From Terriglobales bacterium (GTDB lineage Bacteria > Acidobacteriota > Terriglobia > Terriglobales > Acidobacteriaceae), in assembly GCA_035543055.1 (NCBI GenBank), contig DATKKJ010000077.1, positions 1-41,723 of the forward strand: 41,723 nucleotides of DNA. Direction: 5' to 3'. The translations under genes were made by a program, and so were the position numbers. Below, one piece after another: positions 1-41,723 of the stretch. Each line of letters opens with the position of its first letter. Position 1 is the stretch's first letter. Below the pieces are notes generated by a model. It was given only the letters and a program-made list of their open reading frames with translations. It ran no database searches and was not told the DNA's origin.

Positions 1-75
1 CACCTCGAATGCCGTCTCGGTGCCGAGGCGGGACATGCGGCGTGCCAGGCGCAGTTCGGTCTGTGTAGCTCTCAT
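1..75 (-). CDS. PLP-dependent aminotransferase, N-terminal fragment
   Basis: Only the first 25 codons are inside the window; the gene runs off the left edge. The start is the ATG at 73-75, preceded on the minus strand by a GAGG at a suitable distance. The peptide contains MSRLGTETAFEV, which resembles the N-terminus of class I/II fold-type I aminotransferases (aspartate aminotransferase-like), just before the usual region that begins the PLP domain. No catalytic residue is in view, so substrate and even family rest on this short match. A -10-like box lies about 70 bases upstream. Confidence 0.55.
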   Translation of the reverse strand, partial: MRATQTELRLARRMSRLGTETAFEV

Positions 76-146
76 GGAATGACCTCGTATGAATGCAGAA
101 TGAGCAGCTTCCCGGCGTCACCGACACCGGGGGAAGGAACCCTGCA

Positions 147-152
147 TTATAA
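147..152 (-). promoter_or_regulatory. -10 box (TATAAT) for the aminotransferase gene
   Basis: A perfect TATAAT reads on the minus strand, 71 bases before the ATG of the aminotransferase. No good TTGACA-like -35 is visible at 16-18 bases, so the call rests on the -10 hexamer and its position in a divergent intergenic region. Confidence 0.4.
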
Positions 153-212
153 GGCCGTCGGCGGACGATTTACAGTGAGCCAAGCATCTGAACCAGGGAG
201 GGTACGAAGGCC

Positions 213-437
213 ATGGCGGACGTCCCGGCCGCAAAATGGGGATTGAGAAGCACCACTGCCCTGCTCGTTACCATGGCGGCGGTCGTGGCCCTCGCTATGG
301 CAGTGCCGGTCTTCCGCGTCATCCTGCTGATCAGTCTTCCGTTGGGCGCGGTGGTCGCGGCCGGACTCTATCTCTGGCACAAGAAAAGGCCCATCAAGGA
401 GCCGAAGGACGAATCCATCCACCTGGATCTGAAGTAG
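213..437 (+). CDS. Small two-helix membrane protein, unknown function
   Basis: A 74-residue protein that I cannot assign to a family. It has a short polar N-terminus, two hydrophobic segments (about residues 14-32 and 36-55) separated by a turn, then a strongly charged tail rich in Lys, Glu and Asp. The tail is probably cytoplasmic, by the positive-inside rule. A purine-rich GGGAGGG and an AAGG precede the ATG. The gene stands alone, divergent from the aminotransferase and convergent with the glycosyltransferase; its TAG stop is the first triplet of a heptamer repeat array. It may be real but lineage-specific. Confidence 0.6.
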   Translation: MADVPAAKWGLRSTTALLVTMAAVVALAMAVPVFRVILLISLPLGAVVAAGLYLWHKKRPIKEPKDESIHLDLK

Positions 438-462
438 TCAGTAGTCAGGAGTCGGGAGTCAG
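435..462 (+). repeat. Four-unit heptanucleotide tandem repeat between convergent stop codons
   Basis: Four 7-base units in a row: TAGTCAG, TAGTCAG, GAGTCGG, GAGTCAG. The first unit starts with the stop codon of the small membrane protein, and the array ends directly against the stop codon of the convergent glycosyltransferase gene, so it fills the whole intergenic space. A related array occurs at 4044-4071. Confidence 0.8.
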
Positions 463-1443
463 TTAATCGGGCAGGCTGGGCTGCTCGCTCTCTTCGGTGC
501 GCAGGACCTTCTCGATGGTGTAGGGCGGGCGGGCCGGCGGCTCGTGGTAGTGGCGCACCTGCATCTCGCCCAGCAGGCCGATGGCCAGCATCTCGCCCCC
601 GAAGACCACCAGCACGGCGCAGAAGATCCACAGCGGGGCGTGCTGGGTCATGATCTCGGTGCCGAAGGCCAGCTTCTGGATGAACAGCCACAGGCCGATC
701 ACCGCGCCGGCAAAGATGCTCATGAATCCCCAGGTGCCGAAGAAGTGCAGCGGGCGCACCACGTAGCGGTGCAGGAAGCAGATGGCAATCAAGTCGAAGA
801 AGGCGGCGATGGTCCGGGTGATGCCGTGGCGCGACTTGCCATGGGCCCGCTTGCCGGCCAATACCGGGACCTCGCAGATGCGGGCGCCATAGGCCGCCAC
901 CAGCAGCGGGATGAAACCCTGCATCTCCCCGTACAACGGGATCTGGTTGATCAGTTCCCTTCGGTAGGCCTTGAAGCCGCCGGCGAAGTCGTGGATCTTC
1001 ACCCCGCTGAGCCACGCCAGCAGGATGTTCGCGATCTTGGAAGGAATGCGGCGGAACCAGATGCTGTCGCTGCGGCGCTGCCGCCAGCTGCACACCACGT
1101 CGTAGCCGTCTTCCAGGCGGGCGATAAAGCGGGGAATGTCGGCGGGGTCGTGTTGCAGGTCGCCGTCCATGGCGACCACGTAGTCGCCGGTAGCCCGCTC
1201 GAAGCCGGCCGCCAGGGCCGCCGTCTGCCCGAAATTGCGGCGCAGCTTGACCACCGTCACCCGGCTGTCGATGGTGGCGATCTCCTCCAGCAGGGGGAAG
1301 GTGCCGTCGGCCGAGCCGTCGTCCACGAAGATGAATTCGAAGGGCTCACCCAGGGCCTCCAGGGAGGCCTTCAGCCGGTCGTAGAGTTCAGTGATGTTCT
1401 CTTCCTCGTTGAGGAAGGGCACCACGACGGTGATCTTGGGCAT
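463..1443 (-). CDS. GT2 family glycosyltransferase with C-terminal membrane helices (GtrB/DPM1-like)
   Basis: The protein is a family 2 (GT-A fold) glycosyltransferase, probably transferring a sugar from a nucleotide-sugar to polyprenyl phosphate at the inner face of the membrane. Visible motifs: the N-terminal VVVPFLNEEENI strand, FVDDGSADGT, and the metal-binding MDGDLQHDP. Two hydrophobic segments near residues 230-310 form a membrane anchor, as in the GtrB/DPM1-like group. The ATG at 1441-1443 is chosen; a TTG two codons upstream is possible. There is no Shine-Dalgarno, but a perfect TATAAT lies 11 bases before the ATG, which suggests a very short or absent leader. The gene is divergent from the ABC permeases. 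The sugar and the acceptor cannot be told. Confidence 0.9.
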   Translation of the reverse strand: MPKITVVVPFLNEEENITELYDRLKASLEALGEPFEFIFVDDGSADGTFPLLEEIATIDSRVTVVKLRRNFGQTAALAAGFERATGDYVVAMDGDLQHDPADIPRFIARLEDGYDVVCSWRQRRSDSIWFRRIPSKIANILLAWLSGVKIHDFAGGFKAYRRELINQIPLYGEMQGFIPLLVAAYGARICEVPVLAGKRAHGKSRHGITRTIAAFFDLIAICFLHRYVVRPLHFFGTWGFMSIFAGAVIGLWLFIQKLAFGTEIMTQHAPLWIFCAVLVVFGGEMLAIGLLGEMQVRHYHEPPARPPYTIEKVLRTEESEQPSLPD

Positions 1444-1454
1444 AACCAAACCGG

Positions 1455-1460
1455 ATTATA
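1455..1460 (-). promoter_or_regulatory. -10 box (TATAAT) close to the GT2 start
   Basis: TATAAT on the minus strand ends 11 bases before the ATG. Transcription starting about 7 bases downstream would leave a leader of only a few bases. No -35 consensus is seen. Confidence 0.5.
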
Positions 1461-1520
1461 CAACGTCTAACCACCAGGTCCGCGGCCCCCTCCCGTACAA
1501 TGGAACCAGCGGAGTGGGCG

Positions 1521-2786
1521 ATGCGTACCTTCCTAAGGACCCGCATGAAGCACCGGCGTCTGGCCCTGCGAGAACCCGCCGTAGTCGCCCTGGAGACGAT
1601 GCGCGCCCATAAGATGCGCTCGTTCCTGACCCTGCTGGGCATCATCCTGTCGGTGGCCACCCTGATCGTGGTGGTGTCGCTGGTGCGGGGCATGAATATG
1701 TACATCGCCGACCGCATCGCCAACATGGGGGCCAACGTTTTCCTGGTGAACCAGTTCCCGCTGATCACCGACCAGGCTGAGTTCATCAAGGCGATGCGCA
1801 AGAACCGCCAGATCAGTTACGAGGATTTTGAGTACCTCCGCGACAATATGAAACTGGCCCAGGCGGTGGGGCTGGAGGTCCGCACTTTCGGCGCCGCCCG
1901 TTATGGCGGGCAAAACATGTCCGACGTGAATATCCGCGGCGTCACCGCCAATATAGGCGACATGGACGTGGAGGAGGTCGCGACCGGCCGTTACATCACC
2001 GACCAAGATGACAAACACCGCACTAACGTGACCATGATCGGGCAAGACGTGGTGAACAAGCTCTTCCCGGGCATAGACCCCATGGGGAAGAGCATCCAAC
2101 TGGACGGCCGTGAGTTCCAGATCGTGGGAGTGGCCAAGCCGATGGGGACGGCGCTTGGCCAGTCGCAGGACAACTTCGCCTACATCCCCATCGGGACCTA
2201 CATGAGGATCTACGGGCACCAGCAGCGAGGGTGGTCCATCAACGTGCAGGCGCCGGGCCCGGAGTGGATGGCGCGGAGCCAGGAGGAAGCGCGCACCCTG
2301 ATGCGGGCGCGCCGCCACCTGCGGCCCGGCGACGAGGATACCTTTGGTATCCTGGCGTCACAGTCACTGATGGACCTGTGGAACCAGATCTTCGCCGCCA
2401 TCGCCGCCAGTGCGGTCGGCATCGTGAGTGTGTTCCTGGTGATCGGCGGGGTGGTGATCATGAACGTGATGCTGGCCAGCGTGACCGAGCGGACCCGCGA
2501 GATCGGGGTGCGCAAGTCCTTGGGCGCCACCCGGCGCGACATCCTGATGCAATTCCTGGTGGAGACCTGCGTGATGTCCGCGGTGGGTGGGATGATGGGC
2601 GTAGCCCTGGCATGGATCATCACCGTGGTCGGCAACCGGGCCTCTCCCCTGCCGATGGCCATGCCGCTCTCCGCCATCGTGCTGGCGCTGACGGTGTCCA
2701 CTGCGGTGGGTGTGTTCTTTGGGCTCTATCCGGCGCGCAAGGCGGCGCGGCTCGATCCCATCGAAGCCCTGAGATACGAGACTTAA
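1521..2786 (+). CDS. MacB/FtsX-type ABC transporter permease (first of a pair)
   Basis: An integral membrane permease of the MacB/LolC type: an N-terminal helix ([19 protein letters not shown]), a large periplasmic core of roughly 200 residues, and three C-terminal helices in the FtsX domain. The signature [20 protein letters not shown] and the ending [12 protein letters not shown] are typical. The ATG at 1521 is preferred over the in-frame ATG at 1500 because a GGAG lies 7 bases before it; this gives 421 residues. The next gene begins on the base after the TAA stop. Such permeases need an ATPase of the MacB/LolD type, and none is in the window. Efflux or lipoprotein/lipid handling is likely; the substrate is unknown. 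Confidence 0.9.
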
Positions 2787-4046
2787 GTGGCGATCCAGAT
2801 CCGTGAAAACGCGAAGCTGGCGCTCACCACGGTGCGCGAGCACAAGGTGCGCTCTGCCCTGACCGTGCTGGGCGTAGTCATCGGCATCACCACTCTGGTG
2901 GGAGTGTCGTCAATCCTGGTCGGGTTGGACCGCGACATGCGCGGCTTCCTGGAGCAGTACGGGGCCGACACCCTGTTCGTCTTCAAGTTCGAGCCGGGTA
3001 TCCATTTCGGCCGGCTGTCCACCGAAGAGCGCATGCGCAAGTCGCTTACCTTGGAGGATGCATTCGCCATCCAGGACGAGTGCTCCTCCGTGAAGAGCGT
3101 GGTGGCCGAAGCCTACCCCCGTTTCAATTTCGGAGGACCGCGCAATGCACCGACGGCGCGCTACCAGGGCCACGAGGTCTTCAGCATCGATCACTCGGGC
3201 GCTTTGCCAACCTACGAGCAGGTGTACCACGTCACCATGGCCAAGGGCCGGTTCTTCAACGATGCGGAGAACCTCCACCGCGCGGATGTGGTGGTGATCG
3301 GCTACGATCTGGCGGATGCCTTCTTCGGCAACACCGACCCGTTGGGCAAGACGATCCTGGTGGACAACGTCCCCTACACCGTGATCGGCGTCGCGGACAA
3401 GCGCAAGGGCAACTTCTTCAAAGACCAGTCGGCGGACAAGGTCGCGACCGTGCCCATCTACACCTACCTGAAGCATCACCCGCTGAATGACGAGGTCATG
3501 ATCGGCGTGGAGGCATACGCGGGTACGAAAGCGACCGCCGAGGACCAGGTGCGCGAGGTGCTGCGCCGCCGGCGCCGCGTCCCCTTCGATAAGCCCGACA
3601 ACTTCGGCATCTCCAGCGCGGAGCAGATCGCCCAGCAGTTCCACCAGATCGTGGGCGCCGTCGCCCTGCTGGTGGTCGTGATCAGCTCCATCGGGCTGCT
3701 GATCGGCGGCGTGGGCGTGATGAATATCATGCTGATGTCGGTGACCGAACGGACGCGGGAGATCGGGGTGCGCAAAGCCATCGGCGCACGAAGGTCCGAT
3801 GTGATCGGGCAGTTCCTTATCGAGGCCATCACCTTGACCGGCCTGGGCGGAGTGATCGCCGTTCTGCTGGTGATCGCCATCACCTGGCTGGTGAATACCT
3901 TCCTGCCCGGCCTGCCCATGGAGGTCCCCGTATGGGCCGTGGTCCTGGGTGTAGTCACTTCGATGACCGTCGGCTTATTCTTCGGCATCTACCCAGCCAT
4001 GCGCGCCGCACGCCTGGATCCGGTGGATGCGCTGAGATACGAGTAG
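2787..4046 (+). CDS. MacB/FtsX-type ABC transporter permease (second of a pair)
   Basis: This 419-residue protein is homologous to its upstream neighbour along its whole length: N-terminal helix, periplasmic MacB-PCD-like core, FtsX domain with [20 protein letters not shown] and the [12 protein letters not shown] end. It starts with GTG immediately after the preceding TAA, so translation is probably coupled. The two proteins look like products of a tandem duplication and could form a heterodimeric permease. No ATP-binding subunit or membrane-fusion protein lies nearby. A heptamer repeat and a hairpin terminator follow the stop. Confidence 0.9.
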
Positions 4047-4071
4047 CTGGTAGCTGGTAGTTAGTAGCCAG
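4044..4071 (+). repeat. Four-unit heptanucleotide tandem repeat at the permease stop codon
   Basis: Units TAGCTGG, TAGCTGG, TAGTTAG, TAGCCAG follow each other without gaps. The first triplet is the TAG stop of the second permease gene. With the array at 435-462 this gives a shared pattern TAGYYRG with period 7. Confidence 0.8.
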
Positions 4072-4110
4072 CAAGAAACCAACGGCACCCTCGACGGGTG
4101 CCGTTTCTTG
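4072..4110. terminator. Strong hairpin between convergent genes, likely bidirectional terminator
   Basis: The arms CAAGAAA + CGGCACCC on the left (with a 4-base CCAA bulge between the two parts) and GGGTGCCG + TTTCTTG on the right are complementary around a 5-base loop (4091-4095). The outer A/T-rich part serves as a U-tract-like end in both directions. It sits between the convergent permease and korB genes. Confidence 0.75.
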
Positions 4111-4120
4111 TTCCTAGCGG

Positions 4121-4134
4121 ACAGCTACTAGCTA
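4121..4134 (-). repeat. Two heptamer-like units at the korB stop codon
   Basis: Read on the minus strand, korB ends in TAGCTAG followed by TAGCTGT. The first triplet is the korB stop. This mirrors the plus-strand array at 4044-4071 across the terminator, so both convergent genes stop inside a TAGCTGG-like unit. Confidence 0.5.
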
Positions 4135-5178
4135 CTTCAGGTCCGCCATGATCTCGTCCAGCACGCTCTTGGGCGGGCGGACGACGGACTCCGGCAGCGT
4201 GGCCAGCGGCTTGTCGGTCATGTTGAGCAGGTCGATGAAGGTCGGTTTCTTCGGATCGATGTAGAACACGCCGGTCAGGACCTCGCCCTTCTCATGCGCC
4301 TCGGCCAGCAGGCCGAGCGCCTTGAGTTTGTCGGTGGGATCGTGGTCCTCGTTGATCTTGCGCAGCCGAAGGTGCGAGCCGTCGTGCATGGTGACGTCCA
4401 CCGTCGTACCCGGGTCGTACTCCACGTCGATCTCTTCGAAGGCGGGCACGAAGGTGATGTCGTGCAGCGGCTCGTCGTGGTCTTTCATGAACTTGTAGCT
4501 CTTGGTCGAGCCCTCGTGATCGTTGAAGGTCACGCAGGGCGAGATCACGTCGAGCATCACCGTTCCCTTATGGGCGATCGCGGCCTTGAGCATGGCGAAG
4601 AGCTGCCTCTTGTCGCCGGAGAAGGAGCGGCCCACGAACGACGCCCCAAGTTGGATAGCCAGGGCGCAGGTATCGATCGGCGGCAGGTCGTTGATGACTC
4701 CCGTCTTCAGCTTGGAACCGAGGTCGGCGGTGGCCGAGAACTGTCCCTTGGTCAGGCCGTACACCCCGTTGTCCTCGATGATGTAGATCATGGGGAGATT
4801 GCGGCGCATCAGGTGCACGAACTGGCCGATGCCGATGGAGGCGCTGTCGCCGTCGCCGGAGACACCCAGCGCCATCAGGTGCTGGTTGGCCAGCACGGCG
4901 CCGGTGGTGACCGAGGGCATGCGCCCATGCACCGAATTGAAGCTGTGCGACCGGCTCATAAAATATGCCGGGCTCTTCGAAGAACAGCCGATGCCCGACA
5001 TCTTGATGACGCGCTCCGGCATGACGCCCATCTCGAACATGGCGTCCACGATGCGCTCCGAGATGGCGTTATGTCCGCATCCGGCGCACAGCGTGGTCTT
5101 GCCTCCGCGATAATCGATGACGTTCAGGCCGATGCGGTTGGCCTTCGGCTCCGGTGTGGCGGTCGGTGTGCTCGCCAT
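4132..5178 (-). CDS. korB: 2-oxoacid:ferredoxin oxidoreductase, beta subunit
   Basis: The beta subunit binds thiamine diphosphate and a [4Fe-4S] cluster and, with the alpha/gamma chain, oxidatively decarboxylates a 2-oxoacid (2-oxoglutarate is the best guess) to acyl-CoA while reducing ferredoxin. Seen here: the cluster cysteines in CAGCGH (Cys31, Cys34), GIGCSS (Cys65) and SPCVTFN, and a TPP motif beginning GDGDSASIG and closing with EDNGVYGLTKGQ. The length of 348 residues fits the family. Its ATG overlaps the TAA stop of korA by one base (TAATG), so the subunits are translationally coupled. Pyruvate or branched-chain 2-oxoacids cannot be excluded from sequence alone. Confidence 0.93.
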   Translation of the reverse strand: MASTPTATPEPKANRIGLNVIDYRGGKTTLCAGCGHNAISERIVDAMFEMGVMPERVIKMSGIGCSSKSPAYFMSRSHSFNSVHGRMPSVTTGAVLANQHLMALGVSGDGDSASIGIGQFVHLMRRNLPMIYIIEDNGVYGLTKGQFSATADLGSKLKTGVINDLPPIDTCALAIQLGASFVGRSFSGDKRQLFAMLKAAIAHKGTVMLDVISPCVTFNDHEGSTKSYKFMKDHDEPLHDITFVPAFEEIDVEYDPGTTVDVTMHDGSHLRLRKINEDHDPTDKLKALGLLAEAHEKGEVLTGVFYIDPKKPTFIDLLNMTDKPLATLPESVVRPPKSVLDEIMADLK

Positions 5179-7016
5179 TACTTCCCCTCCATGGAGATCA
5201 GTTCGTCGGTCACGGAGCGCGCATCGAGCGGCAATCCGTGGATATGGGCGATGCTGCGCAGCTTGGTGATGCGCTCCGGGGTCAGGTCGAGACGGAGCAG
5301 GTCGAACATCTGGCGGTCCCGGTTCTGCTCCACCACGTACACGCGCTCGTGCTGGTCGATGAAGTCCACCACTTCCTTGGTGAACGGATAGGCGCGGAGG
5401 CGGAGGTAGTCGGTCTCCAGGTTGTACTCGTTGCGCATCTGATCGCGGGCTTCCACCAGGCCCCAGTGCGAGGTGCCGTAGGCGATGATCCCGATCTTCG
5501 CCTTGCCGTCGCCCAGGATCTCCGGCTTAGGCACGAAGGAGCGCGCGGTCTCGAACTTGCGCGCCAGGCGTTCCATGTTCTTCTCGAAGTCGTCGGGACG
5601 CTCGGAGTACTGCGCCTTCTCGTTATGGCCGCTGCCGCGGGTGAAGTAGGCGGCTGAGGGGTGCTCGGTGCCGGGGAGCGTGCGGTAGCCAACGCCGTCG
5701 CCATCCACGTCCCGGTAGCGGGCGAAGCTGCCCATGCGCTCCAGCTCCTCCCTGGAAAGCACCTTGCCCCGCTTGATCGGCTTGGTGGGGTACTGGAAGG
5801 GGTCGCTCATCCAGTTGTTCATGCCCAGGTCAAGGTCCGACATGACGAAGACCGGCGTCTGGAACTGCTCCGCCAGCTCGAAGGCCTCGATCCCAAAATC
5901 GAAGCACTCGCTGACCGAAGCCGGCAGTAGCATCAGGTGCTTGGTGTCGCCGTGGGAGAGCACCGCGGTGGAGAGCAAGTCTCCTTGGGAGGTGCGCGTC
6001 GGCAGGCCGGTGGAGGGGCCGACCCGCTGAATGTCCCAAATGACCGCCGGCACCTCGACGTAGTACGCCAGGCCGACGAACTCTGCCATGAGCGAGATGC
6101 CCGGGCCGGAGGTCGCAGTCATGGCGCGGGCCCCCGCCCAGCCGGCGCCAATCACCATGCCGATCGCGGCCAACTCGTCTTCCGCTTGCACGACGGCGAA
6201 GGTGGCTTTTCCGTCGGGGCCGATGCGGTACTCGCGCATGTAATCGATCAACGACTCGGCCAGCGAGGAGGACGGGGTGATCGGATACCAGGCAACCACC
6301 GTGGCCCCGCCGAACATGGCCCCCATCGCCGCCGCCGAATTGCCATCAATGATGATCTTGCCCGCGGTCTTGTCCATGCGCGCCAGGTGAAAGGGGTCGG
6401 CCTTGGTGAGCGACGATTTCGCGTAATCGAAGCCGGCCTGGGCCGCAGCCAGGTTCAGGTTGGCGGCCTTGACCTTGCTGGCGAACTGCTTGCGGATGGC
6501 CTTCTCGACCTCGGCCATCTCAATGTCGAGCAGCCAGGCCACCACCCCGACGTAGATCATGTTCTTGACCAGCTTGCGCAGCTTGGGCTCGGGACAGACC
6601 GGCGCCACCAGCTTGTCGTAAGGCACGGAGTAGAAAGTCAGGTCCTGGCGCAGGCTGGCCAGGTTGAGCGGCTCGTCATAAACCACGGCCGCGCCGGGCG
6701 AGAGCGACTTCACGTCCTCGACCGCGGTCTCGGCGTTCATGGCCACCAGGATGTCGATCTCCTTCTTGCGGCCGATGTACCCGTCCTTGTTGGCCCGGAT
6801 GGTGTACCAGGTCGGAAGCCCGGCGATGTTCGAAGGGAACAGGTTCTTGCCCGAGATCGGAATGCCCATCTGGAAGATGCTGCGCAAAAGCACCGAGTTC
6901 GACGACTGCGATCCCGAACCGTTGACGGTCGCGACCTGGATGCTCACATCGTTCTTGACCCGGTCCCGCTCGGGCCCGCGCGGAGCTTCCCGGACAGCGA
7001 TATCACTGGAGGCCAT
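5178..7016 (-). CDS. korA: 2-oxoacid:ferredoxin oxidoreductase, fused gamma-alpha subunit
   Basis: The 612-residue chain joins an N-terminal gamma domain (about residues 25-200) to an alpha domain that begins near residue 215 and carries the YPITPSSSLAE motif for the pyrimidine half of TPP binding. The C-terminal part has the transketolase-C-like region. The gamma-alpha fusion is the usual form for 2-oxoglutarate ferredoxin oxidoreductases of many aerobes and acidobacteria. The ATG at 7014-7016 has an AAGGAAC about 8 bases upstream. It forms a unit with korB and lies 118 bases after accA on the same strand. The partner would be a ferredoxin, not encoded here. Confidence 0.93.
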   Translation of the reverse strand: MASSDIAVREAPRGPERDRVKNDVSIQVATVNGSGSQSSNSVLLRSIFQMGIPISGKNLFPSNIAGLPTWYTIRANKDGYIGRKKEIDILVAMNAETAVEDVKSLSPGAAVVYDEPLNLASLRQDLTFYSVPYDKLVAPVCPEPKLRKLVKNMIYVGVVAWLLDIEMAEVEKAIRKQFASKVKAANLNLAAAQAGFDYAKSSLTKADPFHLARMDKTAGKIIIDGNSAAAMGAMFGGATVVAWYPITPSSSLAESLIDYMREYRIGPDGKATFAVVQAEDELAAIGMVIGAGWAGARAMTATSGPGISLMAEFVGLAYYVEVPAVIWDIQRVGPSTGLPTRTSQGDLLSTAVLSHGDTKHLMLLPASVSECFDFGIEAFELAEQFQTPVFVMSDLDLGMNNWMSDPFQYPTKPIKRGKVLSREELERMGSFARYRDVDGDGVGYRTLPGTEHPSAAYFTRGSGHNEKAQYSERPDDFEKNMERLARKFETARSFVPKPEILGDGKAKIGIIAYGTSHWGLVEARDQMRNEYNLETDYLRLRAYPFTKEVVDFIDQHERVYVVEQNRDRQMFDLLRLDLTPERITKLRSIAHIHGLPLDARSVTDELISMEGK

Positions 7017-7134
7017 ACGTGAGAGTTCCTTTCCTGTTCCCCACAGCCTATGAAAATGAGGTTGGAGTCACCCGAAAAATTTATTGTACCTCACCGAGGC
7101 GCGCTTGGGGACGGCGCGGACCCGGCTGCTACGC

Positions 7135-8118
<984 letters not shown>

Positions 8119-8171
8119 GACCCCGTCCTTTCCTTTGAAGAGGCGCGCCTTGCGCCGGAAAACAGCGGGAC

Positions 8172-11645
<3,474 letters not shown>

Positions 11646-11749
11646 TTGGCCTGCTCTGGTCCTGATCGCGGTGGGCTGACGCCAGGGACGCCGTTGGCTG
11701 GATCGTTACTGTGATTCTATCGCAGGCAGGTTGCAACCAGAATGCCCGC

Positions 11750-13279
11750 TCAGCGTTTCTTCTTGCTCTTCTTGGCCGGCTTGGACTTCGTGGGAGCGTG
11801 GGCTCGCGCCGGCTTGGCCGGCTTATTGGGCGGCCCAGCAGGGTGCTTCTTGACGGCGGCCGGAGCGGGGGCGGCTGCCGCTGCGGCACTTCCTGCCGCA
11901 GCCTTGGGGGCTTTCTTGCCTGAGGCTGCAGGCGCTGCTGCTTCCGCGGCTTTCGCTCCCCGGCCCCGTTTGCTGGGCGGGGGAGGCGGAGGTGCGGGCG
12001 GTGGCGGAGCGTACGGCTTCAGGAATTTCAGGGTCTCGGTCCGGGAGCGCAGCTTGCCATCGAGCAGCAGGAAGAAGATCTGCTCGGTCAGCTCCTGGTA
12101 GCGCGGCACCTCCGGAGTGATGTGCAGCTCCGCCATCTCCGGCAGCGGGATCTTGTCTTTGACCTGCCGCCACTTGGTCAGGAAATTCTTGATCTTCTGG
12201 GAGACGCTCTGGTTTCGCGACGTGGTTTCCAGGAACAGGATGGTCTCCGCCTTGCCGGCGGACAGCAGCTTCCAGGCCAGGGACGGCGTGGCCGCCTCTT
12301 TGCTCGTCAGGCGCTTGGCCAGGTCCTTGGCCTCGTCCTCCAGCCGCTTCCAGCTTTGCACGAAGGCCCGGTTGGAGATCAGCTTCTGGAGGGCGCTGGC
12401 GTCCGCGCCCGACATCCTCCCGGTGAGCATGTACATGACCGCCGGGCCGGAATCGATGGCGCCATAGCCCAACGACTGCATCTGTTCCCGGGTCTTGAGC
12501 AGGCTGGCGAGGCCGCTCGCGTCCACCTTGGCCACCGTCCAGCGGGGATACAGCACCTTGAGCCACTCTTCCTTCTCCAGCGCGCGCATGATGTGCAGCG
12601 GGTCTTCCTCGTAGGCCAGCTGCTCGATCTCGTAGCCGATCTGCCGGTCGTTGATGCGCTCGATGTAGTTGCCTTCCTTGGCGGCATCGTAGCGGGCCTG
12701 GGTACGCTCCTCCAGGTTCCAATGGAAGCGCGTGGCGAAGCGCGTAGCCCGGATCAGGCGCGATGGCTCTTCCAGGAAGGAGTAGTTGTGCAGGATGCGG
12801 ATGACCTTGTTCTCGATGTCCGCCACCCCATTGGCGGGATCGAGCAGCAACCCGCGCGAACCCTCGTTGAGCGAGAGGGCCATGGCGTTGATGGTGAAAT
12901 CGCGGCGCCGCAGATCGTCGATGATGGTGCCCTGGGAGATCTCGGGCGGGCGGCCGGGCTTTTCGTAGCGCTCGTTGCGCGCCATCCCAACCTCGGCGCG
13001 CACGTTGCCGGGAAGCAGGAGGAAAAGAGTGCGCGTGTCGTCGTCCACCCACTGAACGATGGCTCCCGCCTTCTCCAGGTCGCGCTGCAGCTTGAGCGGA
13101 TTGCCCTGGACGGTGAGATCGACCTCGCGGATGGGGAACCCGCTGATCATGTCGCGCACCGCGCCGCCGGTGAGATAAACGTTCATCTCATCGGCGCGGG
13201 CGACGTCGGAGACCAGGGCCACCGCCCGCTGTTGGTCCGGCGTCAGCCGGGTCTCCATCATGTAAATGTAATCAGCCAT
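11750..13279 (-). CDS. CCA/poly(A)-type tRNA nucleotidyltransferase with basic Ala/Pro/Lys-rich tail
   Basis: A class II nucleotidyltransferase of the CCA-adding/PcnB superfamily, likely acting on tRNA 3' ends. Seen: the GG motif in YLTGGAVRD (residues 36-43), the RRRDFTINAMA motif, the RNA-head motif LLDPANGVADI and EPSRLIRATRF. The usual catalytic Asp-x-Asp reads Glu52-Val-Asp54 here. No HD phosphohydrolase domain is evident. From about residue 424 to the end the protein becomes a low-complexity tail, first poly-proline and then Ala/Lys/Pro with a Lys-rich end, resembling a histone H1 tail. The start is uncertain: ATG at 13279 has no clear Shine-Dalgarno and in-frame ATGs lie 18-21 bases further in. 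CCA versus poly(A) activity cannot be decided. Confidence 0.85.
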   Translation of the reverse strand: MADYIYMMETRLTPDQQRAVALVSDVARADEMNVYLTGGAVRDMISGFPIREVDLTVQGNPLKLQRDLEKAGAIVQWVDDDTRTLFLLLPGNVRAEVGMARNERYEKPGRPPEISQGTIIDDLRRRDFTINAMALSLNEGSRGLLLDPANGVADIENKVIRILHNYSFLEEPSRLIRATRFATRFHWNLEERTQARYDAAKEGNYIERINDRQIGYEIEQLAYEEDPLHIMRALEKEEWLKVLYPRWTVAKVDASGLASLLKTREQMQSLGYGAIDSGPAVMYMLTGRMSGADASALQKLISNRAFVQSWKRLEDEAKDLAKRLTSKEAATPSLAWKLLSAGKAETILFLETTSRNQSVSQKIKNFLTKWRQVKDKIPLPEMAELHITPEVPRYQELTEQIFFLLLDGKLRSRTETLKFLKPYAPPPPAPPPPPPSKRGRGAKAAEAAAPAASGKKAPKAAAGSAAAAAAPAPAAVKKHPAGPPNKPAKPARAHAPTKSKPAKKSKKKR

Positions 13280-13500
13280 TCAGGCGACGCCCGGCGGAGG
13301 TCCTGTGGAAATCCGGCCGGATCCTGCCGTTCTGTCTGTAAGTGGTTCCGAACAAGGCACTTAGCCGCGCCACGGAGGCCGCGGCAAACCCCACACATTA
13401 ACATACCGTTGCCCTTTTGGCTACTGGGGGTCGGACGGGCCGCGCGGCGCCAGCAAAAAAGTGCGACAATCGGGACGCAAGCCACAATATCTGGTACCGC
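13280..13500. other. Intergenic region between divergent genes
   Basis: These 221 bases separate the cca-like gene (-) from the conserved hypothetical gene (+). They must hold promoters for both. I see a 12-base perfect palindrome, ATCCGGCCGGAT, at 13311-13322, but no convincing -35/-10 pair and no RNA gene. Confidence 0.4.
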
Positions 13501-13980
13501 ATGCCGTCCACCCACAAGAAGGTGATCGTGCGCAAGATGGACCGCGACAGCGTCCAAGGCTACGTCGCGCCCGCCTTCATCGTGGACGGCAAGGTGGAGC
13601 TGCTGAACACCGCCGGGAAGGTGGTCCTGATCGACCTGGCGGACGTGAAGGGCGTGTACTTCGTTCGCGGCTTCGACGAGACCGAAAGCTTCGCGCGCAA
13701 GACCTTCGCCACCCGGCCCCGTACCGAAGGCCTCTGGGTGCGGCTCAAGTTCCGGGACAACGAGACCCTGGAAGGCATGATGCCCAACGACCTTACCCAG
13801 CTATCCAGCGATGGCTTCCTCGTCACTCCGCCGGACACGCGTTCCAACACCCAGCGCATCTTCGTGCCCCGCACCGCCCTCGCCGAGCTCACCGTGCTGG
13901 CGGTGATCGGCGGCATCGGTGGACGCCGCCGCCGGGCCGCACCGACTCCGGAAGGCCAAGTGCCCATGTTCACGGAATAG
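13501..13980 (+). CDS. Conserved hypothetical protein upstream of lpxD
   Basis: A 159-residue soluble protein starting MPSTHKKVIVRKMDRDSVQGYV. It looks mostly beta-stranded, with a repeated pattern (a strand, then DGKVELLNTAGKVVLIDLADVKGVYFVR, then WVRLKFRDNETLEGMMPNDL) that suggests two small barrel-like halves, and it ends in a basic and then Pro/Glu tail. I recall similar proteins as uncharacterised acidobacterial families but cannot name a function. The frame is open from 13417, yet the extra 28 residues have no character, so the ATG at 13501 is chosen. It lies 66 bases before lpxD on the same strand. Confidence 0.75.
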   Translation: MPSTHKKVIVRKMDRDSVQGYVAPAFIVDGKVELLNTAGKVVLIDLADVKGVYFVRGFDETESFARKTFATRPRTEGLWVRLKFRDNETLEGMMPNDLTQLSSDGFLVTPPDTRSNTQRIFVPRTALAELTVLAVIGGIGGRRRRAAPTPEGQVPMFTE

Positions 13981-14046
13981 CTTTTTGCCTGCTTCTCTCG
14001 ACCCGTCAATTACAATCTGGCCTTTGTAATTCGCGGTGAAGCGCTT

Positions 14047-15051
14047 ATGAAATTATCTGACATCGCATCCGCCCTGCATGCACGCCTCGACGGCGCTGAC
14101 TGCGAGATCACCGGGGTGGCGGGGATTGAAAAGGCCGCTGCCGGGCAACTCACGTTCGTAGCCAATCCCAAGTACGCGGCAGCGGCCAAGACGACGAAAG
14201 CCTCGGCAGTGATCGTGGACGAGGCCTTCCCTGCTCTGGCGACCGCGACCCTGCGAACCAAGGAGCCGTACCTGGCGTTCGCCCGCGCCATCGAGTTTTT
14301 CTACCGGCCGCCGCAGTACGCCCCGGGGGTGCATCCGACCGCTGTCGTTCATCCATCCGCCAGGATCGGCCGCGACCCCCACATCGGCGCCTACGCGGTG
14401 GTGATGGAGAATGTCGAGATCGGCCACGATGCCGTGCTGCTCCCCCATGTGGTGGTCTATCCGGGAGCGCGCATCGGCAATCAGTTCTTCGCCCATGCCC
14501 ACGCGGTGGTGCGCGAGCATTGCCGGCTGGGGGATGGCGTGATCCTGCAGAACGGTGCGGTGGTCGGAGCTGACGGCTTCGGTTTCGCACCCGACCTGCA
14601 GAAGCACTGGCACAAGATCGTGCAATCCGGGCCCGCGGTGCTAGGCGATGCGGTCGAGGTCCAGGCCAATGCCTGCGTGGACCGCGCCTCTATCGGCGAG
14701 ACGCGCGTCGGGCGCGGCACGAAGATCGACAACCTGGTGCAGGTGGGCCATGGCTGCGAAGTCGGCGAGGACTCGCTCCTTTGCGCCCAGGTGGGGCTGG
14801 CGGGCTCGACCGAGATCGGCAATCACGTGATCCTGGCCGGGCAAGTGGGCGTCGCCGGGCACTGCAAGATCGGCGACGGCGCCGTCGCCACGGCGCAGAG
14901 CGGGATCCCCAACGACGTTGAGGCCGGTAAGATGGTCAGCGGTTATCCCGCCATCGAGAACCGGCAGTGGTTGCGTTGTGTAGCCGTTTTCAACAGGCTG
15001 CCCGAACTAGCCAAGGCGGTTCGAGCGAGAAAGGGTTCCGACGACGAGTGA
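14047..15051 (+). CDS. lpxD: UDP-3-O-acylglucosamine N-acyltransferase
   Basis: LpxD adds the second (N-linked) 3-hydroxyacyl chain to UDP-3-O-acylglucosamine in lipid A synthesis, in the cytoplasm, using acyl-ACP. The 334-residue protein has the N-terminal uridine-binding domain (KLSDIASALHARLDG, then GVAGIEKAAAGQLTFVANPKY) and a long left-handed beta-helix of hexapeptide repeats from about residue 100 to 290, including the HAHAVVREHCRLGDGV and QVGHGCEVGEDSLL segments. The C-terminal helix is complete. This is direct evidence of a lipid A-type outer membrane. The other lpx genes are not adjacent. A regulator follows 33 bases later. Confidence 0.96.
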   Translation: MKLSDIASALHARLDGADCEITGVAGIEKAAAGQLTFVANPKYAAAAKTTKASAVIVDEAFPALATATLRTKEPYLAFARAIEFFYRPPQYAPGVHPTAVVHPSARIGRDPHIGAYAVVMENVEIGHDAVLLPHVVVYPGARIGNQFFAHAHAVVREHCRLGDGVILQNGAVVGADGFGFAPDLQKHWHKIVQSGPAVLGDAVEVQANACVDRASIGETRVGRGTKIDNLVQVGHGCEVGEDSLLCAQVGLAGSTEIGNHVILAGQVGVAGHCKIGDGAVATAQSGIPNDVEAGKMVSGYPAIENRQWLRCVAVFNRLPELAKAVRARKGSDDE

Positions 15052-15084
15052 TGCCAGCGGCCCCGGCTGCATCCAATCTCCCCA

Positions 15085-15876
15085 ATGGCTGAAGAGCGAT
15101 CACAACCGGTCAAGGAACAGAAAAAGCCCATCCGAGTGCTGCTGCTCGACGACCGCGAGGACAACCTGCTGCTGCGCTCCACCATCCTGCGCAAACAAGG
15201 CTACGAAGCGGTGACCGCGGCCTCCATCGAGGAAGCCCAGGAGCAGCTGGACGCGATCGACATCGCGGTCCTCGATTACCACATGGGCCGGGGCAAGTTC
15301 GGCACCGACGTGGCCACCTCGCTGCGCCAGAAGCGCCCACACGTGCCGATCATCATCCTGTCGGCCACGCTCGATCGCGCCTTCGGCGGCGGCCTGGCCG
15401 ATATGCACCTGCTGAAGGGACACAGTTCCGTGGACGACATGCTCGCCGCCCTGCGCTCCTTCGAATCCAAGAAGCGCGGCAAGCCGGTGGTGGTGGATGC
15501 CCGCGAGTTCTATTACTCGCGCATCAGCATGGCCATGGGCGACGATATCGCGCTCGAGGTCCTGGACCGCGATGGCAACTGGCAGTACGTCAACGAGTAC
15601 TTCGCCCGCTTCTTTGACAGGAAGCGCGACTGGTTCACCGGCAAGAACCTGTTCGAGAGTTTCCCCGAGAGCGAGGGGGAGTGGCGCGACATCATCCGCA
15701 ACGTGGCCGACACCCGCGAGACCTACATCGATCGCTCCCTGCGTGGCCTGCCCCACCTGCCCAAGAAGAATCCGCGCTACGTCTGGAACGTGCTGGTCTT
15801 CCCCCTCAAGCTGCACGACGACCGCGACGGCGTGGTGCTGAGCGCCCGCATCATCGAGAAGAAACCGTCGTTCTAA
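15085..15876 (+). CDS. Response regulator with receiver and PAS-like domains, no DNA-binding domain
   Basis: Residues 15-130 form a receiver domain: acidic pair Asp22-Asp23, phosphoacceptor Asp64 (VLDYHMG), Ser93 (ILSAT) and Lys111 (LLKG). Residues about 150-255 look like a PAS domain (ALEVLDRDGNWQYVNEYFARFF and a C-terminal VWNVLVFPLK strand followed by VVLSARII). There is no helix-turn-helix or enzymatic output domain, so it probably acts by protein-protein contact or as a sensor module within a phosphorelay. No histidine kinase is nearby. It follows lpxD at 33 bases and its stop overlaps the end of plsC on the other strand. Confidence 0.85.
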   Translation: MAEERSQPVKEQKKPIRVLLLDDREDNLLLRSTILRKQGYEAVTAASIEEAQEQLDAIDIAVLDYHMGRGKFGTDVATSLRQKRPHVPIIILSATLDRAFGGGLADMHLLKGHSSVDDMLAALRSFESKKRGKPVVVDAREFYYSRISMAMGDDIALEVLDRDGNWQYVNEYFARFFDRKRDWFTGKNLFESFPESEGEWRDIIRNVADTRETYIDRSLRGLPHLPKKNPRYVWNVLVFPLKLHDDRDGVVLSARIIEKKPSF

Positions 15877-16580
15877 CTTCTGTATTGCTCGGGCAGCGCG
15901 CTTTCGATCTTCCCCCGCACCGCAGCCATCAGCGCCTCCCGGTCGTTGTACTGCTTCGGATCCATCGGTTCGTGGAAAACCACGGTCACGGTCCCCTTCC
16001 TGACGCCGAACCGTCCCTTGGGCCAGAGCTCATGGGAGCCCACGATGGTCATCGGGATGACGGGCACGCCGGTCTCCATCGCCAGGTAGAACGGCCCTTT
16101 CTTGAAGGGCAGAAGCTTGCCGTCCACGGAGCGCGTCCCTTCGGGAAAGACCATCATGTTCAAGCCTTTCTTCATGACGGCGCCGGCGCGTTCGACGCTG
16201 GCGATGGCCGCGTCGCGATTGGCGCGGTCCACCGGCACCAGGTCCCCCAAACGCATCGCCCGTCCAAGCACCGGGACCCGGAACAGTTCCTTCTTCACCA
16301 GTACCGACGTGCGCCGCGGAATAACCGGCACCACGATAGGCGGGTCCAGGTTCGAGGTGTGGTTGCACATATAGATGTAGGTGAGCATCGGGTCGAAGCG
16401 CTCCCGGCCACGCACCTCGACGTTCACCCCGGTGAGCCGCACCCCGGTCCAGGCCAGCCACATGGCCACGCGGTAGAGGAAATCGGCGCTGCCGGTGAGG
16501 AAGGTCCAGGGAAAACAGATGAGGGCGGCGAGCGGCACGAGCAGCGTCCAGAACACGATCGCCAGCAGAAGCCGGAACAC
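15873..16580 (-). CDS. plsC: 1-acyl-sn-glycerol-3-phosphate acyltransferase family protein
   Basis: A PlsC-family membrane-associated acyltransferase that would acylate lysophosphatidic acid, or a related lysolipid, at the inner membrane. Evidence: an N-terminal hydrophobic helix pair, the catalytic NHTSNLDPP (His and Asp of NHx4D), the substrate-binding FPEGTRS, and a following PVIPMTIVGS block. The length of 235 residues is normal. It starts with a GTG placed directly after the TAA stop of the M61 peptidase gene, so it is the last gene of a packed operon. The chain-specific substrate is not predictable, and lysophospholipid recycling is also possible. Confidence 0.9.
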   Translation of the reverse strand: MFRLLLAIVFWTLLVPLAALICFPWTFLTGSADFLYRVAMWLAWTGVRLTGVNVEVRGRERFDPMLTYIYMCNHTSNLDPPIVVPVIPRRTSVLVKKELFRVPVLGRAMRLGDLVPVDRANRDAAIASVERAGAVMKKGLNMMVFPEGTRSVDGKLLPFKKGPFYLAMETGVPVIPMTIVGSHELWPKGRFGVRKGTVTVVFHEPMDPKQYNDREALMAAVRGKIESALPEQYRS

Positions 16581-18401
16581 TTAGCGGGTTCCTGCCGCCG
16601 GTTGCGATTCGCCGCGCAACCAGGCGGCGCGGCGAGCGCGTTGCGCCGCGGTGACGTTCTCCATCTCGACGATGGCAAAATCCTGCTCTTCGCGCGCTCC
16701 CAGCGTGATCTTCAGCTCCCGCGCGCCCCGGCGCCCCCGGACCTTCAGCCGCAGCGTGTCCCCGGGACGCATCCCCGAGATCGCGGTCTCGAGGTCGCTG
16801 CTGACCGGCTTTCCGTTGATCTCGACGATGCTGTCGCCGGCGTTAAGCCCCGCGCGCTCCGCATCGCTCCCCGGCGCGACGGAAAACACGGTGGGAGACT
16901 GGTCGAAGTTCCGGGCGGAGACGAACCCTGCATCGGGAAATACTGACTTGCGGCGGTCGAGCCGCAACCCCACGCTGCGGAAGAAATCGTCGTAGGGGAT
17001 GGGGGTCACGCCCGCGACGTAGTTCTCGAAGAACCCGTCAAAGTCCGTGCCCGTGACCTGCCCGACCGCCCAGCGCACCCCGGCGGTATCGTCGAAATAG
17101 CGCCCCTCGTAGAAGTAGTTCTTGTCCATCCACTGGAACAGGTCGCGCAGCGACTTGGTCCCCTGGGTGGCGTCGCGCATGGCAAGGTCGAGAAGGATGC
17201 CAACGATCTCTCCCTTGTTGTAGTAGTCGATGGAGCGTTGCGGGGTGCGGTACTGCGGATACTTGTCAAACCAGGCATCAAGGGAGCTCTCCTCGACCGA
17301 CTGGATGCGCACCGCCGGCCGGCTCTCCAGCCGGTGGATCTCGCGCGAGAGCGCGAGCAAGAACTGCTGCTCGCTCCAGGTCCCGGTGCGCAGCAGGATG
17401 TAATCGGCGACGGTGTTGGTGAAGCCCTCGCTGAACCACAACGCTGTAGTGAAGTTTTCGTGCAGGTAGTCGATGGGCTCCAGCGACCGGGGCCGGATCC
17501 GCTTCACGTTCCACAAGTGGAAGAACTCGTGGGCGGTGACCGACGGCAGGGCATGGGGGTCTTCTTTCAAGCGGTCGGCGGGCACGTCGATGGCGGTCGA
17601 GTAGGCGTGCTCCATGCCTCCGCCTCCGCCGTTCCGGGGAAAGTGATAGATGAACAGGAAATCGCCGAACGGCTGGTCGTTCATCCAGGCGACCTCGCTG
17701 GCGACCGTCTTGCGGACCATCTCGCGCACGGCATTCGCGTCGTAGTCGGCAGGGTCGGCATGGATGGCCAAGTGGTAGCGAGCGCCTCCCTCCTCGAAGT
17801 CGAGCCGCGCGAATCTCCCCATCTCCACCGGCGCGTCCACCAGGTGGTCGTAGTTGCGGGCGGAGAAGCGTCCCATGCGGGCCGGTTCGCCCGGACTGAG
17901 CGAGGGCAAGACGGTGGCCACGTCCCAATCAGGGGGCAGATCGTGGAAGGTCACCGTCATGAGCGAGTCGCGCGCGTCCGTCGGGTACATGAGCAACTCG
18001 GCCAGATTGAAGAATCCGTGCTCGGTGTTGAGCTGCGCGCCATAGGGGCCGGGCTGGTCGGCCAGGATGTCGTATTCGATCTCCGCGCCGCTCTCCGCGT
18101 GATAGATCCGCCACGTGGTTTTGTCGATCTTGCGGACCGGCAGGGAGCGCCCGGTGGCGTCACTCGCCGTTACCCGGCGCACGTACTGGGCAAAGTCGCG
18201 GACCTGGTAGAGCGCGTTCCAGACCGGAAGCTGCACCTGGCGCTCGGAGGAAGTCCCGGCCACGTGGATGCGCACGTGCACCAGGTGCTCGCTCATCCTT
18301 CCCAGGGAGACGTGGTAATCGATGGGTGACTGCGCCGCGGCGGACGCAGCCAGAGCCGCCAGCAGGATCGAACGCAGGAGTGTCTTGGAAGATAGCTTCA
18401 A
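16581..18401 (-). CDS. Secreted M61 family metallopeptidase with PDZ domain
   Basis: A 606-residue zinc peptidase of the M61 (glycyl aminopeptidase-like) family. It has a signal peptide (residues 1-23, ending SAAAQ), an N-terminal beta domain, GGMEH near residue 261, the zinc motif HEFFH (291-295) with the third ligand Glu in WFSEGFTN (Glu325), and a C-terminal PDZ domain (about 500-580; SVAPGSDAERAGLNAGDSIVEI split over its ligand groove). The start is a TTG that overlaps the TGA stop of mpl by four bases (TTGA), which implies coupling. The periplasmic location and the neighbouring mpl/ldcA genes suggest a cell-envelope role; this is inference. Confidence 0.92.
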   Translation of the reverse strand: MKLSSKTLLRSILLAALAASAAAQSPIDYHVSLGRMSEHLVHVRIHVAGTSSERQVQLPVWNALYQVRDFAQYVRRVTASDATGRSLPVRKIDKTTWRIYHAESGAEIEYDILADQPGPYGAQLNTEHGFFNLAELLMYPTDARDSLMTVTFHDLPPDWDVATVLPSLSPGEPARMGRFSARNYDHLVDAPVEMGRFARLDFEEGGARYHLAIHADPADYDANAVREMVRKTVASEVAWMNDQPFGDFLFIYHFPRNGGGGGMEHAYSTAIDVPADRLKEDPHALPSVTAHEFFHLWNVKRIRPRSLEPIDYLHENFTTALWFSEGFTNTVADYILLRTGTWSEQQFLLALSREIHRLESRPAVRIQSVEESSLDAWFDKYPQYRTPQRSIDYYNKGEIVGILLDLAMRDATQGTKSLRDLFQWMDKNYFYEGRYFDDTAGVRWAVGQVTGTDFDGFFENYVAGVTPIPYDDFFRSVGLRLDRRKSVFPDAGFVSARNFDQSPTVFSVAPGSDAERAGLNAGDSIVEINGKPVSSDLETAISGMRPGDTLRLKVRGRRGARELKITLGAREEQDFAIVEMENVTAAQRARRAAWLRGESQPAAGTR

Positions 18402-19822
18402 GTCCGTGCCGGGACCTCCCGTAGCGATCTCAACCGCTGGGGGAGCTTCTCATAGATGCCGCCGAATCCGCCGTTGGAGAGGATGGCCACCACATCGCCG
18501 GAGCGGAGCAGCGGGGCGACGTCGGCGACAATGGCATCAGCATCCTTCGATTCCTGCGCCGGGACGCCAGCCGCGCTCACCCGCTCCACCACCCGCGCGA
18601 CCGAGAGGCGCTCGGGCTCGGGAATGGCGTCGGCCTTGAAGACGCTGGCCACGCGCACCTGGTCGGCCAGTGCCAGGCTCGCCACGAGTTCGTCCTCGAA
18701 TACCCGGCGGCGCAGGGTGTTCGATCGCGGCTCGAAGATGGCCCAAAGCCCCCGGCCGGGGTACCGCGTGCGCAGTGCCTTCAGCGTGTGGGCGATGGCG
18801 GTCGGGTGATGCGCGAAATCCTCCACGATGGTGATGCCGTTGATCTCCGCCCGCACCTCGAGGCGCCGCTTCACGCTCCGGAAGGTCTTGAGGGCGTGCG
18901 CGATCACATCGGCGGGAATGCCGTACCCAGCCGCGATGGCGACAGCGGCGGTCGCGTTCAAGACGTTGTACTCGCCAGCCAGCGCGAATTCGAGGTTGGC
19001 AAAGTGGCGCTTGCGGTGCAGCACAGTCCAGCTGGTTCTGGCCGGCTCAAACTTCAGATCCACGACCCGCCACGCCGCGTCTTCGCTGAAACCATAGCGC
19101 TCTACCGGGCAGAAGGCCCGGGCCACGCATTCGTCCACGGTAGCGCTGTCGTCCCAGGCCACCAGGCGCCCGCGCCGCGGCACCAGGTTCACCAGTCGCT
19201 TGAACGCGGTCTTCACCGCCTCCAAGTCCTTGTAGATATCGGCGTGGTCGAACTCCACCGAGGTCAGGATGGCGGAACCCGGCATGTAGTGCAGGAACTT
19301 GGGCCCTTTGTCGAAGAAAGCGGAGTCGTACTCGTCGCCCTCGATGATGAACTCCCCGCCCTCCCCCAGGCCGAAGCTCGAGCCGAAGTTCTCGGCGATG
19401 CCGCCGATGAGGAACGACGGCTTACGTCCCGCCGAGTGGAAGATCCAGGCCAGCATCGAGGTGGTGGTCGTCTTTCCGTGGGTGCCGGCGACCACGATGG
19501 GCTCGCGCATCCGCAGAAACTCCTGATAGAGCAGGTCGGGCAGGGAGAGCATGGGGAGGCGCTGGTCGAGGGCGTACTCCAGCTCCACATTGCCGCGCGA
19601 GATGGCGTTGCCCACGACGACGAGTTCCGGGTGCGGCTTCAGGTGGGCTTCGTCGAAGGGCTGCGCCACGCTGATGCCCAGGCCCGCGAGAAAATCCGAC
19701 ATTGGGGGATACGCGGCCTGGTCGGAGCCGGTGACCCGGTATCCGCGCGCTTGCAGCATGCCGGCCAGCGACGCCATGGCGGTGCCGCAGATGCCGATCA
19801 GGTGGATGTGTCTGGGCGTCAT
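18398..19822 (-). CDS. mpl: UDP-N-acetylmuramate:L-alanyl-gamma-D-glutamyl-meso-diaminopimelate ligase
   Basis: Mpl reattaches recycled murein tripeptide to UDP-MurNAc, saving the MurC-MurD-MurE steps. The 474-residue protein has the Mur-ligase layout: an N-terminal Rossmann domain (IHLIGICGTAMASLAG), the ATP loop GTHGKTTTT (113-121), and the C-terminal domain with VKRRLEVRAEINGI and VEDFAHHPTAI. The HxxGICGTAMASLA start and the FGSSFGLGEGGEFIIEGDEYDSAF-type stretch fit Mpl better than MurC. The ATG overlaps the TGA stop of ldcA by four bases (ATGA). Together with ldcA it makes a peptidoglycan-recycling pair. Confidence 0.93.
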   Translation of the reverse strand: MTPRHIHLIGICGTAMASLAGMLQARGYRVTGSDQAAYPPMSDFLAGLGISVAQPFDEAHLKPHPELVVVGNAISRGNVELEYALDQRLPMLSLPDLLYQEFLRMREPIVVAGTHGKTTTTSMLAWIFHSAGRKPSFLIGGIAENFGSSFGLGEGGEFIIEGDEYDSAFFDKGPKFLHYMPGSAILTSVEFDHADIYKDLEAVKTAFKRLVNLVPRRGRLVAWDDSATVDECVARAFCPVERYGFSEDAAWRVVDLKFEPARTSWTVLHRKRHFANLEFALAGEYNVLNATAAVAIAAGYGIPADVIAHALKTFRSVKRRLEVRAEINGITIVEDFAHHPTAIAHTLKALRTRYPGRGLWAIFEPRSNTLRRRVFEDELVASLALADQVRVASVFKADAIPEPERLSVARVVERVSAAGVPAQESKDADAIVADVAPLLRSGDVVAILSNGGFGGIYEKLPQRLRSLREVPART

Positions 19823-20814
19823 CGGGTCTTGGCCGTGGCTGCGGCGGGCACGGTCGCGGTTTCCAGGATGGTAAGCGAGGCCTCCGCGCCCACATGGAGC
19901 GCCGCGCGCACGCCCAGCGGCAGGGTCACGTTGGAATGGGTGACGTGGCCAGAACGCAATCCGTAGGCGACGGGCACTCCCAGGTCGTCAACCACGCGCT
20001 TCACCACGTCCTGGAGTTTGTAAGCTTGGTCCTCGGACTGGCGGCAGTCGAGCATCTCCCCGAAGATGATGCCTCTGACGCCGTGGAACTTTCCCGCCAG
20101 CTTCAATTGCATGAGCATGCGGTCGATCTGGTAGGGCTTGGCGGCGACATCTTCCAGGAACAGCAGGGTGCCCGCGGTGTGGATCTCGTAGGGCGTACCC
20201 AGCGAGGCCACCAGGATGGATAGGCAGCCGCCGTACAGGTTCCCCTCCGTCTCCCCCGGCGCCAGCGCCTCGAGTCCTGCGTTGCTGCCCAGATTCCATT
20301 GCGACGCACCGCCCAACGCGGCCATCAGGGACGACGCGTGTACCCCGTCGTCGCTGGCGAAGTCCTTGTTCATCATCGGGCCATGGAAGGTGACCAGTCC
20401 CGCGGCATCGTGGAACCAGGTGAGCAGCGCGGTTACATCGCTGTAACCCATGAAGATCTTGGGCGCCCTGCGCAGCACCTCGAGGTCGATGTGGCCGAGC
20501 AGATAATTGCTGCCGTATCCGCCGCGGGCGCAGATGATGGCGCGCACTTCGGGGTTCCGGAACATCTCCTGGAGGTCGCGCGCGCGTTGCTCGGCCGTGC
20601 CTGCGAAGTAGGGCGCTTCCCGCCCGAACACCGACTCGGGGACCAGGACCTTGTATCCCTGGCGGCGCAGGTTCTCGCAGCTGCGTTCGAAGGATTCGCG
20701 GTTGAAGGGGCTGGCCGGGGCGACCACGCCGATGGTGTCGCCCGGTTGCAAGGCTGCGGGCTTCAGACGCGGATTGGGCTCGGCCGCCATTCTCCCCGCA
20801 CGCGGGAATCCCAT
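19819..20814 (-). CDS. ldcA: LD-carboxypeptidase (peptidase family S66)
   Basis: LdcA removes the terminal D-alanine from murein tetrapeptides in the cytoplasm, making the tripeptide that Mpl uses. The S66 serine triad is visible: Ser125 in FMGYSDVTAL, Glu221 in LLFLEDVAAKP and His290 in SGHVTHSN. The frame stays open to 21027 but overlaps dapF there. I choose the ATG at 20814, one base after the dapF stop with a GGAGAG upstream, giving 331 residues; the ATG at 20790 (MAAEPNP) is a fair alternative. The coupling to mpl supports function in muropeptide recycling. Confidence 0.93.
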   Translation of the reverse strand: MGFPRAGRMAAEPNPRLKPAALQPGDTIGVVAPASPFNRESFERSCENLRRQGYKVLVPESVFGREAPYFAGTAEQRARDLQEMFRNPEVRAIICARGGYGSNYLLGHIDLEVLRRAPKIFMGYSDVTALLTWFHDAAGLVTFHGPMMNKDFASDDGVHASSLMAALGGASQWNLGSNAGLEALAPGETEGNLYGGCLSILVASLGTPYEIHTAGTLLFLEDVAAKPYQIDRMLMQLKLAGKFHGVRGIIFGEMLDCRQSEDQAYKLQDVVKRVVDDLGVPVAYGLRSGHVTHSNVTLPLGVRAALHVGAEASLTILETATVPAAATAKTR

Positions 20815-20815
20815 C

Positions 20816-21598
20816 TTAAACGAAAAACTCTCCCCGGCAGACGAGGCGCGCCGGCCCGCGCAAGAACACGCGTCCCTCCCAGCGGACGCTCTGCGCGCCC
20901 CCGGGGGCGCGGACCTGCACCGGGGATTCCGCCTTGCCGCTGGCGATAGAAGCCACTGCGGAGGCGCACGACCCGGTGCCTGAAGACTGCGTCTCGCCGA
21001 CTCCGCGCTCGAAAAAGCGGGTCTCAATCGCGCCTTTGTTCACAATGCGTACCAGCTCGATGTTAATTCCGTACTTGAAGTCGTGATGTTTCCCCATCTC
21101 TGCCGCCTCGGCCTGCCATCCCGGGCCGAACTCCTTCAGGAAGACGACGAAATGCGGGTTCCCCATCGAGACCGGGATGCCGCTCACCTCGCCGAATGCC
21201 AGCTTGATGGAGAACTCATCGCCGACTTGCGGCTCGCCCATGTCGGTCTCGAACTCGAATGCTTCCCCTTCGCGTCCGACCAGCTGGCAGGACTTCACAC
21301 CGGCTCCGGTCCGGACGGTGACCTGCGCTCCGCCATGCTCGGCGATCCAGTAGGCGGCGACACAGCGGGTGCCGTTGCCCGAGATCTCCGCCTCCGAGCC
21401 GTCGGCGTTGAACAGCCGTGCATGGACGTCCGAGCTGCGGTCGGGAAAGAGCCATTCCACGCCGTCGGCGCCCACGCCCTGGTGCCGGTCGCAGATGCGC
21501 CGGGTGAAGACCGCCAGGTCGGCGGGCGCGTGGATCCCCTCGATGAGGATGAAATCGTTGCCGCAGGCTGAGGCTTTGATGAAAGGGACTGCCGTCAT
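20816..21598 (-). CDS. dapF: Diaminopimelate epimerase-like protein with both catalytic cysteines replaced by serine
   Basis: The 260-residue protein has the two-lobed DapF fold signature: ACGNDFILIEG at the start, GVGADGVEWL, NADGSEAEI, SMGNPHFVVF and ERGVGETQ. Canonical DapF inverts LL-diaminopimelate to the meso form with two cysteines acting as acid and base. Here the first catalytic position is Ser73 (ISGNGTRC, codon TCG at 21380-21382) and the second is Ser206 (SSGTGSC, codon TCA at 20981-20983). It is followed one base later by ldcA. It may be a weak or altered DapF, an epimerase or isomerase for a recycled peptide, or a lineage form with different chemistry. The family call is firm; the activity is open. 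Confidence 0.85.
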   Translation of the reverse strand: MTAVPFIKASACGNDFILIEGIHAPADLAVFTRRICDRHQGVGADGVEWLFPDRSSDVHARLFNADGSEAEISGNGTRCVAAYWIAEHGGAQVTVRTGAGVKSCQLVGREGEAFEFETDMGEPQVGDEFSIKLAFGEVSGIPVSMGNPHFVVFLKEFGPGWQAEAAEMGKHHDFKYGINIELVRIVNKGAIETRFFERGVGETQSSGTGSCASAVASIASGKAESPVQVRAPGGAQSVRWEGRVFLRGPARLVCRGEFFV

Positions 21599-21631
21599 TG
21601 GCTTCGGGTGGCTGGATTGTATCAGCGGCTC

Positions 21632-23260
21632 CTAGCGCTTGATAGCGGCCCGGCTCCCGTAGATCGTGGTGCGCGGTTGTCCGGTGCTGGTGATGACCAG
21701 CAGCATTTCGAGGTCCTGGGGATGCCGAGCCACCGCTTCGGCCACCGGGCCGCCGTCCGAGGCGATGACGTAATCGGCGTAGCCCGCCGGCGCCTCCATG
21801 GCCTGCTGCCACAGCGGATAGTTGCTCTCATTGACCACTCGGCGCAGGGGCACGCCCGCTCGCCGGAGAGCATCCACATGGTCGCCCACGAACATCAGCA
21901 GCCGGGCGGTCGCAGGCAGTTCTTCCAGCTGGTGGGCCAGAGCCTTCTCGTAGGCGATGCGGGTGCGCGAGTTTTCCATCGCTTCCCGCAGCGTGATCGG
22001 GGTCGTTCCCCAGGCCGTGAGGTAGCTGCCCACCAGGACGGTGCCAAATGTCAGCGGCACAAAGGCCTGCCAGCGGCGGCCATCAGTTCGCGCGAGGGCG
22101 TAGGCCATTGCCACCGCGGTGAAGGTGGCGACCGCCGGCAGCGATTGCAGGCCGTAGCGCGTGTTGTAGTACGAGAACGGCCACCATACCGGCAGGAAGA
22201 TGGGCACTGCTTCGTAGGCGATGGAGAACGCGTAGAACGGCAGTGGCAGCCAGAGCAACAGCCAGATCCAGCGTCCCAACGCGATCGCAATCACGGTCCC
22301 GGCCGCCGCCAACAGGAGGAGCCACGGTTCCCAGCGTCCCCCAGCCAGATCCAGCTTCGTGCATTTGAGGAAATAGACGGCTGCCACCCGCATGTCGTGA
22401 TACCCGGGATGCCTTGGAGCACCCGCCGGCGTGGTGCGCTCCAGGATGGCTTTCGCCGAATACGGTCCCCGCGCGAACTCCAGGGGATCCTGGAAGAGGC
22501 CGTAGTTGTAGGCCATCCACAGCGCCGGGGTCAGCGCCCCGAGAAGAACAAAGCAGATCGTCGCCCGGCGTAGGCTCGCGTGCGCGGGACGCGCCAGCTC
22601 CGCCCATCCCGGACGCCTTCCTAGCACCACCAGCATGACGATGCCGCACAGGATGGTGAGCGCCCACCCGTCGTAGCGGGTCAGGATGGCGGCCGCCAGC
22701 ACCATGGCGCAACGCCGCAATGCGGCCACTGCCTTGTTCTCGTCATCGTGGCGCAGGCGGCGCGCGAAATCGCTGAGGAACACCAGCGCCCAGATGAACT
22801 CGGCGAGATAGAGGGACTCGTTCAGCGCGGTGGCCTGAACGTAGATCAGGTTGGGATTCGCTCCCAGGACCAGCGCCGCGAACCACCCGGCCGCGGAAGC
22901 GTGCGCCGAAATGGCGGTCTCGGCGAGTACACTCCGCACCAGCCGAAACACCCCGACCACCGCCAGTACGTACCCGAACATCGACGGGAGGGAGCCGGCT
23001 GCACCGCTTCTCCACAATGCGTCGCTGGCTACAAAGGGCACAGTGAGCAGGTGTTGCAGGGGCAGCCAGACCGTGCCGAATTGGGCAGGTCCGGGCGTAA
23101 GCGAATCGACGACGCGCCGCGCGATGCCGATGTGCGCCACCGCATCGCCGGAGAGCAGCACCTGGTCGCGGGCTTGGAACGCGAGATAAGCGAGCAGTGA
23201 GGTGACGGTCGCCAGCGAAGCCAGGAGCCTGGTTTCGGGTTGGGGCGCTTTCCATGCCAA
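21632..23260 (-). CDS. Polytopic membrane protein, GT-C glycosyltransferase-like
   Basis: A 542-residue protein with about ten hydrophobic segments between residues 10 and 420 and a soluble C-terminal part of about 110 residues. The first loop contains LLSGDAVAHIGIARRVVDS, placing an Asp where GT-C (GT39/ArnT/PMT-like) enzymes have a catalytic acidic residue, and WLPLQHLLTVPF follows. The overall shape fits a dolichol/undecaprenyl-phosphate sugar transferase, but no specific family can be named. It starts with TTG, 11 bases after an AAGGAG that itself overlaps the stop of the PfkB gene. It lies inside the recycling operon, so a role in envelope glycans is plausible. Confidence 0.7.
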   Translation of the reverse strand: MAWKAPQPETRLLASLATVTSLLAYLAFQARDQVLLSGDAVAHIGIARRVVDSLTPGPAQFGTVWLPLQHLLTVPFVASDALWRSGAAGSLPSMFGYVLAVVGVFRLVRSVLAETAISAHASAAGWFAALVLGANPNLIYVQATALNESLYLAEFIWALVFLSDFARRLRHDDENKAVAALRRCAMVLAAAILTRYDGWALTILCGIVMLVVLGRRPGWAELARPAHASLRRATICFVLLGALTPALWMAYNYGLFQDPLEFARGPYSAKAILERTTPAGAPRHPGYHDMRVAAVYFLKCTKLDLAGGRWEPWLLLLAAAGTVIAIALGRWIWLLLWLPLPFYAFSIAYEAVPIFLPVWWPFSYYNTRYGLQSLPAVATFTAVAMAYALARTDGRRWQAFVPLTFGTVLVGSYLTAWGTTPITLREAMENSRTRIAYEKALAHQLEELPATARLLMFVGDHVDALRRAGVPLRRVVNESNYPLWQQAMEAPAGYADYVIASDGGPVAEAVARHPQDLEMLLVITSTGQPRTTIYGSRAAIKR

Positions 23261-23275
23261 ATCGCCCGGCGCTCC

Positions 23276-24199
23276 TTAGTCCAGGTGGGTCAACTCGCGG
23301 AAGATCTGGAAGCGCTCTTCGATCTCGTTGCGGCTGAGGCGTTGCAGCTGCTCGGTCCCGAAACATTCGACGGCGAACGACCCCATCACGCCGCCGTAGA
23401 ACATCGCCCGCTTCAGCACCTCGCGTTTCAATTCACCCTGGGAAGCGATGTAGCCCATGAAGCCGCCGGCAAAGGAGTCGCCCGCGCCCGTCGGGTCCTT
23501 CACCTCCTCGATGGGCAGCGCCGGCGCGCGGAACGGATGGCGCCCGACGCCGAAGGCTCCCTGCCCGAAGAAGATGGTGGCGCCGTATTCTCCGTGCTTG
23601 ATGACCAATGCCTTTGGTCCTCTGGCCAGGATCTTCAGGGCAGCCTTCGGCAGCGAGTGCTCCTGCGCCAGCATCTTGGCTTCGCCATCGTTGATCAGGA
23701 GAACGTCGATGCGCTTCAGGGTGTCGGCCAGCTCCTGGGGCTTTCCGCCGATCCAGAAATTCATGGTGTCGCCGCCCACGAACCTGGCTCCGGCCATCGC
23801 CTTTCGCACTTCCGATTGCAGTACCGGATCGATGTTGGCCAGGAACAGGAATTCGGAATCCAGAAACGTCGGCGGGATCTGGGGTTGAAAATCCTCCAGC
23901 ACATTCAGCTCGGTGCGATGGGTCTTGGCCTCGTTCAGGTTCGCGCCGTACTCACCCGACCAGAAGAACGTCTTGCCCTTGGAGCGCTGGATGCCGGAGG
24001 TATCCACTCCCCGGTTCTTCATCACCGCTTCGTGCTCGGCGGTGAAGTCCTCGCCGACCACGCCCACCACCCGCACCTGGGTGAAGTAACTGGCGGCCAG
24101 CGAAAAGTAGGTGGCCGACCCGCCGAGGATGCGTTCGGCGGTTCCGTGAGGCGTCTTGATGCTGTCGAACGCCAGCGAGCCGACCACGAGCAGCGCCAT
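23276..24199 (-). CDS. PfkB (ribokinase-like) family carbohydrate/nucleoside kinase
   Basis: A 307-residue kinase of the ribokinase fold. The signature DPTGAGDSFAGGF spans residues 235-247, with Asp241 as the catalytic base; NDGE (170-173) and the N-terminal GGSATYFSLAA are also typical. The upstream extension of the frame overlaps the MTA phosphorylase gene, so the start is the ATG at 24199, preceded by AAGGAGG and overlapping that gene's TAA by one base. The neighbour makes adenine and methylthioribose-1-phosphate, so a nucleoside or ribose-type substrate is an attractive guess. The substrate cannot be read from the sequence. Confidence 0.88.
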   Translation of the reverse strand: MALLVVGSLAFDSIKTPHGTAERILGGSATYFSLAASYFTQVRVVGVVGEDFTAEHEAVMKNRGVDTSGIQRSKGKTFFWSGEYGANLNEAKTHRTELNVLEDFQPQIPPTFLDSEFLFLANIDPVLQSEVRKAMAGARFVGGDTMNFWIGGKPQELADTLKRIDVLLINDGEAKMLAQEHSLPKAALKILARGPKALVIKHGEYGATIFFGQGAFGVGRHPFRAPALPIEEVKDPTGAGDSFAGGFMGYIASQGELKREVLKRAMFYGGVMGSFAVECFGTEQLQRLSRNEIEERFQIFRELTHLD

Positions 24200-25077
24200 T
24201 ACGCCTTGGCCTCCTTTCCGATGTACTTGCCGACGATCAGCTTCAGCCGTTCCAGGGTCTTTGGCGGGATCTTGCTGCGGTCGGTGATGAGCGCTTTCGC
24301 CAGCGCCGACCCGCAGGCGCACCGCCGCTCCTTGGGCATCGCCTTCACCGCCTCGCGCACCACCGAGCAGGCGTGCTCCGCGTTCTTCCCAAGATTGGAG
24401 ATCACCTGTTCGAGGGTGACGGAATCATGCTCCGGGTGCCAGCAATCGTAATCCGTCACCATGGCCACGGTGGCATAGCAGATCTCGGCCTCGCGGGCCA
24501 GCTTGGCTTCCTGGAGATTGGTCATGCCGATCACGTCCGCGCCCCAGCTGCGGTACAGGTTGGACTCCGCCTTGGTGGAGAACTGAGGACCCTCCATGCA
24601 GACGTAGGTGCCGCCGCGTTTGCCGACCACGCCGGCGTTGCGGCACGCCGCCTCAAGCACCTTTGTGACTTCGTGGCAGACCGGATCGGCGAAGGCCACG
24701 TGGGCCACCATGCCGTCCCCGAAAAAGGTAGCGACACGACGGAAGGTGCGGTCGATGAACTGGTCGGGAATCACGAATTCCAGCGGCGCGTGCTCCTGCT
24801 TGAGCGAGCCCACCGCCGACATGGAGACGATCCGCTCCACTCCCAGCTGCTTGAACCCGTGGATGTTGGCGCGAAAATTCAGTTCGCTGGGCAGGATCCG
24901 ATGGCCGCGGCCGTGCCGCGACAAGAACGCCACCTTGCGCCCCTCCAGGATGCCCGCGACATAGGCGTCCGAGGGTTCTCCGAAGGGCGTCTCCAGCTTG
25001 AGCTCCTGTGTCTGGGTCAGCCCGGGCATGGAGTAGAGCCCGCTGCCGCCGATGATCCCGATCTCCGCTTGCCGCAA
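24199..25077 (-). CDS. mtnP: S-methyl-5'-thioadenosine phosphorylase
   Basis: A purine-nucleoside phosphorylase family member that cleaves methylthioadenosine, the by-product of polyamine and related synthesis, to adenine and 5-methylthioribose-1-phosphate. Visible: IGIIGGSGLY, the phosphate-binding SRHGRGHRILPSELNFRANI, YVCMEGPQFSTKAES, GADVIGMTN (purine and ribose contacts) and VTDYDCWH. The frame is open to a TTG at 25113, but the TTG at 25077, preceded by CAGGAG at 6 bases, gives the family N-terminus and is chosen. A TATAAT at 25105-25110 fits a promoter that would drive the whole run down to plsC. MtnP versus inosine phosphorylase specificity is inferred from overall similarity. Confidence 0.9.
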   Translation of the reverse strand: MRQAEIGIIGGSGLYSMPGLTQTQELKLETPFGEPSDAYVAGILEGRKVAFLSRHGRGHRILPSELNFRANIHGFKQLGVERIVSMSAVGSLKQEHAPLEFVIPDQFIDRTFRRVATFFGDGMVAHVAFADPVCHEVTKVLEAACRNAGVVGKRGGTYVCMEGPQFSTKAESNLYRSWGADVIGMTNLQEAKLAREAEICYATVAMVTDYDCWHPEHDSVTLEQVISNLGKNAEHACSVVREAVKAMPKERRCACGSALAKALITDRSKIPPKTLERLKLIVGKYIGKEAKA

Positions 25078-25104
25078 GTTACGCTCCTGGAACGCGAATC
25101 GCCG

Positions 25105-25110
25105 ATTATA
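25105..25110 (-). promoter_or_regulatory. -10 box (TATAAT) ahead of the mtnP-plsC gene run
   Basis: TATAAT on the minus strand ends 27 bases before the TTG start of mtnP, leaving room for a ribosome binding site (CAGGAG). It is the only good promoter-like element I see for the eight genes that follow. No clear -35. Confidence 0.45.
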
Positions 25111-25146
25111 CAAAACGAGGTGGCTGGCGACCTTTGGCGGATCGAA

Positions 25147-26745
25147 TCAGGGGTACGGGAGGAACGCCGGGTGGATCGGGAGCGGTGGAACCGTCAAGGG
25201 CTTGGGCGATGGTTCCCGCTTGGGCTCAGGCACAGCTTCGGGAGGCCGCTCCAGGACGATCTCCCGGATGCGGGCCGCGGTCTGGTCGTCAAAGCTTTCC
25301 ATCACCAGCACCGACTGTCCCCAGGGCTCGACGAAAACCGGGCCGTCCTCCGTGTTCCACTTGTCGGTCCCGGCCACGCGCTGGGCGAAATTGCCGCTGG
25401 CGGGTGCCGTCGGCGCCCGCTCCAGCCGCGTATACCGTTTGCTCAGCCACGAGCTATAGAGCTGCGCGAAACGGGTAGCATCCTCGTGGCTGGCCCAGCG
25501 CGACAGGTAGAACACCGCCAAGTCTGCCGCCTGCACCGGCCTCGACGTATCTAGCTTGTGTTTCGGACGGACCACTACCCAGTACAAGCCACCGCGCCAT
25601 TTCGTTGACAGCTCATCGGCCAGCTTCTGGTCCCCGAACTGCTTCAGGATGACGTATACGTCGAATTGCCCGACCTCGCCCGCGTCGTAGCTCTGGTAGT
25701 TCTTCTCCACCACGGCTGCGATGCGCGGAAAGGGCATGGGCGGGAGTTGCTCCCGATCCAGGTACGCCTCGGGATTCATGATCTGGCGCGTGTTTTGGGG
25801 AGGTACGCGCAGCGCCGCATCAAACGCCAGTTGCGCTCCGCCCACGGCCAGCAATTTCTGCTCGAAGCCCATCCCGAAGGTGTACGCGAACAGGAGTGAC
25901 TCCCGGATGTACAGGGGCGCGGATTGCAGCACCGGCGAGCTCTGGGTCTCCTCCAGGGTCTGTTGCTTGAACATCTCCGCCATAAAGGGAGCGTCGGCCA
26001 CCGAGCGTCCGCTGGGCGCGAGGATGAAGTCGAGCATCACCAGCATGGCCTGCCCTTCCGAGACCGATTGCCGCGCCGCCCGTTCTTCATCGGGCTCGAG
26101 CTTGTAGGGGTCGCTCTTCCCCAAAGCATTCTTACTGCCCCGCATGTCCGGAACGACGTCCGACCATTTCTCCAGGTCGAAGTTCTGGTCCTGCAGCGCA
26201 TGGGTGAGTTCGTGGGCCAGCACCGGTTGCTGCTGGTCCGGTTCGACCCAGTTCAGCAGATACATGGTCTTGGTCTTGGGGTCGTAGAAACCCTCGACCT
26301 GCTCCTCCAGCATGCGCACCAGGAAAGAGCGCAGGTCGAAATCCCGCGGAACCAGCCCTAACTTGCGCAGCACCGCCTCGGTGCGCCGGAAGCGCTGAGT
26401 GTCAGGGTCCTCGTCCATCTTCGTGATCAGATAATCGTGGAACTGCGTGCGGCTCATCAGCTCGCGCTTCACCGGTGCGCGGATGGGCAGGCGCGAATCC
26501 TCGCTGGCGAAGCGCAGGATCTCGTCCACCGAGCGGAAGAGTTGTTGCGCTTCCTCGGGCGTGATTTCCCGTTCCGGTTGCGCCTTGGGTTTGGTGGCCT
26601 GCGGAGGCTTGGCCGGCGCCTGGGGCTTGGGCGCGGGTTGCTGTGCGATCGCTGCACCGACCGCGAGCAGGACTGTTGCAATACCGAGCACCAGCCCGCG
26701 AACGAGTTTGTGAAAGGCATCCAACTGGATGATAATTTCTAACAC
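25147..26745 (-). CDS. Exported HExxH metallopeptidase-like protein
   Basis: A 532-residue protein with an N-terminal hydrophobic segment (GLVLGIATVLLAVGAAIAQQ), probably a signal peptide, then a Pro/Lys/Ala-rich linker to about residue 60. The zinc motif HELTHALQDQNFDL follows, with a candidate third ligand in SVSEGQAMLVML about 55 residues on. The C-terminus is again Pro-rich. The family is uncharacterised to me; the arrangement suggests a gluzincin-type peptidase or a remnant of one in the periplasm. It starts with GTG after a GGAG at 5 bases. It is divergent from the TPR gene, only 40 bases away. Confidence 0.75.
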   Translation of the reverse strand: MLEIIIQLDAFHKLVRGLVLGIATVLLAVGAAIAQQPAPKPQAPAKPPQATKPKAQPEREITPEEAQQLFRSVDEILRFASEDSRLPIRAPVKRELMSRTQFHDYLITKMDEDPDTQRFRRTEAVLRKLGLVPRDFDLRSFLVRMLEEQVEGFYDPKTKTMYLLNWVEPDQQQPVLAHELTHALQDQNFDLEKWSDVVPDMRGSKNALGKSDPYKLEPDEERAARQSVSEGQAMLVMLDFILAPSGRSVADAPFMAEMFKQQTLEETQSSPVLQSAPLYIRESLLFAYTFGMGFEQKLLAVGGAQLAFDAALRVPPQNTRQIMNPEAYLDREQLPPMPFPRIAAVVEKNYQSYDAGEVGQFDVYVILKQFGDQKLADELSTKWRGGLYWVVVRPKHKLDTSRPVQAADLAVFYLSRWASHEDATRFAQLYSSWLSKRYTRLERAPTAPASGNFAQRVAGTDKWNTEDGPVFVEPWGQSVLVMESFDDQTAARIREIVLERPPEAVPEPKREPSPKPLTVPPLPIHPAFLPYP

Positions 26746-26785
26746 AGGGGCTCCGGCGGCGTTGCGCCGCTCTTCGCGGCAGTCA

Positions 26786-27271
26786 ATGAGCGAACGGGAT
26801 ACACGCAGACTGGCCAGGGAATATTTCCAACTGGCCTACGAATGTCAGATGCGGGGCGACTACCACGAGGCCATCGCCTACTACACCCGCTCCATCGAGT
26901 CCTTCCCCACCGCCGAGGCCTACACCTTCCGCGGCTGGACCTACTCGTTCCTGGGCGATCTCGACCGTGCCATCGACGAATGCAAGCTGGCCATCAACCT
27001 GGACCCGAGCCTGGGCAATCCCTACAACGACATCGGCGCTTATCTGATCGAGCAGGACAAGTGGGACGAGGCCATTCCCTGGTTCCAGAAAGCGATACAC
27101 GCCGCCCGCTACGAAGCTCGCTGCTATCCCCACCTCAACCTGGGCCGGGTGTACGAGAGGAAACAAGAGTGGAAGCGGGCGAAGGAATGCTACGCCCGTG
27201 CCTATTTCCTCAACCCCCACTACACCGAGGCCCGGGTCGCCCTGCAGCGTCTCCAAGCCCGGTTCAACTGA
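26786..27271 (+). CDS. TPR repeat protein
   Basis: A 161-residue protein made almost wholly of four tetratricopeptide repeats: LAREYFQLAYECQMRGDYHEA, then AYTFRGWTYSFLGDLDRAI, NPYNDIGAYLIEQDKWDEAI and CYPHLNLGRVYERKQEWKRA, ending with a capping helix. There is no signal peptide, so it is likely a cytoplasmic scaffold. The frame opens at 26729, but that part overlaps the promoter side of the divergent peptidase; the ATG at 26786 (MSERDTRR) is the natural start, though without a visible Shine-Dalgarno. Its stop lies 2 bases from the end of leuB on the other strand. Partner unknown. Confidence 0.85.
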   Translation: MSERDTRRLAREYFQLAYECQMRGDYHEAIAYYTRSIESFPTAEAYTFRGWTYSFLGDLDRAIDECKLAINLDPSLGNPYNDIGAYLIEQDKWDEAIPWFQKAIHAARYEARCYPHLNLGRVYERKQEWKRAKECYARAYFLNPHYTEARVALQRLQARFN

Positions 27272-27273
27272 CG

Positions 27274-28317
27274 TCAGACCTTCCCTGCGATCCAGTCCCC
27301 CGCTTCCCGCGTCCCTAGTTTGCCCCCGATGTCCTGCGTTGTCTTCTTTGCGCGTACCGCCGCCAGCACTGCCCGATTGATGCGCTCCGCCTCTTTCGCC
27401 ATCCCCAGATGCGCCAGCATGAGTGCCGCGGTCAGGATGGCTCCGATGGGATTCGCGATGTTCTTGCCGGCGAAAGGCGGCGCCGAGCCGTGTACCGGTT
27501 CGAACATCGAGGTGCGCCCGGGATGGATGTTCCCGCTGGCCGCCATGCCCAGCCCGCCCTGCAGCCCCGCCGCCAGATCGGTGATGATGTCGCCGAACAT
27601 ATTGTTGGTGACGATGACGTCGAACTGTTTGGGGTCGCGCACCATGTGCATGCAGAGCGCGTCCACATACATGTGCTGGGCCTCGATAGCGGAGTATTCC
27701 TGGGCGACCTCCCTGAAGGTGCGCTGCCAGAGCCCGCCGGCGAAGCTCATGACGTTGGACTTGTCGGTCATCAGCACGCGCTTGCGGCCGTGTTTGCGGG
27801 CGTACTCGAATGCGTAGCGGATGATGCGCTCCACTGCCTTGCGCGTGTTGAAGTCCTCCTGGGTGGCCACCTCGTCCGCGGTTCCCGGCTTCAGCACGCC
27901 GCCCGCGTCTACGTACGGTCCCTCCGTGTTCTCGCGGATGACAACGAAATCGACGTCCTCCGGCTTCACGTTCTTCAGCGGGCAGAGCGATTCGTCCAGC
28001 AGCTTCACCGGACGGACGTTGGCGTACAGGTCCATCCTGAAGCGCATGCCCAGCAGGATCTCTTTGGCGTGGATGTTAGAAGGTACGCGCGGGTCTCCCA
28101 GCGCGCCCACCAGGATGGCGTCGAAGTCGCGGGCCAGCATGGTGAATCCGTCCGCCGGGATGGTGGTGCCGTCCCTCAGGTAGCGGTCGGCGCCCCAGTC
28201 GAACTCCTTGAACTCGAGCGGGGCTTTGGCAGCCCGCAGCACCTTGAGCGCCTCGGCGATGACTTCTTTGCCGATGCCGTCGCCGGGCACGACTGCGATC
28301 TTCTTGGAGCCTTTCAC
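27274..28317 (-). CDS. leuB: 3-isopropylmalate dehydrogenase family protein
   Basis: A 347-residue NAD-dependent decarboxylating dehydrogenase of the isopropylmalate/isocitrate/tartrate family. Motifs: VPGDGIGKEV, the substrate arginines in MRFRMDLYANVRPVKL, VVIRENTEGPYVDAGG, the Lys in MTDKSNVM, the metal Asp in NNMFGDIITDLAAGL and the NAD loop EPVHGSAPPFAGKNIANP. The leucine-pathway role is most likely, yet the loop wording (RFRMDLYANVRP) also occurs in LeuB-like enzymes of other specificity and no leuCD is adjacent. The start is a GTG with no Shine-Dalgarno; a TATAGT box lies only 8 bases upstream, suggesting a leaderless message. Confidence 0.88.
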   Translation of the reverse strand: MKGSKKIAVVPGDGIGKEVIAEALKVLRAAKAPLEFKEFDWGADRYLRDGTTIPADGFTMLARDFDAILVGALGDPRVPSNIHAKEILLGMRFRMDLYANVRPVKLLDESLCPLKNVKPEDVDFVVIRENTEGPYVDAGGVLKPGTADEVATQEDFNTRKAVERIIRYAFEYARKHGRKRVLMTDKSNVMSFAGGLWQRTFREVAQEYSAIEAQHMYVDALCMHMVRDPKQFDVIVTNNMFGDIITDLAAGLQGGLGMAASGNIHPGRTSMFEPVHGSAPPFAGKNIANPIGAILTAALMLAHLGMAKEAERINRAVLAAVRAKKTTQDIGGKLGTREAGDWIAGKV

Positions 28318-28325
28318 GGAGAGAG

Positions 28326-28331
28326 ACTATA
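28326..28331 (-). promoter_or_regulatory. -10 box (TATAGT) 8 bases before the leuB GTG
   Basis: TATAGT on the minus strand, five of six bases of the consensus, ends 8 bases before the start codon. A transcript beginning at the normal distance would start at or next to the GTG. Confidence 0.4.
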
Positions 28332-28373
28332 CCAGCCCGTCTCTGCGCTGCGACGGGGTTGCGACACCTTGGC

Positions 28374-28379
28374 TATAAT
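28374..28379 (+). promoter_or_regulatory. -10 box (TATAAT) just before the ygfZ-like gene
   Basis: A perfect TATAAT ends 11 bases before the ATG at 28391. It would drive the ygfZ-DUF1844-MBL-ribF group. The divergent leuB box lies 43 bases away. Confidence 0.5.
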
Positions 28380-28390
28380 CGATGGTTCGG

Positions 28391-29446
28391 ATGGCGATCA
28401 CAGTTCTCACCGAGAAGCTCAAGTCCGCCGGAGCCCGCATCGCGGACTACCGCGGGGCGGAGACCGCCGCCGCCTTTTCAGATGCGGTGAAAGAGTTCGC
28501 TGCCCTGCGCTCCGGTTGCGGGGTCTTCGATCTCGGCTGGCGCGCCAAGCTCCTGATCACCCGCAGCGACCGCCAGAAGTGGCTGAACGGCATGGTCACC
28601 AACAACATCCGCGACCTTGGCGTCGGGCACGGCAACTACAGCTTCCTGCTCAATGCCCAGGGGCACATCCTCGGCGACATGTACCTGTACAACCGCGGGG
28701 ATTACATCCTGCTCGACACCGACGCGGCGCAGGCGGCCAAACTGCGGCAAGCACTGGAGCATTTCATCATCATGGATGACGTCGAGATCGCCGACGCCAG
28801 CGACAAACTGACGGCGATCGGGCTGCTGGGCCCCAAGGCACAGAGTGTGTTGTCGGCAGCTGGGATCGAGCCTCCCAGCCTGGAGCCACTCCAGATGCGG
28901 GACGCAACCTGGAACAGTGTCGGAATCACGCTCGTCGCCGCCGAGCAAGGCGGATTCGAGCTCTGGCTCGCCTGCGCAAATGCGGCCAAGCTTTGGGACG
29001 CGCTGCTCGCCGCGGGAGCGGCCCCGGTCGGCACTGAGGCCCTTGAGCTATGGCGCATCGCCCACGGGATTCCGCGCTATGGCCAGGACATCCGCGAGCG
29101 CGACCTGCCCCAGGAGACCGGGCAGATGCGCGCCCTGAACTTCGCCAAAGGCTGCTACGTCGGGCAAGAGATTGTAGAACGCATCCGTTCGCGCGGCGCC
29201 GTGCACCGCCAGTTCAGTGGCTTCGAGATCAAGGGCCCGCCGCCAGCGGCCGGGACCAAGCTCCAGGCCGGCGGCAAGGACGTCGGTGAATTGACCAGTG
29301 TCACCACTCTGCCCGGCGACCGGACCGTCGCGCTCGGCTACATTCGCCGCGAAGCCGCCGCGCCTGGTGCGATTTTGACGGCGTCCGAATCGAAGGCTCG
29401 CATTGCGGAATTACCGTTTGCTCTCGAACCAGTGCTCAAGAGCTGA
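28391..29446 (+). CDS. ygfZ: YgfZ/GcvT-like folate-binding protein (Fe-S cluster maintenance)
   Basis: A 351-residue protein of the GcvT fold but of the YgfZ/IBA57 branch, which uses tetrahydrofolate to help build or repair Fe-S clusters in enzymes such as MiaB. The diagnostic motif KGCYVGQE (residues 253-260, Cys255) is intact, and the N-terminal GVFDLGWRAKLLITRSDRQKWLNGMVTNNI is typical of the folate domain. The ATG at 28391 is preferred; an in-frame ATG at 28382 lies only 2 bases after the TATAAT box and would probably not be transcribed. DUF1844, MBL and ribF genes follow on the same strand. Confidence 0.9.
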   Translation: MAITVLTEKLKSAGARIADYRGAETAAAFSDAVKEFAALRSGCGVFDLGWRAKLLITRSDRQKWLNGMVTNNIRDLGVGHGNYSFLLNAQGHILGDMYLYNRGDYILLDTDAAQAAKLRQALEHFIIMDDVEIADASDKLTAIGLLGPKAQSVLSAAGIEPPSLEPLQMRDATWNSVGITLVAAEQGGFELWLACANAAKLWDALLAAGAAPVGTEALELWRIAHGIPRYGQDIRERDLPQETGQMRALNFAKGCYVGQEIVERIRSRGAVHRQFSGFEIKGPPPAAGTKLQAGGKDVGELTSVTTLPGDRTVALGYIRREAAAPGAILTASESKARIAELPFALEPVLKS

Positions 29447-29452
29447 GTCGTG

Positions 29453-29480
29453 GTAGAGACGCCATGAATGGCGTCCCTAC
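29453..29480. repeat. 28-base near-perfect palindrome between ygfZ and the DUF1844 gene
   Basis: The arms GTAGAGACGCCAT and ATGGCGTCCCTAC surround a 2-base GA centre; 12 of 13 positions pair. There is no U-tract, so it is more like a dispersed palindromic repeat (REP/MITE-like) than a terminator. Similar GTAG-GACGC palindromes are common extragenic repeats in several phyla. It lies 15 bases before the next ATG, so a hairpin in the mRNA would sit next to its ribosome binding site. Confidence 0.75.
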
Positions 29481-29495
29481 TGGAAGAGTTCTGCT

Positions 29496-30050
29496 ATGGC
29501 CGAAGAAAAGAAGTCCGAGTTCACCGTCACCGACAAACGCAAGTTCACCTCCGAAGGCGAACGCCGCGACGAGGCCACGCCGGAGGAACGGATGGTCCCG
29601 CCCGCGGCCGAGGCTCCGCCTCCTTCACCAGAGCCTGCGAGCAAGGAGCACGCCGACGTCCCGCCACCGCCCACCGCGGAGGAGCGGCAGGCAGGCAAGG
29701 ACGCGTACGAGGAATCACGCAAGCAGTTCGCTCCCTCGCCGGTGAGCGGCCGCGCGCCCCAGGAGTACGAGATGAACTTCGAGCGCCTGGTCAGCTCGCT
29801 CTACATGAGCGGCGCCATGGCGCTGGGCGGGATGCAGGATGAGGGCGGGAAGGCCATGGTGGACATCATTGGCGCGCGCCAGACCATCGACATGCTGGCG
29901 GTCATCGCCGACAAGACCAAGGGCAATCTCGCCCCGGCGGAAGAGAACCTGCTCCAGAGCTGCCTCTTCGATCTGCGCATGGCCTACGTGCAGATCACCA
30001 ACCTGATCGCGCAGCAGGGCCGCGCCGAGTCGCCCCCGGAGAAGAAATGA
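29496..30050 (+). CDS. DUF1844 domain protein
   Basis: A 184-residue protein. The first 85 or so residues are disordered and charged, rich in Glu, Lys and Pro. The C-terminal half is helical and matches the DUF1844 family: NFERLVSSLYMSGAMALGGM, then IIGARQTIDMLAVIADKTKGNLAPAEENLL and a final helix to LIAQQG. The function of the family is not known; it is widespread in deltaproteobacteria and acidobacteria. A GGAAGAG precedes the ATG at 7 bases. Its TGA stop overlaps the ATG of the MBL hydrolase (ATGA), so the two are coupled. Confidence 0.88.
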   Translation: MAEEKKSEFTVTDKRKFTSEGERRDEATPEERMVPPAAEAPPPSPEPASKEHADVPPPPTAEERQAGKDAYEESRKQFAPSPVSGRAPQEYEMNFERLVSSLYMSGAMALGGMQDEGGKAMVDIIGARQTIDMLAVIADKTKGNLAPAEENLLQSCLFDLRMAYVQITNLIAQQGRAESPPEKK

Positions 30051-30817
30051 GAGCCACCCTGACGGTGCTGGGCAGCGGGACGTCGATGGGTGTACCCACC
30101 ATCGGCTGCCAGTGTGCGGTGTGCAATTCCGCCGATCCGCACGACCAGCGTACCCGGCCCTCGATCATGGTGGAATACCAGGGGCATGCGGTCCTGATCG
30201 ACACCACGCCCGATTTCCGCGAGCAAGCCATCCGCCAGCGCATCCGGCATCTCGACGCGGTCGTTTACACGCACGGTCACGCCGACCACATCCTGGGCCT
30301 CGATGACCTGCGTCCTCTCACCTTCTGGCGCGACCAGAACATCCCGCTGTATGCGACCCCCGAGACCGCGGAGATCATCCGCCGCATGTTTCGCTACATC
30401 TTCGACGGCGACTACAAGTACGGTGGCCTGGCGCAGGTGGAATTGAAGGAGTTCGAAGGACCGCTGGAACTGTTCGGCGCGACCTTCCTCCCCATCAAAG
30501 TGCTGCACGGCGACGCCGTGATCTACGGTTACCGCTTCGGGGCGGCTGCGTACCTGACCGACCACAGCGACGTGCCGCCGGAATCGATCGCGCAATTGCA
30601 GGGCCTCGACATCCTGTTCCTCGATGCCCTGCGCAAGCGGCCGCACCCAACGCACTCCACCCTGGAGAACTCGGTCAAGCTGGTGGAGCAGATCAAGCCC
30701 CGCCGCGCGTTCTTTACCCACATCTCCCACGACCTGGGGCACGCGGAGACCAATGCCGGCTTGCCGCCGCACATCCGTCTCTCCTACGACGGCCTGAAGC
30801 TGGAGTTCGAGATCTGA
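30047..30817 (+). CDS. PhnP-like metallo-beta-lactamase fold hydrolase
   Basis: A 256-residue MBL-fold phosphodiesterase-like enzyme. Metal ligands are visible in THGHADH (His76, His78, Asp80, His81), with further ligands in LHG (after IKVLHGD), LTDHSD and the C-terminal FTHISHDLGH. An N-terminal GSGTSMGVPTIGCQCAVC holds Cys21, Cys23 and Cys26, the structural zinc site found in PhnP and its relatives. The likely reaction is hydrolysis of a cyclic or other phosphodiester; the true substrate is unknown and there is no phosphonate operon here. It overlaps the DUF1844 gene by 4 bases and lies 5 bases before ribF. Confidence 0.9.
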   Translation: MRATLTVLGSGTSMGVPTIGCQCAVCNSADPHDQRTRPSIMVEYQGHAVLIDTTPDFREQAIRQRIRHLDAVVYTHGHADHILGLDDLRPLTFWRDQNIPLYATPETAEIIRRMFRYIFDGDYKYGGLAQVELKEFEGPLELFGATFLPIKVLHGDAVIYGYRFGAAAYLTDHSDVPPESIAQLQGLDILFLDALRKRPHPTHSTLENSVKLVEQIKPRRAFFTHISHDLGHAETNAGLPPHIRLSYDGLKLEFEI

Positions 30818-30822
30818 GCGCG

Positions 30823-31773
30823 ATGCAGATCTTCCACCATCTCGAGGGAGTCCCCGCTGATTTCGGGCCAACCGTGCTCAGTGTGGGCAATTTCGACGGC
30901 GTCCACCGCGCGCATCATTACGTGCTGGGCGAGGTGGTGAAGCGGGCGCGAGAGATCGGCGGCCGCTCGATGGTGGTGACCTTCGACCCTCATCCCACGC
31001 GCATCCTGCGGCCTGACGTCGCCCCCAAGCTGATCACGCCGCTGCCGCGCAAGCTGGAGCTCCTGGCCGCGACCGGAGTCGATGCCACGCTGGTGCTTCC
31101 CTTCACTCGCGACCTCTCGCTCACCAGCGCGCAGGACTTTGCCCACCAGGTCCTGGGCAAGCGCCTGCACGCGCGTGAAGTGCACGAAGGCGAGAACTTC
31201 CACTTCGGGCATCGTGCCGCCGGCGACACCACGCGCCTCAAGGAATACGGTCGCGAAGCCGGATTCGAAGTGAAGGCTTATCCCTACATGAAGGTGCGGG
31301 GCGACAAGGTCTCCAGCAGCCGGATCCGCGAGCTCCTGCGCGACGGCAACGTCGGCCAGGCGCGGCATCTGCTGGGATGGGTATTCAGCCTAGTGAGCGC
31401 GCCGGGGCGCGGCCGTGGCTATGGCCACAAGTACACCGTCCCCACCATCAACCTCACGCGCTACGACGAGCTGGTCCCCAAGGACGGGGTGTACGTCACT
31501 CGCACCCAAGTGAACGGCGAATGCTTCGATTCCGTGACCAACGTCGGCACACGCCCGACCTTCGGCGCCGAATCGTTCGCCATCGAGACCCATCTGCTGA
31601 ATTTTCATCCCATCGCGCTGACCGCGGAGACCAAGGTGGAGCTTTGGTTCCTGAAGCGCCTGCGCGACGAGATGAGATTTCCCTCGGTGGACGATCTGCG
31701 GGCGCAAATCGCCAGGGACGTGAAGACAGCGCGGCGTTACTTCAACCTGCTGCCGCCGCTCACTCGCCCATAG
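30823..31773 (+). CDS. ribF: Bifunctional riboflavin kinase / FAD synthetase
   Basis: RibF phosphorylates riboflavin to FMN and adenylylates FMN to FAD. The 316-residue protein has the N-terminal nucleotidyltransferase domain (GNFDGVHRAHH, TFDPHPTR, SSSRIRELL) and the C-terminal flavokinase domain (GRGRGYGHKYTVPTINL, KDGVYVTRTQV, TNVGTRPTFG, IETHLLNF). The kinase motif reads PTIN where PTAN is usual, a mild change. It is the last gene of the group that begins at 28391; its stop overlaps the end of the convergent EamA gene by 14 bases. Confidence 0.95.
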   Translation: MQIFHHLEGVPADFGPTVLSVGNFDGVHRAHHYVLGEVVKRAREIGGRSMVVTFDPHPTRILRPDVAPKLITPLPRKLELLAATGVDATLVLPFTRDLSLTSAQDFAHQVLGKRLHAREVHEGENFHFGHRAAGDTTRLKEYGREAGFEVKAYPYMKVRGDKVSSSRIRELLRDGNVGQARHLLGWVFSLVSAPGRGRGYGHKYTVPTINLTRYDELVPKDGVYVTRTQVNGECFDSVTNVGTRPTFGAESFAIETHLLNFHPIALTAETKVELWFLKRLRDEMRFPSVDDLRAQIARDVKTARRYFNLLPPLTRP

Positions 31774-32722
31774 CCAGTGTGGGATCGGTGGCGGGAGCCT
31801 CGCCTCGCCGCTCCGGCAGTTGCACGATCACCGTCGCTACCACCACCAGCACGACCCCGAATATCTGCCACGGCAAGAGCCGCTCGGCAACGAAGGTCGC
31901 CGCGAACAGGATGGCAAAGACCGGCTCCAGACAGCTGGTGACAATGGCGCGAGTCGCGTCGAGATACTGCAGCCCGGCAAAATACAACGAGAACGGGAGC
32001 AGCACGGAGACGCAGGCGAAGACGAACAGGAACGCCCACTGCGCGCCGGAGTAGTGGGCCGCCGCGATCTTCCACGGGGGGTTGACGACCAGCCAGAACA
32101 AGACGGCGCCAAGAAGTACGTAGGTGAGAACGCGCCAGCGGTCGAAACGCGCGACCAGCCCGTGTCCGAAGACGTTGTAGAAAGCGAACGACAGGGCCGC
32201 TCCCTCGGCGGCGAGGACGCCGAGCGTATTCAGTCTCAGGCGGGCCTGCCCGCCGATCACCCCGATGGCCAGCGCACAGCCCGCGACCGCCGCCGCGACC
32301 GACAGCACGCGTGGCAAGGTCGCCCGCTGCTGTCGCCGCGCCACCAGGTACAGCAGCACCCACACCGGTGCGGTGTACTGCAGGATGATGGCGGTGGCGA
32401 CCGTGGTCTTCTCGATGGCGAAGTAATAAAGGAAATTCGAGGCGGCGACGCCCACCACGCCGACGATGAAGCATAGCGCCACATCCGCTCGCGGCAGAGA
32501 AAGCCCCGATCTTCCCCGCAGCATCAGCAGCAGGGGTGCGAGGACCAGGAGAGAGAACGTAGTGCGGGTCTGGGCCAGGATCAAGGGGTTGATCGGACTC
32601 ACTGCGCCACCGAGCAGGCGGCCGGTGAATACCAGCTTGCCGAGGGTGGCGGCGCCCCCCCAGCAGAACGCCGCTCCGGCGATCGCCAGGTATCCGCGCA
32701 GCGGGTGTCGCTCAGCGGGCAA
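31760..32722 (-). CDS. EamA/DMT family transporter
   Basis: A 320-residue inner-membrane permease with ten predicted helices in two EamA repeats (first GYLAIAGAAFCWGGAATLGKLVF; second about AEGAALSFAFYNVFGHGL onward, with LYFAGLQYLDATRAIVTSCLEPVFA and FGVVLVVVATVIV). Substrates of the family range from amino acids to metabolites and cannot be predicted. The frame is open to 32839, but that part overlaps the glutaredoxin-like gene in another frame and has no membrane character; I choose the TTG at 32722, behind a GAGG, which overlaps the end of the glutaredoxin gene by 11 bases. Confidence 0.88.
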   Translation of the reverse strand: MPAERHPLRGYLAIAGAAFCWGGAATLGKLVFTGRLLGGAVSPINPLILAQTRTTFSLLVLAPLLLMLRGRSGLSLPRADVALCFIVGVVGVAASNFLYYFAIEKTTVATAIILQYTAPVWVLLYLVARRQQRATLPRVLSVAAAVAGCALAIGVIGGQARLRLNTLGVLAAEGAALSFAFYNVFGHGLVARFDRWRVLTYVLLGAVLFWLVVNPPWKIAAAHYSGAQWAFLFVFACVSVLLPFSLYFAGLQYLDATRAIVTSCLEPVFAILFAATFVAERLLPWQIFGVVLVVVATVIVQLPERRGEAPATDPTLAMGE

Positions 32723-32951
32723 GGGCCTCGTCGATCTGCTCAGGATCGAACCCGACCAGCACCTGTTCGTCGATGACGATAGTGGGAGTCGCCCGGCTCC
32801 CGTAGGTCTCCACCAGTTCGCGCACCGCGCCGAAATCACTGCTGACGTCTTTGTCTTCGAATTGGATCCCTCTCTCCGAGAGGTAGGCCTTGGCCGTATA
32901 GCACGGCGGTCAGCCGGGTTGGCTGAAAACGATCACCCGCTTGTTGGTCAT
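32712..32951 (-). CDS. Glutaredoxin/NrdH-like selenoprotein candidate (in-frame TGA at the redox site)
   Basis: The frame from the ATG at 32951 reads MTNKRVIVFSQPG, then TGA (32910-32912, codon 14), then PPCYTAKAYLSERGIQFED and on to the TGA at 32712-32714, 79 residues in all. The second part holds the cis-proline motif ATPTIVI and the VGFDPEQIDEAL ending of glutaredoxin/NrdH-like proteins. The internal TGA falls exactly at the first cysteine of the CPPC-type active site, so selenocysteine (UPPC) is the natural reading; reading stops there in a normal translation. A possible SECIS hairpin lies downstream. It sits 37 bases after the OsmC-like gene and overlaps the EamA gene. The alternative is a nonsense mutation or a single-base error (TGC to TGA). 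Confidence 0.85.
32869..32883 (-). promoter_or_regulatory. Candidate bacterial SECIS hairpin
   Basis: On the minus strand CCTCTC, a 3-base loop GGA, and GAGAGG form a perfect 6-bp stem inside the coding sequence. The loop starts 32 bases after the in-frame TGA and has G in its first positions. This agrees with the general rule for bacterial SECIS elements (apical loop some 16-37 bases after UGA, with an early G). The two bases GG and CC further out could add a lower stem with an internal loop. A second hairpin, GCCGT-GCTAT-ACGGC at 32893-32907, begins just after the TGA and is probably too close. Confidence 0.5.
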
Positions 32952-32988
32952 TCGCCGATAAGACTCCTGAGCATAGGAAAAAGCTGCA

Positions 32989-33393
32989 TCATTTTTCGTC
33001 CAGCACCACAGAATACGTGATGCGCGCGGTCTTTTGTAGCATGGCGGCGACCGAGCAGTACTTCTCCTCGGAGAGGCGCACGGCGTCTTCGACCGCTTTC
33101 CTGCTGACCTTGCCCCGCACCCGGTACACCAGCTTGATCCGGGTATAGACCTTGGGAGGAGAGTCTGCCCGTTCCGCCTCGGCATGCACCTCGACCGCCC
33201 GAAAAGGTTCGCGCTTCTTGCTCAGGATGGTGACCACGTCCGAGGCCGTGCAGGAGCACAGGCCTTCAAGGACCAGCTCCACGGGGCTGTTGGCGGTCTT
33301 GGCCGCCCCTGCATCCACCACGACGGCGTGGCCGCTCGTGGCCTTGACCGTGAATCGTTCGTTGTCCATCCAGATGGCGCTTGCTTCCACCAT
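32989..33393 (-). CDS. OsmC-like peroxiredoxin family protein
   Basis: A 134-residue OsmC/Ohr superfamily protein, which normally reduces organic or lipid hydroperoxides using two cysteines. The core helix LEGLCSCTASDVVTILSKK carries Cys48 at the peroxidatic position, with Cys46 beside it; Cys113 in EEKYCSVAAML is the resolving position. The conserved Arg/Glu pair of true OsmC/Ohr is not obvious, so it fits the broader OsmC-like (YhfA-type) group. It lies 9 bases after the CDF transporter gene and just upstream of the glutaredoxin-like selenoprotein candidate, which could serve as its reductant; that link is inference. Confidence 0.9.
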   Translation of the reverse strand: MVEASAIWMDNERFTVKATSGHAVVVDAGAAKTANSPVELVLEGLCSCTASDVVTILSKKREPFRAVEVHAEAERADSPPKVYTRIKLVYRVRGKVSRKAVEDAVRLSEEKYCSVAAMLQKTARITYSVVLDEK

Positions 33394-33402
33394 GTCTCTC
33401 TC

Positions 33403-34848
33403 CTAGCGGCGGTTGTCGGTCAGGGGCTCGGTGTGGATGAGTACCTTGAAGAGCTCGGGCGCCGCCTGCTTGAAGCGGATCTCCAGCGCGGTGGAGACGT
33501 CGTGCACGCGCGCCAGGGGCAGCGAGTCCGGCATGGTGCAGTGGCAGGAAAGGTACAAGCGCTCGCCGACCTTCTTGAAGGTGAACTCGTGGGCGTCAAG
33601 GATCTCCGGGAATTGGGTCACGATGGTCTTCAGCTTGTTCTCCAGGCCGGAATCCACCATGACCGCATCCGGAGTCTCGATGGTGGCGGGCTCGCTCTCG
33701 ATGTGGGTCAGGATCGACGAGACCTCGGGAACGCTCTCGCGGATCTCCGCTTCGAGGCGGGTGACCGTATCGTGGGCGTCCTTCAGCGCCATGCGCTCAT
33801 CCAGTTCCAGGTGCTGCTCCACGTGGAGACGGCCGCCGAGGTCCTGGACGCTGACATCGTGGACGTTGAAGTTGTTGCGCGCCGCCACTCCACGGATGCG
33901 GTCGAAGATGTTCTCGCCCCTTACTTCTCGCGCGATTGGATGGACGACCACATCGGCGGCGGGGAGGATGCGCAGAACCGCGGAGGTGGCTGCGTCCACC
34001 ACCTGCTGCGACCGCTGGAAGGTGAGGTTGCGGCGCAGGGCGATGGAGAGGTCGGCGAAGTAGCGGTTGCCGGCGCGCCGAATGCGGGCGCGGTCCACCC
34101 CCAGCACACCGTCGAGCCCTGCGACCTCTTCGATCATCTTCGTCCGGACTCCCGACGGAGCGGCGTCGAGCAGGGCGTCGATGGTCTGCCGCGCCAGGCG
34201 CCAGCTCACGTACACCACGACCCCGGCCACGAAGAGCGCCGCGATGGGGTCGGCGTCGCGCAGCCACGGCAGGTCTAGGCGGTTGGGGTGGCCGAGTTCC
34301 ACCAGCACCAGGCCGAGGATGACTACCGAACTCGACCAGATGTCGGTGCTGAAGTGCAGGGCGTCGGCTTGCAGGGCCTGGCTGTCATACTTCAGGGCCA
34401 CCCGGCGGAGCGCGCGCGACCTCCAGGCATCGAGCCCGATGGATACGAACATCACGGCAAAGGCGGCGAGGCTGGCCTCGATCTCCACGTGCTTGAAGAA
34501 CAGGCGCTTGATCGCCTCATAGACGATCCAGACGCAGGTCAGCAGCAGCAGGCCGGTCTCGATGAAGGCGGAAAAATTCTCGACCTTCCCGTGGCCGTAT
34601 TGGTGGTCCGCATCGGCGGGCTTGTCGGAGACCCGGACGGAGAAAAAGGTGATGACGGCCGCGATCAAGTCGAGCCCGGAATGGGCCGCTTCCGAGAGGA
34701 TGCCCAGGCTGCCGGTACTGATGCCGACGACCACCTTCAGCAGCGTGATCCCGATAGCGGCCAGGACGGAATTCAGCGCCACCGCGCGCTTCTCGGCGCG
34801 CATGCCCTCCACTGCGAGCTGACCCGACGGGCTGACCATCCGGCCCAT
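33403..34848 (-). CDS. Cation diffusion facilitator (CDF) transporter with three C-terminal domains
   Basis: An inner-membrane divalent metal/proton antiporter (Zn, Fe, Mn or Co). Six helices lie within residues 25-220; the metal site shows His56/Asp60 (SEAAHSGLD) and His165/Asp169 (ALHFSTD), a His-Asp pair common in Zn/Fe carriers. Normal CDF proteins have about 300 residues with one cytoplasmic ferredoxin-like domain. Here 481 residues include three such segments in tandem, about 232-307, 312-389 and 401-476, each ending in a V-x-x-H-x-E/P-like strand (VVVHPI, LTHIESEP, LIHTEP). The ATG at 34848 has no clear Shine-Dalgarno; the ATG 15 codons on is an alternative. It is the first gene of the OsmC/glutaredoxin/EamA group. 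Confidence 0.92.
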   Translation of the reverse strand: MGRMVSPSGQLAVEGMRAEKRAVALNSVLAAIGITLLKVVVGISTGSLGILSEAAHSGLDLIAAVITFFSVRVSDKPADADHQYGHGKVENFSAFIETGLLLLTCVWIVYEAIKRLFFKHVEIEASLAAFAVMFVSIGLDAWRSRALRRVALKYDSQALQADALHFSTDIWSSSVVILGLVLVELGHPNRLDLPWLRDADPIAALFVAGVVVYVSWRLARQTIDALLDAAPSGVRTKMIEEVAGLDGVLGVDRARIRRAGNRYFADLSIALRRNLTFQRSQQVVDAATSAVLRILPAADVVVHPIAREVRGENIFDRIRGVAARNNFNVHDVSVQDLGGRLHVEQHLELDERMALKDAHDTVTRLEAEIRESVPEVSSILTHIESEPATIETPDAVMVDSGLENKLKTIVTQFPEILDAHEFTFKKVGERLYLSCHCTMPDSLPLARVHDVSTALEIRFKQAAPELFKVLIHTEPLTDNRR

Positions 34849-34952
34849 TATTCACAGGCCGGTGCTGCGCGCCAAGCGCTCGTCGCAGGACCGCCATCCT
34901 CGTTGTGATAGCATCAGTGATCGGCAAGCCTCTCTGCTGGAGCACACACAGG

Positions 34953-35954
34953 ATGCAGTTTCTTAAGACTCTTGCACTGGCCACGACCTTGGCCTGCGCC
35001 GCCGCCGCACAGACCGGAACTCCCAAGAGCCCGACTCACAGCGAAAAGCCAAAGGCCCCTGTCCCAGTTTCGGGGGCAACGGATGCCGCTGCCGAACCGG
35101 TGATCATCATCGAGAACCTCTGCGCCCAATCCAAACCGGGCGCCGACTGCAAGACGGTGATCACGAAGAGTGAGTTCGAGCGGATCCTGGCCGCCATCCG
35201 GCCCAACCTGCCTCCCGACGCACGCCAGCAGGTGGCAAAGAAATACGTGGAGCTGCTGACATTTGCCGAAAAAGCGGAGCACGCGGGCCTGGATAAGTCC
35301 CCGGAATTCCGGGAACAGCTCCGGTTGATGCGGATGCAAGCGCTCGCGGGTGCGTATGGCCGCCATCTACAGGAGAAGTACGCCAAGGCTCCCGATGCCG
35401 AGGTCGAAAAGTACTACCAGGACAACAAGCCGGCGTACGACGAAGTCACGCTGAAACGCATCTATATCCCCAAGCCGGCCACCGGTGGCGAGAAGAAACC
35501 CCCGTTGGATGAAGCCGCTGCCAAGGCGATGGCGGAGAAGATCCAGGCGCGGGCGGTGGCGGGCGAGGATTTCGACAAGTTGCAGGCCGAGGCTGACGCC
35601 GCCGCCAACCCCGATGCTTCGAAAGGCAGTGCGCCGACGTCTACGCTGGGGGCGCGGCGCCGCGGGCAGCTTCCGCCCTCGCATGAAAGCGCGATCTTCG
35701 AACTGGGGTCCGGCAAGGTCTCGCCCCTGCTGGAAGAGCCGTCCGGCTACTTCATCTACAAGGTCGAAAGCAAGCAGCTGCTGCCGCTAGAGCAGGTGAA
35801 GGGCCAGATCGCGCGCCAACTCGAAGAGCAGAAGCTGCGCGACGCCATCCAGCGGACCGTCAGCTCGGTGAAGGCAACCTACAACGAAAAGTATTTCAAA
35901 GTGCCAACAGCGCCGGAAGCGGCGCCGAGCCAACCTTCAACCCCGCCGAAATAG
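34953..35954 (+). CDS. Exported parvulin-type peptidyl-prolyl isomerase (PpiC/SurA-like)
   Basis: A 333-residue protein with a signal peptide (MQFLKTLALATTLACAAAA), a helical chaperone-like region (about 60-150) and a PpiC rotamase domain from about residue 150 to 270: YDEVTLKRIYIPK, then LQAEADAAANPDASKGSA, GARRRGQLPPSHESAIFELGSGKVSPLL and YFIYKVES. The domain order matches SurA/PrsA-like foldases of the periplasm. The ATG at 34953 is chosen over the in-frame ATG at 34905 because the signal peptide starts there and a GGAG lies upstream. An SDR gene follows 4 bases later. The C-terminus is Pro/Ala-rich. Confidence 0.9.
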   Translation: MQFLKTLALATTLACAAAAQTGTPKSPTHSEKPKAPVPVSGATDAAAEPVIIIENLCAQSKPGADCKTVITKSEFERILAAIRPNLPPDARQQVAKKYVELLTFAEKAEHAGLDKSPEFREQLRLMRMQALAGAYGRHLQEKYAKAPDAEVEKYYQDNKPAYDEVTLKRIYIPKPATGGEKKPPLDEAAAKAMAEKIQARAVAGEDFDKLQAEADAAANPDASKGSAPTSTLGARRRGQLPPSHESAIFELGSGKVSPLLEEPSGYFIYKVESKQLLPLEQVKGQIARQLEEQKLRDAIQRTVSSVKATYNEKYFKVPTAPEAAPSQPSTPPK

Positions 35955-35958
35955 ACAG

Positions 35959-37071
35959 ATGGGTGACGCTCGCCAGACCGTCTTAATCACCGGGATCGCC
36001 GGCAACCTGGGGTTGCGGCTCCTGCGGGAATTGCCCGGCATGCGGGTCATCGGCGTGGACAAGGCCGAACCCAGGACTGACCTGCCATTGCGCTTCGAAT
36101 CGGTCGATCTGGGGGAAGAACCCTCGTGCCAGCAGCTGGTGGCCCTGTTGCGCGAGACCGGGGCGCAGTCGGTCGTGCACCTGGCATTTGTCATCGATCC
36201 AATCCGCACCAACGTACTTGATGTGGACCGGATGTGGCGCATCAATGTGGCGGGCACGGCACGGGTGATGGAGGCCGTCGCGGTGGTGAACCGCACCGGC
36301 GGCGCGGTGAAGAAACTCATCTATCCGAGCAGCGTTTCCGCCTACGGCTCCGACTTCCCTAAGGCGGTGAGCGAGGACTACCGCCTGGGCGGCCACACGC
36401 TCCCCTACTCCATCCACAAGCGCGAAGCCGACCAGTTGGTCCAGGACCGTGCGGGTACCCTCGGGGATTGCGCGACCTACATCCTCCGCCCTCACATCTT
36501 CACCGGCGCCACCATGCAGAACTACCTGGTGGGTGCGCTGCGCGGCACGCCCACCGGCAAGGGAGGGCTGGCAGCGCGCTTGCGGCAACGCGGAACGCGC
36601 CTGCCTATCGTGCTCCCCTTCGGACAGCGCTACCTGGAGACCAAGTGGCAGTTCGTGCATGTGGATGACGTCGCGCGCCTGATCGCCCACATCCTGCAGT
36701 GCACGGACAAGCCCGGGGAGCTGACGGTGTTGAACGTTGCCGGCCGGGGCCCGGCCCTGCGCTTCGCGGAGTGCGTCCGCATCGCCAGGGCGAGGATGAT
36801 CCGCGTGCCGGGGCAGGCGGCCTGCCGGGCGGTGCTGCGGCTGATGTGGAAACTGGGGATCTCCGGCGTCCCGCCCGAGGCCCTGCCTTTCTTCATCGGC
36901 AGCTACATCATGGACACCACCCGGCTGCAGAACTTCCTCGGCCCCGACTACGAGAAGGTGATGCGGTACACGGTCCAGGATGCGCTGGCTGATTCCTTCG
37001 CGCCCCCACCGCCGGCCGGCGGCAAGCGTGAGCCCATCGTGATGGGACAGCGCTCCTCGGCGGGCGACTAG
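35959..37071 (+). CDS. NAD-dependent epimerase/dehydratase (extended SDR)
   Basis: A 370-residue extended short-chain dehydrogenase. The N-terminal Rossmann motif is TGIAGNLG (11-18), an Asp for the NAD ribose follows in VIGVDKAEP, the active-site block is YPSSVSAYG with Tyr150 and Lys154 (YSIHK), and RPHIFTGATM resembles the substrate loop. Sugar-nucleotide, sterol-like or other substrates are all possible; no specific subfamily can be assigned. It begins 4 bases after the PPIase gene and its stop lies 2 bases from the end of the convergent ubiE gene. Confidence 0.88.
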   Translation: MGDARQTVLITGIAGNLGLRLLRELPGMRVIGVDKAEPRTDLPLRFESVDLGEEPSCQQLVALLRETGAQSVVHLAFVIDPIRTNVLDVDRMWRINVAGTARVMEAVAVVNRTGGAVKKLIYPSSVSAYGSDFPKAVSEDYRLGGHTLPYSIHKREADQLVQDRAGTLGDCATYILRPHIFTGATMQNYLVGALRGTPTGKGGLAARLRQRGTRLPIVLPFGQRYLETKWQFVHVDDVARLIAHILQCTDKPGELTVLNVAGRGPALRFAECVRIARARMIRVPGQAACRAVLRLMWKLGISGVPPEALPFFIGSYIMDTTRLQNFLGPDYEKVMRYTVQDALADSFAPPPPAGGKREPIVMGQRSSAGD

Positions 37072-37073
37072 GC

Positions 37074-37826
37074 CTACTTCTTTCCCCGATACAGCCCGGC
37101 GATGCCGAAGGTGTAGGGAGTCCACGAGACTTCGCGGAAGCCAGTGGCGCGCATGCGGTCGAGCATCTCTTCAGGCTCCGGGAAACGGCGGACCGAGGCC
37201 GGCAAGTAGGCATAGGGTCCGCGCACGCCCGAGATCAGCGTCCCGATCTTCGGCAGCACTTTTCGGAAGTAGAAGGCGTACACGGCGCCAACCGCGCCCT
37301 TGGGCTCGCCAAAATCCAGGATCCCCGCCTCGCCTTCCGGCCGAAGCACGCGATAGATCTCGCGCAGGCCTGCATCGTAGTTGGCCAGGTTCCGGAAGCC
37401 GAAGGCCGAAACCACCAGATCGAAACTCTGATCGTGCAGAGGGAGCCGCAGGGCATCGCCTTCGACCAGGCGGAACCTCTTGCCTTCGACCTTAGCCGAC
37501 GCGAACCGCAGCATGGGATGGGCAAAATCGGCGCCCACGATCTCGGGCTTCGCGCTCTGCCGACGGACCGCCAGTCCCATGTCCCCGGTGCCGCAGCAGA
37601 GGTCGAGCACGCGGGCTCCGGGGCGTTCCAGCAGATGGCGGAATGTGCCGGCAGCGCGCCTCCACCACAGCCGATCGACATTCATCGAGAGCAGGTGGTT
37701 CAGCAGGTCGTAGCGCGGCGCGATGGCGGAAAACATCTCGCGCACCGCCGCGGCGGCGGCCCGTTCGTCGCTCGAGCCCGCGGGCTGCGCGCCAACGACT
37801 TCCGGTTTCTGCGCCGTTGTCTTCAC
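37074..37826 (-). CDS. ubiE: Demethylmenaquinone/ubiquinone methyltransferase
   Basis: A SAM-dependent C-methyltransferase that completes menaquinone (MenG) or methylates a ubiquinone precursor (UbiE). The 250-residue protein has the family motifs FSAIAPRYDLLNHLLSMNVDRLWWR, VLDLCCGTGDMGL (SAM site), EGDALRLPLHDQSFDLVVSAFGFRN and REIYRVLRPEGE, the last close to the C-terminal G-F-R-x-V-x-x-x-x-x-x-G region. An acidobacterial origin would favour menaquinone, hence menG; this is inference. Its start overlaps the aroB stop by four bases (ATGA). Confidence 0.93.
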   Translation of the reverse strand: MKTTAQKPEVVGAQPAGSSDERAAAAAVREMFSAIAPRYDLLNHLLSMNVDRLWWRRAAGTFRHLLERPGARVLDLCCGTGDMGLAVRRQSAKPEIVGADFAHPMLRFASAKVEGKRFRLVEGDALRLPLHDQSFDLVVSAFGFRNLANYDAGLREIYRVLRPEGEAGILDFGEPKGAVGAVYAFYFRKVLPKIGTLISGVRGPYAYLPASVRRFPEPEEMLDRMRATGFREVSWTPYTFGIAGLYRGKK

Positions 37827-38920
37827 GCCTGCGAAAGGTCGCGCACTTCTTCCATCGCCTGCAGGACCGTGCGCTCCGTCACGTCGGGAACGACTCCGAC
37901 CCTCCCGATCTCCGTGGGGAGGACGAAGTGCACGACTCCGTTCACCGTCTTCTTGTCGGCCTTCAGGCGGCGCAGGACATTGCGCGACCGAGTGGAGACG
38001 CGCGGCAAGGGCCCGTAGGCGAGCACCGCGGAGATCACCCGCTGGGCGCTGACGGAGTCCGTCTTCTCCATGGCGGCGGCGATCATGGAGGCCGCGATCA
38101 TGCCCCAGGCCACCGCTTCTCCATGAAGGAAACGCTTGTAGGCCGTCTCCGCTTCTAGGGCGTGGCCGATGGTGTGGCCGAAATTCAGGATGCGGCGCAG
38201 TCCGGCTTCGCGCTCGTCAGCGGCCACGACCTCCGCTTTTACCCGGATGCACTCCGTGATCAGCCACTCCAGGGCGGTGGCGTCGCGTTGCAGGATGGCG
38301 TCGCGCTTCTGCTCCATGAATTCGAAGATGTCCCGGTTGCGGATGACTCCGCACTTCAAAGCCTCGCACAGTCCGGAGCGGTACTGCCGCTCAGGGAGCG
38401 TGGAGAGCAGGCCGGGATCCACCAAAACCGCGCGTGGCTGATGGAAGGTGCCCAACAGGTTCTTCCCCGCCGGAAGGTTGACGCCGGTCTTACCTCCGAT
38501 GGAGGAGTCGAGCTGGGCGACCAGGGTGGTGGGTACCTGCACCACATCGACCCCACGCATGTAGATGGAGGCAAGGAACCCGGCTACATCTCCTACCACG
38601 CCACCGCCGAACGCCACGATCATAGAACCGCGGTCGGCACCGGCCTTCACCAGCCTGCCGGAGAGCTCCTCGACGGTCCGCATGGTCTTGTGGCGCTCGC
38701 CATCGCCCATAACGACGAAATCGGACCGCAAGCCGGCCTGGGCGATGGACTTAGCGAGCGTAGAACCCCAACGCTTGCGCACGGTGACGTTGCTGATGAC
38801 GTACACCGGCCGCTTGCCGCCCATGACCGCGACCAGCTTCTCCCCCGCATGCCGCAATGACCCCGACTCGATCAGGGCCGCGTACGGACGCGGAGGAACG
38901 GCGATGGTGACTTCGCTCAC
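37823..38920 (-). CDS. aroB: 3-dehydroquinate synthase
   Basis: AroB converts DAHP to 3-dehydroquinate in the shikimate pathway, with NAD and a metal ion. The 365-residue protein contains MGDGERHKT, the NAD-binding and core GGGVVGDVAGFLASIYMRG, VPTTLVAQLDSSIGGKTGVN, a metal Glu in LCEALKCGVIRN and metal His residues in LNFGHTIGHALE and LHGEAVAWGM. It starts with GTG and has no Shine-Dalgarno; a TATGAT box lies 8 bases upstream. Together with ubiE it supplies and uses chorismate-derived quinone chemistry, which may explain the pairing. The gene is divergent from nadB. Confidence 0.96.
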   Translation of the reverse strand: MSEVTIAVPPRPYAALIESGSLRHAGEKLVAVMGGKRPVYVISNVTVRKRWGSTLAKSIAQAGLRSDFVVMGDGERHKTMRTVEELSGRLVKAGADRGSMIVAFGGGVVGDVAGFLASIYMRGVDVVQVPTTLVAQLDSSIGGKTGVNLPAGKNLLGTFHQPRAVLVDPGLLSTLPERQYRSGLCEALKCGVIRNRDIFEFMEQKRDAILQRDATALEWLITECIRVKAEVVAADEREAGLRRILNFGHTIGHALEAETAYKRFLHGEAVAWGMIAASMIAAAMEKTDSVSAQRVISAVLAYGPLPRVSTRSRNVLRRLKADKKTVNGVVHFVLPTEIGRVGVVPDVTERTVLQAMEEVRDLSQA

Positions 38921-38928
38921 GGCGTTTC

Positions 38929-38934
38929 ATCATA
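38929..38934 (-). promoter_or_regulatory. -10 box (TATGAT) 8 bases before the aroB GTG
   Basis: TATGAT, five of six consensus bases, is placed so that transcription would begin at or next to the GTG start codon. No Shine-Dalgarno or -35 element is visible. Confidence 0.35.
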
Positions 38935-39003
38935 GCCGAAGGCCGAGTCGTGGCGGGAGAAAGTCCGGCAGCTCGGCGCGCCGATGGATTGCGGCGTCGG
39001 TGT

Positions 39004-39009
39004 TATCAT
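39004..39009 (+). promoter_or_regulatory. -10 box (TATCAT) 9 bases before the nadB ATG
   Basis: TATCAT, five of six consensus bases, ends 9 bases upstream of the ATG, in a gene without a visible Shine-Dalgarno. The spacing repeats that seen for leuB, aroB, ygfZ and the GT2 gene. Confidence 0.35.
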
Positions 39010-39018
39010 CTTCGCGCC

Positions 39019-40605
39019 ATGAAGGCCGTCCCAGCCGAGACCGACTTCATCGTGGTAGGCGCGGGCATCGCGGGCATGCGCGCCGCGATCGAGCTGGCCG
39101 CTGCCGGGCGCGTCCTGGTACTGGCCAAGAACGAGCTGACGGAATCGGCGACCCAGTACGCCCAGGGCGGCATCGCGGTCGCACTCAGCGACGAAGACGA
39201 GATCAGCCTGCACCTCCAGGACACGCTCAACGCCGGTGACGGCCTGTGCCATGCGGAAGCCGCTAAAGTCCTGGTCGAGGAAGGGCCGGAGCGCATCCAG
39301 GAGCTGATCGATTGGGGTACGGAGTTTGACCGGCACGGCACCAAGCTGACTTTCACCCGCGAAGGCGCCCACAGCCGCTCCCGCGTGCTGCACGCCCACG
39401 GCGATTCCACCGGACGGGAGATCGGCCGCGCTCTCTACCACAAGGCCAAGAGCTTCAAGAACATCTCCTTTTGTGAGTTTGAATTCGCGGTGGACCTCTG
39501 CCATCACGACGGCCGGGTGGGCGGCGTCGAGCTGATCAATGAAAAAGGCGAGGTGAAGGAAGTCCACGCCGCGGCGGTGCTGCTGGCCACGGGCGGCATC
39601 GGGCAGGTCTACAAGGAGACCACCAACCCAAGCGTCGCTACGGGCGACGGCGTGGCCATGGCCTTCCGCGCCGGCTCCGAGATCAGCGACATGGAGTTCG
39701 TACAGTTCCATCCCACGGCGCTGTACCTCAAGAAAGCGCCGCGCTTCCTGCTGTCAGAGGCCTTGCGCGGGGAAGGCGCCGTCCTGCGCAACCAGGAGAT
39801 GGTGCGCTTCATGCCGAAGTACCACCCGCTGGCGGAGCTGGCGCCGCGCGACGTCGTCGCCCGCGCCATCGCCCACGAGATGGAGCGCTCCAAGGCGCCC
39901 GATCCCTGCGTCTTCCTCGACATGACCCATCTCGAGGGCAAGCACCTGCGCGAGCGCTTCCCCCGCATCTACGCCACCTGCATGCAGTACAACATCGACA
40001 TGGAGACCGACCTGATGCCGGTGCGCCCGGCGGCGCACTACGCCATGGGCGGCGTACGCACCGACCTGTACGGCAAGACCAGCCTGCCCGGGCTCTATGC
40101 CGCCGGGGAGTGCGCCTGCACCGGCGTGCATGGAGCCAACCGGCTGGCCAGCAATTCCCTGCTCGAAGGGCTGGTGTACGGCGCCCGGGCCGGCCGTGCC
40201 GTGTGCGAAGAGAAACGTCCGAAGTCAGGCAACAAGCACAACAGCGCGCACCATCCGGCTGCAGCCAGCAACTCTGCCGGCCCGCAGAACGGCCCCGCCG
40301 CCGACGACATCATCCACGGCGTGCAGGACCTGGCTTGGAAAGAGATCGGCATCGTGCGCAATGGCTCGCAGCTCCGCCAGGCCATCCATCAACTGGAGAA
40401 GTGGCGTGATCGCCTCCCTCCCCTCACCAGCCGGCGCAACTGCGAGGCTAACAATCTCTACCAGGCGGCCATGCTGATCGCGCGCTCCGCCCTGGCCCGC
40501 GAGGAGAGCCGCGGCGCCCACTATCGCCTCGACTATCCCGACCACAACGACGCCAAGTTCCGCAAGCACTCGCTGGTCAAGGGCGACAAGATCCGCTTCG
40601 AGTAG
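39019..40605 (+). CDS. nadB: L-aspartate oxidase
   Basis: NadB oxidises L-aspartate to iminoaspartate, the first step of bacterial NAD synthesis, using FAD. The 528-residue protein has the FAD-binding IVVGAGIAGMRAAIELA, the family block ESATQYAQGGIAVALSDEDE, the active-site loops SRVLHAHGDSTGREIG and FVQFHPTALY, the arginine motif PAAHYAMGGV and the FAD-closing GANRLASNSLLEGLVYGARAG. The C-terminal helical domain includes SRRNCEANNLYQAAMLIARSA. The frame is open from 38950, but the ATG at 39019 begins directly at the Rossmann strand and is chosen. nadA and nadC are not in the window. Confidence 0.95.
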   Translation: MKAVPAETDFIVVGAGIAGMRAAIELAAAGRVLVLAKNELTESATQYAQGGIAVALSDEDEISLHLQDTLNAGDGLCHAEAAKVLVEEGPERIQELIDWGTEFDRHGTKLTFTREGAHSRSRVLHAHGDSTGREIGRALYHKAKSFKNISFCEFEFAVDLCHHDGRVGGVELINEKGEVKEVHAAAVLLATGGIGQVYKETTNPSVATGDGVAMAFRAGSEISDMEFVQFHPTALYLKKAPRFLLSEALRGEGAVLRNQEMVRFMPKYHPLAELAPRDVVARAIAHEMERSKAPDPCVFLDMTHLEGKHLRERFPRIYATCMQYNIDMETDLMPVRPAAHYAMGGVRTDLYGKTSLPGLYAAGECACTGVHGANRLASNSLLEGLVYGARAGRAVCEEKRPKSGNKHNSAHHPAAASNSAGPQNGPAADDIIHGVQDLAWKEIGIVRNGSQLRQAIHQLEKWRDRLPPLTSRRNCEANNLYQAAMLIARSALAREESRGAHYRLDYPDHNDAKFRKHSLVKGDKIRFE

Positions 40606-40729
40606 ACTTCACGTAAGTTCCTGGCGACACCGCTTCCCCGCCGTTTGTGCCCGCAGACAGCGAAAAATATCTTGATTGACTGACGTGAATCGCAAATGCC
40701 TGCGGTGTCCATTCCAGCGGAGGCCCCAT

Positions 40730-41458
40730 ATGTTCGACGACAGCCTGCTGGAATCAGGTAACCGGTTCAGAACCAAGCGCGGTGCGACAACTGCCTTGTC
40801 CGCCGTGCTGCAATCGATGATCCTCGGCGCACTCGTGCTGCTGCCACTCCTGTACACGGATGCCTTGCCGAGGATGCAGATGCTCGGACCCCTGCCGGCG
40901 CCCCCGCCGCGGGCCGCGCCGCCCCAGGCGCCCAAGGTCCGCCATGCCAGCCCGGTGATCTCTCAGCTCCACGATGGCAAGCTAGTGGTGCCGTTGAGTA
41001 TGCCGAAGCACGCGATCTCGATCCAGGATCCAACCCCTCCCAGCACGATGGCGATCGGCGGTCCCCCGGGAGTGGAGCACTCGACGGGTCCGGCTGGTCC
41101 GGACAGCACGATCCTCTCGATGCTCACCCCGCACACGTCAGTACCGCCCCCGCCCCGCACCGAACGCGTGGCCCTGAGCGGCGGCGTTACTGAAGGGCAC
41201 CTGATCCGTCGTGTGGAACCGGTGTACCCGATCCCTGCCCGCCAGGCTCGCATTGAGGGCGATGTTGTGCTTCGAGCCGTGATCGGCCGTGACGGCACGA
41301 TCGAGAAGCTGACGGTCGTGAGCGGGCATCCCTTCTTGGCGCCCGCGGCGGTCGAGGCGGTCCGCCAATGGCGATATCAGCCATTCCTGCTTAGTGGCCG
41401 CGGCATCGAGGTGGATACCGAGGTGCTGGTGCGTTTTCGCTTGTCTCGCAACCGCTAG
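40730..41458 (+). CDS. TonB family protein (C-terminal TonB domain)
   Basis: A 242-residue protein with one N-terminal membrane helix (about residues 20-42; AVLQSMILGALVLLPLLY), a long Pro-rich periplasmic spacer, and a TonB C-terminal domain: RRVEPVYPIPARQARIEGDVVLRAVIG split into the first strand and helix, then IEKLTVVSGHPFLAPAAVEAVRQWRYQPF. Such proteins link the inner membrane to outer-membrane receptors, or act as TonB-like energy or structural links. GGAGG stands 7 bases before the ATG at 40730; the earlier in-frame ATG at 40676 has no such site. No exbB/exbD is near, so this is probably an accessory TonB. Its stop overlaps the end of the terC gene. Confidence 0.88.
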   Translation: MFDDSLLESGNRFRTKRGATTALSAVLQSMILGALVLLPLLYTDALPRMQMLGPLPAPPPRAAPPQAPKVRHASPVISQLHDGKLVVPLSMPKHAISIQDPTPPSTMAIGGPPGVEHSTGPAGPDSTILSMLTPHTSVPPPPRTERVALSGGVTEGHLIRRVEPVYPIPARQARIEGDVVLRAVIGRDGTIEKLTVVSGHPFLAPAAVEAVRQWRYQPFLLSGRGIEVDTEVLVRFRLSRNR

Positions 41459-41723
41459 CTGGCGCTGGCGGCATCGTTGGCATGCTTCTTGGGAAAGACC
41501 AGCGAGGCGGCAATGGACACGGCCAGCACACCCGCCACCACGCTCAGCGCCACGTGGATGGGCACGGGGTAATAGTGCGACACCAGCATCTTGGCCCCGA
41601 TGAACATGAGGATGACGGCCAGCCCGTAGTGAAGATAGTGGAAGAGGTCCATCATCCCGGCCAGGGCGAAATAAAGCGACCTTAGCCCCAGGACCGCGAA
41701 CACATTCGAGGTGTACACGATGA
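41455..41723 (-). CDS. TerC family membrane protein, C-terminal part
   Basis: The last 89 or so residues of a protein that continues past the right edge. The segment YTSNVFAVLGLRSLYFALAG followed by FHYLHYGLAVILMFIGAKML is the strongly conserved C-terminal core of TerC/Alx-type membrane proteins, linked to tellurite resistance and manganese or pH homeostasis. Two or three membrane helices are present, with a short basic end. The start lies outside the window. It converges with the TonB-family gene, and the two stop codons overlap by four bases. Confidence 0.88.
   Translation of the reverse strand, partial: IVYTSNVFAVLGLRSLYFALAGMMDLFHYLHYGLAVILMFIGAKMLVSHYYPVPIHVALSVVAGVLAVSIAASLVFPKKHANDAASAS

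What the first reader, a model, noticed from the sequence alone, without database searches (positions are those of the whole stretch)
32712..32951. Glutaredoxin-like selenoprotein: in-frame TGA exactly at the redox cysteine
Seen: codon 14 of a complete 79-codon glutaredoxin/NrdH-like frame is TGA, between Gly and Pro-Pro-Cys. Both sides keep family motifs (VIVFSQPG before; PPCYTAKAYL, ATPTIVI, VGFDPEQ after). TGA is used as a normal stop elsewhere in the window (mpl, ldcA), so this is not a general recoding. Known: Sec replaces the catalytic Cys in several thioredoxin-fold families. A random nonsense mutation would rarely hit this one codon and leave the rest of the frame intact. Standard gene callers split or miss such genes.
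Basis: partly seen in the sequence, partly recalled or inferred. Interest (0 to 1): 0.92.

Follow-up and report, generated by a model that had tools for sequence, protein, structure and literature searches.

The report
Selenocysteine glutaredoxin in an acidobacterium
A small redox protein (glutaredoxin) in this acidobacterial genome is very probably made with selenocysteine, the 21st amino acid, at its catalytic position; it is a convincing new member of an already known kind of bacterial selenoprotein.

Summary
On the minus strand, 32951..32712, lies an 80-codon glutaredoxin frame (79 aa) whose codon 14, the N-terminal residue of the U-P-P-C motif, is TGA (32912-32910). Orthologues in 42 further loci of the same order keep TGA at exactly this codon; 26 others have Cys there. 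All 41 other genomes with the TGA form carry selA, whereas 12 of the 26 with the Cys form lack it. A 6-bp hairpin with a GGA loop, 32 nt after the UGA, fits the published bacterial SECIS model. It is intact in 40 of 43 TGA forms, with compensatory changes, and in none of the 26 Cys forms. The genome has tRNA-Sec, selB and selD (selD itself with an in-frame TGA). selA is missing from the assembly only because a contig ends in its first codons. AlphaFold gives a glutaredoxin fold closest to BC3987 and to Clostridium oremlandii Grx1, a natural selenoprotein with Sec at the same column. UxxC glutaredoxin selenoproteins are an established family, so this is a new member of a known kind. It adds an acidobacterial lineage, a conserved CDF-OsmC-Grx-EamA neighbourhood, and a joint loss of UGA and SECIS in Cys relatives.

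The parts
32712..32951 (-). Glutaredoxin-like selenoprotein gene, 79 codons plus TGA stop
   Evidence: Translation with TGA=U; Pfam PF00462 E 5e-14, TIGR02196 E 3e-24; AlphaFold pLDDT 96; 43 TGA-bearing orthologous loci in the order
32910..32912 (-). In-frame UGA read as selenocysteine (Sec14 of the U14-P-P-C17 redox motif)
   Evidence: Cys codon TGC/TGT at this column in 26 orthologues
32869..32883 (-). SECIS hairpin CCUCUC-GGA-GAGAGG, inside the codons for Leu-Ser-Glu-Arg-Gly; apical loop 32 nt after the UGA
   Evidence: intact in 40/43 Sec forms and 0/26 Cys forms, with compensatory pairs C-G/U-A and U-A/G-C; fits the bSECIS model of PMC13188914
32875..32877 (-). [quoted passage not shown]
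   Evidence: GGN in 42 of 43 Sec forms
32989..33393 (-). OsmC-like protein gene immediately upstream, same strand
   Evidence: PF02566 E 9e-17; beside the Sec-Grx in most relatives examined
33403..34848 (-). Cation diffusion facilitator (CDF) transporter gene, upstream, same strand
   Evidence: TIGR01297 E 2e-74; conserved neighbour
31760..32722 (-). EamA-family transporter gene downstream; a possible TTG start at 32722 overlaps the end of the Grx frame (start inferred)
   Evidence: PF00892 E 4e-34; homologues begin within the Grx end in G001, G004 and G016

Best explanation
The gene encodes a dithiol-type glutaredoxin of the YruB/cGrx1 kind in which the attacking N-terminal cysteine of CxxC is selenocysteine (U14-P-P-C17). 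During translation, SelB with Sec-tRNA(Sec) binds the hairpin CCUCUC-GGA-GAGAGG, whose loop lies 32 nt downstream, and decodes the UGA at codon 14 as Sec instead of terminating. The product has a thioredoxin fold; Sec14 would act as a selenolate nucleophile and Cys17 as the resolving thiol in reducing disulfides or other oxidised substrates. Shown here: frame, fold prediction, conservation of UGA, Sec/Cys pairing, SECIS conservation with loss in Cys forms, and presence of the Sec machinery (selA only as a fragment at a contig end). Inferred: actual Sec insertion, the redox chemistry, and a functional link with the adjacent OsmC-like protein and transporters.
For: TGA at the same codon in 43 loci (42 genomes) and Cys at that column in 26. 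selA in 41/41 Sec-form genomes other than this one, against 14/26 Cys-form genomes, Fisher p 1.6e-6 uncorrected for kinship. Hairpin paired in 40/43 Sec forms and 0/26 Cys forms; energy difference p 1e-10. Compensatory CTC/AGA to CTT/AAA and TCG/AGA to GCG/CGA exchanges, each needing about 3 changes on the tree; covariation score above all 500 shuffles and all slid controls. The Arg codon inside the stem is AGA in 28 of 43 Sec forms, although AGA is 1.5% of Arg codons in the window. Only 0.08% of synonymous recodings of this stretch fold as well. tRNA-Sec with anticodon TCA; selB at E 1e-113; selD at E 3e-110 with its own TGA. A selA start is found at the end of contig C102. Closest solved structures are BC3987 and C. 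oremlandii Grx1, TM 0.84-0.90; the latter natively has Sec13 (construct U13C, PMC4479559).
Against: selA could not be read in full in this genome, because it falls in an assembly gap. Taken alone, a bSECIS-like hairpin is weak evidence: 15 of 966 TGAs in the window pass a loose filter. No Rfam SECIS family is hit. In three Sec forms (G015, G091, G124) the stem is not fully paired. Kinship-corrected independent pairs give only 4 contrasts, concordant in nearly all pairings, median p 0.125. There is no expression or protein evidence.
Confidence: 0.95

Rival explanations
1. Nonsense-mutated pseudogene: the TGA is a recent stop and the frame beyond it is decaying.
For: The gene would be truncated at 13 residues under the standard code.
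Against: The same TGA is shared by 43 loci across many genera of the order with intact frames. Codons after the TGA diverge from the sister species mainly at third positions (6, 6, 18). The TGA falls on the catalytic residue and comes with a covarying hairpin.
Confidence: 0.01
2. UGA is read by something other than selenocysteine (near-cognate readthrough inserting Trp/Cys/Arg, or general UGA reassignment).
For: No direct protein evidence for Sec.
Against: TGA ends 11 of 20 long frames in the window, so there is no general reassignment. The genome has tRNA-Sec, selB, selD and the beginning of selA. The TGA form occurs only with selA, the alternative state is always Cys, and the hairpin is specific to TGA forms.
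Confidence: 0.03
3. The hairpin is a by-product of conserved codons for Leu-Ser-Glu-Arg-Gly, not a SECIS.
For: The peptide is well conserved in Sec forms.
Against: Synonymous recodings reach this stability in 0.02-0.7% of draws in seven genomes. The rare AGA codon is favoured in Sec forms and CGC in Cys forms. A synonymous Leu change (CTC to CTT) tracks Arg-to-Lys (AGA to AAA) and keeps the pair.
Confidence: 0.03

Closest known systems
Selenoprotein glutaredoxin Grx1 of Clostridium oremlandii (cGrx1; PDB 7c10, PMC7642778, PMC4479559)
   Same: Small single-domain glutaredoxin; Sec at the N-terminal position of the UxxC motif, aligned with U14 here; 41-43% identity and TM 0.83-0.85 to the Cys form
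   Different: Motif UPHC instead of UPPC; clostridial; SECIS not compared here
Bacterial selenoprotein glutaredoxin family (UxxC; Sargasso Sea 2005, PMC1088965; PMC1794560; PMC13188914)
   Same: PF00462, UxxC, Cys homologues, bSECIS downstream
   Different: This is an acidobacterial clade in a CDF-OsmC-Grx-EamA neighbourhood; the papers read do not name Grx selenoproteins in Acidobacteriota
YruB-family glutaredoxin-like proteins (TIGR02196; structure BC3987, 3zij)
   Same: Best family model (85 bits) and best solved structure, TM 0.88-0.90
   Different: Score 3 bits under the curated cut-off; BC3987 has CPPC with Cys
UXX-star (seleno)proteins NF041212 / NF041211 / NF041114
   Same: Glutaredoxin-like with Sec at the same place; a weaker match (58 bits, below the cut-off of 66)
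   Different: Listed motifs of UXX-star families are UxxT or GxGU, without the second Cys (PMC13188914); here it is UxxC

Membership tests
Bacterial selenoprotein | In-frame UGA with coding conservation on both sides | tested here: met
Bacterial selenoprotein | Cys homologues at the UGA column (Sec/Cys pairs) | tested here: met
   26 Cys orthologues against 43 TGA loci; at least 4 Sec/Cys switches forced by supported branches of the tree
Bacterial selenoprotein | bSECIS: loop 3-9 nt, stem 4-16 bp, G in the first two loop positions, 16-37 nt from the UGA, MFE <= -7.5 kcal/mol (PMC13188914) | tested here: met
   Loop GGA, stem 6 bp, spacing 32 nt, hairpin alone -8.5 kcal/mol
Bacterial selenoprotein | selA, selB, selC and selD in the genome | tested here: inconclusive
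   selB, selC and selD found. selA is not in the assembly, but contig C102 ends in the first codons of a selA start and the next syntenic contig resumes ~0.7 kb past where selA ends; sister G001 has it whole
Bacterial selenoprotein | Sec shown in the protein (MS, 75Se) | not testable with these tools
   No protein data
Glutaredoxin (PF00462) | Glutaredoxin domain with thioredoxin fold, CxxC/UxxC at the start of helix 1, cis-Pro TP motif | tested here: met
   E 5e-14; pLDDT 96, helix from residue 15; T55-P56 invariant; PDB matches
NrdH-redoxin (TIGR02194) | Score over the curated cut-off | tested here: not met
   47.8 bits against 85.75
YruB-family glutaredoxin (TIGR02196) | Score over the curated cut-off | tested here: not met
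   85.2 bits against 88.55: nearest, narrowly short
UXX-star | Score over the cut-off; Sec without a second Cys | tested here: not met
   57.8 bits against 66; Cys17 present

The most novel reading that the evidence does not exclude
The clade forms a dedicated redox module of this acidobacterial order, in which the Sec-glutaredoxin is the reductant of the adjacent OsmC-like protein (with linked CDF and EamA transporters), and translation of the EamA start is coupled to successful UGA decoding so that the operon responds to selenium supply.
Probability: 0.15. Interest if true: 0.5.

Novelty: new member of a known kind. Interest (0 to 1): 0.35.

Why it matters
Standard gene callers miss or truncate such genes. 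The case extends Sec-glutaredoxins with strong comparative evidence to a large acidobacterial order. It also offers a natural experiment: Cys relatives have lost the SECIS hairpin, and only genomes with selA keep the UGA. The genetic principle itself is already known.

Tried and rejected
Absence of selA as a sign of another Sec-tRNA route: rejected, since contig C102 breaks inside the first codons of selA. Rfam for a SECIS family: no hit. The first hairpin right after the UGA (cols 6-20, GCCGUG/UACGGC): stable here but not kept in relatives, so not taken as the SECIS. bSECIS filter alone: unspecific, 15 of 966 TGAs in the window pass. Folding z-scores of the 43-80 nt region: unremarkable, -0.6 to -1.8; the signal is in conservation and synonymous-codon tests. 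The search for related loci on genome contigs found only 4 loci; whole-genome searches were far more productive. The 2011 paper on Clostridium Grx1 (PMC3062254) is not held.

Full report
Observation. On the minus strand of the window, 32951..32712, a frame of 80 codons is open except for a TGA at codon 14 (32912-32910); it ends with a normal TGA. Read with Cys at codon 14 it matches Pfam Glutaredoxin at E 5e-14 and, best of all NCBIfam models, YruB-family glutaredoxin TIGR02196 (85.2 bits against a cut-off of 88.55). It is clearly below the cut-off of NrdH (47.8 against 85.75) and of UXX-star (57.8 against 66). TGA ends 11 of 20 long frames of the window, so there is no general recoding.

Origin. 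The window is contig C77 of a 3.32-Mb, 255-contig genome. Relatives fetched with names are Acidobacteria / Terriglobia / Acidobacteriales MAGs.

Conservation. Whole-genome searches of the relatives and the order found the gene with exactly one TGA inside in 42 genomes (43 loci), and with no stop in 26. Extracting the codon at the alignment column gave TGA in 43 loci and TGC/TGT in 26, with the flanking motif QPG-U/C-PPC kept in nearly all TGA forms. Sequence differences from the sister species are concentrated at third codon positions on both sides of the TGA. A tree of the protein, with the Sec/Cys column masked, needs 5 Sec/Cys changes, at least 4 forced by well-supported branches. One Cys form (G163, the same genome as L021) still sits beside the same EamA gene, so it is a likely positional orthologue. 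A sample of 396 genomes across the phylum gave close matches almost only in this family, with one TGA form elsewhere (G371, 45% identity).

Machinery. The genome has tRNA-Sec (63.1 bits, anticodon TCA), selB (E 1e-113) and selD (E 3e-110), the last with an in-frame TGA of its own (KAAGUASKLS). selA was not found. The sister species has it. Its neighbourhood maps in G000 to the end of contig C102 and the end of contig C143, and C102 stops in the first codons of a selA start (...VKAPTKADLYRKLP; the sister's match begins YRKLP). So selA very probably lies in the gap; its apparent absence is an artefact. Across genomes other than G000, 41 of 41 with the TGA form have selA, against 14 of 26 with the Cys form (Fisher p 1.6e-6, not corrected for kinship).

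SECIS. Downstream of the UGA, columns 30-44 read CCUCUC-GGA-GAGAGG. [quoted passage not shown] The stem is fully paired in 40 of 43 TGA forms and in none of 26 Cys forms. Two pairs covary: C-G with U-A (34 and 8 sequences) and U-A with G-C (38 and 5). The first couples a synonymous Leu change (CTC/CTT) to Arg/Lys (AGA/AAA). Each needs about 3 changes on the tree, and a pair count on 14 sequences exceeds all 500 shuffles and all slid controls in the covariation score. AGA is 1.5% of Arg codons in the window but is used in 28 of 43 TGA forms at this place; in Cys forms CGC is commonest. Under synonymous recoding only 0.02-0.7% of draws fold as well in seven genomes tested. Caveat: a hairpin filter alone is unspecific, and kinship-corrected independent contrasts number only four, concordant in nearly all pairings.

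Fold and closest known. AlphaFold gives a confident thioredoxin fold (pLDDT 96, pTM 0.86), with the UPPC motif at the start of helix 1. The nearest solved structures are BC3987 of the YruB kind (TM 0.88-0.90) and Clostridium oremlandii Grx1 (TM 0.84-0.85, 42-43% identity). C. oremlandii Grx1 natively has Sec at position 13: the published construct is U13C (PMC4479559). Position 13 aligns with U14 here. Glutaredoxin with UxxC is a recognised bacterial selenoprotein family (PMC1088965, PMC1794560, PMC13188914). None of the papers read names it in Acidobacteriota, though Acidobacteriota are known to have selenoproteins (PMC1794560, PMC12013277).

Neighbourhood. CDF transporter, OsmC-like protein, Sec-Grx and EamA transporter lie in a row on one strand here and in most TGA-form relatives examined. 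The neighbours are absent around the Cys form of G018 and around the divergent TGA forms of G026 and G015. In G001, G004 and G016 the EamA match begins within the end of the Grx frame, which may indicate translational coupling; this is inference. Function as a reductant of OsmC is likewise inference.

Verdict. The finding is real; the selenoprotein reading is supported at about 0.95. It is a new member of a known kind.

Noticed in passing
G000 contigs C102 (end, 10661) and C143 (L079, L080, L083): selA looks absent from a '100% complete' genome only because a contig breaks in its first codons; calling a Sec-negative state from MAGs would be wrong here.
   Followed up: yes
L015 1501-2424: selD of the same genome is itself a likely selenoprotein (in-frame TGA, AAGUASK), with a strong stem-loop after the UGA.
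   Followed up: partly
L038 (G015 C221) and G015:C107:16707-16892: A divergent UMFC glutaredoxin with TGA lies outside the conserved neighbourhood; a second stretch in the same genome matches with three TGAs, perhaps a decayed copy.
   Followed up: no
window 32712-32722: The EamA gene may start (TTG 32722) within the end of the glutaredoxin frame, so its translation could depend on UGA readthrough.
   Followed up: partly
G281 (L111, L112): Two TGA-bearing copies of the glutaredoxin on different contigs in one genome.
   Followed up: no
G007, G089, G091, G105, G124, G251, G252, G257, G286 selA: In several genomes the selA model's best match begins only at about position 135-141; in G007 the two parts lie in one frame with a spacer of about 110 bases, suggesting an insertion near residue 137.
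   Followed up: no
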